Of a stretch of DNA of 64,000 bases, positions 1 to 64,000 are shown piece after piece. The notes under the pieces are model-generated. The model did no database searches. It was not told where the DNA came from and saw only the letters and a program-made list of their open reading frames with translations. The translations under genes and the position numbers were made by a program. Numbering within the stretch: position 1 is the first letter of the stretch; each line of letters starts with the position of its first letter. The stretch comes from Fibrobacter sp. (lineage in GTDB: Bacteria; Fibrobacterota; Fibrobacteria; Fibrobacterales; Fibrobacteraceae): positions 1-64,000 of the forward strand of contig JAKSIC010000014.1 in NCBI GenBank assembly GCA_024399015.1, read 5' to 3'.

Positions 1-144
1 TTTCCGCAAATAACGGGATTTATTCCACATTCCCGCCAATTTATCAACATTCTATTCACAGAAATCTTTTCGACCCAATATCGACTTTCTGATTTTTCCG
101 GGCAAAACCCCTCGTTTCACCCAGAAAAAACATCGAAAATTCTT

Positions 145-423
145 CTAACAGGGTTTATTGATTCGGCCTTTCACCCTAAAAACGGTAATACAACCGTCAT
201 TTTCGTCAAAAACACAGCAAATGGGAAGCTGTTTTTCAACATGAGCCTTCAATGCCGCACTGGCATCAACCATTTCAACGTGGGGAATGTATTCCTGTTT
301 CAGCAGATAACGTCCGTAGTTTGTACGAACTCGTTTTCCATATTTAAGACAAAGTTCCACAAGTCGTGAATCAATTTGTCTTTCATGCATTCTCTGCATG
401 GCATGGTTGGTCATGTAAGGCAT
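145..423 (-). CDS. DUF4258 domain protein
   Basis: A 92-residue soluble protein. The N-terminus has a His-x3-Arg-Met-x-Glu-Arg pattern (HAMQRMHERQID), which is typical of the DUF4258 family. Those are small proteins often found near toxin-antitoxin or mobile genes, with a fold suggested to be RNase-like. The C-terminal half has a cysteine pair (ICCVFD) and ends ITVFRVKGR, like the final strand of the family. No partner antitoxin is visible: the next gene on the same strand is an envelope lipoprotein. The ATG at 423 is the only good start. Biochemical function is unknown. Confidence 0.6.
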   Translation of the reverse strand: MPYMTNHAMQRMHERQIDSRLVELCLKYGKRVRTNYGRYLLKQEYIPHVEMVDASAALKAHVEKQLPICCVFDENDGCITVFRVKGRINKPC

Positions 424-489
424 TGATTTTCTCCTGATCTAGAAATGAAATGTTGCTCATTTCTTCTATCGTTTTCTAATCAGGATTTG

Positions 490-1158
490 TCAAAGTTTTT
501 CCTTAACCAAAGGCGTTCCCTTGATGATTTCCTCAAACATCATTTGAGCCATGTTAAAACCACGGAGAGCATCGAAACCAAAGGATCTCACCTTCCCATA
601 GGCCAATAGTTTGTTCGAAGACCTGTCCACAATCGAATAAGACGCATAAAGGCTAGTCTTTCGTTCTCCCACTTCATGATTCCTCGTATACGCCACAATG
701 GGCGCAACGCAAATTACAACGCGTTCCGAGAACGTGACAACATTAGACTTCAACACAGGGTACCTTAACTTAGGACCATCCAACTTAGAATCGCGTAGTT
801 TTATCTCAAACAAATTGTCGTTAACCTGCTCTATACGAACAGATACGGAAGCGTCTCGCACACCATCTTTTAATTTGTCCTTGAACCAGCCCGTAAAATT
901 GTCCTTGTATCCAGTCCACTCTTCATTGAAATAATCGTAGTTGTCAAATATGGGTTCAGCATACACTAAACGCACAGCACCTTCAAGATGAGGCCAAGAA
1001 GGCGCATTCCATGCAGCAACGGGTTCATCGTCCACGTATCTTTCGCTGGACGTGATATTGGTTATGTCAATCATCAGTTGAATCATTGTGGTACAGCCCA
1101 CAAGATTCATAGCCAACAGGCATACAAGCAGAAGCGAATATTTCTTTAAGATTTTCAT
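490..1158 (-). CDS. Hypothetical lipoprotein
   Basis: A 222-residue protein beginning with a basic stretch, a hydrophobic core and the lipobox LVGC (Cys22), so it should be a lipid-anchored envelope protein. The mature part is mixed alpha/beta, and I recognise no domain. Its start codon shares one base with the stop of the upstream gene (TAATG), so the two are almost certainly translationally coupled. The partner looks like an outer-membrane barrel, so the lipoprotein may work with it at the outer membrane; this is inference. Confidence 0.65.
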   Translation of the reverse strand: MKILKKYSLLLVCLLAMNLVGCTTMIQLMIDITNITSSERYVDDEPVAAWNAPSWPHLEGAVRLVYAEPIFDNYDYFNEEWTGYKDNFTGWFKDKLKDGVRDASVSVRIEQVNDNLFEIKLRDSKLDGPKLRYPVLKSNVVTFSERVVICVAPIVAYTRNHEVGERKTSLYASYSIVDRSSNKLLAYGKVRSFGFDALRGFNMAQMMFEEIIKGTPLVKEKL

Positions 1159-2285
1159 TATTCGCTCCTTAACGTTTTGCCAAATTGAATGCCTGCGGAG
1201 ACAGCCAATTTCTGCCCAGCACCAGAATAACTCTTGCCCTCATATTTGAACGATGAATAACCAATCAGGTACTCTACGCGAAGACTTAGGTCAAGAAAAG
1301 AAAATACTGGCAACAACAAATCCGCCTGAAGTTTAAATGCGGGACTCCATTGCTTACCTACATCAACGAAATCAAAGCTGTATGTCGAAGAGAATATGCC
1401 AAGGAGAGCGTCTGCGGTAAAGTATCTGGATTCAAATAACGATAAACCAAAAGCATATCCGACAGTCACGTCCCTGAAACGAGCTTCGTTATCACTATCA
1501 CCCCCGTAACCAACAAGCTGCATCACCACGGTGAAAAATTGTATTTCTAGTTCAATCGACCAACCAGTTCCATGGTCTGCAACTTCAGGAAAATTTCCAA
1601 TATTATCCAGTCGATCAAGCCCCACCAACAACGCAAAATGAAGAATTTTTGGAGCGACCTTTACGTGTTGTTCTTCAGCCTTGTCGGCAATGGACTTGGA
1701 CGCAGGCGGAAGGGAATTGATCCAACGGCTTTCGGGATACCTATTCTTGAAACTATTCCAAGAAACTTCTGATTTATGAAACTCCCCGGAAACCTCACCT
1801 CCGTAATTCAGCACCAGACGTTCAAGAAATATCCCGAAGAATTCCTTGGTTTCGTGGGGAATATCCAAGTAGGCGACATTATGCCTCAAGGCACCGTAAT
1901 TCATATTGATGGCAAAGTGGCGTTCTTCACGATAATTATCTGCGCCAACCAGCTTTTTCTTGGAACGGTAATCTACAATGGAATCCCGCTTGTCCAGCAG
2001 GAACAACACATGATTCCATAAAGGCGCTCTTTCATCCTCATATATATTTTGGATGGCATTGCAGTAAAGAAGAAACTCTTCGTCAAAGGAGAGAAGAACT
2101 TGGCTGGAATCTAGCGAACCACTGAGTTCCTGAATTTTTTCCAGGTCCGTCAAAGTGGAGGTCCCAGAGAAATGGACAATCAGGGCCTTATGTTTTAGGG
2201 ACGCCAAATCCTGAGGATCGTCGGCAAAAGCCCACGACCCGAGGAAAAGAAGAACAAAAAGAAAACTTCTTAGGCAACGCATCAT
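1158..2285 (-). CDS. Hypothetical secreted protein with a barrel-like C-terminus
   Basis: Read from the ATG at 2285, which opens a clean signal peptide (MMRCLRSFLFVLLFLGSWAFA), it is 375 residues. A frame extension to 2321 adds only a basic leader and is unlikely. The N-terminal half (about residues 25-205) is globular and unrecognised. From about residue 215 the sequence alternates hydrophobic and polar residues in short strands (SIELEIQFF, VTVGYAFGLSLF, LSLRVEYLIGY) and ends in a strand, as in outer-membrane beta-barrels. It is coupled to the downstream lipoprotein gene by a TAATG overlap. Confidence 0.6.
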   Translation of the reverse strand: MMRCLRSFLFVLLFLGSWAFADDPQDLASLKHKALIVHFSGTSTLTDLEKIQELSGSLDSSQVLLSFDEEFLLYCNAIQNIYEDERAPLWNHVLFLLDKRDSIVDYRSKKKLVGADNYREERHFAINMNYGALRHNVAYLDIPHETKEFFGIFLERLVLNYGGEVSGEFHKSEVSWNSFKNRYPESRWINSLPPASKSIADKAEEQHVKVAPKILHFALLVGLDRLDNIGNFPEVADHGTGWSIELEIQFFTVVMQLVGYGGDSDNEARFRDVTVGYAFGLSLFESRYFTADALLGIFSSTYSFDFVDVGKQWSPAFKLQADLLLPVFSFLDLSLRVEYLIGYSSFKYEGKSYSGAGQKLAVSAGIQFGKTLRSE

Positions 2286-2405
2286 AACCCCAACGAAAAA
2301 ACGCCTACGCCACAAAGGCATATGCGTTCTTAATATACAATTTTCAGCGGAACTAATTTATACAAAAAAGTGCCAATATTTTGGTGCCCACGCGGGGGTA
2401 GCTCT

Positions 2406-2449
2406 CGCAGCGCAGACGCCTACTTTACGCAGCGCAGACGCCTACTTTA
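2406..2449. repeat. 22-bp perfect tandem duplication at a gene end
   Basis: Two identical 22-bp units (2406-2427 and 2428-2449) begin CGCAGCGCAGACGCC. The second unit includes the stop codon of the ABC-class ATPase gene, so the duplication sits exactly at its 3' end. It probably arose by slippage. Confidence 0.8.
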
Positions 2450-4159
2450 TTTTCGTCCTTGGTCGCGGAGGCGGAACAGCACACAGGCGATGTCCACGGG
2501 GCGGGCAAGACTCATCTCGCGGCTCATGCCTTGAGGCAGATTGCGGAAGCCCACGTTCCTGATTTTTTCGCAGAGCTTTCCGATGCAATCTATGATGGAG
2601 GCTGCGGAAGAATCGTCGCCGGAACCGTTACTGATAACATTCTGGCAGAGGTTCAACAGCATGAAGCCCGCACCCAGGCGCTGTTGCTTGTCGGCGAGGG
2701 TGACCAGACGGCTGGTGTCTGCCACCAGGAAGCCCATTTGCAACAAAGTGTCGCCAGAAAGTTTCACCTTGACTTGGCGTTCCACGGCGGAAGTGGGGCG
2801 AATGCTGTTCTGGATGGGCTTGATGTATTCTGCAAAATTGCGACAAGCGGGAGCGACGAAGGGCGGCAAGTTTGCCGGAGTCGTTTCAACAGTTCCCTTG
2901 AACTTTGCACATTCAGCCTTGTAGTTGGCCATGACAATAATGTTATCTGCAAGTTCCAAGTAGTCGCCACAGGCGCCAGCCACAAGAATAAAGCTACGAC
3001 CCTGAGCTGCAATATCGCGAATGCGGTCGGTCAGCGGGATAAGCGGTTCGCGGTCATCACCCAACAGTTTGCGTACTCGGGCATCGCGAATCAAGAAATT
3101 CACTGCGGAGGAATCTTCGTCAATGAGGTAGGTTTTGGAACCCGCCTCCATGGCCTCCAGCAGGTTGGCGGCCTCGCTTGTGGAACCGGAGGCGCTTGCG
3201 GTGGTGAACTCGCGGGTGCTTACACCGCCCGGAAGATCTCGCACAAACTGGGACAGGTCCGTACCGCGGACACTGCGACCGTCTTCGACACCTACGCGAA
3301 GGGCCGATTCATCGATGACGATTCCCTCGCGGCCATCCCCAGGGACATGGGGGTAGACGGAGCGAGTCAAAGCTTGGAGCAAAGTGGACTTTCCGTGGAA
3401 GGCGCCACCAGTAATAACGGTAACGCCCTTGGGGATTCCCATACCGCGGACTTCGCGACCGTTCACCTTCAAGGTCACGGCCATTTCGGCGGGAGCTTCA
3501 AAAGGAATCGCACCCGCCATAGGTTCCTCGCTTATACCCGAAGCACGGGGAAGCACGGCACCATCAGGCACGAAGGCAGCGAGACCACGAGCATCCAACT
3601 CCTTCAAAACCTCTGCACGGTCAGCCAATACATTATAGTGTGCGGTCAGTTCCGGCAAAACACCACCTTCGCAGCGGGAACCTTCATTATATAAGCTAGC
3701 AGAAACCAAGTCCGGAAGGACCATGGTCAAAATTTCGGCGGCAGCCTCGGACTGGATCTTTCGACCTTCACCCGGCAAGCGTACCTGAAGAACCGCGCGC
3801 AACTCCCCATTGTCGATCCAGAGGGAATTTCGCACCAGCATTTCAGGTCCAGCCACGTCAAAAACAACGGCTGCATCCTTGTCCGGATACTTTTCCTTGA
3901 CCACGGCACTCATTCGACGGAGCAAAAAATCACTTAGGGCCAGTCTACGTTCAAAGGTTCCACCCCATTCGGAAGGGTAGCCCAGCATCTGAAGGTTAGC
4001 CTTAATCATAATCCTGGAGGCCGGAGCAAACGGGTCGCCCTGCACATGGAGGAATTCCAGGGAAAAATCACCAAAATCCCATGGTTTATCAGCCAAGGAC
4101 TTGTACAAACCGTAGTTTTTCCCTGCAAGTGTGCGGATTTTTTGATAAAGAGCCTTCAT
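2447..4159 (-). CDS. ABC-class predicted ATPase (pfam09818 type)
   Basis: A 570-residue cytosolic protein matching the COG3044 family of predicted ABC-class ATPases. A glycine-rich Walker A (GGAFHGKST) lies near residue 250, an ABC-signature-like segment (ASGSTSEAANLLE) near 325, and a Walker B-like YLIDEDSSAVN near 350. The N-terminal region (KNYGLYKSL, FSLEFLHVQGDPFAP) is the family's characteristic domain. There are no membrane segments, so it is not a transporter ATPase by itself. The cellular role of the family is unknown. It is transcribed alone, ending at a 22-bp tandem repeat. Confidence 0.85.
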   Translation of the reverse strand: MKALYQKIRTLAGKNYGLYKSLADKPWDFGDFSLEFLHVQGDPFAPASRIMIKANLQMLGYPSEWGGTFERRLALSDFLLRRMSAVVKEKYPDKDAAVVFDVAGPEMLVRNSLWIDNGELRAVLQVRLPGEGRKIQSEAAAEILTMVLPDLVSASLYNEGSRCEGGVLPELTAHYNVLADRAEVLKELDARGLAAFVPDGAVLPRASGISEEPMAGAIPFEAPAEMAVTLKVNGREVRGMGIPKGVTVITGGAFHGKSTLLQALTRSVYPHVPGDGREGIVIDESALRVGVEDGRSVRGTDLSQFVRDLPGGVSTREFTTASASGSTSEAANLLEAMEAGSKTYLIDEDSSAVNFLIRDARVRKLLGDDREPLIPLTDRIRDIAAQGRSFILVAGACGDYLELADNIIVMANYKAECAKFKGTVETTPANLPPFVAPACRNFAEYIKPIQNSIRPTSAVERQVKVKLSGDTLLQMGFLVADTSRLVTLADKQQRLGAGFMLLNLCQNVISNGSGDDSSAASIIDCIGKLCEKIRNVGFRNLPQGMSREMSLARPVDIACVLFRLRDQGRK

Positions 4160-4224
4160 GAAATACCGTAAAATCTGTTAATTGCCCGATTTTTTCACCA
4201 ATAAAGTTAACAAAAAAGCAAGGT

Positions 4225-4253
4225 TTAACGGAAAACCAACCCTTTTATATAAT
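4225..4253 (+). promoter_or_regulatory. Sigma-70-type promoter for the PEGA gene
   Basis: A TTAACG -35-like hexamer at 4225-4230, a 17-base spacer and a perfect TATAAT at 4248-4253. It lies about 90 bases upstream of the PEGA protein start. This is a sequence match only. Confidence 0.5.
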
Positions 4254-4339
4254 GTTCAATAACTTTTTCATTAAAAAAGTATTAAATTCTCAAAAAATCT
4301 TTGTATTTTATTACGCAAACTATAATAGGAGTTGAATCC

Positions 4340-4876
4340 ATGAAGAAACTTTCCATTATTGCCCTTATGGTTGCATTTATGTTCACCGCAGCCGTAGCTG
4401 ACGATGATCCGCCTCCTCGCAACAAGCCGGCAACCGTTACCATCATCACCAATCCGCCTAACAGCGATGTTTACCTCGGTGGTGAAATGCTCGGTAAGAG
4501 CCCCATTGAAAATATGAACGTCAAGTCCGGCCGTCAGACCCTCGTGGTGATCGACCAGGGCTACGAACTGGTTAACCAGCGCGTCAACGTTTGGCCGGGC
4601 AACGACAAGCGTAACACTTTCGACTTCGGTACCAAGATTCCTAAGGGCCACGTCAAGGTGACCACCAATCCTGGCAAGTGCATCATCTTCATCGATGGCG
4701 ACCAGGCTGACAAGACCGATGGCGCTCCGCTCACCGTTCACAACCTCGACGCTGGCGACCATATGGTCCGCGCTGAATGCTCCAACCGCAAGTCTGCAGA
4801 AGCTCTCGTTACCGTTAAGGGCGAAGAAACTGTAGAAGTTACCTTGGACGCAACCGGCAAGAAGAAGAAAAAGTAA
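4340..4876 (+). CDS. PEGA domain secreted protein
   Basis: A 178-residue protein started at the ATG at 4340, which follows an AGGAG ribosome-binding site. It has a signal peptide (MKKLSIIALMVAFMFTAAVA). Two PEGA repeats follow: one starts at TVTIITNPPNSDVYLGGEMLGKSP and the second at VKVTTNPGKCIIFIDGD. PEGA domains are small beta-sandwich modules of surface-layer and envelope proteins. The tail ends in a run of lysines. It is flanked by its own promoter and an intrinsic terminator, so it is a single-gene transcript, probably well expressed. Confidence 0.85.
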   Translation: MKKLSIIALMVAFMFTAAVADDDPPPRNKPATVTIITNPPNSDVYLGGEMLGKSPIENMNVKSGRQTLVVIDQGYELVNQRVNVWPGNDKRNTFDFGTKIPKGHVKVTTNPGKCIIFIDGDQADKTDGAPLTVHNLDAGDHMVRAECSNRKSAEALVTVKGEETVEVTLDATGKKKKK

Positions 4877-4922
4877 TCACGTAATCGCAGATTTTTCTCT
4901 CACACTGTTTATAACAGTAAAG

Positions 4923-4950
4923 CCTTCGGCACTTGCCGAAGGTATTTTTT
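4923..4950 (+). terminator. Intrinsic terminator after the PEGA gene
   Basis: An 8-bp stem CCTTCGGC/GCCGAAGG with a 4-base ACTT loop, followed by a T-rich run. Confidence 0.85.
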
Positions 4951-5020
4951 TATGCCTGCAATGCGACCAGTTTAATTGAGACCATTTATTTTATTATCTT
5001 ATGGTCATCTAGGTTTATCT

Positions 5021-6418
5021 ATGAAACGTCTTGTTCTTCTTTTACTCTCCACGTTGCTTCTTTGCTCCTGTGCAAACAAGTCCATGGTCCGCTACGAGAC
5101 CTTGGCCCCGGCTTTGGAGAAGGGCGGTTTTGAAGGCGCCATCCAGAAAGCAAAAAAAGAACAAAAGAGTATCTACGGAGACAACAGCAAGTTCCTCTAC
5201 TATTTCGACCTTGGAACACTTTACCATTACCAAGGCAAGTTCAAGGAAAGCGCAGAATATCTAGATAAGGCCGATCAGGTTTACGACGATCTCTACACCA
5301 AATCCGTCACCAACGAAACTGCGGCAATCCTTACCAACGATAACATCCGCCCCTATAGAGCCCGTCCCTTCGAAGTTCTCACGCTTCACCAGATGCAGAT
5401 CCTGAACTACCTGGCCATGCGCGATATTGAAGGCGCCATGGTGGAAGTAAGGCGAGCCCAGCTTGCCCAGGAATCACTTTACCAGAAAGACCACGACAAA
5501 GTCAACGACAACGGATTCCTCCGCTACCTCTGCGCCCTGGTTTATGAAATGGCAGGCGAACATGAAGACGCCGCAATTTCCTACATCAATACCGTAAAGG
5601 CCTATCACGAAGGCAACATGAAGTTGCCCAAGGAAGTCTGGGAATACGTCAACGAAAGTCTCGTAAAGATGGGACGAGCCGGTGACTTGAACCGACTGGG
5701 TTACAAGCCGTTGCAAGCAACGCCCAAGGCCACCGCCTCCCGCGAAAAAGGTCAGGAAATAATTGTCATCGGTTACGCCGGACACAGCCCCATTCTCGGC
5801 GAACGCCGCATGTCGGGAACCTACGTCAGTGGCGGTCTGATGAATCTCAGCTACAAGGATTCAGAAACGGGAGAGCACCGCAGCACAACCATCGCGGCCC
5901 CCGTAGTTTCCGGCGGAAACGGCCAAACACTTTACATCGGTATCGCCCTTCCCGAAAAGAGGAACCTTCCCCAGACTGTGCGACGCCTTGACGTAAGCAT
6001 TGACGACGGCAAGTTCTTCAAGCCGGAAATGGTGATGAACGTCGATGCAGAACTCACTAAGAATATCGAGGAAGAGACTCCCACAACAATGGCCCGCACC
6101 GCAGCCCGCGTCGCAGTCCGTACCATCGCAGCCCAGGCCGCAAAAGCGGCTATGCAGACAAAGAATACCTTGGTGAATTTAGCGACAAGTATTGGCACAG
6201 ACATTGCCCAAAGCCAGTTGGAACAAGCCGATCTCCGCGTAGGTCTTTTCCTTCCCAACACCATCTGTATGGCCCGCTTCCCCGTTGACGAAGGCGTCCA
6301 CAACGTCACCATCAACAGCCTGGGATTCCACGGCGAAACAGTAAACCAGCACGTTTTTAACAACGTAAAGGTTGCCAAGGGGCAAAAAATCTTCGTTTTC
6401 GTGCCGGCAATCCACTAA
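5021..6418 (+). CDS. TPR-like lipoprotein (COG3014 type)
   Basis: A 465-residue protein from the ATG at 5021. The leader ends in the lipobox LLCSC, so it is a lipoprotein. The N-terminal 200 residues are helical with TPR-like repeats (DLGTLYHYQGKFKESAEYLDKAD, YEMAGEHEDAAISYINTV), as in the uncharacterised COG3014 family. An Ala-rich helical stretch near 360-400 (TMARTAARVAVRTIAAQAAKAAM) precedes a beta-rich C-terminus. It is followed by a separate barrel-protein gene. COG3014 members are exported, but their role is undefined. Confidence 0.75.
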   Translation: MKRLVLLLLSTLLLCSCANKSMVRYETLAPALEKGGFEGAIQKAKKEQKSIYGDNSKFLYYFDLGTLYHYQGKFKESAEYLDKADQVYDDLYTKSVTNETAAILTNDNIRPYRARPFEVLTLHQMQILNYLAMRDIEGAMVEVRRAQLAQESLYQKDHDKVNDNGFLRYLCALVYEMAGEHEDAAISYINTVKAYHEGNMKLPKEVWEYVNESLVKMGRAGDLNRLGYKPLQATPKATASREKGQEIIVIGYAGHSPILGERRMSGTYVSGGLMNLSYKDSETGEHRSTTIAAPVVSGGNGQTLYIGIALPEKRNLPQTVRRLDVSIDDGKFFKPEMVMNVDAELTKNIEEETPTTMARTAARVAVRTIAAQAAKAAMQTKNTLVNLATSIGTDIAQSQLEQADLRVGLFLPNTICMARFPVDEGVHNVTINSLGFHGETVNQHVFNNVKVAKGQKIFVFVPAIH

Positions 6419-6523
6419 TTGCCTTGACAGAGCCCCAAAATAACCCTTTTGCGGGTATTGAAAAAACTACTTTACGGAAATTTTATTTATTTTCAGATTA
6501 GAATTTTCTCAGGGTAGTATATA

Positions 6524-7417
6524 ATGAAATTCAAGATTTTTGCGCTTGCAGCAGCTATGCTCGTAGGCCAAGCATTTGCCTTCATTGGCTTCGGTGTGCA
6601 CTACGCACCGAGCTTCAACACCAAGTTGGACGCATCCAAAGGATTCTCCGACGTGACCCCGGAAAAGCTTAAGGAATACAATATTCCTGGCGCTTATGAA
6701 ACAAAGATTGAATACTTCCATGAAGGCATGAACGAGCCCATGATCCACGGTCTTGGTTTCAAGATTTGGTTGGATAGTATTTCCATCGTGGACATTGAAG
6801 CAACCGTCAACCTCCAGTACGGTTCCTACGACGCCAAGATCCGCACAGAAGTCACAAAGCCCACTTTAGATCTCCTGAATCCTCTCGAAACAATCACTCG
6901 TGAAGACAACCTGCAGATCGATATGTCCGGCACTCCCTTCGGCACCGCAACTCCCAAGTTCGTGGCTATGAATGGCGACCTGTCCGTGACCTTCCCTTTC
7001 CTCACTTCCCTGATCACCTTGGTCCGTCCCTACGTTGGTGCCGGTGTAACCGTATTCATGAACACCTTCGTCATGGATGACGAATTCATCAGTGATCTTG
7101 TGAACGATGAAGAATTCCAGAATATGCTTGCCAACGAAGTCATCACAGGAGCAACTGACAAGGCTGAAGAAGACGCCAAGAAAAAAGCCCAGATGGTGAT
7201 GAACAAAGTCAAGGAACAGGCTAAGAAGCAAACTTTGAACTACACTATCGGCGGACACGCCATCCTGGGTGCCCGCTTCAGATTCCCGTACATTCCTCTT
7301 GCCATGTACATCAACGGCAAGTACTACTTCGGTGAATACTTCAGCAACGATAAGCATCCCGACGAAATTACCCCGGGCCATTTCGCTGCCGAAGCAGGTA
7401 TAGGTCTTTCTTTCTAA
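6524..7417 (+). CDS. Predicted outer-membrane protein
   Basis: A 297-residue protein with a signal peptide (MKFKIFALAAAMLVGQAFA). Beta-rich segments with alternating residues (VNLQYGSYDAKI, LVRPYVGAGVTVFMNTF) and the C-terminal strand AAEAGIGLSF suggest a small outer-membrane barrel. A charged helix near residues 205-240 (DKAEEDAKKKAQMVMNKVKEQAKK) interrupts the strands and would protrude from a barrel. No named family is recognised. It lies 44 bases upstream of the response-regulator gene. Confidence 0.6.
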   Translation: MKFKIFALAAAMLVGQAFAFIGFGVHYAPSFNTKLDASKGFSDVTPEKLKEYNIPGAYETKIEYFHEGMNEPMIHGLGFKIWLDSISIVDIEATVNLQYGSYDAKIRTEVTKPTLDLLNPLETITREDNLQIDMSGTPFGTATPKFVAMNGDLSVTFPFLTSLITLVRPYVGAGVTVFMNTFVMDDEFISDLVNDEEFQNMLANEVITGATDKAEEDAKKKAQMVMNKVKEQAKKQTLNYTIGGHAILGARFRFPYIPLAMYINGKYYFGEYFSNDKHPDEITPGHFAAEAGIGLSF

Positions 7418-7461
7418 CAAAACATTTTTAATTAGGTGCGAATAAAAACAGGATCCAAAAA

Positions 7462-8184
7462 ATGACTCAAAACACTTGCAGCACTAACATCCTCATTATC
7501 GAAGACGAAATCGCCATTGCCGAAGGCCTGGTCGATCTTTGCGAATTGAATGGCTATCGCGTAAAGCATGTCATCAACGGCGAAGACGGTCTCGCCGAAG
7601 CCTTGACCGGACAGTATGGTCTTGTCCTTCTGGACCTCATGCTCCCGGGCATGGACGGCTTTACCGTTTGCGACAAGATCCGCGAACAGGACAAGAGTCT
7701 TCCCATCATCATCCTTTCTGCAAAGAATGCCGATGAAGATATCATTAACGGCCTCAAGTACGGCGCAGACGACTACATTCCGAAGCCGTTCTCCGTTCCT
7801 ATGCTCCTGGCCCGTATCGAAGCAGTGCTCCGCCGTAGCCGCCAGTCCCTGGAAAACGAAGGCAAGCTGGTCGCAGGCAACCTGAAGGTGAACTTCCGCG
7901 AATACACCGGTTTCCGTGGCGACGAAGAACTTGCATTCACCCGCAAGGAAATCGAAATTCTCGAATACCTGTGGAACAATCGTGACCACGCCGTTCCTCG
8001 TGCCGAACTCCTCCGCAAGGTCTGGGGTTACGAAAACGCTGAATCCGTGGACACCCGTACTGTGGACATCCACATTACCAAGCTCCGCAAGAAGATTGAA
8101 GACGACCCCGCTCACCCGAAGCTCTTGGTGACCTTCCGCGGCGAAGGCTACCAGATGCGTTCTGCACCTGAATGCGCAAGATAA
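7462..8184 (+). CDS. OmpR-family response regulator
   Basis: A 240-residue two-component regulator. The receiver domain (about residues 8-125) has the acidic pair ED, the phosphoacceptor Asp58 in LLDLMLPGMDG, Ser/Thr in ILSAKN and Lys in IPKPF. The C-terminal winged-helix DNA-binding domain (about 140-235) has the OmpR signature (FTRKEIEILEYLW, VDTRTVDIHITKLRKKI). Its last 13 bases overlap the histidine-kinase gene, so the pair is co-translated. Target genes cannot be read from sequence; the barrel protein just upstream is one candidate. Confidence 0.95.
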   Translation: MTQNTCSTNILIIEDEIAIAEGLVDLCELNGYRVKHVINGEDGLAEALTGQYGLVLLDLMLPGMDGFTVCDKIREQDKSLPIIILSAKNADEDIINGLKYGADDYIPKPFSVPMLLARIEAVLRRSRQSLENEGKLVAGNLKVNFREYTGFRGDEELAFTRKEIEILEYLWNNRDHAVPRAELLRKVWGYENAESVDTRTVDIHITKLRKKIEDDPAHPKLLVTFRGEGYQMRSAPECAR

Positions 8185-10136
8185 AATTCAAAGAAATTAA
8201 ATCTTACGTAGTTAAGCACCAGACTGTCATTATTGAACGTCTGGTGTTTATTTGCATTTTCCTTGCCATCGCAATCCCGATGACAATCTTCATGGTTCGA
8301 AGCAACGAGCAGTCCCAGACTCTCGAAGAGAAGAAGCTTGAAGAAACCATCAGCAACGCCTACGCGAACCTGAACGAAATCTTCGGAAACGACATCAACA
8401 GAGAAAACAGCCGTCCGTACAAGGACTACGGTATTCTCAAGTCCATTTCCGTTATCGGTGGTAACAGTCATCTGGTTTCCGAATTCGTCGCCTTCCCCGA
8501 CACTAGCGGTCCTTTCTGCGCCTACAACCCGCAGCTGAACTACTGCCAGAAAGGTCTGGTTGGTCATTTCCAGATCTCTCACAACGGCAAGCTGCTGACT
8601 CCGTTCTATCCGGATTCTGATACGGACGTGGGCCGTAGTTTCTGGGAAATCATTTCTCACGACCAGCCCAGGGAACGTAAGGCGACTCACGACTTGATCC
8701 AGAATTTGCTGGACCAGTTGAACATCAAGAACAAGGCTGCCACCACAAAGATTCCTCTACTTTCCGATACGACGGCTACCATCGATGACTTCACCGAAAA
8801 CTTCGTGAAGGATTCCGCCAAGCATCAGGAAATCAAGATTCCTTCCCGTATCGAACAGACTTCCGAGGAAGAAGCATTTACCTACTGGGCAGAAAACGCC
8901 CGCATCGATAACGAAGTCTATCCCTACGATAACGACGGATACGAAATCGACACCAACAGAACCGACGCCTCCTACATGGAGAACATCCTGCAGCAGCAGA
9001 TGCTCGCCGGCGGTACCAAGATTCCTGTGACCGTGGAAAACATGCAGGTGAAGGCAACGGATGTCTACCTGGTGTTCTTCCGTCAGATCTTTATCGGTAA
9101 GCTCGCCGTGATCCAGGGTTTCGTAGTGGACAAGGTTGTGTACCTGAACTACATGACCCAGGAACTTCACGACATCTACGCCCGCCTCCCCTATGCCATC
9201 GAACTTTGGGAAGGTGGAAGCCCGGTCATCAATCTCGGTTTCAAGAACAGCCGCTACAAGCTTCAGTCCGTGAAGCCCATGCTCGCTCCTTACGAACGCT
9301 TCACTTTCAAGATGTATGCAGACAGCGCCGAAAGTTCCACCGGTCTTACCGTGGTACTAGCTGGCATCGTCGTACTTCTCGTGATTGCATTCTGTATGAT
9401 CACCATCTACCGCTTCATGCAGAGCAAGGTGGCTCTTGCAACCAAGCGTCAGGACTTTGTCTCTGCAATTACTCACGAACTTAAGACTCCGCTGACCGCC
9501 ATCAAGATGTACGCGGAACTACTACAAAGTTTCGGCGGCCTAAACGAAGAGAAAAAACAGAAGTACTACAACCAGATTGCAAGCGAAGCCGATAGACTTT
9601 CACGCTTGATCCAGAACGTACTTAACCTCTCCAAGCTTGATGGCAACCGCTGGAACGTGCAGCTCCGCAAGGAACGTCCGAAGGCTGTGCTGGACGACTT
9701 TATTGCCACCTACAGCAGGAACGTTGAAAAGCAGGGCTTTGAACTTACCGTCTCCTCCGATACCGACGCAAGCAACGTCAGCCTGCTCATCGACCGAGAC
9801 GCTATCATGCAGATTTTGATGAACCTGGTGGACAACTCTCTGAAGTTCTCCAAGAATGCCGACTACAAGATGATCAACATCGAACTGGCCATCAAGGGAA
9901 CCGACATGTACCTGGCCGTGCGCGACTATGGTCCGGGTATTCCTGCCGCAGAAATGAAGAAGGTGTTCCAGGAATTCTACCGCGTGGAAAACGAAATGAC
10001 CCGACAGACAAGCGGAACGGGTATCGGTCTTTCCATGGTGAAAAAGCTTTGCACATTATGTAACATGAAGATCGAAATAGAAAACGCAAACCCCGGTTTG
10101 AGAACAAAAATTCATTTCCCTTCATTGTCAATCTAA
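8172..10136 (+). CDS. Membrane sensor histidine kinase
   Basis: A 654-residue kinase paired with the upstream regulator. A first membrane helix (about residues 20-42) is followed by a large exported sensor region of about 350 residues with no recognised fold. A second helix follows at about 395-417 (LTVVLAGIVVLLVIAFCMITIY). HisKA has the phosphoacceptor His435 in ITHELKTPL. The HATPase domain has the N box (MNLVDNSLKFS), G1 (VRDYGPGIP) and G2 (GTGIGLSMVKKL). No HAMP domain is obvious between helix 2 and the H box. The ligand is unknown. Confidence 0.93.
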   Translation: MRKIKFKEIKSYVVKHQTVIIERLVFICIFLAIAIPMTIFMVRSNEQSQTLEEKKLEETISNAYANLNEIFGNDINRENSRPYKDYGILKSISVIGGNSHLVSEFVAFPDTSGPFCAYNPQLNYCQKGLVGHFQISHNGKLLTPFYPDSDTDVGRSFWEIISHDQPRERKATHDLIQNLLDQLNIKNKAATTKIPLLSDTTATIDDFTENFVKDSAKHQEIKIPSRIEQTSEEEAFTYWAENARIDNEVYPYDNDGYEIDTNRTDASYMENILQQQMLAGGTKIPVTVENMQVKATDVYLVFFRQIFIGKLAVIQGFVVDKVVYLNYMTQELHDIYARLPYAIELWEGGSPVINLGFKNSRYKLQSVKPMLAPYERFTFKMYADSAESSTGLTVVLAGIVVLLVIAFCMITIYRFMQSKVALATKRQDFVSAITHELKTPLTAIKMYAELLQSFGGLNEEKKQKYYNQIASEADRLSRLIQNVLNLSKLDGNRWNVQLRKERPKAVLDDFIATYSRNVEKQGFELTVSSDTDASNVSLLIDRDAIMQILMNLVDNSLKFSKNADYKMINIELAIKGTDMYLAVRDYGPGIPAAEMKKVFQEFYRVENEMTRQTSGTGIGLSMVKKLCTLCNMKIEIENANPGLRTKIHFPSLSI

Positions 10137-10206
10137 CCCGTGATTATTTATTTTTATGGACGCAAGGGCTAGCTAACAACCAAGCAACCATAAAAAGGAT
10201 GCTAGT

Positions 10207-11544
10207 ATGACTCAAGAAGATATTTTGCAGAATCCGGCCGGATACGATCTTTCCATCGAAACCGTAGGCCAGGGCACCCTAAAGTCCCCCATGAAGGGAG
10301 TCCAGTTCGTTTCTGACAGCGAACAGGTCAGCTTGACCACAGACGTCAAGCGTTTGAAGGAATTCTACGAAAAAAATATTCCGGTACCCAGCCTGGAAGC
10401 TGCCGGTCCTCGCGAAACCATTTTCCACGATCCGGCTTGGACTCGTGCAGGCATCGTGACCTGCGGCGGCCTCTGCCCCGGCCTCAACAGCGTGATCAAG
10501 GGTCTCGTACAGACTCTCTGGTTCGACTACGGCGTTCGCAACATCTTTGGTATTCCCTACGGCTACCGCGGTCTCAATCCGCAGTACGGTTATTCTCCCA
10601 AGGTTTTGAACCCGGACGTGGTTGACGCCATCCAGGAAGACGGCGGTACCATTCTCGGTAGCTCCCGCGGTAACCAGGATGCAGCCGTCATGGTGGACAC
10701 CCTGATGCGCCTCAACATCAATGTGCTTTTCTGTATCGGCGGTGATGGCACCCTCCGCGGCGCCCACGATATTGCCGAAGAAGTAAAAAAGCGTAAGCAG
10801 CCGATTTCCGTTATCGGCATTCCCAAGACTATTGATAACGACCTGAACCTGATTGACAGAACCTTCGGTTTCGAAACTGCAGTTCTCAGTGCTACCGACG
10901 TTATCACCTGCGCCCATAACGAAGCTAACGGCGCCTACAATGGCCTTGGCCTCGTGAAGCTCATGGGTCGCGACTCTGGCTTTATTGCTGCATACGCAGC
11001 CCTCGCCACCACCGTGGTGAACATCTGCCTCGTGCCCGAAGTTCCCTTCACTCTGGAAGGTCTCTGCAAGGCTCTCGAAAGCCGTTACGACAACGGTAAG
11101 ACTCATGCCGTGATCGCTGTCGCTGAAGGCGCCGGCCAGGAACTCTTCAAGGACCAGCCCGAACGCAAGGACGCCAGCGGCAACATCCTGAAGAATGACA
11201 TTGGTGAATTCCTTACCCGCAAGATCAAGGAACACTTCAAGAACGTGGGCAAGGAAATCAACATCAAGTACTTCGACCCCAGCTACATGGTCCGCAGTAC
11301 CCCGGCAAAGGGTACCGACGCCATCTTCTGCTTCCAGCTTGCTGAAGCTGCAGTTCACGCAGGCATGGCCGGCAAGACCGACATGGTTGTGGGCAGCATG
11401 AACAACGTATTCTCTCACGTACCTATCGAATACGCCGTCAGCGAACGTAAGAAGATCAACCCCAACGGAACCTTGTGGCACGCTGTGCTGGGCATGACCC
11501 GTCAGCAGGACTACTTCTCCGGTAAGGGCAAGGGTCACAAGTAA
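10207..11544 (+). CDS. 6-phosphofructokinase (TP0108-like, probably ATP-dependent)
   Basis: A 445-residue phosphofructokinase, catalysing the committed step of glycolysis. The substrate loops are GGLCPGLN, GYRGL, GGDGT (179-183) and PKTIDND (206-212, base Asp210). Gly181 is the residue that favours ATP over pyrophosphate, whereas Lys207 is the residue usual in PPi-dependent enzymes. This mixed Gly/Lys pattern is that of the long Treponema TP0108-type enzymes, which use ATP. It is longer than the roughly 320-residue bacterial PfkA because of an N-terminal extension of about 80 residues. It appears to be a single-gene unit. Confidence 0.9.
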   Translation: MTQEDILQNPAGYDLSIETVGQGTLKSPMKGVQFVSDSEQVSLTTDVKRLKEFYEKNIPVPSLEAAGPRETIFHDPAWTRAGIVTCGGLCPGLNSVIKGLVQTLWFDYGVRNIFGIPYGYRGLNPQYGYSPKVLNPDVVDAIQEDGGTILGSSRGNQDAAVMVDTLMRLNINVLFCIGGDGTLRGAHDIAEEVKKRKQPISVIGIPKTIDNDLNLIDRTFGFETAVLSATDVITCAHNEANGAYNGLGLVKLMGRDSGFIAAYAALATTVVNICLVPEVPFTLEGLCKALESRYDNGKTHAVIAVAEGAGQELFKDQPERKDASGNILKNDIGEFLTRKIKEHFKNVGKEINIKYFDPSYMVRSTPAKGTDAIFCFQLAEAAVHAGMAGKTDMVVGSMNNVFSHVPIEYAVSERKKINPNGTLWHAVLGMTRQQDYFSGKGKGHK

Positions 11545-11624
11545 TATACTTGGCAAATGAAAATCGGGGAGCAGGGAACCAATCATTCCCTCTTCCGAAT
11601 TTTGACCAAATATTTGAATAAACT

Positions 11625-11768
11625 ATGTTGAAGAAAGACGAAAAAATACTGATCCGCACCGCCATGATGGAATACCGTAGTCTTTTATTTAAGACTTACC
11701 ATGGCACCGATGAGGAAAAAGCAAAAATCGCCCAAGTCAACCGATTCCTCCAAAGCTGGAAAGTCTAG
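11625..11768 (+). CDS. Small hypothetical protein (47 aa)
   Basis: A short frame (MLKKDEKILIRTAMMEYRS...) ending two bases before the start of the next gene. It is charged, has no signal peptide or membrane segment, and is probably mostly helical. The tight spacing to the signal-peptide protein downstream suggests a real co-transcribed gene. There is no strong Shine-Dalgarno sequence upstream, and no known family is recognised. Confidence 0.45.
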   Translation: MLKKDEKILIRTAMMEYRSLLFKTYHGTDEEKAKIAQVNRFLQSWKV

Positions 11769-11770
11769 CC

Positions 11771-12523
11771 ATGAAAAAACTGCTTGTCATTTTACTGTTG
11801 CTAGCCGCATGGGCCAACGCAAACGAAGATCTTCGTATTGCGGACTCCTGCTATGCTGCTAGAGCTGAAAAGGCAAACGGTGACAAGGCTAACGCAAAGA
11901 ACGCAAAGTTAATGGTCGAGCATTACGTCAAGGCCATGGCAGATGAATCCGTCCAGGAACAAGCAACCACCGGTTACGTAAAAGCTCTCTTCTTCAATTT
12001 CAGATTTGTTCCCTTCGACAAGAAGCGCCGCAAGATTATTGTGGACTCCTTGAAAGTTGAAAGCGAAAAGGCCTACAAGAAATATCCCAAGAACAAGGAA
12101 ATCGCACGAGTCTACACGGCCGCCATTTCCATCTGGGGCAATGACCGCGGCGCCTTGAAGTCCGTGAAGGAAGGCGTTGCAAACATTGTCCGTGATGTCG
12201 CCACCGACGCAGAAGACTGGCAGGTTCTAGGACGAGCCCATTTCGTACTGCCCTACGTGCCTCTGGTTCTTCCCTGGCCTGACAAGAAGCTTTCCGACAA
12301 GTACTTGACCATGGCCTTGCAGCAGGATCCCAAGGATTTGAATAACTACTTCTTCCTGGCAGAACTTCGTTTTGACCAGAAGCGCTATGCAGACGCATTG
12401 AATCTCATTGAACGCGGTCTTTCCCGCGGCATCCGCACCAGCTACTTCCTGGAAGACAAGCGCGGCCGTTGGCACTTGAAAGAGTTGCAGAAGAAGATCA
12501 ACGAAAAACTGGATAAAAAGTAG
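11771..12523 (+). CDS. Periplasmic TPR-like protein
   Basis: A 250-residue exported protein with a signal peptide (MKKLLVILLLLAAWANA). The mature part is helical and charged. The C-terminal third has TPR-like spacing (LTMALQQDPKDLNNYFFLAELRFDQKRYADALNLIERGL). It starts two bases after the 47-residue frame and ends at a terminator shared with the convergent pta gene. Such proteins usually act as periplasmic scaffolds; the specific role is unknown. Confidence 0.65.
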   Translation: MKKLLVILLLLAAWANANEDLRIADSCYAARAEKANGDKANAKNAKLMVEHYVKAMADESVQEQATTGYVKALFFNFRFVPFDKKRRKIIVDSLKVESEKAYKKYPKNKEIARVYTAAISIWGNDRGALKSVKEGVANIVRDVATDAEDWQVLGRAHFVLPYVPLVLPWPDKKLSDKYLTMALQQDPKDLNNYFFLAELRFDQKRYADALNLIERGLSRGIRTSYFLEDKRGRWHLKELQKKINEKLDKK

Positions 12524-12546
12524 CGAGTTTTGAGTTTTGAAAAAAA

Positions 12547-12580
12547 ATCCCCGCAGTTAAACTGCGAGGATTTTTCTTTT
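12547..12580. terminator. Terminator after the TPR-like gene
   Basis: A stem formed by CGCAGT and ACTGCG with flanking A and T tracts. It can serve the rightward gene and, on the other strand, the convergent pta transcript. Confidence 0.75.
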
Positions 12581-12629
12581 GAGAAACCAGCATCTAGGGC
12601 CGAACGGTCTTCTATGAGCCGCCGGTCTC

Positions 12630-14021
12630 CTATGCCTGGGCCTGAACAGCGGTCAGAGCGATGGTATAGACGATGTCTTCCACCAAGGCGCCACGGGAGA
12701 GGTCGTTCACCGGCTTAGCAAGACCCTGGAGCATGGGGCCGATAGCGATGGTGCCCTGAGCGGAACGCTGTACCGCCTTGTAACCAATGTTACCAGCGGA
12801 AAGATCCGGGAACACGAATACGGTTGCCTTGCCAGCCACGGCGCTGTTGGGAGCCTTCAGGCTGCCGACACTCGGAGTAGTTGCTGCATCGTACTGCAGC
12901 GGGCCATCGAGAGCCATATCCGGACGAGCAGCCTTAGCAATTGCGGTAGCTTCCTTCACCAGGTCAGCATCCGGACCCTTACCGGAATTGATGGTGCTGT
13001 AGGAAAGCATTGCCACGCGGCTGGGGAGGCCGAAGGCCTTCGCAGTGTCGTCGCACTGGAGAGCGATACCGGCAAGTTCTTCTGCGGTGGGGTTCAAATT
13101 GATTGCGCAGTCGCCGTACACATAAGTCTGGCCCGGCAGGCACATGAAGAACACGGAGCTAACGGACTTGACGCCCGGAGCTGTCTTGATGATCTGGAGG
13201 GCCGGGCGGAGAGTATCAGCGGTAGAGTGAATAGCACCGGAAACGAGGCCGTCTACTTCACCCATCTTAAGCATCATGGTACCCAGCATCACGTTGTCAG
13301 CGAGAGCAGCGCGAGCAGCTTCTTCAGTCATGCCCTTGGCCTTACGGAGTTCAACGAGGGTCGGAACGTACTTTTCAGCAAGTTCTGCGCTGGGTTCGAT
13401 AATTTCGATGTTAGCCGGAAGCTTAACGCCCTTTTCCTTGGCCACAGCTTCGATTTCAGACTTCTTGCCGATGAGCACGGGAACTGCAATGCCGCGTTCT
13501 ACGGCGAGAGCTGCAGCCTGGACGGTACGAGGTTCGGAACCTTCCGGAAGAACGATTCGCTTAACGGACTTGGAAGCCTTCTGGAGAAGACCTGCGCGGA
13601 ACATGGCCTGGGAGGTCTTGCGTTCGGCAGCGGGTTCAGCAAGGTTGCGGGCAATGCACTTGGGGCAATGCATAATGCGGTTGGGGCAGTACAAATCTGC
13701 GTCATCGTCACCGCAGAAGATCTTTGCGTCGAGAGCGGTTGCCAACTTATCGTTGAACTTGTATGCAGCGGCAGCACTCATGCCCTGGGCACCTTCAACC
13801 ACAACGACATCCACAGCGTCAAAATTCTGGGCGATAAAGTCGGCAGCGATTTTTTCCATGAGAACGGCACTTTCACCGGACTTCAACATAGCAACGGCAG
13901 CTTCGCCATTAACGGACGGCCTGTAGGTAGCGGCCTTGAGACCTGCAGCGGCAACAGCGTCGCATGCTTCCTTGACCTTGGCAGCCATATCGGCAGCGGC
14001 AACGAGATATACGCGATTCAT
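12630..14021 (-). CDS. pta: Phosphate acetyltransferase (short form)
   Basis: A 463-residue enzyme interconverting acetyl-CoA and acetyl phosphate, expected in acetate fermentation. The C-terminal PTA domain runs from about residue 142 to the end, with family motifs [47 protein letters not shown] and [13 protein letters not shown]. The first 140 residues resemble a shortened version of the N-terminal regulatory region of long Pta. They lack a Walker A and instead carry a Cys cluster (C112, C119, C122: [13 protein letters not shown]) that could bind metal. No acetate kinase gene lies nearby. Confidence 0.92.
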
Positions 14022-14385
14022 AAAAACTCCAATTTTAGTTCGTTTTTCTTGTTTTACCCCCTAAAATTAAGATTTTAATACCCATTCTGGCACCCATATT
14101 TTTCAAAAATCCCATAATTCCCCAACGAACTTATAGAGCCGTCACGAACAACGGCTCCTTTTGCTACAAGTGTCTGCATTTCGAAAAATTTCTTGTCTAC
14201 AGTTGACTGACGTAACTCTTTGTCATACAACAAGATGAAAAAACGCCAAAAAAAATACTTTTTTATATAAAAGTTTACAAACCTTTAACTTTAGCCCCCT
14301 TTGGCCTTTTGTAAAAAAAACTTATTTTTAGGCCCGGAATATTTTGGTTTTGTTTTGGTTTAGGGAAACCTATAGGAGAGATTGG
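14022..14385. other. Divergent intergenic region between pta and a fibro-slime gene
   Basis: A 364-bp AT-rich region with no gene. It should hold the divergent promoters of pta (left) and the first fibro-slime gene (right). A possible rightward promoter is TTGACT, 17 bases, TACAAC near 14200-14230. Another AT-rich -10-like TATATA lies near 14265. The fibro-slime gene has a good AGGAGAG ribosome-binding site at 14374-14380. Confidence 0.5.
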
Positions 14386-17300
14386 ATGAGGTTTGGAAGC
14401 CTAATCCGGGGCTTGGCTTGTGGCCTAGCTCTGTTTGTCATTTCTGCGAACGCGCAAACCGTGGCAAAGGCCCATGTTGTATACGATGGGAAGGGCCTTT
14501 ACTACGCTGATAACGAAGAGAACTTTAAGTTTAAGCCTCTTGAACAGAAAAGAGACGGTTCTTATCTTATTGAATTCAACGAAGAACGTTTGAAACCGGG
14601 CGCTATTGACGCACGTCGTCTGCGTTTCGGCTTGGATTGTACCGAAAACAAGAGCACCTGCGGCACCTACCTGTACAAGGACGATTCCGACCTTCCCACC
14701 TTGAAGGAACTTTTCCCGGATTACGTTTACCAGGGAGAAGACCAGCCCGTTTACGATATTTGGATCAAGGTCACTGCCGACGGCGTTGAAATTTTGCCTG
14801 GCATTCCCGAAGAATTCGTGGTTCCTGATTCTGTAACCAAGACAATTATGCTTTACCCCTCCTGGACAAACACATCCGCAATCATGTCCATGGATGGCGA
14901 AGAATACAAGATGATCGCCGCAGACACCAATTACTGCGGCTGGTTTGGAAAGACAGTTACGCTTGTTCCCAAGGATGCTTATGTCTCCTTTAAGCAGACC
15001 ATCGGCGACATGTACATCGGCAACGACGGTATTTCCCGCAAGCCCATTGAAATCCAGGACGAAATCCCGTTAGACTCCATCCTCTCCATTGGATCTGACA
15101 CCATCTGGGTTTTGGCAAAGTTTGGTTTCCCGGAACTCCTCAGCGAATACCCGGAAGGCGAAAAGGGCGAATGCGCCAAGAAGAAGCTTCCCGTGATGAT
15201 GTTCGACTGGCTCCATGGTGCTGGCTCCGATGAAGAAAACGCTAAGGCACAAGCAGGTACGACAAGCCAGGACTTCGGTACCGGCGGATGTAAGGGTGGC
15301 AACAGCGCCTACGACGCCCGCAAGGGAATGGTTGAAGAAAAGCTCGGTCCCAACGGAGTCCCCGTACGTGCAAAGAACTTCCCAAAAGAATGTGAAATTA
15401 CCGACCATCTTGACAACTGGTTCCTCCCCGAAGTTGTAGCAAAGGATGCTGCGGGCAACGAATACACCAACGTCACTTGCCGCGATCTTGAACTTGTCCT
15501 AGATACCGCAGGATTCTGGCTCGGACAAAAAGACTTGGAAAGTCCCGAACATGGTATGTTCCTGTTGGATGATTTCAAGTATCTTGACAAAGCTAATACC
15601 ATTCCGAACCCGTACTACGACCAGCTCAGTGGTACCGCCTACGACAAGAACGGCGATGAAATCAAGTTGGAAAATCACAACTATGGTTTCACCATGAAGG
15701 TCCAGGCACAGTTCGAATATGTTCCTGGTCAGAAATTCGAATTCTTCGGTGACGACGATGTTTGGGTGTTCATCAACAATAAGCTCGTTGTGGACATCGG
15801 TGGTCAGCACCATCGTGTAAACGGCAAGGTAAATCTGGATACCATCGGCCACAACACAGGCGACACCCTGGTACCGGGCAAGACCTATCCGTTCCACATT
15901 TTCTACGCAGAACGTCACAAGGTTGAATCCAACTTCCGTATGCGCACGTCCATCGACCTGCGCTCCGACGCAAGCATTCTCCTCCAGGATCTTTCCGACG
16001 ACCCGGAACTCATCAAGAAGGAAGTCTGGCAGAAGGTCAACGAACGTAAGCTGGCTTGCGACTTCTCCAGCAGTCCGGAAACACAGAAGACTGAACGCGG
16101 TCCTTCCAACTTCATTCTTTTCGGCAAGAGCCTGCCCAAGAGCGGCGTGCAGCTGAAGACCCTCGACTCCCTCTATTACAAGGGCATCAAGGTACAGAAC
16201 GACTTTACCGTCCTCTCCATCGACCTCGCAGCAATCGCCCGCGCACAGAGCCTGCCACCGGGAACCTACTATGTTCGCGTGTCCCTGAAGGAAAATCCGG
16301 AAGAATACAAGGACGTTTACTTCACCATCGATCCGTACGCATTGCCGAACCTGGCATTCGCAAGCGTGAAGGATTCCTCTTATAAGGTTATTGACTTCGA
16401 TACCCAGGATACTGTTTACTACACCCAGTTCTGGCAGCCCTTCGGCGATGAAATCAGCCGTAACGTCAGCAGCGATACCCTCCCCATCAACATGGACCTG
16501 TCCGAAAAGATGTGGGCCGGCCGCTCCTATCCGGTGAACATCATGTATGCCGAAGAATGGGCTACCATGTACAGCGGCATCGCCGTAACGATTACCGCTT
16601 CTACCCCGGCCCTCGTGCCTTGCGACTCCATGGGCAATCCCATTGACGAAGTCGTCCTTATGGACGGCCACGCAAGATTCTTCATCAAGGCTGTCGACGA
16701 AGTTGTAAACGGCACCCTGACCATCAGCAGCGTAGGCGCCACAAACAAGTCTGTAGACTGGACAAAAATCAACATTGCCGTACCGCCGGTTCCCCAGGTT
16801 GAAGTAGCTTACATCTACGACCGCTCCGGTGACGGACGCGCCGACAGTATCTGGATTCACTTCAACAAGCCTCTTGGCGGCAACAGCATTCTTGACTCCC
16901 TGAAGTTCATCTTCGGCGCCTCCTACAAGACTCCTTACGTAGCCAAGTACAACGAAGGCGATAGCGTGGCCGTGGTCTACACAGAAGATGGAACAAACTT
17001 CGGCACAGCAATCTACACCGGCGGCGCAACCAAGCCCTACTCCGGCAAGCTGGATATTTGGTACACCTATACCGATCCTGATAGCAAGAAGAAGATGATC
17101 TTCCCTGTGGAAGGCGCCCTCACCGACAGAGTGGGCCCCGTCATTGTTGCTGCAGAAGTTGTCTATATGACCGACGGTAACACCGTTCTCAACCTGTCCT
17201 TCAGCGAAGGCCTCTACGGCGAAAACGCAAATACCGAACTCTTCCGATTCCACTGCTGGAATGCAGACATCCTGGACTCCAACGTAAAGCAGGCAAGCGA

Positions 17301-18288
17301 CATCGGTACCACTCCGGCAAACCAGTGGAAGCTGGTATTCCCCAAGGGTGTTGATACCGACCTTATCCCTGCCGTAGGCGACTCCGTGCGACTCACCCCG
17401 CCGTCTCAGCTGGGCGAAGCCCTGGATCTCCTGGGAATTGGCCCCCACGAAGACAATCCCTTTGTCCGTATCACTGGCGAACAGAAGATTACTGTTTCCA
17501 GCCCGTCTCTCGTTGAACTGGATCCGGCCTCCCCCGCCTTCGATAGCGCCCGTGTCATTGTCAGCAGTCCCAACGCAACCGTACCCAAGTTCATTGAGGG
17601 CGACAAGCCTCTCACCGTCGAGCAAGTCGCAAACAAGTACGGCGTCCAGGGTCACTACCTCAGTGATCTTGACATGGGAACTCTCGTTGAAAATGAAATT
17701 GCAGAAATCGTGAAGGCAGTGCAGTCCACGCCGAGCTACATCGACAAGAAGGCCGCTTCCGACGCAGGCGTATCCCAGACCTACTCCATCGAGCAGATCA
17801 TTAACATGGTGCAGAAGGGCGAAATGAATATCGACCAGGCCAAGAAGCGATTCGATCTGGACGCAACCATCGTCAACGCTTATAAGAACGGCTTGCTCAC
17901 AGCACAGAACGTACATAACTACGCCAACGGCAGTGAAGCCCAGATTGAAGCCATTGTCGACTCCGTTGCAAGCCACACGGAAATGCACTACAAGGCAATC
18001 TACTACAGCAGCCTGGGCCAGTACGTCAACGACGACTCCGGCACCATCCGTTGCAGCGACAAGGTCTTCACCGATACCGAAAACATGACCTGCCGCGGCA
18101 GCAAGGGTCGTTTCTATCTGGCATGGAACATGCGTTCCGCAAACGGTCGCCTGGCTTCTACCGGCGTCTACATCGCCCGACTGGAATTGATTGTCAAGGT
18201 CAACGGCAAGATCCTTACCGACAGAACTCGCGACTTCCTCTGGGGCGTGCGTCGCGGCAAGGCAAATGCAATGGATTTCGGCCTGTAA
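14386..18288 (+). CDS. Fibro-slime domain secreted protein 1
   Basis: A 1,300-residue exported protein from the ATG at 14386 (ribosome-binding site AGGAGAG). The signal peptide ends SANA. Near residues 435-530 lies the fibro-slime domain, a PA14-like module with the signature GDDDVWVFINNKLVVDIGGQHH and ending NFRMRTSIDL. It is preceded by a Cys-rich stretch (FDWLHGAG...GTGGCKGGN). Beta-sandwich repeats follow. The C-terminal 110 residues (YLAWNMRSANGRLASTGVYIARLEL) resemble a FlgD-like or type IX sorting module. Fibro-slime proteins of Fibrobacter are proposed to act in adhesion to plant fibre. The adjacent gene is a paralogue. Confidence 0.9.
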   Translation: MRFGSLIRGLACGLALFVISANAQTVAKAHVVYDGKGLYYADNEENFKFKPLEQKRDGSYLIEFNEERLKPGAIDARRLRFGLDCTENKSTCGTYLYKDDSDLPTLKELFPDYVYQGEDQPVYDIWIKVTADGVEILPGIPEEFVVPDSVTKTIMLYPSWTNTSAIMSMDGEEYKMIAADTNYCGWFGKTVTLVPKDAYVSFKQTIGDMYIGNDGISRKPIEIQDEIPLDSILSIGSDTIWVLAKFGFPELLSEYPEGEKGECAKKKLPVMMFDWLHGAGSDEENAKAQAGTTSQDFGTGGCKGGNSAYDARKGMVEEKLGPNGVPVRAKNFPKECEITDHLDNWFLPEVVAKDAAGNEYTNVTCRDLELVLDTAGFWLGQKDLESPEHGMFLLDDFKYLDKANTIPNPYYDQLSGTAYDKNGDEIKLENHNYGFTMKVQAQFEYVPGQKFEFFGDDDVWVFINNKLVVDIGGQHHRVNGKVNLDTIGHNTGDTLVPGKTYPFHIFYAERHKVESNFRMRTSIDLRSDASILLQDLSDDPELIKKEVWQKVNERKLACDFSSSPETQKTERGPSNFILFGKSLPKSGVQLKTLDSLYYKGIKVQNDFTVLSIDLAAIARAQSLPPGTYYVRVSLKENPEEYKDVYFTIDPYALPNLAFASVKDSSYKVIDFDTQDTVYYTQFWQPFGDEISRNVSSDTLPINMDLSEKMWAGRSYPVNIMYAEEWATMYSGIAVTITASTPALVPCDSMGNPIDEVVLMDGHARFFIKAVDEVVNGTLTISSVGATNKSVDWTKINIAVPPVPQVEVAYIYDRSGDGRADSIWIHFNKPLGGNSILDSLKFIFGASYKTPYVAKYNEGDSVAVVYTEDGTNFGTAIYTGGATKPYSGKLDIWYTYTDPDSKKKMIFPVEGALTDRVGPVIVAAEVVYMTDGNTVLNLSFSEGLYGENANTELFRFHCWNADILDSNVKQASDIGTTPANQWKLVFPKGVDTDLIPAVGDSVRLTPPSQLGEALDLLGIGPHEDNPFVRITGEQKITVSSPSLVELDPASPAFDSARVIVSSPNATVPKFIEGDKPLTVEQVANKYGVQGHYLSDLDMGTLVENEIAEIVKAVQSTPSYIDKKAASDAGVSQTYSIEQIINMVQKGEMNIDQAKKRFDLDATIVNAYKNGLLTAQNVHNYANGSEAQIEAIVDSVASHTEMHYKAIYYSSLGQYVNDDSGTIRCSDKVFTDTENMTCRGSKGRFYLAWNMRSANGRLASTGVYIARLELIVKVNGKILTDRTRDFLWGVRRGKANAMDFGL

Positions 18289-18321
18289 TCAGTCCGCAAA
18301 TAAACCAAATGGTTATTTTAG

Positions 18322-18350
18322 AAAAAGCACCCTCCGGGGTGCTTTTTTCG
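18322..18350 (+). terminator. Intrinsic terminator after fibro-slime 1
   Basis: AAAAGCACC, a CTCC loop and GGGGTGCTTTTTT form a strong stem followed by a T run, so the two fibro-slime genes are probably separate transcripts. Confidence 0.8.
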
Positions 18351-18462
18351 TACAACATTAAAAAAAACGGAACTGATTTTCCCACAAAACACTTCTAACA
18401 CATTTTCTTTCAAAAAACGGCCGTTTTCCGCCTGTTTTTTACATTTCAAAAGATGTGTAATG

Positions 18463-18491
18463 TTGTGATTTTCAACATAATAAGGTATTTT
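18463..18491 (+). promoter_or_regulatory. Possible promoter of fibro-slime 2
   Basis: TTGTGA at 18463-18468, a 17-base spacer and TATTTT at 18486-18491, about 85 bases upstream of the start. The match to consensus is modest. Confidence 0.3.
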
Positions 18492-18573
18492 AGGAGTTGA
18501 TACTATTAACATGTTTCTAGGGGCCGACGCTATAGATGTGGAGATCTAGTTACCCCTGGTAGGAGAAAGATGG

Positions 18574-21500
18574 ATGCGGTGTTATAATATTTTCAAGGGA
18601 ATGTCCCTTGTACTCGCTTTTTGTGCTTCTTTTGCAATGGCCCAGGGCGGTAATGGCGGCCCCGGAGGAAACAAAAACAATAGCTATACGTTTACTGTCA
18701 ACTATGATGGTGGATCCCCCTATTACAGGGATGCCCAGAACAATTGCAAAATCGTTGGCCAGAAAAACGGAGTCTACACTTTAACCATAAACGGCAACGA
18801 AGGCACAACCGTCGCGTTGTTCAGTGATAACAAGTGCCGGACGTCCATCTACAATAAAAAAATCAGCGAAATTGTCGCAGCTGGTCAAACCACGGCGCAA
18901 ATTACAATTCAAGCAGGAAACAAGCCTACTTCCTCATCCGCCATGGAACCGGCAAAACCCGCCTCCTCCTCTTCCATCAAATGGCCCACACCGGTAAGTA
19001 GCTCCTCCAAGAAGGGAGGAAACCAGCCAGGTGGTGGCGCACAGCAGCCCTCCGGCAAGACCGTCATCCGTTTCCTGACTCCCTGGACCAACACCTCCGC
19101 AGTCCTCTTTGTAAACGGCGAATCTTCCGCCACCATGACCAAGGTCAAGAACTACTGCGGTTGGTTCGAAACCAGCCTTAATCCTCCTTCTGAAGGTCTC
19201 AACGTCTACTTCAAGCAGACTATCGGCTTGAACTACGTTGGCGCAGAAGGTATGGTCAACAAGGAACCTACTTCCGCCAGCTTCATCAGTCTCGACTCCA
19301 TCGCAGCCCTCACAGACACCATCTGGATTCAGGGCTACAAGAACGATGTCCCTGCGCTTTTCGCAAAGTATCCTGGCGTTCTGGGCGAATGCCCCCTCAA
19401 GAAGTTCCCGGTAACCGTTTTTGACTGGCTCCACGGTGACAAGGGCGACGGTGCAAACGGCAATGGCGCCGCAACCAACGGCGTCAGCGCAGACTTCGGT
19501 TCTGGCGGATGCGGTGGTAGCAATGCCAAGGACGATAAAGGTAACGGCTACATGAAGGGTATGGTGGATTACAAGCTCGGTACAAACGGCGTGCCCGTCC
19601 CCGCAGCCAACTTCCCCGCTGAATGCAAACTTACCACTCATCTCGACAAGTGGTTCCTGCCCGAAGTGGTCACCACAAAGAACGGCAAGGAGTACACCAA
19701 TATGACCTGCCGCGACCTGTACATCTCCATGGACGATGAAGGTTTCTGGCTGGCAGAAGTTTCCTCCGACAAGATTTCCGAGGGTAACGAAAAGAACAAG
19801 GGCGGTATGTTCCTCGTGGACGACTTCCAGTTCCTTGACGACGCTCAGACCATCAAGAATCCCTACTATGATCGCCTTAACGGCAGCGGCGGCACTCACA
19901 ACTTCGGTTTCGCCGTAAAGATCCAGGCTACCTTCGAATATGTCCCGGGTCAGTACTTCGACTTCTACGGCGACGATGACGTGTGGGTATTTATTGACAA
20001 CCGTCTGGCCGTGGATATCGGCGGCCAGCATCGTCAGGTAGCAGGTGCTGTTGACCTGGACACTATCGGTCAGAACAACGGCAAGAAGCTGGTTCCCGGC
20101 GAAACCTACAACTTCCACATCTTCTACGTGGAACGCCATACCAGTTCCTCCAACTTCCGTATGCGTACTTCCATCGACCTGCAGGTGGACGCCTCCATCT
20201 TCATGACCTCCGACAAGAAGGGATCCTCCACCAATTACGACATCTGGCAGATCAACAAGAAGAACAAGCTCTCCTGCGGTTACGATCCGAGCAACACCGA
20301 AGTGGATACTACCGGCGGTGCCTCCACGTTCCGTCTCACTGGTGGCAACTTGGAAGAACCTGAAATCCTCGGCATCGGCACTCATTACGAAGGCCTCAAG
20401 ATTACCAGCGACTCCACCTTCTCCATCGACTCTGCCGCAATCGTAGATAACGCAGCCTTGGCACCGGGCCACTACTACTTGGAAATTTCCTTGAAGTCCG
20501 ACCCCAGCCAGACCACCATTATCGAAATTACCATTCCGTCCTACCCGCTCCCCAGCGTCGCCTTCGCAGACGAAAAGTGGAAGGTTCTCGGTAAGGAAAT
20601 CTCCGGCAACCAGGCAACCATTGGTAGCTGGGCTTACGAAATCTATCCGGTGAACGTCACCTTCTACGAAGATCAGGCAACGGTCAATGACTATAACAGA
20701 AAAATCACTGTTAGCTCTTCTAACCCGCTGATCGACATTATCGACGCCGACGGAAACCCCATTTCCAAGGTGACCCTGAACGACAAGGCTCAGGCAACCT
20801 TCTACATCCGCGCAAATGGCAGCGTCAATAGCGCAACCATTACTGCCAAGGGTACCGCAGCCGCAGCCTCCTTCTGGAAGAACCTGACCTTCAAGGAACC
20901 GCCGATTCCCCGCGTTACTCTTGCAACCATCTACGACCGCAACGGTGATGGCCGCGGCGACAGCCTTTACGTAAAGTTCGACAAGTCCTTCGACGATTCC
21001 AACATTCTTGATTCCATCCAGTTCACCTTTGGCGAAACCTTCAAGGTCGTTACCAGCAAGAACATCAAGAAGGTATCCGGCAGCGAAATCATTGTCGTGA
21101 CTGAAGGCGCCTGCGACACCACCTCTGCTTGTGGCTTTGGCTCCAGACAGTATACCGGTGGCGAAAGCAGCACTCCTTATACAGGCAATATTTCCACCTG
21201 GGTCACCTATAAGGAAAACGGCAATACCCATAAGCTGAAAACCACCAACGATCCTGTAGACGACGGCATTGGCCCCATTATCGTGAAGGCAACCAAGGAA
21301 ACCCTGCGCGATGGTAACCGCAAGGTCACCGTCACCTTCAGCGAAGCTATTACCGAAGAATCCCGCAAGGAATTCTACAAGCAGATGTTCGAATACATTT
21401 GCTTCCGTTCCGGCGAAAACAAACTGCCTGAGGAACCGGTCCAGCAAGGCGGTAGCGGCAAGACACTCACCATGGTGTTCAGCCCCTCCACCCTGGATGC

Positions 21501-22593
21501 AGTGTTCCCCACCGATGGCGACCAGATTCGTTTCATCCCGGGCAAGTATGCCGAGGACTACAACGGAAACGTTCCCCACAAGAGCAATCCTTGGGTTACC
21601 ATCATCGGCGACCAGGAATTGACCAACCAGAGCCCGGGACTTATTGCAGTTGGCGAAGACCCCTACGGAATCATCGCCAATGACGAGCCGACCCAACCCA
21701 TTCTTGTTACCGACACCAAGAAGGACGCTCAGCAAATCGGCGACTCCCTCGGTGTTCAAGGCAACCTGGTTGACTTCGACATTTCCAAGATCATGGCAGA
21801 ACAAACCATGAAGGATGTGGCAAAGCTCGATGCCTATATCGCCAAGCTTACCGGAGCCTCTTCAGCAGACACCTCCTACGAAGTTACTGAAAAGACCGAA
21901 GCCGAAGCAACCCAGCAGCTCTTCTCCGATATCCAGAGTGGCGAACTCAGCGCAGGCCTCAGCGTAGAAGTTATCGATGCTATCCAGAAGGGAGAAATCA
22001 CCAAGGATAATTACACCAGCAAGATCAAGGGCGAAGATCTGGAAATTGTCAAGGAGCTGATCCAGGCAAGCATTGAAAACAGCCGCGACTCTTCCATGAC
22101 CGTTACTCCGCCTACAATCACTGGTTACGATGACATCTTCCAGCAGATTGTTAGCGGTGCCATTACTGAAAAGGATCTCAAGAAGGCTGGAGTCAGCGAA
22201 ACTCTCATCCAGGCAATCAAGGATGGCGTTCTGACTTCCTCCAACATTGAAAATTACCGCAGTGGTGAAGAATCCCTGATTTCCGAAAACGCTGTGGTTC
22301 TGCAGTACCAGACCCGCTACTATGATCACCTGGGTTCCTACGTTGGCGGCAAGGCCGGCACCATCAAGTGCACCGACGATCTCTACGGAACAGGCGGTTG
22401 CCTCAACAATAAGGGTAAGCTGTTCCTCGCCTGGAACATGCGCGACCAGAACGGCCGCTTGGCTGCAACCGGCATCTACATCGCCCGCCTCGAAGTCAAG
22501 GTCAAGGTCAACGGCAAGGTCACCATCGAACAGACCCGCGACAAGCTCTGGGGTGTTCGCCGCGGCAAAGGCGCTCCGCGCTTCCTTGACTAA
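18574..22593 (+). CDS. Fibro-slime domain secreted protein 2
   Basis: A 1,339-residue paralogue of the preceding protein. The ATG at 18574 follows AGGAGA. The signal peptide ends SFAMA. A Ser/Pro/Gly-rich linker (about residues 115-160) separates an N-terminal domain from the conserved region. The fibro-slime core is near 445-545 (GDDDVWVFIDNRLAVDIGGQHR, NFRMRTSIDL). The rest follows fibro-slime 1 block by block, ending in the same C-terminal module (LFLAWNMRDQNGRLAATGIYIARLE) and a basic WGVRRGKG tail. It is probably exported to the surface or medium; adhesion is the proposed family role. It differs from the first mainly at the N-terminus. Confidence 0.9.
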   Translation: MRCYNIFKGMSLVLAFCASFAMAQGGNGGPGGNKNNSYTFTVNYDGGSPYYRDAQNNCKIVGQKNGVYTLTINGNEGTTVALFSDNKCRTSIYNKKISEIVAAGQTTAQITIQAGNKPTSSSAMEPAKPASSSSIKWPTPVSSSSKKGGNQPGGGAQQPSGKTVIRFLTPWTNTSAVLFVNGESSATMTKVKNYCGWFETSLNPPSEGLNVYFKQTIGLNYVGAEGMVNKEPTSASFISLDSIAALTDTIWIQGYKNDVPALFAKYPGVLGECPLKKFPVTVFDWLHGDKGDGANGNGAATNGVSADFGSGGCGGSNAKDDKGNGYMKGMVDYKLGTNGVPVPAANFPAECKLTTHLDKWFLPEVVTTKNGKEYTNMTCRDLYISMDDEGFWLAEVSSDKISEGNEKNKGGMFLVDDFQFLDDAQTIKNPYYDRLNGSGGTHNFGFAVKIQATFEYVPGQYFDFYGDDDVWVFIDNRLAVDIGGQHRQVAGAVDLDTIGQNNGKKLVPGETYNFHIFYVERHTSSSNFRMRTSIDLQVDASIFMTSDKKGSSTNYDIWQINKKNKLSCGYDPSNTEVDTTGGASTFRLTGGNLEEPEILGIGTHYEGLKITSDSTFSIDSAAIVDNAALAPGHYYLEISLKSDPSQTTIIEITIPSYPLPSVAFADEKWKVLGKEISGNQATIGSWAYEIYPVNVTFYEDQATVNDYNRKITVSSSNPLIDIIDADGNPISKVTLNDKAQATFYIRANGSVNSATITAKGTAAAASFWKNLTFKEPPIPRVTLATIYDRNGDGRGDSLYVKFDKSFDDSNILDSIQFTFGETFKVVTSKNIKKVSGSEIIVVTEGACDTTSACGFGSRQYTGGESSTPYTGNISTWVTYKENGNTHKLKTTNDPVDDGIGPIIVKATKETLRDGNRKVTVTFSEAITEESRKEFYKQMFEYICFRSGENKLPEEPVQQGGSGKTLTMVFSPSTLDAVFPTDGDQIRFIPGKYAEDYNGNVPHKSNPWVTIIGDQELTNQSPGLIAVGEDPYGIIANDEPTQPILVTDTKKDAQQIGDSLGVQGNLVDFDISKIMAEQTMKDVAKLDAYIAKLTGASSADTSYEVTEKTEAEATQQLFSDIQSGELSAGLSVEVIDAIQKGEITKDNYTSKIKGEDLEIVKELIQASIENSRDSSMTVTPPTITGYDDIFQQIVSGAITEKDLKKAGVSETLIQAIKDGVLTSSNIENYRSGEESLISENAVVLQYQTRYYDHLGSYVGGKAGTIKCTDDLYGTGGCLNNKGKLFLAWNMRDQNGRLAATGIYIARLEVKVKVNGKVTIEQTRDKLWGVRRGKGAPRFLD

Positions 22594-22633
22594 AAAGCAG
22601 GGCGCAAGCCAGCGCTAACCGCTGAACGAAATT

Positions 22634-22668
22634 CAAAAAGACCTCGCAGAAATGCGAGGCCTTTTTAA
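22634..22668. terminator. Terminator between fibro-slime 2 and the RNase gene
   Basis: A CCTCGCA/TGCGAGG stem with A residues before it and a T run after it. It can act on both convergent transcripts. Confidence 0.8.
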
Positions 22669-22722
22669 TTTTCAACTTTGAGTTCCAAGGGGGAGTGTCC
22701 CCTACAATCTTAAGTCGTCAAA

Positions 22723-25700
22723 CTAAATAGTATTGAACTGTTCAGTAATGTCTTCGTTGTCCTTGTCGTACATCCAGTACTGATTGACATGAGCGTGGTC
22801 ATCTTCCACCAGGTGGATCTTGATGGCGTGCTTATGTTCCAGGTAGTTGTACACCAGGCATTCGTTCTTGCAGAGTTCATCCACAACAGCGGGGCTTACA
22901 ACCAAAGTAACTTCGCGCATGCGACCCTTGGTGTGAGCACGGCCTAGCCAGCGGTCGATCATGCCGAGAGTACCGGTGAGGGTACCGATGCGGCCACCGC
23001 CACAGCAAACGGAGCAGACTTCAGTCTTTTCAGTCATGAGGTTCACGCGGACGCGCTTACGGGTCACTTCCATCAAGCCGAACTGGCTAATGGGAGACGG
23101 ACTGATAGGAGCCTTGTCGCGACGGATTGCCTTGCGGAATTCCTGATAGACGCTTTCGCGGACAGAGTCATCTTCAATTTCGGGGAACTTGATGATGATA
23201 AGACCGCCCACGTCGCGGAGACGGAGCTGCTTCGCGATTTCATGGCAAGCTTCGTTGCAAGCTTCCAGATTGGGCTTGCAGTTCACCTTGATAGAAACCA
23301 GAGCTTCGGTCTGTTCAAGAATCAAGCTGCCGCCAGAAGGCAGCATCACCTTGCGCTGCAAGGAACGAGCGTACTCGTTTTCGATCTTGAAGTTTTCAAA
23401 CAAGCTGACCTTTTCGTTCCAGAACTTCACCTTGTTCAGCTTGTCCGGGGACAGGCGCTGCAGGTAGTCGCGCAGAGCGTAGTATTCATCGCGGTTGTCG
23501 ATGTAGACCACGTCAGTGTTGTCGCTGAAGTATTCGCGAACAGTCTGTTCAATGGAATCGGATTCTTCATAGATGCAGGTTTCGGCAGGCTGGTTCTCGA
23601 AGTTGAACTTCGTCTGTTCCCACTTCGCTTCCAGTTCACGCATCTGCTTGTTGATTTCAAATTCGGATTCGTTCAAGCCGTTGGTACGAACGATGTAGCC
23701 CACGTCGCGACCCTTCAGGCGCTTCACCACCTTCTTGAATTCGCGGCGCTTGGCCGGATCACGTTCACGCTTGGACACGCCAACGAAGTTGGTACCCGGC
23801 ATGCAAACCAGGAATCGACCGGCAAAGCTCAAGTGTGTGGTCAGACGAGCACCCTTGGTGCTAATCGGTTCCTTTACCACCTGGACCATGATCTCCTGGC
23901 CTTCCTGGAGAATCTCGTCGATGGAAATTTCCTTGGATGCACCGCTTTCATCATCATCGTCACCATATTCGCGACGGAGAAGTTCGTTGCGGTCCATAGC
24001 GTCTTCCTGATGGAGGAAGCCGGCCTTTTCCATACCGATATCGATGAACGCAGCCTTCAGCGCCGGAAGCACCTTCTGGACCACGCCCTTGTAAATGTTG
24101 CCCAGCACGCGGGTAGAGGAAATACCTTCCACCACCAGTTCCACCAGTTCGCCGTCTTCCATGATGGCGATACGCTTTTCGTAAGGAGTCTTACTGATGA
24201 GGATTTCGCGCTTGGCCTTGTTGCGGTTGTCGCGGCGGGAACGCTTCTGACCCGGAGCCTTCTTCTGAGTCTTTGCGGGCTTGGCCTGAACCACAGGCTT
24301 TTCAAAGTCGGCAAAGTTGTAAAGGTCCGTGATGTCTTCCTTGTTCTCGTTGTACATCCAGAACTGGTTCACATGGGCATTTTCATCCTGGATCAAGTCG
24401 ATGGTCATGCCATGCTTGTATTCCAGGTAGTTGAACATGCGGCTGCGGTCCTTGCAGAGAACATCCACAACATAAGGATTGGTCACCAAGGTCACCTGAC
24501 GCAGGCTACCCTTAGCCTTGGCACGAGCCATCCAGCGGTCGATCATACCCAGGGTGCTTTCCAAGGTAGCGGTACGGCCACCGCCCGAGCAAACCGGGCA
24601 GATATTGTACTTGCTGCCGGCACCATCCGGATGCACGCGCTTACGCTTGATTTCCATCAAGCCGAACTGGCTGATGGTAGCCGGGGTCACCTCGGCCTTG
24701 TCGCGGCGGATCGCCTTCATGAATTCGTTGTACACCGTGGTGTTGTCGGCCTCGGTCTCCATATCGATGAAGTCCACGATGGTCAGGCCGTCCACGTCAC
24801 GGAGACGCAGCTGCTTCGCGATTTCGCGGCAGGCGTCGATATTGGTTTCAAGAATGATCTTGCCCTGGTCCTTGCCATGGACCTTGGGACCGGTGTTCAC
24901 GTCGATGGACACCAGGGCGGCGGTCTGTTCAATCACCAGGTTGCCACCGCGGGGCAGGGGAACGGTACGCTGCAAGGAGCGGGCGTAGTCGTTTTCCACC
25001 TTGAAATATTCGAACAGGCTTTCGCCGGAACTCCACAGCTTCACCTTGTCCAGCTTGTCCGGGGACAGGGACTTCAGATCGTCGCGGAGGGAGAAATAGT
25101 CGTCACGGTTGTCGATATAGACATAGTCCGTGTTCTCGTTGAGATACTCGCCAATAGCACGCTGGGTAGAATTGGATTCCACATAGAGGCAGCCCGTGCC
25201 GTCCAGGGAAGCGAACTTTTCCTTGATGGAAGCCCACTTGGATTCCAGTTCCTGCATCTGCTGGGACAGTTCCGCCTCGGAAGCGTTCACGCCTTCGGTA
25301 CGGACGATATAGCCCACGTCGCGACCCTTATTGTGGTTGATCCAGCGTTTGATCTCGCTACGCTTGGAGGCGTCCTTCTCGCGCTTGGAAACCCTGATGA
25401 TGTCGGAATCCGGCATGCAAACCAGGAGACTACCCGCAATATTCAGGTGCATTGTCAGGCCGGCGCCCTTCTTGCCTGTCGGCTCCTCGGATACCTGGAC
25501 CATCACGCTGTCGCCTTCGCGGAGCACCTTCTCGATGCTTTCCACCACGGCTTCTTCCTCATGGTTCCTTCTACCCTTGGGGGCGTTCAAGTCCTTGGCA
25601 TCTTCCTGGAGCAACACGCCGTCGGCATCGAGACCGATATCAACGAACGCAAGCTTGCCTGCGATGACCTTCTTGACAATACCCTTATAGATATTTCCGA

Positions 25701-25824
25701 AAACCTGAACAGCTTCGCCACCATCTACGATCAATTCCGCCAGTTCGCCATCTTCCATGATGGCATAACGCTTGTCGTAGGGTGTCTTGCTGATCAGAAT
25801 CCCGCATTTACACTTATTCGTCAT
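22723..25824 (-). CDS. rng: Double-length ribonuclease E/G: active copy fused to inactive copy
   Basis: A 1,033-residue fusion of two RNase E/G catalytic modules. Copy 1 (about 1-505) starts ILISKTPYDKR and has an S1 domain, the 5'-sensor Arg-Thr pair (IVRTEGVNAS), both metal-binding aspartates (Asp308 in SIDVNTG, Asp351 in IVDFIDM) and a CPVC zinc link. A basic linker leads to copy 2 (about 535-1033). Copy 2 has the same order and keeps the S1 domain, the IVRTNG sensor and CSVC. However, the catalytic aspartates are replaced by Lys846 (SIKVN) and Lys879 (IIKFPEI), and about ten residues between them are missing. Copy 1 should process RNA; copy 2 should be catalytically dead but may bind RNA or dimerise. 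The ATG at 25824 follows AGGA. Confidence 0.92.
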   Translation of the reverse strand: MTNKCKCGILISKTPYDKRYAIMEDGELAELIVDGGEAVQVFGNIYKGIVKKVIAGKLAFVDIGLDADGVLLQEDAKDLNAPKGRRNHEEEAVVESIEKVLREGDSVMVQVSEEPTGKKGAGLTMHLNIAGSLLVCMPDSDIIRVSKREKDASKRSEIKRWINHNKGRDVGYIVRTEGVNASEAELSQQMQELESKWASIKEKFASLDGTGCLYVESNSTQRAIGEYLNENTDYVYIDNRDDYFSLRDDLKSLSPDKLDKVKLWSSGESLFEYFKVENDYARSLQRTVPLPRGGNLVIEQTAALVSIDVNTGPKVHGKDQGKIILETNIDACREIAKQLRLRDVDGLTIVDFIDMETEADNTTVYNEFMKAIRRDKAEVTPATISQFGLMEIKRKRVHPDGAGSKYNICPVCSGGGRTATLESTLGMIDRWMARAKAKGSLRQVTLVTNPYVVDVLCKDRSRMFNYLEYKHGMTIDLIQDENAHVNQFWMYNENKEDITDLYNFADFEKPVVQAKPAKTQKKAPGQKRSRRDNRNKAKREILISKTPYEKRIAIMEDGELVELVVEGISSTRVLGNIYKGVVQKVLPALKAAFIDIGMEKAGFLHQEDAMDRNELLRREYGDDDDESGASKEISIDEILQEGQEIMVQVVKEPISTKGARLTTHLSFAGRFLVCMPGTNFVGVSKRERDPAKRREFKKVVKRLKGRDVGYIVRTNGLNESEFEINKQMRELEAKWEQTKFNFENQPAETCIYEESDSIEQTVREYFSDNTDVVYIDNRDEYYALRDYLQRLSPDKLNKVKFWNEKVSLFENFKIENEYARSLQRKVMLPSGGSLILEQTEALVSIKVNCKPNLEACNEACHEIAKQLRLRDVGGLIIIKFPEIEDDSVRESVYQEFRKAIRRDKAPISPSPISQFGLMEVTRKRVRVNLMTEKTEVCSVCCGGGRIGTLTGTLGMIDRWLGRAHTKGRMREVTLVVSPAVVDELCKNECLVYNYLEHKHAIKIHLVEDDHAHVNQYWMYDKDNEDITEQFNTI

Positions 25825-25851
25825 TCAATTCCTAAAGTTCAATAAAACTTG

Positions 25852-25888
25852 AGAGTCGATAAAACTTCCCCATATATATGGGGACTCT
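25852..25888 (-). promoter_or_regulatory. Palindromic hairpin just upstream of the RNase E/G gene
   Basis: A perfect 18-bp palindrome at 25867-25884 (TCCCCATAT/ATATGGGGA), flanked by pairing AGAGTC and GACTCT. It lies about 40 bases upstream of the RNase start. An AT-rich -10-like element just beyond it on the minus strand would place the hairpin at or near the mRNA 5' end. Confidence 0.5.
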
Positions 25889-25904
25889 AAATATAATTAT
25901 GAAT

Positions 25905-25990
25905 TACGAAGGCGGGGGAAGCCTCCCCCTCGCTGCAGCCCTAAAAAGGTCTTCCGCTACCCCCTCTGCGGGGGCACGCCCCCGCAACGC
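25905..25990. repeat. GC-rich palindromes in an intergenic region
   Basis: Two strong GC-rich inverted repeats: GGGGG/CCCCC around 25915-25930, and TGCGGGGGC-AC-GCCCCCGCA at 25967-25986. They sit between the divergent RNase and lipoprotein genes and contrast with the AT-rich surroundings. They may be a dispersed repeat element. Confidence 0.5.
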
Positions 25991-26098
25991 CCCCAACCGT
26001 TGACAAATTGTACAACATATTTTTCAGCCAGCGCATCAAAAAAGTTTCGCCAAAGTCTATATTCTAACCGTAAGGAATTTGAGAAACCAGAAGGCTCT

Positions 26099-26656
26099 AT
26101 GTCCATCAGAAAACATTGGGGAAAAATCACCTTGAGTATCGCCGCCAGCTTCTGGGCCGGCTGTAACGAAACCACCGAGCCGGAATACATCCAGAGCGGA
26201 GAAAACATCTGCACAAACGAGCATGATACAAAATGTGTCACCAGCACTGTCATTGCCCTCTACGGCGTTCAGCCCAATTTCGACATCAGCTCCGGCAGCG
26301 TCTCCGGCGACTGCACCGAAGGTAACTGCGCAGAGTCTTCCTCTGGCATGGGAGAATCCTCTTCCAGCGTCAATAGCGAATATCCCTACGTGCTCTATTC
26401 CGATCCCTCGGTACACTGCAAGGACAGCACCGTATACGTTCCGTCTCCATGCGAAAACGCCTCCAAAAGCTACGCATCCACTGATGAAAACGCCCCTCTG
26501 TACGGCATCGTTCCCGTAGTCTGCTCCACACCGAGCCGTTACGATCCCATTTTCAAATGCGACAACGGCGATTCCCTTTCCACATACAGTTACAAGGAAA
26601 AGGACGGCATCATCTACACCAACAAAGAGTACGATGAACTATTCGGCTCCAACTAA
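26099..26656 (+). CDS. Hypothetical lipoprotein with Ser-rich linker
   Basis: A 185-residue protein. I chose the ATG at 26099 because it opens a signal peptide with lipobox FWAGC. The mature protein is Cys-rich (ENICTNEHDTKC, GDCTEGNC, VHCKDS, SPCENA, VVCSTP, FKCDNG), suggesting several disulfides. A Ser-rich linker (SSSGMGESSSSV) lies near the middle. No domain is recognised. It is probably surface or periplasmic. It may be co-transcribed with the two small membrane-associated proteins that follow. Confidence 0.6.
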   Translation: MSIRKHWGKITLSIAASFWAGCNETTEPEYIQSGENICTNEHDTKCVTSTVIALYGVQPNFDISSGSVSGDCTEGNCAESSSGMGESSSSVNSEYPYVLYSDPSVHCKDSTVYVPSPCENASKSYASTDENAPLYGIVPVVCSTPSRYDPIFKCDNGDSLSTYSYKEKDGIIYTNKEYDELFGSN

Positions 26657-26682
26657 GCCAATAATTTAATAGATTGCCCTGC

Positions 26683-26880
26683 ATGGCCCTGCTCCTCACC
26701 ATCATTTTCTTCGCCTGGTTTATCAGCGCCATCGTGCGCGGTAAGGTTTCCCACCAGGGCAGCGACTTTGAATTCAAGGAGCATCCGGTACAGTACATAA
26801 TCTTGCTCATCGCAATCCTCGGATTCGCCCTGTTCTGCCTCAATCGCTTCTTAAACGAAATCGGGATTTATCTCATCTAA
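26683..26880 (+). CDS. Small two-helix membrane protein (65 aa)
   Basis: The start was chosen at the ATG at 26683. Two hydrophobic helices (ALLLTIIFFAWFISAIV and QYIILLIAILGFALFCL) are separated by a short charged loop. It lies 26 bases after the lipoprotein gene and 6 bases before the next gene, so the three probably form one transcript. No family is recognised. Confidence 0.5.
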   Translation: MALLLTIIFFAWFISAIVRGKVSHQGSDFEFKEHPVQYIILLIAILGFALFCLNRFLNEIGIYLI

Positions 26881-26886
26881 TTCAAA

Positions 26887-27510
26887 ATGAGTCTCACCGA
26901 AGTCAACTTGAAAGACGAAAACTACCTCAAGGAATACGAAGCTCACATCCGTAAGCTTCCCTTGGAAGAGCTGTATGAAATTTTGAATGCGATAGAACAA
27001 GATCCAACTCCCGAAAGAGTGGAAATTGTAGCCCGAAGAATCCAACAAATCGAGGATGATGGATTTGACCCCACTAGAAAAAGCTATCTCAGAGAGCTTG
27101 AGGAATCGGAAGAAAAAATAAGGGAAGAAAAGGCAAAAGAAGATGCCGAGGAAAAAAACACGGAATCTTCTGAAGAAAATGATTCCATTTCAAAAACTTT
27201 TGAAGTAAGTTCCTACCCCACCCAAAAGAAACTTATCAAGCAACAAAAGTATAAGGCGAAACAGCAAAGAAAACGAGCAAGCCAAAGCCAAAAGAAACAA
27301 CACAGGCAAAACGGGAAACTCACTGCCGAAGAAAAAAAGGAAGTGAGCCAGTTTGTCGATGCTGTTCGAAAGAAATATTCCCACTACCCACGCTACTCAC
27401 AAGTCAGTGGTTTGTCGGCTAAAGAAACGGTGATATTCGCCACCGTTCTCATCATCATTCTCATTATCGGTAAGGCCCTGGGAATAGAGCCTCCCCGTTC
27501 AAGATATTAA
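26887..27510 (+). CDS. Hypothetical tail-anchored charged protein
   Basis: A 207-residue, strongly charged protein. Residues 1-160 are rich in Glu and Lys and probably form long helices or coiled coils (LRELEESEEKIREEKAKEDAEEKN; KQQKYKAKQQRKRASQSQKKQ). A single hydrophobic helix sits near the C-terminus (ETVIFATVLIIILIIGKAL), so it is probably anchored by its tail. Its stop overlaps the stop of the convergent HAD gene. AT-rich composition sets it apart from housekeeping neighbours. The function is unknown. Confidence 0.5.
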   Translation: MSLTEVNLKDENYLKEYEAHIRKLPLEELYEILNAIEQDPTPERVEIVARRIQQIEDDGFDPTRKSYLRELEESEEKIREEKAKEDAEEKNTESSEENDSISKTFEVSSYPTQKKLIKQQKYKAKQQRKRASQSQKKQHRQNGKLTAEEKKEVSQFVDAVRKKYSHYPRYSQVSGLSAKETVIFATVLIIILIIGKALGIEPPRSRY

Positions 27511-28514
27511 TTCAAATGTGTAGGCGGGGCGCCGGCGCTATTCTTGATGGCAGTCTGCTTGGTAGCCACGATCTTGTCGGCAATGGCGCGGGCCTTTTCC
27601 GTAAGCCACAGCCATGAAGTAGTTGCTTCGCTGTAGTCCGCTTCGCCATACATCTGCACGCGGCCATCACGGCGGAGAGATTCAACCTGGCGCATTCCCT
27701 TCACGTCACCCTTGGGGTACACGGCGAAAGTGCTTCCGCCATTGTAATTCAAGATGCTGAAAGCGGGAACGTCGCTGGGACCGTCGGCGATGTACACCAT
27801 GTTCTCGAAAGGCACGCGGCGGACTTCTCTCGCGATGGTAGAATTCACGTCGATGGTTTCGGGATACTTGTTTGAGCCCTTGTTGATCTCAAAAAGATAG
27901 CGGGTCTTGGAAGTGTTATCCAAGGCGCAAGCCACCTGGGAGATTTCCGGTACTGCGGCAGAGCCTGCTTTGATTGCTTCGCCCTTCGGGCTCGCAATGA
28001 CATTAGAAGAAACATCGGCGATTTCCAGGAAGCCGGGTTGCAGAACATCTTCGATAAATTCGCAACCGAAGATTCCGTCAACGAAAGGAGCGATGGCGCT
28101 ACCCTTGATGGTTTCAGCAAAACCGGTGCTCACCACATAATGTTCCAGGCGAATATCAAAAGCCTTGTACTTCGGATCTTCTTCAATCAACTTTTTCACT
28201 TCACCAAAGAAATCAGGAAGGCCCGGGTAGAAAACAAGTTCCTTACCGAACTCACGAAGCATCTTGTTATTAAGGCCCTTGAAAAGTCCGGCCTTCACAT
28301 AAGTCAAGATGTGGTTCAAATAGCTAGTGTCAGAATTTACAGAAATTCCTTGGGCAGCGTAACGAGTCTTGAGGGCATTCACTTCCTGCCAGAACTTTGC
28401 CCCGTCCACATTGAAACGGCGGAACAGCGGTTCCTGCATATAGGAACTGATGAGAGTCTTGTCGCAGTCCCACACCATGGCGATAATGTTCTGTTCAAAA
28501 GCTGAATTTGCCAT
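27507..28514 (-). CDS. HAD-superfamily hydrolase
   Basis: A 335-residue cytosolic phosphatase-like protein from the ATG at 28514. The HAD motif I is MVWDCDKTL near residue 15 (nucleophile Asp and acid/base Asp). A C-terminal motif YIADGPSDVPAFSIL gives the Mg-binding acidic residues. A helical cap region lies between (LFRRFNVDGAKFWQEVNAL). This resembles the phosphoserine-phosphatase-like HAD subclass, but the substrate cannot be predicted. It shares overlapping stops with the convergent upstream gene. Confidence 0.8.
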   Translation of the reverse strand: MANSAFEQNIIAMVWDCDKTLISSYMQEPLFRRFNVDGAKFWQEVNALKTRYAAQGISVNSDTSYLNHILTYVKAGLFKGLNNKMLREFGKELVFYPGLPDFFGEVKKLIEEDPKYKAFDIRLEHYVVSTGFAETIKGSAIAPFVDGIFGCEFIEDVLQPGFLEIADVSSNVIASPKGEAIKAGSAAVPEISQVACALDNTSKTRYLFEINKGSNKYPETIDVNSTIAREVRRVPFENMVYIADGPSDVPAFSILNYNGGSTFAVYPKGDVKGMRQVESLRRDGRVQMYGEADYSEATTSWLWLTEKARAIADKIVATKQTAIKNSAGAPPTHLN

Positions 28515-28532
28515 AATCAAAACCTTTGTTCT

Positions 28533-28577
28533 GGATCCTTCGACTACGCCGCTTTGCGACTTCGCTCAGGATGACAC
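28533..28577. repeat. REP-like intergenic repeat
   Basis: The stretch contains CCTTCGACTACGCCG and CGACTTCGCTCAGGATGAC, the typical wording of short palindromic repeats seen between genes in many bacterial genomes. It lies between the HAD and M23 genes. Confidence 0.45.
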
Positions 28578-28587
28578 TTCCTAGTTG

Positions 28588-29418
28588 TCACTTCGTGATA
28601 AAGAAACTTTCAGGGTTCACGGAATTTCCGTCCAGGCGGATTTCATAATGGAGGCCCACACTGGATTCAGTACCGCTTTCGCCAACGATTGCAATAGGCT
28701 GGCCGCGCTTCACCTTGGCGTTCACATCTACCAGGTTCTTGCCCAAGTGGGCGTAGAAAGTACGCACGCCCTTCATGTGCTCCACCTTCATGGAAAGACC
28801 GAAACCGCGATGCTTGCGAACTTCAGTGACTACGCCGCCACCTGTCGCATAAACAGTATCGCCTTCAACGGCCACGTAGTCAATGCCACGATGAGGAAGT
28901 TCCTGATCGGTAAAGGGATCGTGGACCATTTCAAAACGTTTCTTGATGGCGTGTCCGTTCTTCATGGGATGAAGAATGGGAAGCTTCGCAGCCAATGCAG
29001 AATCCTTTTCCAAGGTGTCAATCAACTGGCGGAAGGAATGTTCAATTTCCTTCAGGCCCTTGCGACCTTCCAAAGTTTTCTCGTCATCGCTGAGGGCGGA
29101 TTCCAAAGTAAAGCCCAAGCCACCAAACTTCAAGGTGCTATCACGGAGCAGACGGGTTTCTTCCACCTTCAAAATGGTTTCATCCACAGACTCGCGAATG
29201 GTAGACAATTCATTCTTGATAGCCACATTCTGACGGTGAATATCTGTAATATTTCCACTCGTTACGTTGTCTACAATGCTCACCGGGGAGAACATCAGGA
29301 AACCGGCAACGCCTGCCACAACGCAAACTACAGAAACGATTGCCCCTGCCAGGGAAATCTTGTAGTTCTTGCCCGAGGTGGTCTTACTCGGGAATACATG
29401 TATCTCAAGCTTCTTCAT
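28588..29418 (-). CDS. M23-family peptidoglycan endopeptidase
   Basis: A 276-residue protein from the ATG at 29418. It has one N-terminal membrane anchor (about residues 20-42, ISLAGAIVSVVCVVAGVAGFLMF), then a coiled-coil region, then a LytM/M23 domain. Zinc-site motifs are HRGIDY and the C-terminal YAHLG and HYEIRLDG. It should cleave peptide cross-links or activate amidases in the periplasm, and is similar in layout to MepM-like enzymes. It overlaps the upstream 92-residue gene by 14 bases, so the two are co-translated. Confidence 0.88.
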   Translation of the reverse strand: MKKLEIHVFPSKTTSGKNYKISLAGAIVSVVCVVAGVAGFLMFSPVSIVDNVTSGNITDIHRQNVAIKNELSTIRESVDETILKVEETRLLRDSTLKFGGLGFTLESALSDDEKTLEGRKGLKEIEHSFRQLIDTLEKDSALAAKLPILHPMKNGHAIKKRFEMVHDPFTDQELPHRGIDYVAVEGDTVYATGGGVVTEVRKHRGFGLSMKVEHMKGVRTFYAHLGKNLVDVNAKVKRGQPIAIVGESGTESSVGLHYEIRLDGNSVNPESFFITK

Positions 29419-29683
29419 CTTCGCCAGGGTTGTTGATTCTTCTTTCCAGGTTCTTGATGCGGCGCTTACGTTCTTCAATGGCGCCCAGCAATTCTACCAC
29501 GGACGGATCGTCCTTGATGGCGGCAAGAAGGTCGTCACGGACTGCCCCATGGACCTTCAAACCTAGGGTCTGAAAGTTCTTTTTCAGCTTGGCTTCCTCA
29601 GTTGCCAGTTCCACACGCAGTACAGCGGAGGAGGCCGCGAACAAAGCCTTATTTTTAAGCTTATTTAGAGGTGTTTCCATCAT
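29405..29683 (-). CDS. Small coiled-coil protein (92 aa)
   Basis: A charged helical protein with no signal peptide or membrane segment. The C-terminal half (VELLGAIEERKRRIKNLERRI) is a likely coiled coil. It overlaps the M23 peptidase gene by 14 bases, and a GAGGA ribosome-binding site precedes its start, so it is probably a cytoplasmic partner or assembly factor of the peptidase. That role is inferred from coupling only. No family is recognised. Confidence 0.6.
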   Translation of the reverse strand: MMETPLNKLKNKALFAASSAVLRVELATEEAKLKKNFQTLGLKVHGAVRDDLLAAIKDDPSVVELLGAIEERKRRIKNLERRINNPGEDEEA

Positions 29684-29746
29684 AAAAAATTTCCTCGTGC
29701 AATAAATAAATTAGTTTTTTATCCGTAAACAAATTGGAGATTTTCT

Positions 29747-29896
29747 ATGAGCCGTCGCGATCGTAGACACGCAAAGCAAGAAGTCAAGAAATTCACACCG
29801 AAGAAGAAGAACGCACTGAACACTTGGGTGATCGTTGCCATGAGTGCAATCGTCGTTGTATTCTTCATCGGAACTATGTTAATCCAGAGAGGCTAG
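29747..29896 (+). CDS. Small single-pass membrane protein (49 aa) before dnaN
   Basis: Starts at the ATG at 29747 behind GGAGA. The N-terminal 25 residues are very basic (SRRDRRHAKQEVKK), followed by one membrane helix (WVIVAMSAIVVVFFIGTMLI). Its stop is one base before the dnaN start, so the genes must share a transcript. No family is recognised. Confidence 0.65.
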   Translation: MSRRDRRHAKQEVKKFTPKKKNALNTWVIVAMSAIVVVFFIGTMLIQRG

Positions 29897-29897
29897 A

Positions 29898-31013
29898 ATG
29901 AAGTTCGAAATCAAGAAGTCCGTGTTGCAGGAAGCCTTGCAGACTGCAATTACTGCAATTCCCAACAAGTCCACTCTTCAGATTTTGAACAACTATTCCC
30001 TCCGCCTGGAAGGCAATATTCTCGAAATCTGCGCTACTGACTTGAACCTTGGCATCAGGACCAAGCTCGAAGTCAACGGCGAACGTGATGGCGAAGTCGT
30101 GATCAACGCCCGCAAGTTCTCCGAACTCATCAAGGCTCTCGTAGACCCCGCTATTGAAAACATCAGCATCGACGTTCAGGATTACCTGACCAAGATCAAG
30201 TGGAGCGAACGCGGCCAGGCCTCCATCATGGGCTTCGACGCAAGCGACTTCCCTCCGTTCCCGGAAGTGGAAGGCACCACCTTGACCTTCGCAGCAAGCG
30301 AACTGGCATTCCTCGTTGAAAAGACCGCTTTCGCAGTTTCCAACGACTCCACCCGCCAGAACTTGAACGGCGTTTATCTCGAAGCCGTAGATGGTAAGGT
30401 TTCCATGGTTGCTACCGACGGTCACCGCATGGGCCGCGCAAGCATCGAACAGGAAGGCGCAAACCTCAACGGCGGCGTGATCATCCTGCCCAAGGTTCTC
30501 CAGCAGATCCTCCGCATGGCAAAGAACGATGAACAGATCGAAGTTCGTACCACCGAAACTCACATCTTGTTCAGCACCGGTTCCACCCAGATCATTTCCA
30601 AGCTGTACGAAGGACCGTATCCTAACTACCGCGCTGTGATCCCGCAGAACTTCGAACGTACTGTTCAGGCTAACGCAGTCGAACTGCAGAACAAGGTCCG
30701 CAGCATCTTGCCCATGGCAAATCCGCGTACCCACCAGATTCGTTTCCAGATCGACGGCAACATGATGGAACTTTCCGCAACTGACCCGGATGTCGGCGGC
30801 GATTCCCGCGAAGCATTGGCTGTCACCCACAATGGTGAAGGTAGCTTCAGCATCGGTTTCGATGGTCGCTACATTTCCGAAATCCTCGGTATGTGCAAGA
30901 GCGAAGAAGTTGTTCTCAAGATGAACACTCCCATCGGCGCTTGCATTATCGAACCGGTTGGCGAAGGCCTCAACTTCAGCTTCTTGCTGATGCCGCTCCG
31001 CTTGACCGATTAA
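29898..31013 (+). CDS. dnaN: DNA polymerase III beta subunit (sliding clamp)
   Basis: A 371-residue beta clamp made of three similar domains (about 1-120, 130-250, 251-371). Clamp signatures include NGVYLEAVDGKVSMVATDGHRMGRA and the C-terminal LLMPLRLTD, close to the usual MPMRL ending. It forms the dimeric ring that tethers replicative polymerase to DNA. Unlike the common dnaA-dnaN arrangement, it lies behind a 49-residue membrane protein and away from dnaA, recF or gyrB. Confidence 0.97.
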   Translation: MKFEIKKSVLQEALQTAITAIPNKSTLQILNNYSLRLEGNILEICATDLNLGIRTKLEVNGERDGEVVINARKFSELIKALVDPAIENISIDVQDYLTKIKWSERGQASIMGFDASDFPPFPEVEGTTLTFAASELAFLVEKTAFAVSNDSTRQNLNGVYLEAVDGKVSMVATDGHRMGRASIEQEGANLNGGVIILPKVLQQILRMAKNDEQIEVRTTETHILFSTGSTQIISKLYEGPYPNYRAVIPQNFERTVQANAVELQNKVRSILPMANPRTHQIRFQIDGNMMELSATDPDVGGDSREALAVTHNGEGSFSIGFDGRYISEILGMCKSEEVVLKMNTPIGACIIEPVGEGLNFSFLLMPLRLTD

Positions 31014-31077
31014 TTGAGATGTAAAGGAAAGGGGACATCCTTTCCTCTAGACTCCTATCCTTTGAGTCAAGGAATTA

Positions 31078-31112
31078 AAAAGGCTCCGCGAAATGCGGGG
31101 TCTTTTTTTTGC
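31078..31112 (+). terminator. Intrinsic terminator after dnaN
   Basis: A CTCCGC/GCGGGG stem followed by eight T residues. A second hairpin (GAAAGG/CCTTTC) precedes it at about 31025-31046. Confidence 0.8.
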
Positions 31113-31215
31113 TCCTAGATCGCTAGCCTCGTATTGCAAAAGTTCACAGCGAACATTCGCTGGTTTTGGTCATTAGTTTGTATACAATTTCATAACAAAC
31201 GCAGGCAAAAGGAAA

Positions 31216-31701
31216 TCAAAACCTTTCAACCCATTTACCCTTTTCCAGAGCCTTGTTGTAAATCGGCGCGATCATTCCCTTTTCCTTCATGGACCAGATT
31301 ACAAGATAGCTGGAGCACATGTCCGCAAGGTGGGCACAGTACCGCGCCGTGGCATAGGAATGGTGTTCGCTGTTGAAACAGGAAACAATCAACAGCTTGC
31401 GATAACGAATGGCCTTCTTGCAAAAATCCGGAAGCTTATCTGGCAGGCGGCAGCCCAGAAACCATACGGCATATCCGCCGTACTTAAGCACAAAATAAAG
31501 CAACTCGCACTCCGCCTTGGAATGAAATGTTCCCACGATACAGCGACGCTCCCGCCCTTTCGCCTTTGCCCATTGCTCACGAATAATGCCCACCGCCGGA
31601 TCCTCGGAACGGGAGGCAAACACCCCGATTCTCGACAAAGGTTCCTCCAACAATTTCTTGTTGCCAATGCACTTCATTCCAACCATTTCAAACTTTTGCA
31701 T
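31216..31701 (-). CDS. DprA/SLOG-like Rossmann protein (tentative)
   Basis: A 161-residue cytosolic protein with an excellent AAGGAGG ribosome-binding site. Strand order and wording resemble a single SLOG (DprA/LOG-like) domain: RIGVFASRSEDP, IVGTFHSKAECELLYFVLKYGGYAVWFLGCRLPDKLP, LLIVSCF, ATARYCAHLADMCSSYLVIWS. In DprA this fold binds single-stranded DNA; other SLOG proteins bind nucleotides. It lacks the other DprA domains. An unusual inverted-repeat array lies upstream. Confidence 0.45.
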   Translation of the reverse strand: MQKFEMVGMKCIGNKKLLEEPLSRIGVFASRSEDPAVGIIREQWAKAKGRERRCIVGTFHSKAECELLYFVLKYGGYAVWFLGCRLPDKLPDFCKKAIRYRKLLIVSCFNSEHHSYATARYCAHLADMCSSYLVIWSMKEKGMIAPIYNKALEKGKWVERF

Positions 31702-31819
31702 TACAGCCTCCTTATTTTAAGTTCGTCGCGTCCACAATCAAAACGTCCGAATCAAAAACTCGCAACAAAAAAAGTTGGCAATAAACATTCGGGTGCGGAC
31801 ACGTCATTTTTTGCATATA

Positions 31820-31845
31820 AAAAAAAGACCGCCCTGGGTCCTCCG
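31820..31845 (-). terminator. Possible leftward terminator
   Basis: On the minus strand, a GACC/GGTC stem with a six-base loop is followed by eight T residues. It would end any leftward transcript crossing the repeat array before the SLOG-like gene. The stem is short. Confidence 0.35.
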
Positions 31846-31966
31846 GCATGCGCCAGATTTTGCAAGCAAGCGATCTATGAACTATGTTAATGTATTGTGT
31901 AATATAAAAAATATTCGTTTCGCAGGCACCGTTCCAACCAGATTCGAAACGCTTTTTCAAAAAATT

Positions 31967-32191
31967 TATCACCAAACCGACTTAACAGAATATTTAGTGA
32001 CAAGAAAATTACTTTGTCTACAACAAAAACCGCAACAACGGAAGAAAAATTCACCAAGTCGTGTCACTAAATCACTTTTTATTTCTTTTGGTGACAAAAT
32101 AAAGTACAATATTTCCCTTAAGCCCGACAAATTTCGTTAATTTATTCAAAATTCTTGTCACTAAAATTTAAAAATCTTTCTTTTAGTGAAA
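31967..32191. repeat. Inverted-repeat array A (three units, 95-bp period)
   Basis: Three units of 35-36 bp at 31967-32002, 32062-32096 and 32156-32191, separated by two spacers of 59 bp. Each unit is TGTCACTAAA or a variant, about 16 variable bases, then TTTAGTGACA or a variant (arm variants include TATCACCAAA, TTTGGTGACA and TTTAGTGAAA). Homology of the arms extends outward (AAAATT-TGTCAC; GTGACA-n-AAAATT). The same structure occurs at 37482-37707. The rest of the 31702-32237 gap has no gene. Confidence 0.75.
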
Positions 32192-32237
32192 AAAAAATCA
32201 AAAATCACATCAGAAACGTCCGGCTACAGCCCAATAA

Positions 32238-32906
32238 CTAGTTCTTGACACAACGTACGGAGCGCGCGTCCGCCGCACTGAAAGAACCGATTCGTGCAGC
32301 GTCACTGCTAAAGTCCAGAAAGAGATACTGGGCGAATGTAGGCTCTTCAGGATCCGCGGTGCCGCTCCAGAAATAAGCATAACCGCCAATGCCATCAAAC
32401 TTTTCATCGGAAGAGTGATAGCCCGCAGGCAAAGCTGCAAAACCAACTTCATCAGTACCGTTGCCTTTTTTAAACCAGCCGCTAGTAGCCTTGAGAGCTG
32501 CACCCGCTTTCGCAGCAGCCACCTCTAAGCCTGAGCCACCGGCAACATCCCCACCGTTTCCCGCCACAGTAATCAAGGATTCAAATTCCTCACGAGTGGG
32601 CAGGCGCCAACCTGCAGGGCATGCGTTTTGTGCTGCCTCCCAAGTATAAAGGCGGCCATATTTGGAGCAGTTACGAGCATCCCCATCAGGGCAGAAACTA
32701 GCCGAGTTTTCCGACGCACCAGTCGCAGCCATATCAAAGTTCAAGTTCTCCGCCATCCAAGTCCTGCCACCGATTTCTACCACATCATAGGATTGTCCAT
32801 CACGCTCATCGGTGAAAGATTCAGAACAGGCGACGATTGCGCCAAACGCAAACAGCAACAGCACAACGCCCGCGGTACCACTCAAATGACTGAACGTTTT
32901 TTTCAT
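32238..32906 (-). CDS. FISUMP-domain lipoprotein 1
   Basis: A 222-residue lipoprotein (lipobox IVAC at about residue 26). The mature part is one Fibrobacter succinogenes major paralogous domain (TIGR02145). It begins ERDGQSYDVVEIGGRTWMAENLNFD and continues KYGRLYTWEAAQNACPAGWRLPTREEFESL and GFAALPAGYHSS. It ends with a bulky FWSGTADPEE...DARSVRCVKN block. These extracytoplasmic domains are numerous in Fibrobacter and of unknown function. Two more copies are in this window. Confidence 0.92.
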   Translation of the reverse strand: MKKTFSHLSGTAGVVLLLFAFGAIVACSESFTDERDGQSYDVVEIGGRTWMAENLNFDMAATGASENSASFCPDGDARNCSKYGRLYTWEAAQNACPAGWRLPTREEFESLITVAGNGGDVAGGSGLEVAAAKAGAALKATSGWFKKGNGTDEVGFAALPAGYHSSDEKFDGIGGYAYFWSGTADPEEPTFAQYLFLDFSSDAARIGSFSAADARSVRCVKN

Positions 32907-32923
32907 GTTCTTAATGATAAAAA

Positions 32924-32955
32924 AAACACCTTAAGCAAATTGCCTAAGGTGCTTT
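32924..32955 (-). terminator. Terminator of the thioredoxin-domain gene
   Basis: CACCTTA...TAAGGTG inverted repeat. On the minus strand it is followed by eight T residues. Confidence 0.8.
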
Positions 32956-32977
32956 CGCTTTTAGTAATTCGTTGCGA

Positions 32978-33772
32978 TTACTTACAGGTGAAGCCCTGAA
33001 GTTCCAAGCCGGCCTTCATTTCGCCGTAGGTAGAAGTGCGCTTCATGTCCATGGCCTTCATGAATCGGCAATCGTTGGCGATATGCATCTTGAAGCCGGT
33101 CATGGTGGGGGTCACATCACCCTTGCCGCTGGAGCTAACGCGAGCGATAATATCATCACGATGGCTTTCCATTTCAGGCGGGATGAATGCGTCGGTAACA
33201 ATATCAACGTTTTCAATTTCGTCATCCTTGAACACGAAGGAAATAGTCACCAGGTTCTGGAGGCCATTAAACTGACCATTCACCTTACAAGTGAGATCCC
33301 TCTTCTTGCCAGTCTTCTTGGCAGGCTTTGCGGGAGCCTTCTTTGCCTTGGGAGTGTACTGAAGACCTGCCAGCAACTCTTCTTCCTTGACAGCGCCAAC
33401 CAAACGATTAACAACGCGGCCATTCTTGATAAGGAAGAAAGTAGGGAATGCCTGAACCGGGAAAGTGTTCTTGATCTTGGTGATGTTGGGTTCATCAATG
33501 CCCACAGAAGCCACCTTGATGTCATCGCTATAGTTCTTGGCAATACCGATAAGAGTCGGAATCATCACAAGACAAGGCGGGCAGCTGGTAGAAGAAAATT
33601 CCAGGATGATCATGGACTTGTCGGACTTCATAATTTCCTTTTCGAAATTATCATCCGTAAGCTTCACAATCTTGATGTCTTCTTCGGGCTGGGCTACGGG
33701 AGCCTTTGCATTTGCAGCAGTGGCAAACAGAGCGGCAGCCAAAACCAATGCACTAAAACCAATCTTCTTCAT
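32978..33772 (-). CDS. Exported thioredoxin-domain protein
   Basis: A 264-residue protein with a signal peptide ending ANA. The thioredoxin fold spans about 35-145 with active site Cys64-Pro-Pro-Cys67 (STSCPPCLVM) and cis-Pro region FPVQAFPTFFLI. A Lys/Ala/Pro-rich linker (PKAKKAPAKPAKKTGKK) joins a C-terminal domain of about 100 residues with no recognised family. It contains two cysteines (ANDCRF, GFTCK) that could be redox partners. It is probably a periplasmic disulfide reductase or oxidase; the CPPC motif favours reductase-like chemistry. Confidence 0.85.
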   Translation of the reverse strand: MKKIGFSALVLAAALFATAANAKAPVAQPEEDIKIVKLTDDNFEKEIMKSDKSMIILEFSSTSCPPCLVMIPTLIGIAKNYSDDIKVASVGIDEPNITKIKNTFPVQAFPTFFLIKNGRVVNRLVGAVKEEELLAGLQYTPKAKKAPAKPAKKTGKKRDLTCKVNGQFNGLQNLVTISFVFKDDEIENVDIVTDAFIPPEMESHRDDIIARVSSSGKGDVTPTMTGFKMHIANDCRFMKAMDMKRTSTYGEMKAGLELQGFTCK

Positions 33773-33844
33773 TTTAAAACTCCTTTTACCAAAAACAAAA
33801 TAGGAAATTCATACCCCGTATAATTATTCTACATTGCATAACAT

Positions 33845-34366
33845 ATGGAAATTTTCACCAAGTACATCGCCAACGAAGAACATTACAGCGAAGTCATCGA
33901 GCGCATCGCAAAAGTTCGTGACACCCTGTGGATCGGTACCGCCGACATTAAGGACTTGTACGTAAAGCAGAACGGCGAGGCCATTCCCCTGCTGGGGCAA
34001 ATTGCGGGCTTGCTGAAAAAAGGCGTGGGCGTGCGCTTGGTTCACGCCAAGGAACCGGGGCCAAATTTCCGCGAAGATTTCGACCGATTCCCGATTCTCG
34101 CCACAGACCTAGAACGAGTGCTTTGCCCCCGCGTACACTTCAAGATGGTGATTTTCGACCTGGAAGTGGCCTACATCGGATCTGCCAACTTGACAGGCGC
34201 CGGCATCGGCATGAAAAGTGCCCTAAGGCGAAACTTCGAGGCAGGCATTTTGACCAACGACCCGCAAATCGTCGAAGCCGCCATCAACCAGTTTGACACC
34301 CTATGGATGGGCGCCCACTGCAAAAACTGCGGAAGACAAGATTATTGCGGGGATAGGATTAAATAG
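33845..34366 (+). CDS. Single-domain phospholipase D-like protein
   Basis: A 173-residue protein with one PLD catalytic half-site: HFKMVIFDLEVAYIGSANLTGAG (HxK, then GSxN). PLD-superfamily enzymes need two half-sites, so this would act as a homodimer, as do Nuc-type nucleases. The C-terminus carries clustered cysteines (HCKNCGRQDYCGD), a possible metal site. There is no signal peptide. No clear Shine-Dalgarno sequence precedes the ATG. The substrate could be a phospholipid or nucleic acid; nuclease is slightly more likely by architecture. Confidence 0.8.
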   Translation: MEIFTKYIANEEHYSEVIERIAKVRDTLWIGTADIKDLYVKQNGEAIPLLGQIAGLLKKGVGVRLVHAKEPGPNFREDFDRFPILATDLERVLCPRVHFKMVIFDLEVAYIGSANLTGAGIGMKSALRRNFEAGILTNDPQIVEAAINQFDTLWMGAHCKNCGRQDYCGDRIK

Positions 34367-34368
34367 GG

Positions 34369-34980
34369 TTAGGGATTTTTGACACAACGAACAGAAAAAG
34401 CGTAGTACTTATCGTCGTTGTACACGAGGGCACTCTCGTCGTTGCCGTACAAAAACAGGTTGCACGCGTAGTTACTAAGGTTCTCCGTAGAAGACCAGAA
34501 GACTGCGCCGTAGCCCTCGCCGTAGAAGCCGAGGTCGCTGTAGTAGTCGCCAGCGGGCAACGCCCCAAAGCCGAGGCCGTCAGTACCGTTTCCACTCTTG
34601 CCGTCATTATCTTTCCAGCCAGTAGTGGACTTCAGCACGGCTCCTGCCTTCTTAATATCACCAGCCTTTTGACCGGCAAGTGTTTTAAGGTCTTCAAATT
34701 CCTGGTTATTAGGAAGGTGCCAGCCATCCGGGCAAGCGGTAACGGCTTCTCCCCAAACATAAAGGCGGCCATACTTGTCGCAGTTTTCGGGTTTGTTATC
34801 GTAACACTTGCTTTCGCCGGTCTGATAATTCAGATTCTCCGCCATCCATTCCTGGTCACCTATCTTTACAGTCTTGTAGGTCTTGCCATCGCGGTGATCC
34901 TTCATTGTCCCGGCATAACTTGCCGATGCCGCTAGAAACACAATCAGAACAGCACCCATCTTCGCCATAAAATTCTTCAT
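34369..34980 (-). CDS. FISUMP-domain exported protein 2
   Basis: A 203-residue exported protein with signal peptide (VFLAASASYA) and ribosome-binding site AAAGGA. A single FISUMP domain follows: HRDGKTYKTVKIGDQEWMAENLNY, KYGRLYVWGEAVTACPDGWHLPNNQEFEDLKTL, GFGALPAGDYYS, and it ends FSVRCVKNP. It lacks a lipobox, unlike copy 1, so it is probably released to the periplasm or beyond. It converges on the PLD-like gene with only two bases between stops. Confidence 0.9.
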   Translation of the reverse strand: MKNFMAKMGAVLIVFLAASASYAGTMKDHRDGKTYKTVKIGDQEWMAENLNYQTGESKCYDNKPENCDKYGRLYVWGEAVTACPDGWHLPNNQEFEDLKTLAGQKAGDIKKAGAVLKSTTGWKDNDGKSGNGTDGLGFGALPAGDYYSDLGFYGEGYGAVFWSSTENLSNYACNLFLYGNDESALVYNDDKYYAFSVRCVKNP

Positions 34981-35019
34981 AGAATTTCCTTTGTTTTGTA
35001 CAAGGTTATAATAGAAAAA

Positions 35020-35814
35020 TCAAGTGAGTTTTTTCCACTTTCCCAAAAGCAACTTTATTTTCTGAATGCATCTTCTATTTTGTTCTCGATCAATAAAGAA
35101 CGATGCGCCAAAAACAACAAAATCACTCTGGAGTAACCACGGAACAAAACTTGATTTTCCGTCAATGCCGCGTGCGAATAAATCTGCAATCTCAATAACA
35201 CCACTTATAAGGTAGTTGAGCACAAACATGACAGCAAACAATTCCAGGGCTATCGCATTTTTCCTTATTAGGGAGAAAATTGAAACCATCACCGGGACAA
35301 TTCCCCACAGCACAAATTCATATAGAGTCGAAGAACTAAAGAAAAACGCGGCCTCTACATTCAAGCCATACACTAGCGAAAACACAGAGCACAGACGAAG
35401 CAGATTCATATTTATAGATGAATTTGCTTCTTGACTTTTGCATTTAGCAGCAACAAACGAAAACACACATAACACAAGTCCTGTATTCAATAGACAATGA
35501 ACGATAAAGGGTACATATTGAAAATCAATTGTTTGAAATCCAATACCGCGAAAGTTTAAAACATACACAACCTTTGCAATAACATAACCCGCAAAGACTA
35601 TAGCCGCCCAGATTTTCAACAACAAGGCATTCTTTTTCGCAAACACCAAGGAGCTCACGAATACAGGAATTATCCCTATTGCAACATAGACGCCAGAGTA
35701 TATCGCGTCCTCGCCATTTCCTCTAAAATGGGCAATCAGGATTTCCGTAAAGTTGCTTAAACCCGCGATCAGAAAATAGAGTGCGCAAGTTCTGAACAAG
35801 GCTACATTTCCCAT
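35020..35814 (-). CDS. Hypothetical multi-pass membrane protein
   Basis: A 264-residue protein with about eight hydrophobic segments. The two halves look alike: each opens with LxRxCxxxxLxxGLxxxxE (MGNVALFRTCALYFLIAGLSN; MNLLRLCSVFSLVYGLNVE). They continue with IVPVxVSxxxxxxKNAxxLxxxA. This suggests an internal duplication of a four-helix unit. It ends in a basic cytoplasmic tail. It lies 11 bases after the zinc-ribbon membrane protein gene, so the two probably form an operon. AT-rich; no family recognised. Confidence 0.55.
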   Translation of the reverse strand: MGNVALFRTCALYFLIAGLSNFTEILIAHFRGNGEDAIYSGVYVAIGIIPVFVSSLVFAKKNALLLKIWAAIVFAGYVIAKVVYVLNFRGIGFQTIDFQYVPFIVHCLLNTGLVLCVFSFVAAKCKSQEANSSINMNLLRLCSVFSLVYGLNVEAAFFFSSSTLYEFVLWGIVPVMVSIFSLIRKNAIALELFAVMFVLNYLISGVIEIADLFARGIDGKSSFVPWLLQSDFVVFGASFFIDREQNRRCIQKIKLLLGKWKKLT

Positions 35815-35825
35815 GTTTTTCTCGC

Positions 35826-36290
35826 TTACTTCAAGTATTCATCAGGAACGTTGTAGCCGTAGGAAGCCAACTTCTTGGCGTAGGATTTGTCCTTCAGGCG
35901 TTCCCTGGATTCTTCCAGATGCTTGGCGTTGCTCTTGTCTTCGAAGCCGCACTTGATGCGAATGAACTGCACGAGGCAAAGGACAGCAGCAGCGGCGCAG
36001 GCCACCGCGGCAACGGAAATCTTGTTGAAAGTCAACTCGCCCACACGAACCATTTGCAAGGCGAAGCAAACCGCAGAAAGTACCAGGAACAGCGGGATTG
36101 CCTTCACATAAAATTTCGGATTTGTGGTCCGCGGATCAAAACCTTCAACGGCCACTTCACGGAATTTCTTTTCTACAAATTCTTCGTGGCAATCCTTGCA
36201 ATTGACAATGGGGCTGCCGTATGCGTAAGTGTTGCAACTAAAACGATTCACCTTGCCGCAGTGCGGGCACTTACTTTCGATATAACCCAT
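35826..36290 (-). CDS. Zinc-ribbon membrane protein
   Basis: A 154-residue protein with a strong AAAGGAGAG ribosome-binding site. The N-terminus is a zinc ribbon with two CxxC knuckles (SKCPHCGKVN and VNCKDCHEE). Two membrane helices follow near 75-95 and 100-120 (AIPLFLVLSAVCFALQMV; ISVAAVACAAAAVLCLVQFI), with a charged C-terminal tail. It is probably an inner-membrane protein with a cytosolic zinc finger; the role is unknown. It is first gene of a two-gene unit. Confidence 0.55.
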   Translation of the reverse strand: MGYIESKCPHCGKVNRFSCNTYAYGSPIVNCKDCHEEFVEKKFREVAVEGFDPRTTNPKFYVKAIPLFLVLSAVCFALQMVRVGELTFNKISVAAVACAAAAVLCLVQFIRIKCGFEDKSNAKHLEESRERLKDKSYAKKLASYGYNVPDEYLK

Positions 36291-36380
36291 TTGGCTCTCC
36301 TTTTTAACCTGCGGTAGAATATAAAAAGTTTGCCGTTAGGAGGATCACCACAAAACTTGCTATGGCAAACGAAATGATTG

Positions 36381-36420
36381 CATACAAAAAGCCCGCAGCG
36401 TTGAACTGCGGGATGTTTTG
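36381..36420 (-). terminator. Terminator with a duplicated sequence
   Basis: The hairpin CCCGCAG...CTGCGGG, read leftward, ends in CTTTTTG after the nuclease-like gene. The 32 bases 36381-36412 are identical to 37797-37828. Confidence 0.75.
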
Positions 36421-36446
36421 CACTTAATGAAGCATGGTCAAAAGTA

Positions 36447-37301
36447 TCACAACAAAAACTTGCTCGCCAGCGCCTCCACGGTGGCGGGGTTCAGCGGGCA
36501 TTCCTGTGTTTCCATTGTAAAGATGAGGGATTCGCCAGGGAAGATTCCGTTGGCGGTGTAGGTCTCGAATTTTCCAAGAGTTTCTGCGATGTATTCGGGG
36601 TCGTCCATTCGCCCGAAATGTTCCCAGATGAATTCACGACGGGTGCGAATGTTGAGACAGGTGAAATCGGGATGGAATGTTATGGTGCGGCGGGAGCTGT
36701 CTCGGCCGCGGCTGTTTCTGCGGACTTTCAGCTGGTGGGGAAATTCATAGCGGTAGGGAATTTTCAGGCGGTCGAGGGTATCCGCGATGATGACCTCCGA
36801 CTTGGAGCGGACCCGCTCCCCGCGGGAGGTTTCCAGCAGGGGCGCGTCAGCAGCCATCCCCTTCCCGCTGTACTTTACCGTAAGCCACTGCTCCGCATAT
36901 TCCTCGTCGGGAAGACGCAATGGCTGTACAAATTTTCTGCGGGCCGGCAGCAATTTCTCAAAAATATCGTGCAGCCGCTTCGGGCAAAAAGATTTCAAAA
37001 AGCGATCAACGGCTTTCAATTCCCGCTGCATTTCTGTAAGGACTGTCTGGTCGTACTCTTTCTGCGCCAACCGGGCAATAGTTTTTGATTCCGTTTGCGG
37101 CAGATAATCGCCCCACTCTGGAGAAGTATCCGTCACATGATAGTAGTAGGCCCCACTTTCCCTCTGCGCAATTCGCAGGCGACCTTCAGGTGCATTCTTC
37201 AAGTTACGTATTTTTGTCTCAATTGCAGCAAGAAGCTCTTCCGCTTTTGCTTGCAACGAAGACAGGTCAACATCAGGAGACAAAAGTTCCTTGATATTCA
37301 T
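36447..37301 (-). CDS. Hypothetical PD-(D/E)XK nuclease-like protein
   Basis: A 284-residue protein. The N-terminal half is helical (SLQAKAEELLAAIETKI...). The C-terminal half has the order of a restriction-endonuclease-like core: RSKSEVIIADTLDRLKIPYRYEFP (helix with Glu), FHPDFTCLN (Pro-Asp on a strand), then REFIWEHFGRMDDPEY (Glu-x3-Glu-His). Such proteins are usually annotated hypothetical in gut bacteria. No partner genes are visible. An inverted-repeat array lies 180-410 bases upstream. Substrate unknown; nuclease activity is inference from motifs. Confidence 0.5.
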   Translation of the reverse strand: MNIKELLSPDVDLSSLQAKAEELLAAIETKIRNLKNAPEGRLRIAQRESGAYYYHVTDTSPEWGDYLPQTESKTIARLAQKEYDQTVLTEMQRELKAVDRFLKSFCPKRLHDIFEKLLPARRKFVQPLRLPDEEYAEQWLTVKYSGKGMAADAPLLETSRGERVRSKSEVIIADTLDRLKIPYRYEFPHQLKVRRNSRGRDSSRRTITFHPDFTCLNIRTRREFIWEHFGRMDDPEYIAETLGKFETYTANGIFPGESLIFTMETQECPLNPATVEALASKFLL

Positions 37302-37481
37302 AGATCCTCAAGATATGTGTTGATATAGCAAAAGCGCTCGCACTCGCAAGCGGAAACATATAGTAAAAGGCAACAGGGTTGCAATGAGAGTACAACAGAG
37401 CTGCGAATATCAGGAAAATACGATTTTACGGTTCGAAAAACAATCTTTTGAAAGTTGCAAAGTCATTTTTTTCAGATTTTT

Positions 37482-37707
37482 TGTCACTAAACAGATTTAA
37501 TTTTGAATTTAGAGACACAAATATTAGTTTGTTCAGAACAATTTTAAATCAATGAATAAGCCTGGCAACGGATTTTTGTCACTATTTGTTTGGTTATGGG
37601 TATTTAGTGACACGAAAATTACCCGAACCAAACTCGACGCAACCAAAACCACTTACTTTGTTCAAAATTTCTGTCACTAAACGAGCAAATTGGTTGATTT
37701 GGTGACA
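37482..37707. repeat. Inverted-repeat array B (three units, 95-bp period)
   Basis: Units at 37482-37517, 37577-37622 and 37672-37707, whose left arms are exactly 95 bp apart. Left arms are TGTCACTAAA, TGTCACTATT, TGTCACTAAA. Right arms are TTTAGAGACA, TTTAGTGACA, TTTGGTGACA. The segment after the middle unit (GTGACACGAAAATTAC) nearly matches that after the first unit of array A. It lies in a 549-bp region (37302-37850) with no gene. Confidence 0.75.
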
Positions 37708-37737
37708 AAATTTTCTAAAAAAGACCTTGTTTCATAG

Positions 37738-37775
37738 CCAGATTCCCGGTCAAAGCCGGGAATGACATTAAAACA
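37738..37775. repeat. Short intergenic palindrome (REP-like)
   Basis: ATTCCCGGTCAAAGCCGGGAAT is a strong 8-9 bp stem followed by GACATT, the wording of a common dispersed repeat type. It sits between array B and the aspartate kinase terminator. Confidence 0.45.
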
Positions 37776-37796
37776 CCCCTCCGGCGACCAAAAAGG

Positions 37797-37838
37797 CATA
37801 CAAAAAGCCCGCAGCGTTGAACTGCGGGCTGTTTTTCA
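37797..37838 (-). terminator. Terminator of the aspartate kinase gene
   Basis: CCCGCAG...CTGCGGG hairpin just downstream of the gene; read leftward it ends in CTTTTTG. Its first 32 bases repeat 36381-36412 exactly. Confidence 0.8.
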
Positions 37839-37850
37839 CGCTACTAAGAG

Positions 37851-39170
37851 TTACTTAGTGAATGCGTCGTAGATGGCCTTGATGGCCTTGTTCATGTCGT
37901 CTTCATCCACACCGGTGATGATGTTGATCTGGGAAGAACCCTGGTCGATGATTCGGACGTTGACGCTGTTTTCTGCAAGGGCGGTGAAGAGCTTTGCAGC
38001 GACACCGATCTTGTTGGTCATGCCATGACCCACGGTAGCGATGAGGCTGATGCCCTTGAAGATCTTGATGCGGTCCGGATGCATCTGCTGAGTGATGTCT
38101 TCCATGACCACGTGTTCAACGGCTTCCAGCTTCTTGGTATCCACAACGATGCTCATGGAGTCGATGGCGCTGGGGCACAGTTCGTAGGAAAGGCCTTCGC
38201 CTTCGAGAACGGCAAGCACGCGGCGACCGAAACCAACTTCCTTGTTCATCATGGACTTTTCGATGTAGATCATGGAGAAGCCCTTACGGCCGGCAACGCC
38301 GGTAATGGGAAGTTTGGTGGATTCCGGGGTGGGGCCGATGATGGTACCGGCGTCTTCCGGACGGTTGGTGTTGCGGATATTGATAGGAATCTTCTTGGCG
38401 CGGCAAGGAGCGATGGATTCGTCGTGAAGGACGCTTGCACCGGAGTATGCCAATTCGCGGATTTCGCGGTAGGACACGTATTCGATGGGCAGCGGGTTTT
38501 CGACGATGCGGGGGTCAGCCATCAGCATGCCGGAAACATCGGTCCAGTTTTCGTAGGTTTCTGCGTCGATGGCATTGGCGAGGATTGCGCCGGTAATGTC
38601 GGAGCCGCCACGGCTGAAGGTCTTCAGTTCGCCACGGGTGTTGGAACCATAGAAGCCCGGAAGCACATAGAGCTTGTTTTCGTCGGAAAGGGCCTTTGCG
38701 ATGGTTTCGTAGCTGGAAGGAAGAATGCGGTACTTTTCATCGAAGGTGATGATGGGATAAGTATCCACGAATTCTGCACCCAAGTAGACGGACATGACGC
38801 GAGCGCTCAGGTATTCGCCACGGCTTACGAGGTAGTCGGTAGTGATGCTTTCAACGTCGTCGCGGAGCTGCTTTTCCAGCTTGTCCAAGTCTTCAGCAAC
38901 CTTGGGTTCGATACCCAGGTCTGCACAAATTTCCAGATAGCGGTTACGGATCAAGTTCCAGGGCTGAGAGAAATCCAGGTGCTTGGAAGCCAGATCATAG
39001 GTGCTGTAGAGAAGGTCGGTCAGCTTGGTTTCCTTGGGATTGCGCTTACCGGGAGCGGATACCACTACGACCTTGCGCTTTGCGTCGGAGGAAACGATGT
39101 TCTTGATTTTCTTGAACTGACCAGCATCGGCAACAGAGCTGCCGCCGAACTTACATACGATTCTAGACAT
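37851..39170 (-). CDS. lysC: Aspartate kinase
   Basis: A 439-residue enzyme phosphorylating aspartate, the entry to lysine, threonine and methionine synthesis. I chose the ATG at 39170 because KFGGSSVAD follows at once and AAAGGA precedes; a longer frame adds only translated leader. The kinase domain has the family motifs SRGEYLSARVMS, FSRGGSDITGA and GVAGRKGFSMI. Two ACT domains follow (about 300-440) ending IDQGSSQINIITGVDEDD, the expected site of amino-acid feedback. It is monofunctional, with no homoserine dehydrogenase fusion. It is a single gene with its own terminator. Confidence 0.95.
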   Translation of the reverse strand: MSRIVCKFGGSSVADAGQFKKIKNIVSSDAKRKVVVVSAPGKRNPKETKLTDLLYSTYDLASKHLDFSQPWNLIRNRYLEICADLGIEPKVAEDLDKLEKQLRDDVESITTDYLVSRGEYLSARVMSVYLGAEFVDTYPIITFDEKYRILPSSYETIAKALSDENKLYVLPGFYGSNTRGELKTFSRGGSDITGAILANAIDAETYENWTDVSGMLMADPRIVENPLPIEYVSYREIRELAYSGASVLHDESIAPCRAKKIPINIRNTNRPEDAGTIIGPTPESTKLPITGVAGRKGFSMIYIEKSMMNKEVGFGRRVLAVLEGEGLSYELCPSAIDSMSIVVDTKKLEAVEHVVMEDITQQMHPDRIKIFKGISLIATVGHGMTNKIGVAAKLFTALAENSVNVRIIDQGSSQINIITGVDEDDMNKAIKAIYDAFTK

Positions 39171-39330
39171 GTTTTTTCCTTTGGGCTGCCGGCCCCTGGG
39201 TCCCAAGCCTCGCGCCCCGTTCGGAGCGACAAACCTTCGACTCGGACCTACTTGCCTAAGCCAGCCTCTTGTGAACACCCTGAAGCGTCTCCATTCTACG
39301 TACACGAATGTAAAATCTTCAAGGCGGGCG
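39171..39330 (-). other. GC-rich leader of aspartate kinase
   Basis: The 135 bases before the start are GC-rich and could form hairpins, unlike the AT-rich intergenic sequence elsewhere. I do not recognise a lysine, SAM or T-box riboswitch. It may be a structured leader or a dispersed repeat. Confidence 0.3.
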
Positions 39331-39393
39331 TAAAATTAACAAAAAAAGGGGTGCATTTAAAGGGAAAAAAGCGTGTATAGGGCGGGAGGACCT

Positions 39394-40395
39394 ATGATAA
39401 TCAAAGAGAACATGCTAAAAATCGCCGCAAATTCCGACATTTCCGTACTTCTGCAAGGGGAATCCGGCTGCGGAAAAGAGGTAGCGGCACGCTACATCCA
39501 CGGCAGAAGCGCCAGATCCAGGGGGCCTTTCGTGGCGGTAAACTGCGGAGCCATTGCCTCCAACCTGGCGGAAAGTATTTTGGAGGGAGCGAGAAAGGGT
39601 GCCTATACGGGGGCAAACTCGGAGCAAGTTGGCGTGGTACGAGCATCCAGCGGAGGAACGTTGTTCCTTGATGAAATTGGGGAAATGCCTATGGAACAGC
39701 AGTGCAAGCTTCTGCGAATTCTGCAGGAGCGTTCCGTGATGCCCTTAGGCGCCACCACGAATATTCCCGTGGACTTCAGGTTGATTTGCGCCACCAACCG
39801 CAATCTTCGTGATGAAGTGGCGGCCGGCCGCTTCCGTGAGGATCTCTACTTCAGGCTGAATGTGTTCCCCATAAAACTTCCCGCCTTAAGGGACCGCAGC
39901 GACTTCGAGAACATCGCCCAGGAACTTTGGGCGGAAGCCAACATGTCACCGTCCAATCCGTTACCCGGCTACAGGGCGCTCCCGCTCTCCCCCGCAGAAC
40001 TGTACAAGCTTAAAATCCAGCGCTGGCCCGGCAATGTTCGGCAATTGAAGAACGTGCTGCAGCGTTATGCTCTGCTCAAGCCCTACAGCGCATCTCTTCA
40101 AGAAATTCTAAACGAGGAATTCGCGAGTCCAGATTCTGCAACCGCAAGATCTGCAGCACTGGAAAGCGCTGCCCTGCCGCGGCTGTACGACCCCACAAGG
40201 CAATACATTCCCACGCGTCAAAACAACTCCGCCCCGCACCGGGAAATCATCCTGGCGGAACTCCGAAAAAATAACTGGAATAAAAGTGCCACCGCCCTAA
40301 AGCTGGGAATCAGCCGCGGTAGCCTCACCTATCAAATCCGCAAGCACGGCCTAGAACTTCAGACCCAAGGTAATGTAATGGTCACCGGCCTGTAA
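39394..40395 (+). CDS. Sigma-54-dependent transcriptional activator without sensor domain
   Basis: A 333-residue protein. I chose the ATG at 39394 because GGGAGGA precedes it. It starts directly with the AAA+ domain: Walker A GESGCGKE (22-29), the sigma-54 contact loop as GAYTGA (69-74), Walker B GGTLFLDEIGE and the arginine-finger region FREDLYFRLNVFPI. A Fis-type helix-turn-helix ends it (SATALKLGISRGSLTYQIRKHG). No receiver, GAF or PAS domain precedes the AAA+ module, so regulation must be by expression level or a partner. Its last 45 bases overlap the 3' end of the opposite PorV-like gene. Confidence 0.9.
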   Translation: MIIKENMLKIAANSDISVLLQGESGCGKEVAARYIHGRSARSRGPFVAVNCGAIASNLAESILEGARKGAYTGANSEQVGVVRASSGGTLFLDEIGEMPMEQQCKLLRILQERSVMPLGATTNIPVDFRLICATNRNLRDEVAAGRFREDLYFRLNVFPIKLPALRDRSDFENIAQELWAEANMSPSNPLPGYRALPLSPAELYKLKIQRWPGNVRQLKNVLQRYALLKPYSASLQEILNEEFASPDSATARSAALESAALPRLYDPTRQYIPTRQNNSAPHREIILAELRKNNWNKSATALKLGISRGSLTYQIRKHGLELQTQGNVMVTGL

Positions 40396-41283
40396 TGCAG
40401 GCTTCGGGCTATAACCGTAATCAAACACGATCATGCTGAAGGCAATTCCAAGACCGCAGCTGATTGCATTTTTTGTGTTCGGCCGAATAGCGTAACCCAT
40501 ACGGAAAGACAATGTTTTCAGGTAATTGACTTCGCCGCCAAAAAGCCAGTAGGCGTCGGTATCTGCACGGCGATATGCGTCGGCAGAAACGTGAGCATTC
40601 CATTTTTCAGCAATGGGGAAGAAACCAGAAATACCAGCCTGCAAAGCCATGGGTTCTGCTTCATCCACACCATCATAGTCACCCATAAAACCAAAGTTCG
40701 TCAGGGTGGCGGCGAAAGCGAAATACTGGTTCACCTTGAAGGAGCCTGCAATGTCGCCAAGGAAGGCGATGGCAGATTCGTCATCAATGGTCTGCTGTGC
40801 CAAACGAATATTGGCGCCCCAGTTGAAAACTTCACCTTGGCTTCCGAGACCCGCCTGAATGCTCCAGGCAAAGGCGCCATATTCGGTAGTCAGGTTGCCA
40901 TATTCGTCGCGACCTTCGATGTTATCGTAGCCGACAAAATCAATCGTTGCAGAGGCGGCAACCTTGTAGTTCGAAATGGTAAAGGGAATTCCATAGTAAG
41001 CGGAAATAAAATTGTCCGCACGGTGTTCGCCAAAGATCAGCTGGCTAACGCCAAATTCTGCATTCTTTACAGTGCTCATGGCCAACGGATTGCGGGAAGC
41101 TTCAGAAACTCTCGCAGGGTCGGCGACACCCGCACCGGAAAGTGCAGCAGAACGGGCAGAAACCGGCATGGAAAGAAACTTCATGGAAACTCCGCCAAGA
41201 TCAACATTCCAATGTTCGCCGGCAAAAGCGGACGAAGCAAAGGAGCCAACAAGCAAGGCGGATGTAAGAAGTTTCTTGATCAT
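40351..41283 (-). CDS. PorV/PorQ-type outer-membrane protein
   Basis: A 310-residue exported barrel protein from the ATG at 41283. The signal peptide ends SAFA. The N-terminus after cleavage (VSMKFLSMPVSARSAALSGAGVA) is the hallmark of PorV/PorQ and related FadL-like type IX secretion accessory proteins. It continues NPLAMSTVKNAEFGVSQ. The rest is beta-barrel, ending ITLGLKF. In type IX systems PorV carries or shuttles secreted cargo at the cell surface. The fibro-slime proteins in this window end in modules that could be such cargo signals; this is inference. Confidence 0.75.
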   Translation of the reverse strand: MIKKLLTSALLVGSFASSAFAGEHWNVDLGGVSMKFLSMPVSARSAALSGAGVADPARVSEASRNPLAMSTVKNAEFGVSQLIFGEHRADNFISAYYGIPFTISNYKVAASATIDFVGYDNIEGRDEYGNLTTEYGAFAWSIQAGLGSQGEVFNWGANIRLAQQTIDDESAIAFLGDIAGSFKVNQYFAFAATLTNFGFMGDYDGVDEAEPMALQAGISGFFPIAEKWNAHVSADAYRRADTDAYWLFGGEVNYLKTLSFRMGYAIRPNTKNAISCGLGIAFSMIVFDYGYSPKPALQAGDHYITLGLKF

Positions 41284-41341
41284 GCTACCCAAAATACAAA
41301 AAATTTAAACCTATGGTGATGCCGGCAGCGGAACACCAACG

Positions 41342-42868
41342 CTATTTACGCCAACCTTCCATAACCTTGAGGCAGTCGGCCAGCAATTCAGCGGAACGTT
41401 CCTTGCCTTCAGTTTCCACATAGCAGCGGAATTCCGGAGCGTTACCACTGGGGCGCAGATGAACGATGTCACCGGAATCGAATTCCATGCGGTAGCCGTC
41501 TACTTCATTCAAGCCAACCATCTTGCCGTGGAAAATAGGAGCAGGACCATCCTTGGGCTTAAACTTGCTGGGCTTTGCGGCGAACTTGCCGAACAACTTT
41601 TCACCAAGCTTCTGTTCGCGGATTTCAGCAAGCTTTGCCTTGGAAATCTCGGTGGGGAATTCCTTGAGGCGGTCGCTCACAGTAAAACGCTTCGGGAGCT
41701 TGCGGAGCAAATCCACAACACACATCTTCTGTTCACGAACCATGACCATTACAGCAATCATGGGAAGCAAAGCATCGCGGGTCGGCAAAGCCGGCAAAGT
41801 ACGTTCAACGCCATCGTAAGCGGTGCGCTTCAAGGCCGTCTGCAGCAAGAAACCACCGTTAGCTTCGTAACCGGCAACAGAAGCGTCGCCTTCCATCAAG
41901 CTTTCCATACCGGCAATAACATAGGGAGAACCAATGCGGGTACGGCAAATCTTTTCAAAGCTGTTGCACTTTTCAAGAGAGGTATTGCAGCTCACCGGAG
42001 TAGCAATGCGCTTGATGCCGAGAGCCTGGGAAGCAAGAATGCCAAGCACGTCACCGCGGAGCCACATGCCCACATCGTCAGCCAAAAGCGGACGGTCGGA
42101 GTCGCCATCAGTACTGAATACTGCGTCCACATAATCCTTGTGGGTAAATTCGCGGGCCAGTTCTTCATCTTCGGGACGGATAGCTTCAGTATCAACCGGA
42201 ACAAAAACATCACTGCGGCCGAAGGGCTTGACGCAAGCGCCCAGACTTTCAAGAACGCGAACAACAATATCGCGACCTACGGCAGAGTGCTGATACACAC
42301 CGATGGTGAGACCCTGCAGAGCCTTTTCGCCGAAGAATTTCGGATAACGCTTGCAGTAGTTTTCTTCAGCTTCCTTTTCAACTGCAGGAAGTTCAGGAGC
42401 AGCGACGAGCATACCATCGGCACCGAACATAGATTCATCGAAATCCACAGACTGGGAAACGATGCCCTGTTCGTCAGCCTTGGTAATTTCACCGTTCGGG
42501 TGATTGAACTTGATGCCATTACGGTCAGCCGGAATATGGGAACCGGTCACCATAATGGTGGGCAAGTGCTTATCCAAACCATAAAGTGCAATTGCCGGAG
42601 AAGGAATGCGTCCGCAATAGGTGACCTTCCAACCTGCGTCCTGGCCAGCCTTCACCAAAGCCTGCAAGATGCGGCCAGTACTGGGGCGAAGGTCGCCAGC
42701 GATAGCGATTTCCTTTTCGCACTTGTAGGAAGCTTCGCAGTACTTGATAAAGGAACGTGCGTAAACGTAGCACACACGATCAGTCATGGCACTTACGAGA
42801 CCGCGGGCACCGCTGGTACCGAAAGCCACGCCGGACTGCTTCATTACATCTTGCATTGCAACGGACAT
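41342..42868 (-). CDS. Phosphomannomutase/phosphoglucomutase family enzyme
   Basis: A 508-residue alpha-D-phosphohexomutase with a GAGG ribosome-binding site. Motifs: FGTSGARG (phosphate binding, 16-23), catalytic Ser110 in VTGSHIPADRNG, the metal loop STDGDSDRP, the sugar-specificity loop EANGG and the C-terminal phosphate-binding RPSGNAPEFR. It interconverts hexose 1- and 6-phosphates. Whether mannose, glucose or glucosamine is preferred cannot be read confidently; EANGG is compatible with PMM/PGM-type enzymes. It probably feeds nucleotide-sugar and glycan synthesis. Confidence 0.9.
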   Translation of the reverse strand: MSVAMQDVMKQSGVAFGTSGARGLVSAMTDRVCYVYARSFIKYCEASYKCEKEIAIAGDLRPSTGRILQALVKAGQDAGWKVTYCGRIPSPAIALYGLDKHLPTIMVTGSHIPADRNGIKFNHPNGEITKADEQGIVSQSVDFDESMFGADGMLVAAPELPAVEKEAEENYCKRYPKFFGEKALQGLTIGVYQHSAVGRDIVVRVLESLGACVKPFGRSDVFVPVDTEAIRPEDEELAREFTHKDYVDAVFSTDGDSDRPLLADDVGMWLRGDVLGILASQALGIKRIATPVSCNTSLEKCNSFEKICRTRIGSPYVIAGMESLMEGDASVAGYEANGGFLLQTALKRTAYDGVERTLPALPTRDALLPMIAVMVMVREQKMCVVDLLRKLPKRFTVSDRLKEFPTEISKAKLAEIREQKLGEKLFGKFAAKPSKFKPKDGPAPIFHGKMVGLNEVDGYRMEFDSGDIVHLRPSGNAPEFRCYVETEGKERSAELLADCLKVMEGWRK

Positions 42869-42900
42869 AAAAACCTCTTTTATTGATTACATCAACAAAA

Positions 42901-42932
42901 TAAAAAAAGAACGGGGGTCACATCCCCCCGCT
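42901..42932 (-). terminator. Leftward intrinsic terminator
   Basis: A CGGGGG/CCCCCG stem with a six-base loop; on the minus strand it is followed by TTCTTTTTTTA. It marks the end of a leftward transcript covering the small frame at 42951-43088. Confidence 0.75.
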
Positions 42933-42950
42933 CTTCATCTAAAGCGCCTT

Positions 42951-43088
42951 TTATTTTACTTGGTTGCGCACTTCGTCAACCCAAGTCTGCCACTTATCAT
43001 TGGCGGCAACACCAGGAGTGCCCTTGCTATCAGCATAAGCCTTAATCTTAGGGCCAGTATGTATTGGCTGAGAACGCAAGGGCGTCAT
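42951..43088 (-). CDS. Small protein or 3' remnant of a lost gene (45 aa)
   Basis: A frame of 45 residues from the ATG at 43088, with GGAG eight bases before it, and a strong terminator after the stop. It ends WQTWVDEVRNQVK. The same frame stays open upstream to 43172 (translating KVPRSQGTKHLAFAGIGASR) but has no start there. An ATG at 43153 in another frame reads MKRFPVLKVLSTLPLLA, like a signal peptide. It is therefore either a small gene, or a secreted-protein gene broken by a single-base frameshift. No family is recognised. Confidence 0.35.
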   Translation of the reverse strand: MTPLRSQPIHTGPKIKAYADSKGTPGVAANDKWQTWVDEVRNQVK

Positions 43089-43227
43089 CCTTGATGCTCC
43101 AATGCCAGCAAAGGCAAGGTGCTTAGTACCTTGAGAACGGGGAACCTTTTCATCAAAAAACTCTAATTTTTTTCAGAATCAAAAATATTCCCTTTTTAGA
43201 ACAACATTCTAATCGGCGTTTTACTTT

Positions 43228-43256
43228 TTGTACATAAGAAAAACCGCCATTATATG
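43228..43256 (+). promoter_or_regulatory. Promoter of the Ala/Pro-rich barrel protein
   Basis: TTGTAC at 43228-43233, a 17-base spacer and TATATG at 43251-43256, about 50 bases before the start codon. Confidence 0.45.
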
Positions 43257-43303
43257 AAGATTTTTTTTCATAATCCCTTTTCTTTATATAAGTTTATGAT
43301 GCT

Positions 43304-44920
43304 ATGAATCTGAAAACAAAATTTATCGTTCTTACCGCAGGTCTTGCCGCATTCGCTCAGGCACAGGACCAGCAAGCCACAAATACCGTTCCCGCTGATG
43401 CTGCCGTTGTTTCTGCAGCACCCGCAGAAGCCGCAACCGACTCCGCAGCAGCACCTGCCGCTACCGAAGTTCCGGCCCAAGCAGAAGTTTCCCAACCTGC
43501 AGAAAATGTAGCCGCACCGGCAATTTCTGCAGATTCCACACAGGCCGTAGAAACCGCTAGCCCGGAACTGCCTGCCGCACAAGATTCTATCGCACCGGTG
43601 CCGGTTCCCGTTCCGGAACCCGCAACCGACACGGTGGCCACTAACGTTGAGCCCGCCGCCACCGATTCCGCAGCTGCCGCTCCTACCGATTCTCTCGCAC
43701 AGGTCGCAGTCGTTGACTCCGCTGCAGTTCCCGCAGCCGACACAGTTGCCGCCGCACCGGCCGACTCCATCAAGCCCGTCGCAGAAGTTCTCGCCGCACC
43801 TCAGGCAGAACCCGTCAACGTAAGCAAGGACTTGAACGTTCTTCACGGCAACGCTTATAACATTGTAGGCAACGAAGCCGCAGCTTCTACCATCGGTGGC
43901 GACCTCGCCATGCCCCACAAGATGCTCGGACATAGGTTGGGCTATTTTGAACCCATCAACGGTTACGGTGTCGCTTCCTTCGGCAACGACAAGCGCACCT
44001 ACTTTCTTGCATTTGACAACAGCGAAGATCTCGGTCTCGTTACCGCAGGTGCCTCTTTCGGATTCATCGGCGCCTCCTTAAGATTCGCTGTCAGCAAGAA
44101 CTGGGACTACATTAATTACGATGCAACCAATAACGAAGACAAACTGGAAGTAACTTCTTCCGGTACTCTCTTTGGCGGTACAGTTTCTGCAAAGCTTGCC
44201 AACTTCGATATGGCTTTGGATGTAGAATTCTCCAACCCCAGCAACCAGGCATACGCAAGCACCGCAGCCTCCGAAATCGAATCCCGCAACTGGAATCTTG
44301 GTGGTAAGTATACCATTGCAAATTCCAGCAATAGCAAGTTTGCATGGGCCGCAAGCCTCTCCTTCGAAAGACACCAGAAGAAAACCTACAACACCCAGGT
44401 TACCTACTTTGTCGGCCCCGACAGCAAGTACTACAAATCCACTTACAAGTCTATCGAAACAGATACCAGTTCTTGCGTCACTGTTATTCCTGAATTCAAT
44501 TTCGGTAGCACCGTTCTTGAATCCGAAAAGTCTAGACTCTATGTTGGCTTGAATACTGCAGTGCCCATGATCGCCTACGACAGAATCACAGGCGTCGTCA
44601 GCCGTCATAACGAATACGGTGTGGAACTCGCTCCCAATATTCTTGGTGAAGTTGTTCTCGGCAAGTACGTCATGGCATTCGGTAGCGCAAGCTACCAGTG
44701 GAATGCAGTTGAACTCAAGGATGCTCACAAGGGAGCCATCGGCACCACAAGCTACCAGACTGTTTCTGGAACTACCACGGCAAATCTCGGTATGAGACTC
44801 CATACCGATTATGCAGCCCTCGAAATGGTATTCACAAATCAGTTCGTAAAGAATCCGTTTAGCTCTTTCAGCAACACGGATGAAATCGGATTCTCCATCG
44901 GCGCTTTCGTTAACTTCTAA
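43304..44920 (+). CDS. Outer-membrane barrel protein with Ala/Pro-rich N-terminal region
   Basis: A 538-residue exported protein (signal peptide ending FAQA). Residues 20-175 are low complexity, rich in Ala, Pro, Thr, Asp and Val (PADTVAAAPADSIKPVAEV). They are probably an extended periplasmic segment. From about 195 the sequence is a transmembrane beta-barrel with strands such as RTYFLAFDNSEDLGLVTAG and KSRLYVGLNTAVPMIAYD, ending IGFSIGAFVNF. The layout would let the protein span the periplasm while anchored in the outer membrane. It overlaps the stop of the convergent ThiN-like gene by four bases. The exact family is unknown. Confidence 0.7.
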   Translation: MNLKTKFIVLTAGLAAFAQAQDQQATNTVPADAAVVSAAPAEAATDSAAAPAATEVPAQAEVSQPAENVAAPAISADSTQAVETASPELPAAQDSIAPVPVPVPEPATDTVATNVEPAATDSAAAAPTDSLAQVAVVDSAAVPAADTVAAAPADSIKPVAEVLAAPQAEPVNVSKDLNVLHGNAYNIVGNEAAASTIGGDLAMPHKMLGHRLGYFEPINGYGVASFGNDKRTYFLAFDNSEDLGLVTAGASFGFIGASLRFAVSKNWDYINYDATNNEDKLEVTSSGTLFGGTVSAKLANFDMALDVEFSNPSNQAYASTAASEIESRNWNLGGKYTIANSSNSKFAWAASLSFERHQKKTYNTQVTYFVGPDSKYYKSTYKSIETDTSSCVTVIPEFNFGSTVLESEKSRLYVGLNTAVPMIAYDRITGVVSRHNEYGVELAPNILGEVVLGKYVMAFGSASYQWNAVELKDAHKGAIGTTSYQTVSGTTTANLGMRLHTDYAALEMVFTNQFVKNPFSSFSNTDEIGFSIGAFVNF

Positions 44921-45456
44921 ACCATAGAATTTAACGCAAGTACCTTGTCTGCAAAATCCTCAAGATCTGCAGACACCACAAGAATCAGTTTTTCCAAATT
45001 GATTCTATCGGGAATGGTAATCACGTCTGGAAGGTCGTCGCACTCCGCGATGACCTTTTCTAAATCCACGAAGTAATCGTTGCCAAGTTGCCAATAGCCG
45101 GGAGGCGTGGGCATATCCACCATTGCAAAGTCCAGTTCCTTGCAGGCGGCTAAAATCTTTTCATTACTGCGAAGGTTGGCAACGCACTGGGCCTGAGGAA
45201 ACTTCTTGCGAATGGCAAGAAGCGTTTCCGCCATGTAAATACTTCCACCCATCTTTGGATCACGAACATAGCAGCAGTCCTTTTCCACACGGCGAATACG
45301 GCCAGGAATATCACAAACTTCCGCTACGGAATTGCCACATACTGTATAGCCAATGTTCATCCCGATTTCAGGAAGAACCTTATAGATGTTTGCGGACACA
45401 AAACGGTCGGCGCAAGCTTTCAAATTTTCACAGAGGATTTTATCTTGTTCGTTCAC
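44917..45456 (-). CDS. Stand-alone ThiN-like domain protein
   Basis: A 179-residue protein resembling the ThiN domain (thiamine-phosphate synthase type, COG1992/pfam10120). Matching blocks are MNIGYTVCGNSVAEVCDIPGRI, GGSIYMAETLLAIRKKFPQAQCVANLRSNEKIL and DFAMVDMPTPP. In archaea the domain is fused to ThiD or to DNA-binding regulators. Here it is free-standing, without thiamine genes around it. It could make thiamine phosphate or act as a thiamine-phosphate sensor. Catalytic competence cannot be judged from the sequence alone. Confidence 0.65.
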   Translation of the reverse strand: MNEQDKILCENLKACADRFVSANIYKVLPEIGMNIGYTVCGNSVAEVCDIPGRIRRVEKDCCYVRDPKMGGSIYMAETLLAIRKKFPQAQCVANLRSNEKILAACKELDFAMVDMPTPPGYWQLGNDYFVDLEKVIAECDDLPDVITIPDRINLEKLILVVSADLEDFADKVLALNSMV

Positions 45457-45488
45457 GGCCTTAATTTAAAAAAATTAGATTTAGAGCA

Positions 45489-46358
45489 ATGTTCAAGGTT
45501 TTCGTAAAAGATGTAGCACTGGTTCTTGAAGGCGGCGGAATGCGCGGAGCCTATTCCGGTGGCGTTCTTGACGCTCTTCTCGATGAAGGAATCAAGTTCG
45601 GTGGCTATGCAGGAACTTCTGCAGGAGCAACGCATCTCTGCAATTACCTTTCTGAACAACGCGACAGAAATTTCCGCCTGGACACCATCCACTCCCAAGA
45701 CAAACGCTACATGAGTTTTGGAAACTGGTTGCGCACAGGAAACTACTTCGACCTGAAATTCTGCTACCACACCGTTCCCGAAAAAATCGATCCCTTTGAT
45801 TACGAGACCTTCGCAAGGAACGCCGCAGAAACACCTTTCTACGCAGCAGCAAGTAACGTGGAAACCGGCGAATCCGAACATTTCATCGTTCGCGATTTGC
45901 AGGCCGATATCGAAGCAATCCGTAGTTCATCTTCGCTACCGCTCATGAGCAGCATCGTCCATTACCAGGGCAAAAAAATGATGGACGGTAACGTTGCCGA
46001 TAGCATCCCCTTTGAATTCATGGACAGTATCGGATTCAAGAAGCAAGTGGTCATTACCGCCCGCCACAAAGGCTACAAGAAAGAAGCAAACTCGCTACTG
46101 CCGATTTATAAGCTGGTATACCGCAAGTATCCCAAGTTCGTTGAAGCAGTCGGTAACCGCCACATCCGTTACAACAAGTGCCTTGACACCCTCGCCGACT
46201 GGGAAAAGCAGGGAAAATCATTCGTATTCCGCCCCAGCGTGAATATGAAAATCGGACGCGTCGAAAAGGACGCCGCAAAGATTACCGCCCTTTACGCCCT
46301 TGGCCTCAAGGACGCCCGCGATAATATGGACGCGTTAAAGAAATTCCTGGGCATCTAA
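45489..46358 (+). CDS. Patatin-like phospholipase (YjjU/RssA type)
   Basis: A 289-residue serine hydrolase. It has the oxyanion loop EGGGMRGAYSGG (14-25), nucleophile Ser44 in GTSAGA, and the dyad Asp in MMDGNVADSIP. The second half (VVITARHKGYKKE...YRKYPKFVEAVGNRH...) is as in the YjjU family. It should hydrolyse acyl esters of phospholipids or lysophospholipids at the membrane face. There is no signal peptide. It diverges from the ThiN-like gene with 32 bases between starts, and precedes rsmA by 67 bases. Confidence 0.88.
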   Translation: MFKVFVKDVALVLEGGGMRGAYSGGVLDALLDEGIKFGGYAGTSAGATHLCNYLSEQRDRNFRLDTIHSQDKRYMSFGNWLRTGNYFDLKFCYHTVPEKIDPFDYETFARNAAETPFYAAASNVETGESEHFIVRDLQADIEAIRSSSSLPLMSSIVHYQGKKMMDGNVADSIPFEFMDSIGFKKQVVITARHKGYKKEANSLLPIYKLVYRKYPKFVEAVGNRHIRYNKCLDTLADWEKQGKSFVFRPSVNMKIGRVEKDAAKITALYALGLKDARDNMDALKKFLGI

Positions 46359-46425
46359 TTTCGCACCGACCCGTTTTCGTACGAATCTAAAATGCGGCGT
46401 CCATAATATTTCTACATTTCAAAAT

Positions 46426-47205
46426 ATGGATAGAGCACGTCGTCGTAAATTTGGCCAGAACTTTCTGGATGTTCCCACCGCCATCGCAATTGCAGGTGAC
46501 CTGCCCGCAAACGAGGGCGAAGCCGTTCTGGAAATCGGCCCGGGCCACGGCGCCCTTACGGAACATCTGCTGAACCGCGGCGTCGACCTCACTGCCGTAG
46601 AAATCGACGAGCAGTGCGTTGAAGTGCTCAATGGAAAATTCGGCGACCGCAAGAATTTCCATATCACCAACATCGACTTCCTGAAATTTGACTTGGAAGG
46701 ATTCCTGAACTCCCACGAAAAACCTTGGGTTACAGGCAACCTTCCCTACAACGTTTCCACTGCAATTATTGCTGGCCTCATGCCCCGCCTCTATTTGACC
46801 AAGGGCTTTATGGGCATGGTTCAGTTGGAAGTGGCCGAACGCATCTGCGCCGCTCCCTGCAGCAGTAATTACGGCAGCCTCTCCGTTCTGGTTTCCGCTT
46901 TCGCAGACACTCAAATCCTCCGCAAGATCGGTCCGGAACATTTTACTCCGAAGCCTAATGTAGACAGCGCCACCATGCTGCTCACCCCCCGCGCCGACGC
47001 CCTTGTCGCTCCCGAGGGATTCTTCGATTTCGTTCGCGCAGCATTCACTCAAAAGCGCAAGACTCTTTCCAATTCTTTCGGAAAGGCCTACGATAAAAAG
47101 AAAATCCAGGAAGCCATCGAGGTCCTGGGTTATCCTGCCACTGTCCGCGCTGAAGAACTCAGCCCCGAACAGTTCCTTGAATTCTATAAAGTAATCGTCG
47201 GCTAG
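46426..47205 (+). CDS. rsmA: 16S rRNA dimethyladenosine transferase RsmA (KsgA)
   Basis: A 259-residue methyltransferase that dimethylates two adjacent adenines in helix 45 of 16S rRNA during 30S maturation. Signatures: RRKFGQNFL at the N-terminus, SAM motif VLEIGPGHGALTEHLL, acidic motif VEIDEQC, catalytic NLPYNVST (motif IV) and the C-terminal helical domain (FVRAAFTQKRKTLSNSF). Length and order are standard. Confidence 0.96.
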   Translation: MDRARRRKFGQNFLDVPTAIAIAGDLPANEGEAVLEIGPGHGALTEHLLNRGVDLTAVEIDEQCVEVLNGKFGDRKNFHITNIDFLKFDLEGFLNSHEKPWVTGNLPYNVSTAIIAGLMPRLYLTKGFMGMVQLEVAERICAAPCSSNYGSLSVLVSAFADTQILRKIGPEHFTPKPNVDSATMLLTPRADALVAPEGFFDFVRAAFTQKRKTLSNSFGKAYDKKKIQEAIEVLGYPATVRAEELSPEQFLEFYKVIVG

Positions 47206-47326
47206 TTTTTGCTAGGATTCCCCACCAAAATCATATTGTCGGAATAACGCCTAGGCATATTATTTTGGGAGTAAAATCAACGGCTCTGAAGCCACAGGCA
47301 AGGGTGAAAAAATCCTGCGCCAGCCA

Positions 47327-47726
47327 CTAGGGAAATTTAAAGTCATTAGAAGTACTGCTAAACGCTCCAGAAAAAATCTTTTTGGGCTTTCCGAATTTTT
47401 CATTCTTAAAAGTCACCATCCAAGTTCCGTAGCTGCGCCATACAGGCTTTTGACTCAAGCCTGCCTGATCAATATAGACGATAGCCGTATCTCCATTTTC
47501 AAGAATTCGCCAACGGGGAATCACCGCACTATAGGCATCAAGTTGCTCCGTACAGAACGCGACCCATTTTCCATCAGGAGAAATGTCAGGATGGAATGCG
47601 TCAATCCCTTTTGTCAAATTCAGAAATTCTTTCTGGGAAAAATCGTAGAGAATAAGATTTGAAGTCTTCGGAACAGGCCTCAAGTACAAATAAGCAAAAA
47701 ACTACTAGTAGAAAAATCATTCTCAT
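47327..47726 (-). pseudogene. Frameshifted remnant of a TolB-like lipoprotein (TIGR02171-like)
   Basis: The ATG at 47726 opens a lipoprotein leader (MRMIFLLVVFCLFVLEACS), but that frame stops after about 40 residues. The adjacent frame holds about 115 residues of a beta-propeller-like segment (LILYDFSQKEFLNLTKGIDAFHPDISPDGKWVAFCTE, GDTAIVYIDQAGLS). This wording resembles the TIGR02171 family, a large Fibrobacter lipoprotein family averaging over 900 residues. The remnant is far shorter and shifted between leader and body, so it looks like a deleted, frameshifted gene. Confidence 0.65.
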
Positions 47727-47761
47727 AATGCGATTCTAAATTGCGATAAATTTATAAAACA

Positions 47762-47793
47762 AAAAAGCCTGGGTAAAACCCAGGTCTTTTAAT
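47762..47793 (-). terminator. Terminator of the Fur-family gene
   Basis: CCTGGGT/ACCCAGG hairpin; on the minus strand it is followed by six T residues. Confidence 0.8.
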
Positions 47794-47816
47794 TTGCAGG
47801 ACTCGCACCACGCAAA

Positions 47817-48224
47817 TTAAGCTTTCTTATTGCAGGTTGCGCAGGTTCCGAAAAGCTTCAACTGCACACCCTTCAGCTTGAAACCTCTGGGGAGCATGGA
47901 GCCACATTCGGGAGGCGCATCCATGATGTCGAAAACCTTCCTGCAGCCATCGCAAATGAAATGGCAGTGAGGAGAGCAATCGGCATCATAACGCAGGAAA
48001 CCTTCGCCAAAATCCAAGGTCATCACAAGGCCGTTATCACTGAGAAGCTCCAGCGTATTATAGACCGTCGTCCTAGAGAGAGACGGATTATCAGGCAACA
48101 AAGCCTGATAAATTTCGTCCACCGTGGGATGGGTCTTTACGCCACGCAGATAGTGGAGCACAGTCGTCCTCTGGATAGACGGGCGAATGCCGTGCTGCGA
48201 TAAAAATTCTGCGGTAGCTCTCAT
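47817..48224 (-). CDS. perR: Fur-family regulator, PerR-like
   Basis: A 135-residue winged-helix repressor. The N-terminal DNA-binding half contains RPSIQRTTVLHYL and HPTVDEIYQAL, with recognition helix SLSRTTVYNTLELL. The C-terminal half has the metal-binding HCHFICDGCRKVFD and a second CxxC (CATC), giving the structural Cys4 zinc site of PerR and Fur. It lies 40 bases downstream of rubrerythrin. The two TTTGTAA-n3-TTACAAA palindromes upstream of rubrerythrin support peroxide-responsive, self-controlled expression. Assignment to PerR rather than Fur rests on the rubrerythrin partner. Confidence 0.85.
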   Translation of the reverse strand: MRATAEFLSQHGIRPSIQRTTVLHYLRGVKTHPTVDEIYQALLPDNPSLSRTTVYNTLELLSDNGLVMTLDFGEGFLRYDADCSPHCHFICDGCRKVFDIMDAPPECGSMLPRGFKLKGVQLKLFGTCATCNKKA

Positions 48225-48264
48225 TGTAACCTCGACGAAGGAATTTTCCTAGCGTTAAAATAGA

Positions 48265-48849
48265 TTACTTATTGAAGTAACGGTTCAGGAGGCCTTCGAA
48301 AGCACCACCGTGACGGGCTTCATCCTTGCACATTTCGTGGACGGTGTCGTGGATAGCGTCGTAGTTCAATTCCTTAGCGCGCTTTGCGAGAGCGAGCTTG
48401 CCTTCGGTAGCGCCGGCTTCGGCTGCCACGCGGAGCTGGAGGTTCAGCTTGGTGTCGGCATGGACCACTTCGCCCAGGAGTTCAGCAAACTTTGCGGCAT
48501 GTTCAGCTTCTTCGAAAGCGATGCGCTTGTAGGCTTCGGCAACTTCCGGATAGCCTTCGCGGTCAGCCTGACGGCTCATGGCAAGGTACATACCCACTTC
48601 GCAGCATTCACCGTTGAAGTTTTCGCGGAGGCCCTGGACCACTTCCGGATCGAGACCCTGAGCGATACCCACCTTGTGTTCGTCAGCGAAAACGGTCTTG
48701 ACAGTCTTTGCACCGGCAGCAGCTGCAGCGGGAGCAGATTCACCTTCGCAAACAAATGCAGCCTTCTTAGCCTTGCAGAGAGGGCACTGATCCGGAGCTT
48801 CTTCACCCATGTGGATGTAACCGCAAACCTTGCACTTCCAAACCTTCAT
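48265..48849 (-). CDS. rbr: Rubrerythrin with N-terminal rubredoxin domain
   Basis: A 194-residue peroxidase. The rubredoxin centre comes first ([25 protein letters not shown], residues 4-28). The di-iron four-helix domain follows (about 55-194), with ligands in [21 protein letters not shown] and [10 protein letters not shown]. This is the domain order of reverse rubrerythrins, described in clostridia, not classical rubrerythrin, where rubredoxin is C-terminal. It reduces hydrogen peroxide to water using reduced rubredoxin or NADH-linked donors, in the cytosol of anaerobes. It is upstream partner of the PerR-like gene. Confidence 0.92.
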
Positions 48850-48914
48850 AATATGTCTCCTTTCGCCATTGGCGAATTTTAAGTGATTTGAGCTTTTCTG
48901 TATTCGGCCCTATT

Positions 48915-48931
48915 TTTGTAACAATTACAAA
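48915..48931. promoter_or_regulatory. PerR/Fur-type operator, proximal
   Basis: Perfect inverted repeat TTTGTAA-CAA-TTACAAA, 66 bases upstream of the rubrerythrin start. It resembles a PerR box. Confidence 0.65.
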
Positions 48932-48975
48932 TATATAACTATTCCAAACAAAAGTCAAGGGCTTTTAAGAAAATA

Positions 48976-48992
48976 TTTGTAATAATTACAAT
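48976..48992. promoter_or_regulatory. PerR/Fur-type operator, distal
   Basis: TTTGTAA-TAA-TTACAAT, one mismatch from perfect, with its centre 61 bp from that of the proximal palindrome. Confidence 0.6.
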
Positions 48993-49116
48993 TTTCTTGA
49001 ATTCCATTAAAATAAACATATTGTCCTGCGTACTAATATGTATTTATCCCGCCAGCCACGCCAAGGGTCAATACTTTCTTTTTTCATTGATTTATATATT
49101 GAGCGATGGAGTAACC

Positions 49117-49683
49117 ATGATCAAGATACGTTCTGCAACAGTTCAAGACGCCGCAGCACTGCAGGCAATTTACAAGCCCTATGTGGAAAACACCGCCATC
49201 ACTTTCGAGTATGACGCTCCCACAGTAGAAGAATTCGCAGGACGCATCCGGTCGACGCTGGAAAAATATCCCTATTTGGTGATTGAACGTCGCGACGATT
49301 CGACCGCAAGTTCGGAAGGTTACGCAGGCCGGGACACCGCCGAAATTCTCGGGTATTGTTACGCAAGTGTTTTCAAGGGACGCGCCGCCTACAACCGCAG
49401 TGTAGAAACTTCCATCTACGTCAAGCAGGGCGAACATGGCAAAGGCTATGGTCGCGCCCTCTACGAGGCGCTGGAGCAAGAGTTGAAAGCCCGTGGTTTC
49501 CTAAACGCATGCGCCTGCATCGCAAGCCCCAAAGCGAACAGCACCCGCCTGGACAACAGTAGCGAAAAATTTCACGAACACATGGGCTACAAGCTGGTAG
49601 GAACCTTCCACGATTGCGCCTACAAATACAATCAGTGGTACAACATGATTTGGATGGAAAAAATGTTGGGAGAACATAAATAA
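49117..49683 (+). CDS. GNAT N-acetyltransferase (Pat/MnaT-like)
   Basis: A 188-residue acetyltransferase. I chose the ATG at 49117, behind GGAG, because the family signature begins at once (MIKIRSATVQDAAALQAIYKPYVENTAITFEYDAPT). This is the phosphinothricin/methionine-sulfone N-acyltransferase subfamily. The acetyl-CoA loop is VKQGEHGKGYGRALYEALE, and the C-terminal NSTRLDNSSEKFHEHMGYKLVGTF is typical. An insertion near residues 65-80 (RRDDSTASSEGYAGRDTAE) lengthens the usual domain. It acetylates amino groups of small molecules; the physiological substrate is unknown. Confidence 0.88.
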   Translation: MIKIRSATVQDAAALQAIYKPYVENTAITFEYDAPTVEEFAGRIRSTLEKYPYLVIERRDDSTASSEGYAGRDTAEILGYCYASVFKGRAAYNRSVETSIYVKQGEHGKGYGRALYEALEQELKARGFLNACACIASPKANSTRLDNSSEKFHEHMGYKLVGTFHDCAYKYNQWYNMIWMEKMLGEHK

Positions 49684-50358
49684 GATGTCCCCAAGACATT
49701 TTTCATAAAGCTATTCAAGAAACTCATCGTTCCTTTGATTTTTCTTTCCATGATCTGGATAAGACTTTTACTTATTCCATTTCGAGGAACAGATTACTTT
49801 ATACATCATTTCATCAATTTTATAACAGGCAAAGATCTCTGGTATATCAACGCCTGCATTATCGCTGAAATCATATTTTTCTACATCCGCACGTTTTTTC
49901 CAAAGCCATGGAAAACATCTTGCGCAGCTATCATTCTCGCCATTGCCGGGTTTCTTCTCACAAAGACAAATATCGGAGACTACATCTTAATAGACAGGGC
50001 GCTCATCGCACAATCGTTCTTGCTAACAGGATTTCTATTTAGAACCTACGAACAACAAATTACAAGAAACATTCAATACGCCTTCGGCAGTCTTGTTATT
50101 TACATTGCTCTCGGCGTAACTCTGGCATTTCTTTTACCGGGAACCAACATTGACATTTACATGAACACATACCCCAGCGTTCCCCTATGTTTCTTGATGA
50201 TTTTCATTGGAAACATCACGCTCTTTGCTCTTTGTTCAAGATTTATCAAAGCTGTACCGACTTGGATTAAGTTTATCGGCCAAAATACTTTGGTCATCTA
50301 TGGTTTACACGGATTGGTCCTAGCTTACTTCTCTCCCACAAGCCGTGGGAAAGAATAA
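49684..50358 (+). pseudogene. Truncated acyltransferase-3 family membrane protein
   Basis: The frame begins immediately after the GNAT stop codon and has no proper start. It reads KTFFIKLFKKLIVPLIFLSMIW and continues through about six membrane helices to FIGQNTLVIYGLHGLVLAYF, a C-terminal helix typical of acyltransferase-3 enzymes (O-acetylation of surface glycans). The N-terminal helices with the catalytic His and RxxR-type motif are missing. The last residues (SPTSRGKE) look aberrant. It is probably a deletion remnant whose left end joined the GNAT gene. A TTG start at 49735 is possible but would still give a headless protein. Confidence 0.6.
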
Positions 50359-50383
50359 AATTATGCGTTGATTCTTTAAAAGA

Positions 50384-51010
50384 TTATAAAAGATTTTCTA
50401 AAACCTTTTCCAGTTCATCCAATCGATTGATGACTGCAGCGGGATTGTTGGCAATGCCGAATCCGTAGGCAGCGTGGATAAAGGGAATGCCAGCGAAAGC
50501 GGCAGCAGTTTCATCGCCAACGGTGTCGCCTACATAAACAGCATCGCGCACCCCGTTTCGTTCCATAACGGACTTGATGTTTTCGCCCTTGGTTTTTCCA
50601 GTGCGGCCGGACATTTCGTAGTCCTTGAAACAGTGTTGCAACTTTTGAGATTCCAGGAACGCCTCGATGTAGCCGCAAGGACAATTGCTCACAATGAACA
50701 ACTGGTATTTTGCAGCAAGCTTTTCCATGAACGACTTTTCAAAAAAGAGAGGCGCACCATTTTCCTTCAAGTAGGCACAATGAGCTTCCGCACACTGTTT
50801 GAAAATATCAGCACGGTGTTCCTCCGCCATGTTCGGGAAATAAATCCTACCAATTTCCTGAAGGTTCTTCCCCATCACATTTCGCAGGTCGTCTTCTGAA
50901 ATCACCTTGCCCGTATTATTCTTCTCAAACACTTGATTCCAAATGAGAGTCAAGGGCGCAACAGTATCCCAGAGGGTTCCGTCAAGATCAAAAATAAGGG
51001 CTTTAAGCAT
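50384..51010 (-). CDS. HAD hydrolase, phosphoglycolate-phosphatase-like
   Basis: A 208-residue cytosolic phosphatase. Motif I is ALIFDLDGTLWDT (residues 4-16), motif II LFIVSNCPCGY, motif III Lys in GRTGKTKGENI, and motif IV VYVGDTVGDETAAAFAGIPFI. A helical cap (RNVMGKNLQEIG...) sits between motifs I and II, as in Gph-type HADs. It acts on a small phosphorylated metabolite; the exact substrate is unpredictable. It is a single-gene unit. Confidence 0.85.
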   Translation of the reverse strand: MLKALIFDLDGTLWDTVAPLTLIWNQVFEKNNTGKVISEDDLRNVMGKNLQEIGRIYFPNMAEEHRADIFKQCAEAHCAYLKENGAPLFFEKSFMEKLAAKYQLFIVSNCPCGYIEAFLESQKLQHCFKDYEMSGRTGKTKGENIKSVMERNGVRDAVYVGDTVGDETAAAFAGIPFIHAAYGFGIANNPAAVINRLDELEKVLENLL

Positions 51011-51043
51011 AGGGCAAATATAACTATCCCGGAGAGCGGTGAC

Positions 51044-51658
51044 TTATTCCTTGTTCTTCACACAACGAACGGACAGTCCAAAATCTTTTGCATACGGGTA
51101 AACTGAAACATCGTTACGGCCAGCCATCATGTGTACGCCCACGGCCTTTTTGCTTGTCGCAGAATCCACCGTCGCACTCCATAAGTACGCATACAAAGTC
51201 TGGCGATCAAAGCGACCGCGATAATCACGGAAACCCGACGGAGTAGCATTAAAGCCATACTCATCAGTTCCATTTCCGTAATGGCTCCAACCATCGGAAG
51301 ATTTCAACTTGACACCAGCGGAATCCTTACCACCCACAGCGGCAATCAGCACGTCAAATTCTTCGGCCGTGGGCAAATGCCAACCTTCAGGGCAAACATT
51401 CTGCGCTACGTCCCAATTATAAAAGCGACCATACTTTCGGCACTCATAATTGAAGCGGGTATAGCACCAGCTTTCTTCCACTTCAAAATTCAAGTTCTCG
51501 GCCATCCAAACTGCGTCACCAATTTTCACCGTCTTGTATTCCTGACCATCGCGGGAATCTTTCAGCACGCCTTGCGCATCTGGCCCACTAGCCTGCCCCT
51601 GGGCAAAACCAAACGTCGCCAACAACAAAATCAACACAAACAAGAATCTTCTATTCAT
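51044..51658 (-). CDS. FISUMP-domain exported protein 3
   Basis: A 204-residue exported protein from the ATG at 51658, where the signal peptide (MNRRFLFVLILLLATFGFAQ) begins; a longer frame adds unrelated residues. The FISUMP domain follows the other two copies closely: SRDGQEYKTVKIGDAVWMAENLNFE, KYGRFYNWDVAQNVCPEGWHLPTAEEFDVLIAAVGG, GFNATPSGFRDYRGRF, ending FGLSVRCVKNKE. It has conserved cysteines (WCYTRFNYECRKYG). It is presumed extracytoplasmic with unknown function. Confidence 0.9.
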   Translation of the reverse strand: MNRRFLFVLILLLATFGFAQGQASGPDAQGVLKDSRDGQEYKTVKIGDAVWMAENLNFEVEESWCYTRFNYECRKYGRFYNWDVAQNVCPEGWHLPTAEEFDVLIAAVGGKDSAGVKLKSSDGWSHYGNGTDEYGFNATPSGFRDYRGRFDRQTLYAYLWSATVDSATSKKAVGVHMMAGRNDVSVYPYAKDFGLSVRCVKNKE

Positions 51659-51773
51659 CAACCCCAATCTACTAATTCCGCAAAACAAAAAAGGTGCCCC
51701 TCGCAAAAGGGACAGCACCAAAAACTTCCGCCTAAGAGTTTGTTAGGAACAAAAAGTTCCAAGAATTTTAAAA

Positions 51774-53030
51774 TTAAGATTTAGACATTAATAAAGAGGC
51801 CAATTCTGTCTGGCCGATTGTATTCTTATTGTAATTCTGCATTACAGATTTTACGTCAAGCAATATGCCATGAATTTTGTAATATGGTCTAATAACACCA
51901 ATTACAGCGTCACATTTTTTCCAATCACTATAGGCATAACCTAAATACTTCATTTTAAATAGAAGTGAAGAATCTACATCTTCCGCACAATACGGCATAA
52001 TGAAAGCATTATAAGCAGTCTTATGCGTTTTCTGTTCAGCAAATTCAGCATAAGCCAATTGCTTCGTTATGGATTCAGACTGTGGCAGCGTTCCGCCATC
52101 AACACCATATGTGTAAAACTTGGAATCAATAACAAAAATTGAGTCAGCCACTTGCATAATCGTATCAGGACGCATTTCCACTTCAGCTTTATTTACACCA
52201 TCAATTACCCAGCCACATTTCGGATAATAATCTTCTCTTCGTTCTGACCCAAAAATGCGTTCCACCATTGCTTCCCAAACAGGAGCAAAAGTAGATACGC
52301 CATAAGTAAAGTCTTTTGAATCTCCATTACCCTTTGCATTATGACCGCCAAGATATTCAACAATCTGAAGCAGAGCGTTAAACAAATTCAAATGAGCATC
52401 GTTGAATGACTTTGAAATTTTTTCTTGCAAGGCACCTGCAAAAAGATCATAATCAAAATCTAAATCAGATTCATCAACGGAACAAACTCCAAACAAAATA
52501 CCGAATTTTTGAACAGCATCATAAACACAAAATTTGTGAATTTGAGATATTAAATTATCTGTTCTGTAATCTACATGATGCGTTACAAAATCAAGATAAA
52601 CAACACCTAGTTCACCATTGCATTCACCAATTTGCGGCTGTACAGTCTTTATCGTTCGATTCCAATTAATTTTTCCAGAGTGGCCAATTTTGTAATTCTG
52701 AATTCTTTCGGCATAATACCCAAAATCAAGAAAGAATCTCAATACATCCATATAGGATTGCATGGGAAAATCAAGATTCTGTTTAAAGTCATTATCTAGT
52801 AAAGAACCTTGATTCTTATCTGTCAAAGATCGGTCACTCAATACTGCAATGATATTATTAAAGCCCTGGCGAAGCTCTGACTCTTGCAAATCAGAATCAT
52901 TAGAAAAATACCCGATTGGAAAATTCACCTGAGGCTTTCCGTCAACAAAACGAACTCCAACGAAGGAGTCGTATTCACAACTCCCTGCAGGACGTCCATT
53001 GAAAACGCAAAAGTCCTTAAATGAACTCAT
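51774..53030 (-). CDS. LlaJI-type restriction endonuclease subunit
   Basis: A 418-residue protein resembling the LlaJI R2 family (pfam09563), which supplies the nuclease of McrBC-like restriction enzymes. The PD-(D/E)XK core is visible: RPDTIM with Asp289, then FVIDSKFY with Asp302 and Lys304. The N-terminal half (FPIGYFSND, DVLRFFLDFGYYAERIQNYKI) is the family's partner-binding region. It starts five bases after the McrB-like gene and is last in a three-gene operon. Codon use is AT-rich compared with neighbours, consistent with horizontal acquisition. Confidence 0.8.
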   Translation of the reverse strand: MSSFKDFCVFNGRPAGSCEYDSFVGVRFVDGKPQVNFPIGYFSNDSDLQESELRQGFNNIIAVLSDRSLTDKNQGSLLDNDFKQNLDFPMQSYMDVLRFFLDFGYYAERIQNYKIGHSGKINWNRTIKTVQPQIGECNGELGVVYLDFVTHHVDYRTDNLISQIHKFCVYDAVQKFGILFGVCSVDESDLDFDYDLFAGALQEKISKSFNDAHLNLFNALLQIVEYLGGHNAKGNGDSKDFTYGVSTFAPVWEAMVERIFGSERREDYYPKCGWVIDGVNKAEVEMRPDTIMQVADSIFVIDSKFYTYGVDGGTLPQSESITKQLAYAEFAEQKTHKTAYNAFIMPYCAEDVDSSLLFKMKYLGYAYSDWKKCDAVIGVIRPYYKIHGILLDVKSVMQNYNKNTIGQTELASLLMSKS

Positions 53031-53035
53031 GAGAT

Positions 53036-54484
53036 TTAAGCTTCAGGATAATTGGGACGCAAGGCCTTTTTATCATCCGCATTCAAATTAAAAATAGCCT
53101 CAAATGCAGCAAACCTTTCTGCATCCTTGAAGAGTTTTATCATTGCTTCCAAAGAAGTACATTCCGTCTTGAACATTGCAGAACGATCTCGTTTAAACGC
53201 ATCGTCCCACAAATACTTCAAAACCTTCTCTGCAAACAATTCCTTGGAGAACGGAATGTTGTGTTCCTCATCTTGCTTTTCTCCGCACACAAACCAGCCA
53301 CCAAGACATTTATCCTGCGTACTTGCCAATGCAGAAATTTTTGTGACGCTTTCAATTTTCTTATTGCACCACTTCCAGAAATCGCCCCAGCATACGCCGG
53401 CACCGTCAATTTCAGTTTTGTATTGTAGAGAATTTTCATCAAGACTATTCTCTATCATCTTCATATCAAAGCGTCGTTGGAAAGCGTTATCCAATGTGAA
53501 CACATTCTGGTCAGATGTATTCATAGTTGCAAGGATGGAAAGATTAGGCGGAAGACGAATTGCCGTATTTTCAGTAAAGTTTATTGTAGGCCGTTCTTCG
53601 CCTTCAACGTATTCTGCAGAAGAAATGACTTCGCAGATCTTGGTATTGACATCTTCGTTATCCACAAAATACTTACTCCAGCCCGCGCCATAAACATTTC
53701 CACCAACTTCATCAGACTCACCCGATTTCATTCGATCAAGAAGTTGGAATACGTCTCCAAAAATTGCGGCAGCATTTCCACGATTAATTTCTTCTATCAC
53801 CAAATAAAAATTCTGCCCCGGATGTGCATAGGCTTTTGCAAGAATTCTTGTGAAAGGTCCTGCAGTAAATTCATAGCTCACGCCATTTTTTACTACCGGC
53901 AAAATCTGCCCCACAAAATCGGCATTGGTGTATTCCGGATGGAATACCACACGAACCTTGTTGAAATCAGGAACATTCTTCAACTTTTCCTTGATTGTAT
54001 TACTTTTGCCGCAACCGGGAACACCATAGTAGATGATCTGGGAATGTAATTGGTTTATTTGTTTTTGCGCTTCAAGAATTTTTGTGGAAGCGTCTTTGTT
54101 TTGATTAGCAAGATGTCTTTTAATTAGAAACATTTCAAGAGAAATCTTCTTTTGAATCAACGTCATCATTCCATCTGAATTAAATCCTTGGTATACATTC
54201 CACAAGGATTCATCAGGATATTGCTGAACCAAAACATACTGGTCGTCTCGCAGCTTTGATATTCCGCTAAATACAGCATCGTTTAAATGATCTTCATTAC
54301 TTATCGGATTCAAAAGAACCACACATTCATTTCTCAGAATCCCGCTATTTAATCGATTTCGGCTAGCGGCAACATATTGAGTAGAATCCAATACTTTTGA
54401 CGTACCAATAATTGTTTCGTCAGCTTTCGCTTCGCTAAAACCGTTCTTTTGAAGAAATGACTCTACATAGCTTCTTGAATCCAT
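53036..54484 (-). CDS. McrB-like AAA+ NTPase of a LlaJI-type restriction system
   Basis: A 482-residue motor subunit from the ATG at 54484, two bases after the methyltransferase stop. The N-terminal 145 residues have no recognised motif and probably recognise DNA. The AAA+ core has Walker A GVPGCGKS (154-161), Walker B FYLVIEEINRGNAAAIFGD and the McrB-type sensor ATMNTSDQNVFTLDNAFQRRFD. In LlaJI such a subunit (R1) binds and translocates DNA with GTP, and partners the R2 nuclease. AT-rich like its operon. Confidence 0.88.
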   Translation of the reverse strand: MDSRSYVESFLQKNGFSEAKADETIIGTSKVLDSTQYVAASRNRLNSGILRNECVVLLNPISNEDHLNDAVFSGISKLRDDQYVLVQQYPDESLWNVYQGFNSDGMMTLIQKKISLEMFLIKRHLANQNKDASTKILEAQKQINQLHSQIIYYGVPGCGKSNTIKEKLKNVPDFNKVRVVFHPEYTNADFVGQILPVVKNGVSYEFTAGPFTRILAKAYAHPGQNFYLVIEEINRGNAAAIFGDVFQLLDRMKSGESDEVGGNVYGAGWSKYFVDNEDVNTKICEVISSAEYVEGEERPTINFTENTAIRLPPNLSILATMNTSDQNVFTLDNAFQRRFDMKMIENSLDENSLQYKTEIDGAGVCWGDFWKWCNKKIESVTKISALASTQDKCLGGWFVCGEKQDEEHNIPFSKELFAEKVLKYLWDDAFKRDRSAMFKTECTSLEAMIKLFKDAERFAAFEAIFNLNADDKKALRPNYPEA

Positions 54485-54486
54485 AA

Positions 54487-55497
54487 TTACGCACCCCACT
54501 TCTTCAGATTGCCCTTACTTTGCGGTTCGGGAGAACTTGCTCCGAGAGGAAATCCCATCAAATATTCAGCGTTATTAGGCGACGGCTTTTCAAAAACTTT
54601 CTTAAAATTTCTGCATCCCTGATGCTTCATCATTGAAGGTGCAGAATAATTTGCCATCGTAGTGGGCGTATGAACCAAACCCATATCTTCACCAAAGGTT
54701 TCCTTAATCCATGTTTTCTGAATTTCAAACACCTTGGCAATTTCTTCATCGGAAACAACTTCTGAGTATTCACCGCCTTCAATATGTCGATTCACAAGAA
54801 TTCTAAATGCAGACGCAGCAACAAAAGGAGATTGCGCGTTACCAACACCCTTCAATTGTTCTCGACGATTAACAACAGAAACATCGTCGCCAAGATCATC
54901 GGGATTTTTGCTCCAGTATACACCCTTAAATTTCGGCAATGACGTGATATGATTTTTTATGTTTTCAAATACTTTTTCGTCTTTCACAGCTAAAAGCCAA
55001 AAACGATTTCTTTGATGATCTGCTCCTAAATCTGAACAACTTAATCTGCAGAACTTAACCCTATAACCAACAGATTCTAAATCCGACTTAGCTTTGCTTA
55101 TGGCTCGCAAGACTACATTTTCACCAAAAACAACAGGAGCATCAGATTCCTTTACAAATCTGAACATTTCATCCCATAGATTTTTTTCTGCAATATTTTT
55201 TCCATGAGCAGCAGTGCTAAATGCCTGACAGGGAAAGCCTCCACACAATACGTCAAACGTCTTTTTAAAATCAGAACCTTTCAACGCACGTAAATCACCA
55301 TAGATTTCAAATTCATCCATCCAGCCATCTTGCTGACGTTGCTTCAAAACTTGCTGACAAAATTCACTGATTTCTACACCAGCGCAACATTGGTGACCAA
55401 GAAGCTCGCCACCATAAATTCCACCGCCAATTCCCGCAAATAAATGAAATTCCTTTATACGTTGCTGCGCTGCCACCGCGGTTTTCTTCCCAGCCAT
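54487..55497 (-). CDS. DNA (cytosine-5) methyltransferase of the LlaJI-like system
   Basis: A 336-residue m5C methyltransferase. Motifs: I EFHLFAGIGGG (16-26), IV GGFPCQAFS with catalytic Cys90, VI GENV near 133 and VIII QRNRFWLLA. A motif-X-like GVGNAQSPFVAASAF comes next, and only then the segment VHTPTTMANYSAPSMMKHQGC...AEYLMGFPLG. In related short enzymes that segment usually precedes motif X, so the order looks permuted. It protects host DNA from the nuclease encoded downstream. It is first in the operon, with GGAG eight bases before the ATG inside a predicted hairpin. Confidence 0.88.
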   Translation of the reverse strand: MAGKKTAVAAQQRIKEFHLFAGIGGGIYGGELLGHQCCAGVEISEFCQQVLKQRQQDGWMDEFEIYGDLRALKGSDFKKTFDVLCGGFPCQAFSTAAHGKNIAEKNLWDEMFRFVKESDAPVVFGENVVLRAISKAKSDLESVGYRVKFCRLSCSDLGADHQRNRFWLLAVKDEKVFENIKNHITSLPKFKGVYWSKNPDDLGDDVSVVNRREQLKGVGNAQSPFVAASAFRILVNRHIEGGEYSEVVSDEEIAKVFEIQKTWIKETFGEDMGLVHTPTTMANYSAPSMMKHQGCRNFKKVFEKPSPNNAEYLMGFPLGASSPEPQSKGNLKKWGA

Positions 55498-55503
55498 TCC
55501 TCT

Positions 55504-55551
55504 CGCTCCGGGTTAAAGGTTGAACCGGAGTTCCCCTCTCGTTCCGGAGCG
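55504..55551 (-). promoter_or_regulatory. Competing hairpins over the methyltransferase ribosome-binding site
   Basis: On the leftward transcript, CGCTCCGG (55544-55551) and CTCCGGTT (55523-55530) can each pair with the segment CCGGAGCG at 55504-55511, which contains the GGAG ribosome-binding site. The two pairings exclude each other. The surrounding leader is also duplicated (CCGGAACGAGAGG and CCGGAGCGAGAGG). Confidence 0.45.
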
Positions 55552-55664
55552 ATGATCCTGGCCAATTTCTGCAGCAGTCTTAAATAGAGCGACTATCCGT
55601 ACACGGTTCCATTCCGCGATTGCAGATGCACAAAAAATGGCGAGGAGCATTGCTGCTTCCCGCC

Positions 55665-55694
55665 TAAATACGACGACTAATCCCTACAATTCAA
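55665..55694 (-). promoter_or_regulatory. Possible promoter of the restriction operon
   Basis: On the minus strand, TTGAAT, 18 bases, TATTTA, giving a leader of about 160 bases before the methyltransferase start. Confidence 0.3.
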
Positions 55695-55850
55695 AAACAA
55701 AACTCGCTTAGCCCACCTGCGGCAACAAAATGGGCATACGCCAAAAACGCCTTGGCGCGTATGCACGAAAGCAGGGTCATGACCACTGGGTACACGACCC
55801 CCAGGGTGCAATACGCCCATGGCATCATGGGCATTCCGAGATTTGTCTTA

Positions 55851-55903
55851 TTCCTTGTGTATGAAGTTGTCTAAGTTTCAGGTACAGAACAAGAGCAAAA
55901 CTC
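55851..55903. repeat. Direct repeat copy 1 (GTCTAAGTTT element)
   Basis: About 50-55 bp with close similarity to 56131-56184, sharing TGTCTAAGTTT, CAGGTA, AGAAC and AAAACTC. Both copies can fold into hairpins at their right ends. They may be termini of a decayed mobile element of about 330 bp. Confidence 0.5.
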
Positions 55904-56130
55904 ACCAAGAGTTTTCTGTTCGTACAGTCAACTTCCACACAAATAAAAAAGGGCGGAGGGGTTGACTGCATCTATCTACCTGGGGCCTTAGACTGCCTTA
56001 CACAAATAAACACAACAACCCACGCCCCAAAAGGTCGCAATGCGAAGGCATATCTGGACAAGCCAAATATGCAAAAGGCATAACGATGCCGACAAGATTC
56101 CTCATCGACAAGCGTGAGCGTTCTTGCTCA

Positions 56131-56184
56131 TTCTCCGTGTTTTGAAAAGTGTCTAAGTTTCCAGGTAGAGAACGAGAGAAAACT
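56131..56184. repeat. Direct repeat copy 2 (GTCTAAGTTT element)
   Basis: Second copy, 280 bp from the first and in the same orientation. The right end forms GGTA...GAGAG-AAAA-CTCTC...TACC. Confidence 0.5.
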
Positions 56185-56257
56185 CTCTATTTACCTTGAA
56201 TATAGAATTAAAAATCCAGTCAAAGTAAAGAAAGTTCGTGTTTATTTGAGTGTTTTG

Positions 56258-57739
56258 CTACATCTCCTTGTTTAAACCTGCAAGCACCTGTTTGCCAAGT
56301 TCCGTTAGACGATACTTTTGAGTACGGCTGTTTGGCTTATCTGGAACTGTCTGTTCTACATAGCCTAAAGCAAGTGCGGGAAGCAAATATTTCCAACTGA
56401 AGTTATTTCTATCCTTTAAATACAGCCTTCGCATCAATTCACGGCGCCCCATCTCCCCATCTAAATGTTTCAACAACGCCCACACATACCCATCAACTTG
56501 CTGGGTGACTTGCTGGGTAACTTGCTGGGTGACTTGCTGGGTATCATGGGGGGTGACTTGGGGGGTGCCGTTCAACGGAAGCGTCAACTTAAAGCCATAT
56601 TTCGTTTCTTCAAAGATTGGCAACGCTCCCTTCGCGTAAATGGGCAAGTATTTCCAGGTATTACGCACACCAGAGCCAAGACGTTCAAAACGGCCCATCT
56701 GAACCATAAAATTGCAAATGGTCGGGTTACGTGCAAAAGGTTCCAAGTTTGCAGGGGTAATCCTATCGATATAATACTGAACGCAGGGATTGGTGAATTC
56801 CACGCGGTCCTTGTAAATCATGATTCGACCAGGCGACCCATGCATATATTCGCGATGAGAAATAATGTTTGAAACCGCCTCACGGAAAATCTTGCCTCGC
56901 AAACTGATGCGCTGGTCTCCTTCCAGATAAAACGGATCCGGCAGATACTTCGCAATAAAATCCATCACCTGCTCGTAGGTCTCAATCAGGTTGGTGCGAA
57001 TCATCTCACGATCATCGTAACGGATTTCATCTTCACGACGCAACAAGCAATCAAAAAGCAATGCCGGGTCCGCTCTGAAAATAGCCTCATCCGTACCGAA
57101 CATCAGAACTGCAGCAAGGTTCAAGCAACGTTCATTGGTATTGCGATCCACCGTATAGAAACCGCCATACTGCAAAAGTTCTTCAAAGGACAAATTCGCC
57201 CACGGGTGGTTATTGAATGTCACCGCCATCAGGTTCTGCGCCTTGCGGCAAAGTTCCGGGCGCAAGTCCGCCATAGTAAATCCGTGCATGGGGCGCTTTT
57301 CTGTAAAAAGTCCCAGCTTACGGGTCAGCACTCCCGAAAGTACGTTGGTATTGCGAGTTACAAAATCCCCATCGTCACTGCGCAAGTAAACTTCCCCATC
57401 ACAGCGATGGATTTCGGAACTTTCCTGAACCTGGCAAACGATTATTGTCTTGCCATCAACGACGCATTCTTCTGGATATAAATTACAAGCGGGATTTATC
57501 TTCGTCGGATTATGGGCAAGATTTACCAAATCCTTTTTCATTTGAGGAACAGCCTGTGGATTCACACCCACGATAGTTCCATCGTCATCCACACCTAAAA
57601 ATATGAAGCCTCCTGTTGCGTTGAGAAAGGCACAGACCGTCTCAAAAATATTGTTTGGCAGCTTGTCTTTCGCCTTCTTGAATTCCACACGCAAGCCTTC
57701 GCCTGCATGAAGCATTTCCATTACATGTTCATTAATCAT
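56258..57739 (-). CDS. AlbA_2 (Schlafen-type) ATP-binding protein
   Basis: A 493-residue protein. I chose the ATG at 57739, behind AAGGA. The N-terminal AlbA_2 domain (about 10-130) reads EGLRVEFKKAKDKLPNNIFETVCAFLNATGGFIFLGVDDDGTIVGV. A GHKL-like ATP-binding region follows (FREAVSNIISHREYMHGSPGRIMIYKDRVEFTNP, LGSGVRNTWKYLPIY). A threonine/glutamine/valine linker repeats TQQV four times (about residue 405), before a winged-helix C-terminus (LMRRLYLKDRNNFSWKYLLPALALGYVEQ). Such proteins are called transcriptional regulators or accessory-island factors; the real role is unclear. Confidence 0.85.
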   Translation of the reverse strand: MINEHVMEMLHAGEGLRVEFKKAKDKLPNNIFETVCAFLNATGGFIFLGVDDDGTIVGVNPQAVPQMKKDLVNLAHNPTKINPACNLYPEECVVDGKTIIVCQVQESSEIHRCDGEVYLRSDDGDFVTRNTNVLSGVLTRKLGLFTEKRPMHGFTMADLRPELCRKAQNLMAVTFNNHPWANLSFEELLQYGGFYTVDRNTNERCLNLAAVLMFGTDEAIFRADPALLFDCLLRREDEIRYDDREMIRTNLIETYEQVMDFIAKYLPDPFYLEGDQRISLRGKIFREAVSNIISHREYMHGSPGRIMIYKDRVEFTNPCVQYYIDRITPANLEPFARNPTICNFMVQMGRFERLGSGVRNTWKYLPIYAKGALPIFEETKYGFKLTLPLNGTPQVTPHDTQQVTQQVTQQVTQQVDGYVWALLKHLDGEMGRRELMRRLYLKDRNNFSWKYLLPALALGYVEQTVPDKPNSRTQKYRLTELGKQVLAGLNKEM

Positions 57740-58129
57740 ATACAATCCTTGACGATACCTCGCCACAACCGCAGCGAGGGTAATGTTTAACAGAGCAAGC
57801 GCAGTTTTTACAATGCACGTTCCATTTAGGGCAGCGCCAGCGTCTGTCTGTGTTTTTGCGATTTGTCTTGGATGTTTTTGCGATTTCTTGTAGGCGGGGG
57901 TATTCCCCGGCATTACCTGGCGCGATTCGACACATCGCAATCGCGCACTCGAGCAGGCTGCGTCTCCTGCCAGCTATCCTACAAGTCCACAAAATGTGAA
58001 CGGGCCCGCCCGTGGATGCCTCGGAACTTTTCTTCAAAAGTTCGCTCGCCTCAGTCAGCGGGATTATAAAAACTCTTTTTGCCGCACGGTTAAAGCACGT
58101 GGCATTCGCCATGGCGGCTTTTGCGAAAT
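57740..58129. other. Gene-poor stretch between the AlbA-domain and RelB-type genes
   Basis: About 390 bases. Frames present are short, cysteine- and arginine-rich and lack ribosome-binding sites, so I call no gene. A missing toxin gene could have decayed here. Confidence 0.4.
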
Positions 58130-58633
58130 CTACTTGCCACCTCTCGCTTTACGGTGCAACTTCGGCGCACCAGCCAGATTTGCCGATCTCGGCCACTTTG
58201 ACTTTTTTAAATCAAGGGCATAGGGGTAGCGCTGCTCACGGACAACTTGCCGCAGGAACATGTTGACGCCCGTGGCCAAGTCAAAACCAAGGGATTCAAA
58301 TACACGCTCGGCGCCCTTCGCCGCTTCGGCATCCACCTTTACAGTGGCCTGGTAGTCGGCGGCAGATTCGGCGGCCACCTTGACGGAAGAACCCGCAATC
58401 AAGTTCTCGGCAGTGAAAATCTGCAAATCCAGCAGTTCCTGCTGCAGGGCCTTGCGCTGCTCAATCTGGGCAGCAAGCTCAGACAGTTCCGCAACCTTTA
58501 CATAACGGCTCTTTACCTTGTCGCCCTCGCGCCACTGCAGGTAATAACGGTCCTTGCCCTGGATGGTCTTTTTGGTGATGGAACCCTTGGGCAGCGACTC
58601 GATTTGCGCCTTGATTTGGTCTTCGCGTTTCAT
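58130..58633 (-). CDS. DUF6788-like plus RelB/DinJ-type antitoxin fusion
   Basis: A 167-residue protein. Residues 14-60 (PKGSITKKTIQGKDRYYLQWREGDKVKSRYVK) resemble the DUF6788 domain, which is found in small proteins of mobile regions. After a Leu/Gln-rich helix, residues 95-140 (VKVDAEAAKGAERVFESLGFDLATGVNMFLRQVVREQRYPY) match the ribbon-helix-helix end of RelB/DinJ antitoxins. The tail is basic. No toxin of the RelE/YafQ type is adjacent. It is either an orphan antitoxin or a DNA-binding regulator. Confidence 0.7.
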   Translation of the reverse strand: MKREDQIKAQIESLPKGSITKKTIQGKDRYYLQWREGDKVKSRYVKVAELSELAAQIEQRKALQQELLDLQIFTAENLIAGSSVKVAAESAADYQATVKVDAEAAKGAERVFESLGFDLATGVNMFLRQVVREQRYPYALDLKKSKWPRSANLAGAPKLHRKARGGK

Positions 58634-58747
58634 AGACTACAATATAAACTACTAAATTAAAATTGTCAATAGATACAGTATGTTTATTACAAAAACTCTG
58701 CTGTGTCAAGGCATACGCTGCAGAATTATTAAACTATTTTTGTTTCA

Positions 58748-60148
58748 ATGAAACTGCTTTTGATTTACTTTCTGGTCCTTGGATTTATTTGCGTCAGGGA
58801 CTGGTTCAAGGTGAAGAACTTTGACGACTATGTGGTGGCAGGCCGTAAGCAGACTGCGCCCTTCGTGTTCATGAGCCTAATGGCCACTGTTCTCGGGGCC
58901 TCTGCAACAGTGGGCATCGCCGCCCGCGCAGAAAGCATTGGCTTTGCCGCATTCTGGTGGCTTGGCGTTGGTGCGATCGGTTTCTGGTTCCAGGCTGCAT
59001 TTTTAAGCAAGCCCATTCACGATCTTGATGTACGCACCCTTCCGGAACTTGCAGAAAAGACTGTGGGCAAAGTGGGCCGCAAGCTGGTGGGCTTCATTAT
59101 TGCAGTTTCATGGATCGGAATTATCGCGGCACAGTTTGCTGCCGTGGCAGGATTCATCGGGCTCGTTCTCGGCCATGATGCAGGAACCATGTCCGTGGTG
59201 ATTACCGCCGCCATCGTCATCGTTTATACACTGCTTGGCGGGCAACTTTCTGTGGTGAGAACAGATGCGCTGCAATTTGGAATTTTGACAGTAGGGTTTG
59301 CGGCAGCCGCAATTTACTGCATGGTGGCTGGCAATGGGGTCGCCGCGGAAGCCGCCTCTTCAATAGGGAATGCCGCGGGGAACGCCGCCGGCTCTGTCGC
59401 AAGCCTCGGAGAGTTCTCTCTACTAAATGAAAAGTTTGGTATCACAGATTTGGCCATGATGTTGTTCACCGTGGGCGGCGCATACTTCCTCGGGCCCGAC
59501 GTGATTTCCAGAAACCTTGTGGCAAAAAACGCCTCCGCAGCAAAGAAGGCGGTAATCGTCGGAAGTTTCGCCATTCTCGTTTTCAGCGTCATCATCGTTT
59601 ATCTCGGGATGTGGGCACACGCCTACGCCGGCGGAATTTCTGCCGTGGCCGCAGGAGGAGTAAACCCGCTGTTCCGTTTGGCATCTAATGTTCTGCCGTT
59701 GCCATTGGCTGCACTACTTTCTGTTGGTTTGCTTTCTGCATTGCTATCGTCAGCGGATACCTGCCTGATTAATTCCGCAGCAATTTTCGGCAGCGACATT
59801 CTTGGCACGAAGCGCATTGCAGTGGTAAGGATTCTCGTTGTCATCATCGGCCTAATTGCCATGATTCTTGCTTTGGGCGGCAAGGATATCATTGCTCTCC
59901 TAACGATGGCATATTCCGTTTATACCCCAGGTATTGTGGCTCCTTTGGCTGTGGCTATCATCGCCCACAAGAAATTCATCATCAAAAAGAACTTGTGGTA
60001 TGCAGGCGTTTGCCTTGGCGGCCTCTTCGGCCTGATTCCCGCCATTTTATCTACCTTTAAAATCAGCACTCCCGATTACATGCCCCACATCGGTATTGCT
60101 ATTTCATTGATCTTCGCACTCGCAAGCTTAAGAAAGAAATCTTGCTAA
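58748..60148 (+). CDS. Sodium:solute symporter (SSS family)
   Basis: A 466-residue inner-membrane transporter with about 13 helices. Family wording: DDYVVAGRKQTAPFVFMSLMATVLGASATVGIAARAESIGFAAFWW near the start, LGPDVISRNLVAKNASAAKKA, and LLSALLSSADTCLINSAAIFGSDIL. It should move an organic solute with sodium. The substrate is not evident; length and motif layout are closer to the short bacterial members than to PutP. It is first of three tightly spaced genes (9 and 4 bases apart). Confidence 0.88.
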   Translation: MKLLLIYFLVLGFICVRDWFKVKNFDDYVVAGRKQTAPFVFMSLMATVLGASATVGIAARAESIGFAAFWWLGVGAIGFWFQAAFLSKPIHDLDVRTLPELAEKTVGKVGRKLVGFIIAVSWIGIIAAQFAAVAGFIGLVLGHDAGTMSVVITAAIVIVYTLLGGQLSVVRTDALQFGILTVGFAAAAIYCMVAGNGVAAEAASSIGNAAGNAAGSVASLGEFSLLNEKFGITDLAMMLFTVGGAYFLGPDVISRNLVAKNASAAKKAVIVGSFAILVFSVIIVYLGMWAHAYAGGISAVAAGGVNPLFRLASNVLPLPLAALLSVGLLSALLSSADTCLINSAAIFGSDILGTKRIAVVRILVVIIGLIAMILALGGKDIIALLTMAYSVYTPGIVAPLAVAIIAHKKFIIKKNLWYAGVCLGGLFGLIPAILSTFKISTPDYMPHIGIAISLIFALASLRKKSC

Positions 60149-60157
60149 AGGAATTTT

Positions 60158-60661
60158 ATGGAAATCCATTGGCTTATTTACATCATTGAGATTGTAGTCA
60201 TGACCATTGTATTCACCTGCATGATCATGATTCCCTTGTGCAAGAATCCCCTCTGGTGGATTCATGACTACCCCAAGGATATTCAGGAAAAATATTTTGA
60301 AACCCACGAACGTGTTCCCACAGAACTGTTCACCCCCACGGTCGCAGTAAAGAAAGGATGCGCCCTTTTATTTGCACTTGCACTGCAAACAGGTCTCGTC
60401 GTACTTGTGGGCGCAAGGGATTTCGCCTCGGCCTTTTTGCTAGGTTATGGAATCTGGTTTGTAATTGACTGGTATGACTGTTTCTTTTTGGACTGGGTTC
60501 TGTTCGCAAACATGAAGAGAATTCGCTTGCCGGGAACAGAGGACATGGACAAGGAATACCATCAAAAGAAATATCACTTTGTACAATCCATGATCGGTAT
60601 GGGACTAGGCTTGATTCCCAGCTTGCTGTGCGGTGTGATTGTGATGGTTATCTTTGGATAA
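60158..60661 (+). CDS. Hypothetical membrane protein of the symporter operon
   Basis: A 167-residue protein with about four membrane helices (WLIYIIEIVVMTIVFTCMIMIPL, GCALLFALALQTGLVVLVGA, AFLLGYGIWFVIDWYDCFFLDWVLF, MIGMGLGLIPSLLCGVIVMVIF). A motif-like WYDCFFLDWV sits in the third helix. It lies 9 bases after the symporter gene and just before the MBL hydrolase, so it is co-expressed. No function is recognised. Confidence 0.6.
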   Translation: MEIHWLIYIIEIVVMTIVFTCMIMIPLCKNPLWWIHDYPKDIQEKYFETHERVPTELFTPTVAVKKGCALLFALALQTGLVVLVGARDFASAFLLGYGIWFVIDWYDCFFLDWVLFANMKRIRLPGTEDMDKEYHQKKYHFVQSMIGMGLGLIPSLLCGVIVMVIFG

Positions 60662-60665
60662 AACA

Positions 60666-61535
60666 ATGAAAGTCCAAATTCTTATTGATAACATCGAGGG
60701 TGAAGTTTGTAACTGCGAAGGCAGTAAGGTAAAGTTGTGCCCGGAATGGGGCCTTGCCGCTCACATCGATTTTAATGGTCACAAGATTCTATTGGACACA
60801 GGGGCTTCCGCTCAATTCACAAAAAATGCTGACGCTATGGGAATGAATTTGTCGGAAGTAGAATGCGGTGTTTTAAGCCACGCACACTTTGATCACGCCG
60901 ACGGCTTGGAAGCTTTTTTCAAAGTGAACAGTTGCGCCAAATTTTATTTGCGGGAAGGCGCCAGCGAAAACTGCTACAGCACCCGTAAATTTCTGAAGTT
61001 CTTTACCCGTCATAAATACATTGGCATACACCGCGGATGGCTTGAACAATACAAGGAGCGCCTTGCTTTTGCGGAAGGTGTCGTAGAAATTCTGCCGAAC
61101 GTATTTCTGGTAGGGCATTCTGATAGCGTGCTAAGCGCCGCAGGCCGCGCCGCCATCGGGAAATCCGTTGGGCAGTTTGTTAAAGAAAATGGCAAGTACC
61201 GTCCCGATAGTTATGACCACGAGCAGAGTCTAGTATTCAATACTCCCAAGGGTCTGTTCATCATGAACAGTTGCAGTCATGGCGGCGCCGACAACATCAT
61301 CAAGGAAGTTCAGCAAGCCTTTCCCAGCAAGAACATTTATGCAATGCTGGGAGGCTTCCATCTGTTTAAATCTCCCGACGAAAAAGTCCGCGCCTTCGCC
61401 CAACGACTTTACGAACTGAACGTCCAGAAAATTTACACAGGCCACTGCACCGGAACGCGCGCCTTTGAAATTCTAAAAGACGTTCTTGGCGACCGCGCCG
61501 AGCAAATGCATACCGGCATGGAAATTGAGATTTAA
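60666..61535 (+). CDS. Metallo-beta-lactamase-fold hydrolase (COG1237 type)
   Basis: A 289-residue enzyme; start at ATG 60666. The metal-binding motif is SHAHFDHADG (His-x-His-x-Asp-His), with further ligands in NSCSHGGADNII and the C-terminal TGHCTG. The opening VQILIDNIEG...WGLAAHIDFNGHKILLDTGAS is typical of the COG1237 family, linked in archaea to methanopterin-type chemistry but of uncertain role in bacteria. It is co-transcribed with the symporter. Confidence 0.85.
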   Translation: MKVQILIDNIEGEVCNCEGSKVKLCPEWGLAAHIDFNGHKILLDTGASAQFTKNADAMGMNLSEVECGVLSHAHFDHADGLEAFFKVNSCAKFYLREGASENCYSTRKFLKFFTRHKYIGIHRGWLEQYKERLAFAEGVVEILPNVFLVGHSDSVLSAAGRAAIGKSVGQFVKENGKYRPDSYDHEQSLVFNTPKGLFIMNSCSHGGADNIIKEVQQAFPSKNIYAMLGGFHLFKSPDEKVRAFAQRLYELNVQKIYTGHCTGTRAFEILKDVLGDRAEQMHTGMEIEI

Positions 61536-61603
61536 ATTTTTCTATAACTGCACATAATCTTTTTTTATTAGCCGACAACCAGTCCTTTAATTATCTTTCA
61601 CAT

Positions 61604-62983
61604 ATGCAAAAAGAAAATATCTCTCTCGAAAATCTTGACCACATCAAGGGCAATCCCAAGGCCCTCCTCCCCATCGCCGTATTCCTGGTGCTTTACCTGG
61701 GCATGGGCATTTCCTTCGAATACGTCCTGAAGATTCCCATGGGATTCTACAACATTCCCATTGTGGCCGCATTCCTCGTCGCCATTTTCGTGGCATGCAT
61801 CCAGAATCGCAAGCTGAATTTCGACAAGAAGATGAATGTGATGGCAGGCGCCATCGGCGACCGCAATATCTTCCTCATGATTCTCGTGTTCCTCTGCGCA
61901 GGTATCTTCGCCGGAATCCTGGGGCGTTCAAGTGCATCTGCCGCCGCCTACCTCTTGCTGGATTTCATCCCGGCGCAGTTTGCGGTTGTTGTCTTGTTTG
62001 TGGTAGCCGCTTTCGTTTCTACCGCCATGGGAACTTCCGTAGGCACCATCGCCGTGGTTTCGCCCATCGCCATTGAAGTTGCAGGCGCCGCTGGATTCGG
62101 CATTCCCTTCTGCGTTGCCTCTGTCATTGGCGGCGCCATGTTCGGCGATAACCTTTCGTTCATATCAGATACGACAATCGCAGCCACCTCCACACAGGGC
62201 TGTGCCATGAAGGACAAGTTCCGCGTCAACTTCGGCATCGCCCTTCCCGCAGCCATTGCCGCCATCGTTATCATCACCCTCATTTCTCTTACAACAGATG
62301 CCCAGGTCGTTGCTTCAACCGATTACAATCTGGTGCAGCTCATCCCCTACGTCTTGGTGCTGGTTCTCGCCCTCACGGGCATTAACGTTTTCACCGTATT
62401 GCTGGTGGGCATTGTCGCTGCAGCCGTCGTTATGGTGGGCAGCGGCGAACTGGATTTCGTTGGACTTCTTGGTCACATCGGCAACGGTATTTCCGGCATG
62501 TATGAAACCATCATGGTAGCGGTTCTCGTAAGTGCCCTCTGCGGCCTCATCCGCATTCACGGCGGTTTCGCTGCGCTTCTGGATTTCATCCACAAGGTAT
62601 TTAAAGGCCACAAGAGCGGTCAGCTGGGCGTAGGCCTCTTGGTAAGCGCTATGGACGTGGCTACCGCAAACAACACCGTGGCTATCGTCATGGCAGCTCC
62701 CATCGCAAAGCAGATGGGCGACGAATACAGAATCTCCCCTCAGAAGACCGCTTCCCTCCTGGATATTTTCGGATGTATCGTGCAAGGCCTGCTCCCCTAT
62801 GGCGCACAGATGCTGGTGGCTCTTTCTGCCATCGCTACAGCAAGCGCCGCAGCAGTAGCTAACGGTGCCGAAGCCGTAAACGTCAGCGCCTTCGACATCA
62901 TTCCCTACATGTTCTATCCCTTCCTCCTCCTGGTCAGCGTACTGATCTTCATCGCTGTCTCGCCCAAGAGAAAGAAAGCATAA
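61604..62983 (+). CDS. NhaC-family sodium/proton antiporter
   Basis: A 459-residue membrane protein with about 11 helices. Features of the NhaC type include FICxGI-like early helices, TSVGTIAVVSPIAIEVAGAAGF, GGAMFGDNLSFISDTTIAATSTQGCAMKDKFRVN and MDVATANNTVAIVMAAPIAKQM. It should exchange sodium for protons across the inner membrane. It lies 68 bases after the MBL gene, possibly in the same transcription unit as the sodium symporter, which would return the sodium that symporter brings in. Confidence 0.9.
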   Translation: MQKENISLENLDHIKGNPKALLPIAVFLVLYLGMGISFEYVLKIPMGFYNIPIVAAFLVAIFVACIQNRKLNFDKKMNVMAGAIGDRNIFLMILVFLCAGIFAGILGRSSASAAAYLLLDFIPAQFAVVVLFVVAAFVSTAMGTSVGTIAVVSPIAIEVAGAAGFGIPFCVASVIGGAMFGDNLSFISDTTIAATSTQGCAMKDKFRVNFGIALPAAIAAIVIITLISLTTDAQVVASTDYNLVQLIPYVLVLVLALTGINVFTVLLVGIVAAAVVMVGSGELDFVGLLGHIGNGISGMYETIMVAVLVSALCGLIRIHGGFAALLDFIHKVFKGHKSGQLGVGLLVSAMDVATANNTVAIVMAAPIAKQMGDEYRISPQKTASLLDIFGCIVQGLLPYGAQMLVALSAIATASAAAVANGAEAVNVSAFDIIPYMFYPFLLLVSVLIFIAVSPKRKKA

Positions 62984-63041
62984 CCTGATTCTATCGGGCC
63001 AACAGCCCTCCAGAATGACGGTTCTGGAAGACAAAAAATTA

Positions 63042-63075
63042 AAGCGTAGCTACTCAAGGTAGTTACGCTTTTTTA
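63042..63075. terminator. Bidirectional terminator between nhaC-type and barrel-protein genes
   Basis: AGCGTAGCTAC/GTAGTTACGCT stem with flanking A and T runs serves both convergent genes. Confidence 0.85.
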
Positions 63076-63104
63076 TTGGTTAATGTTACGCTCTGTTTGT
63101 TTGC

Positions 63105-63725
63105 TTACTTATGCATGGCAACAAAGTTGAGGCCAATGGTATAGCCGCTCATGTCTCTCAGAGAACCACGCAAGAAAGTATCGTCATCAAACGGATACAT
63201 ATGATAATCAAAGGTGGCTTCTACACCAAGGTCAATGATTTTGGTAATAGACCAGGTGTGACCAACTTTAAGACCCATGCTAAGGCGCCATTCGTCGTCA
63301 AGGTAGTTGATCTTGGAAGTTCCCACTTCATATTCATCTGCACCAAATTCAACGCCAACAAATGCACCCTTCAATGCAGATGCCTGATCGAAAGGAAAGC
63401 CCATGCAACCAATGTGGAAACCGGTTGCAAAGTAGTCTACATCCTTTGTGCCAATATCGAGATCCATATCGCCACCACCAACAGAAATGTCGGCACCAAG
63501 ATAAGCTTGAACACGGTGGGAGAAACTCATACCTGCATCAATGCCAAAGGATGCTGCAGCGTTATCAGCACTGACCTTGCCGCCATAAGCGGACATCTTA
63601 CCTTCAACAGAATTATATGCAGCGCCAGCACTGCCCTTAAGGAACAAACTATTGGATGACTCGGCAAAAGCCGCCTGAGATAGAGCAGCAAGGGATACTG
63701 CGAGAATTGAAAATGCCTTTTTCAT
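63105..63725 (-). CDS. Small outer-membrane barrel protein
   Basis: A 206-residue exported protein. I chose the ATG at 63725 because AAAGGAGGA precedes it and a signal peptide (MKKAFSILAVSLAALSQAAFA) follows. The mature part is an eight-strand-like barrel with short repeated beta strands (SNSLFLKGSAGAAYNSVEGKMSAYGG, FGIDAGMSFSHRVQAYLGADISVGG, WRLSMGLKVGHTWSI) and ends TIGLNFVAMHK. It is similar in size to OmpA/Opa-type porin-like barrels. No specific function. Confidence 0.7.
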   Translation of the reverse strand: MKKAFSILAVSLAALSQAAFAESSNSLFLKGSAGAAYNSVEGKMSAYGGKVSADNAAASFGIDAGMSFSHRVQAYLGADISVGGGDMDLDIGTKDVDYFATGFHIGCMGFPFDQASALKGAFVGVEFGADEYEVGTSKINYLDDEWRLSMGLKVGHTWSITKIIDLGVEATFDYHMYPFDDDTFLRGSLRDMSGYTIGLNFVAMHK

Positions 63726-63855
63726 ATTTCCTCCTTTGCCCTCAAAAAGTACAAAAAACTTACGCAGAATAGTTGTTTTTGAGGATATTTCAATTTTTTT
63801 GTTCAAAAAAGTCTCCAAAATTCCACATTGGAATAGTGATTTAGCGGTCCGGGTC

Positions 63856-63884
63856 TTGACCGCAGGCACTTGGAGCCGTATATT
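63856..63884 (+). promoter_or_regulatory. Strong rightward promoter at the window edge
   Basis: TTGACC at 63856-63861, exactly 17 bases, then TATATT at 63879-63884. It is close to the sigma-70 consensus. Confidence 0.65.
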
Positions 63885-63890
63885 ATTGAC

Positions 63891-63975
63891 ATAGACCGGA
63901 TGTAAACCGGAACGCGGGCCTACGGGCACTGCAACAATAGAAATGGGTCGGCCCTTCGGCGCCGACCCGTTTTTT
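63891..63975 (+). ncRNA. Candidate small RNA or attenuated leader
   Basis: The region from the predicted start of the edge promoter to a terminator, about 85 bases, with no coding frame. It has a small CCGG...CCGG hairpin (63896-63910) before the terminator stem. It could be a small RNA or the leader of a gene beyond the window. I do not recognise a known RNA family. Confidence 0.4.
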
Positions 63976-63976
63976 A
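63945..63976 (+). terminator. Intrinsic terminator near the right edge
   Basis: Perfect 8-bp stem GGGTCGGC/GCCGACCC with an 8-base loop containing CTTCGG, followed by GTTTTTTA. Confidence 0.85.
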
Positions 63977-64000
63977 TACCCGCGATAAAAGCAGATTATT

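Follow-up and report, generated by a model that had tools for sequence, protein, structure and literature searches.

In many bacteria RNase E/G initiates the bulk of mRNA decay, and what is understood of the coupling between sensing by one protomer and cutting by its partner comes mainly from crystal structures. The rne locus of the Fibrobacter sp. DNA analysed here, a stretch of 64,000 nucleotides (the window), raises the question of how such an enzyme works when two modules are joined in one chain and neither has every active-site residue. The gene occupies 22723-25824 of the minus strand as a single uninterrupted frame of 1033 aa; a plus-strand coding reading of the same interval was rejected as a chance frame. 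As the earlier note had proposed, the frame holds two complete RNase E/G modules, with Pfam RNase_E_G (497.7 bits, cut-off 25.5) and TIGR00757 (717.8 bits, cut-off 326) each matching twice. The RNase E equivalog score of 449.5 is below its cut-off of 908, and the RNase G equivalog PRK11712 gives 592.6, a score summed over the two modules, against a curated NCBIfam cut-off of 594. By all sequence tests, both modules taken together, the protein is a member of the RNase E/G family. Each half follows the order RNase H, S1, 5'-sensor, DNase I, Zn-link and small domain, in common with the catalytic domain of RNase G and RNase E (E. coli Rng, Rne 1-529; PF10150, TIGR00757), with which copy 1 also shares the complete metal site. 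In contrast to these enzymes, which are homodimers or homotetramers of identical subunits, the fused gene places two modules in each chain and has reciprocally lost F67 of S1 (copy 1) and the metal aspartates (copy 2). The added length is the second module, and no long disordered C-terminal scaffold of the degradosome type follows the catalytic domain. A tandem RNase E/G was not found described in our searches of open-access papers, and the fused form is regarded here as a new variant within a known family. Its features in the window are as follows.

22723..25824, minus strand: fused tandem RNase E/G gene, 1033 aa, including the stop codon
24310..25824, minus strand: copy 1, residues 1-505; metal site intact, S1/5'-sensor apparently degenerate
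25165..25710, minus strand: copy 1 S1 and 5'-sensor, approximately residues 39-220; relaxed, dN/dS 0.16-0.26
25615-25617, minus strand: copy 1 V70, in place of F67
25297-25302, minus strand: copy 1 R175-T176, retained 5'-sensor pair
24610..24972, minus strand: copy 1 DNase I subdomain, approximately residues 285-405
24901-24903, minus strand: copy 1 metal ligand D308
24772-24774, minus strand: copy 1 metal ligand D351
24589..24600, minus strand: copy 1 Zn-link, C409-x-x-C412
24211..24309, minus strand: linker, residues 506-538, about 33 residues, basic
22726..24210, minus strand: copy 2, residues 539-1033; S1/5'-sensor apparently intact, predicted to be catalytically dead
23551..24111, minus strand: copy 2 S1 and 5'-sensor, approximately residues 572-758, with F593, F603, K657 and R713-T714
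24016-24018, minus strand: copy 2 F603
23683-23688, minus strand: copy 2 R713-T714, 5'-sensor
23026..23358, minus strand: copy 2 DNase I subdomain, approximately residues 823-933; about 10 residues shorter, fold kept in the model
23287-23289, minus strand: copy 2 K846 (D303 position)
23188-23190, minus strand: copy 2 K879 (D346 position)
23005..23016, minus strand: copy 2 Zn-link, C937-x-x-C940

RNase E/G was found in 162 of 168 genomes of the phylum, nearly always as one open frame of ~510-600 aa. The fused gene of ~1035 aa occurs in 20 of the 80 Fibrobacter genomes searched, as 20 distinct proteins with identities down to ~73%, and none lay beyond the genus among the matches listed for the 168 phylum genomes. 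The single-copy Fibrobacter enzymes (511 aa; a size also given in PMC3071783) are direct relatives in the same genomic place and, unlike the fused form, carry every active-site residue in one module. In the window's genome, which is 99.85% complete, the fused gene is the sole RNase E/G match; RNase J gave no match and RNase Y nothing over the cut-off, with a weak partial match in a 797-aa frame on C42. Three endonuclease families, RNase E/G, RNase Y and RNase J, are usually credited with initiating mRNA decay. RNA decay in this genome may depend on the fused enzyme alone, which must therefore presumably work.

We then compared the active-site residues across the 20 fused proteins. In the window's gene, the residues named in the earlier note were confirmed: copy 1 has D308 and D351, 43 apart, and copy 2 has K846 and K879, 33 apart in a stretch about 10 residues shorter, and keeps the S1 domain, R713-T714 of the 5'-sensor and the CxxC cysteines C937/C940. 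The 5'-sensor pair R169-T170 and the Zn-link cysteines are present in both copies of all 20 proteins. The position of D346 in copy 2 is Lys throughout (20/20) and is never Lys in copy 1, whereas the D303 position is Lys in 7 (the window's clade only), Asn in 2 and Asp in 11; N305 has changed to D, E or S in some proteins, and the shortening by ~10 residues is restricted to the window's clade, where the D303-D346 spacing is 33-36 compared with 42. The Asp-to-Lys pair that the earlier note looked for in relatives is thus general at D346 and confined to 7 of 20 at D303, and of the two aspartates whose retention in relatives it had named as counter-evidence, the first is kept in 11 of 20 and the second in none. 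These substitutions predict that copy 2 is catalytically dead in all 20 fused proteins, and D346K probably came first, with D303, N305 and the length of the stretch altered afterwards, separately in different lineages. D303R/D346R, a laboratory RNase E mutant in which both of these positions are basic, is catalytically inactive yet retains RNA binding, and has been crystallised in complex with RNA (PMC6202311); that protein is an engineered homomer, whereas the change to Lys described here is natural and affects one half of a fused pair. The equivalents of K879 do not vary in any of the 20 proteins although neighbouring catalytic positions drift, and the invariant Lys may have a role of its own, for example in replacing the charge of the metal.

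Copy 1 shows the opposite pattern. Its metal ligands D303, N305 and D346 (D308, N310 and D351 in the window) are invariant in all 20 proteins, while F67 of S1 is replaced by V, S or I in every one, F57 is Tyr in 11 of 20 and K106 varies; copy 2 keeps F57, F67 and K106 in 20/20. In 60 aligned single-copy genes from the genus and the phylum, F57, F67, K106 and K112 are invariant. F57 and F67 have been grouped with D303 and D346 as active-site residues (PMC9841416), and the +2 base has been modelled between F67 and K112 (PMC8522691). Because copy 1 retains R169/T170 in all 20 proteins and mostly K112, and the Val at F67 may keep some function, impairment of its S1 is less certain than the loss of the copy 2 DNase I site. 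Both F67 loss and D346K were probably single ancestral events, so that 20/20 does not amount to 20 independent observations.

The division between the copies extends to whole domains. Over S1 and the 5'-sensor, copy 2 is 92-94% identical to the single-copy Fibrobacter enzymes and copy 1 47-60%; over DNase I, copy 1 is 79% identical to these relatives and copy 2 65-77%, compared with 96% among the single-copy proteins themselves. Raw searches gave the same picture: single-copy genes match fused residues 535-796 at 87-95% and residues 230-505 mostly at 75-81%, their N-half being mostly 90-95% identical to copy 2 and their C-half ~75-81% identical to copy 1. We computed dN/dS within two fused clades and obtained copy 1/copy 2 ratios by codon bootstrap. 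For S1 plus 5'-sensor, the values were 0.19 and 0.21 in copy 1 and 0.034 and 0.040 in copy 2, with ratios of 5.6 (95% CI 3.2-11.5) and 5.2 (3.2-9.8); for DNase I they were 0.064 and 0.109 in copy 1 and 0.199 and 0.207 in copy 2, with ratios of 0.32 (0.15-0.62) and 0.53 (0.28-0.95). The intervals exclude 1 in opposite directions for the two regions in both clades, and there was no significant difference between the copies in the RNase H part or the small domain. Single-copy genes gave 0.048 for S1, 0.026 for the 5'-sensor and 0.052 for DNase I, placing the kept parts, the copy 2 S1/5'-sensor and the copy 1 DNase I, near single-copy constraint. The pattern is a reciprocal relaxation along domain boundaries, without general decay, and since dN/dS stays far below 1 the folds of the relaxed domains are still under selection.

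In E. coli RNase E, RNA is bound by one protomer and cut by its partner, the 5' sensor of one serving the active site of the other (PMC3997798). We consider it probable that the two modules of the fused chain pair within the molecule as a pseudo-heterodimer, and that this contains a single complete composite site, made of the copy 2 S1/5'-sensor and the copy 1 DNase I domain. The modules most likely pack against each other in the manner of the principal dimer in E. coli RNase E, in an arrangement that would be held by a shared zinc, with two Cys from each copy, and by the paired DNase I domains, the fold of the copy 2 domain being retained as a dimerisation partner. The copy 2 S1/5'-sensor would grip the RNA, with a preference for RNA carrying a 5' monophosphate, and the Mg site of copy 1 (D308/D351) would hydrolyse the RNA so held. 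In the opposite combination, copy 1 S1 with copy 2 DNase I, each of the two parts lacks residues and the site would be dead, leaving one complete active site per fused chain compared with two per ordinary dimer. The pattern both requires action in trans and supports it: in a cis arrangement both modules would have incomplete sites, although the genome has no other enzyme of this kind among the matches over cut-off. As the loss is reciprocal, copy 2 likely provides the only fully intact RNA-presenting domain for the active site of copy 1. A composite site could also form by pairing between chains, and the DNase I domain of copy 1 has itself diverged (79% compared with 96% among single-copy proteins), a point against the composite-site reading. 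The obligate pseudo-heterodimer of the earlier note fits in that a dead half carries RNA-binding and sensing parts, but that half would do more than add sensing or scaffolding.

With slightly less confidence, we favor the view that reciprocal decay left exactly one composite site, turning a two-site enzyme into a one-site asymmetric one and providing a natural experiment that fixes catalysis in trans. Fused or paired modules, one active and one a degenerate pseudoenzyme, are known cases of asymmetric division of labour after duplication. The fused RNase E/G shares this division of labour but differs in that its loss is reciprocal, each module being without what the other has kept. Evolution appears to have run a mixed-dimer experiment in which sensing and clamping are split from cutting, as action in trans allows and action in cis does not. 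In the fused enzyme each element could be mutated singly, at one of its two sites, as is impossible in homomeric RNase E, and this would make the questions of cis or trans action and of 'one RNA per dimer' directly testable.

Several other explanations were weighed against the composite site. The earlier note took copy 1 as a complete nuclease to which copy 2 adds a 5'-end sensor or RNA scaffold, and the retention in copy 1 of D303/N305/D346, of R169/T170 and mostly of K112 agrees with this. We regard it as unlikely, as the S1/5'-sensor of copy 1 is degenerate (F67 lost in 20/20, 47-60% identity, dN/dS relaxed ~5-fold) whereas that of copy 2 is held at single-copy constraint; copy 1 as a complete enzyme is the part of the earlier proposal that these data speak against. 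Somewhat less likely again is a post-translational split or an internal start that yields two subunits and a true heterodimer, in which case the chemistry would be the same but the enzyme would not act in its fused form. The linker is basic and of low complexity (12 K/R in a 34-residue stretch) and offers an in-frame GTG at residue 511, its sole in-frame start codon; against this, all 20 genes have an unbroken frame and have lost the ATG with which copy 2 once began. The end of the linker, NKAKRE, resembles the single-copy N-terminus MANKxKRG with the start Met absent.

A functionless copy 2, decaying and retained only because it is in frame, would account for the stepwise loss of its catalytic site (D303K, D303N, N305D/E/S and the shortening in one clade), but is quite improbable given an S1/5'-sensor dN/dS of 0.026-0.049, equal to that of single-copy genes, and a value of ~0.2, well below 1, even for its DNase I domain. 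A pseudogene reading was rejected on this constraint, on the frame and on the Zn motif, the latter two being retained in 20 genomes. Modelled alone, copy 2 gave a pLDDT of 83, with 2bx2 as best match (E 7.5e-45, TM 0.71), and its DNase I domain superposed on the Vibrio DNase I domain 6x2d with a TM of 0.87-0.88 and an rmsd of ~2 Å, in agreement with selection on the copy 2 DNase I fold. An AlphaFold2 model of the whole chain, made with 24 fused relatives, had a pLDDT of 52 and a pTM of 0.27, and our statements on packing are not drawn from it. An assembly artefact or chimera has a negligible chance of being the explanation and misassembly is excluded in practice: the 12 named records with the fused gene are Fibrobacter metagenome-assembled genomes, whose proteins duplicate 12 of the 20, but the gene recurs in 20 separate assemblies with divergence up to ~27%, with the same neighbours in most fused genes checked, and each copy is monophyletic in the trees of both gene halves.

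To trace the origin of the fused gene we built trees of the N-half and the C-half (FastTree and quick IQ-TREE). In both, the copy 1 sequences fall into one well-supported group and the copy 2 sequences into another, and the fused gene therefore probably arose once. In the C-half trees, copy 1 groups with the single-copy genes of G092, G093 and G096 and copy 2 with those of G069, G074, G085, G087, G095 and G124, suggesting that two different Fibrobacter rne alleles were joined; simple duplication is nevertheless not rejected by the AU test (p 0.64 and 0.59). Two single-copy genomes lie nearer to the window in DnaN (97%) than other fused genomes do (85-92%), and a genome whose fused gene belongs to the window's clade reaches only 77%. 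Either the single form replaced the fused form in places or the fused form moved between species, and under either history fused and single forms can replace one another. Fused and single-copy rne alternate among close Fibrobacter (G092/G093/G096 against G000/G070/G089-G091/G099), and the disagreement in G089 between DnaN relatedness and the rne gene tree points to allele replacement or between-species transfer at the locus.

Most fused and single-copy genes share the neighbours dnaN, an M23 peptidase, a HAD hydrolase and a fibro-slime-like protein. In the window, the last of these is encoded at 18574-22593 on the strand opposite to rne, as a large secreted fibro-slime/PA14-like protein with a low-complexity Ser/Pro stretch; it adjoins rne in most relatives checked and is ~40-60% conserved in most of those. 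Elsewhere in the class, genus g14 has extra separate RNase E/G-like genes with open frames of 717-869 aa (L115, G155-G159). The one that was aligned, L115 (G154:C177:48679-49881), retains the active-site residues, and in G155-G159 the RNase E/G match is interrupted within the DNase I region, which suggests an insertion.
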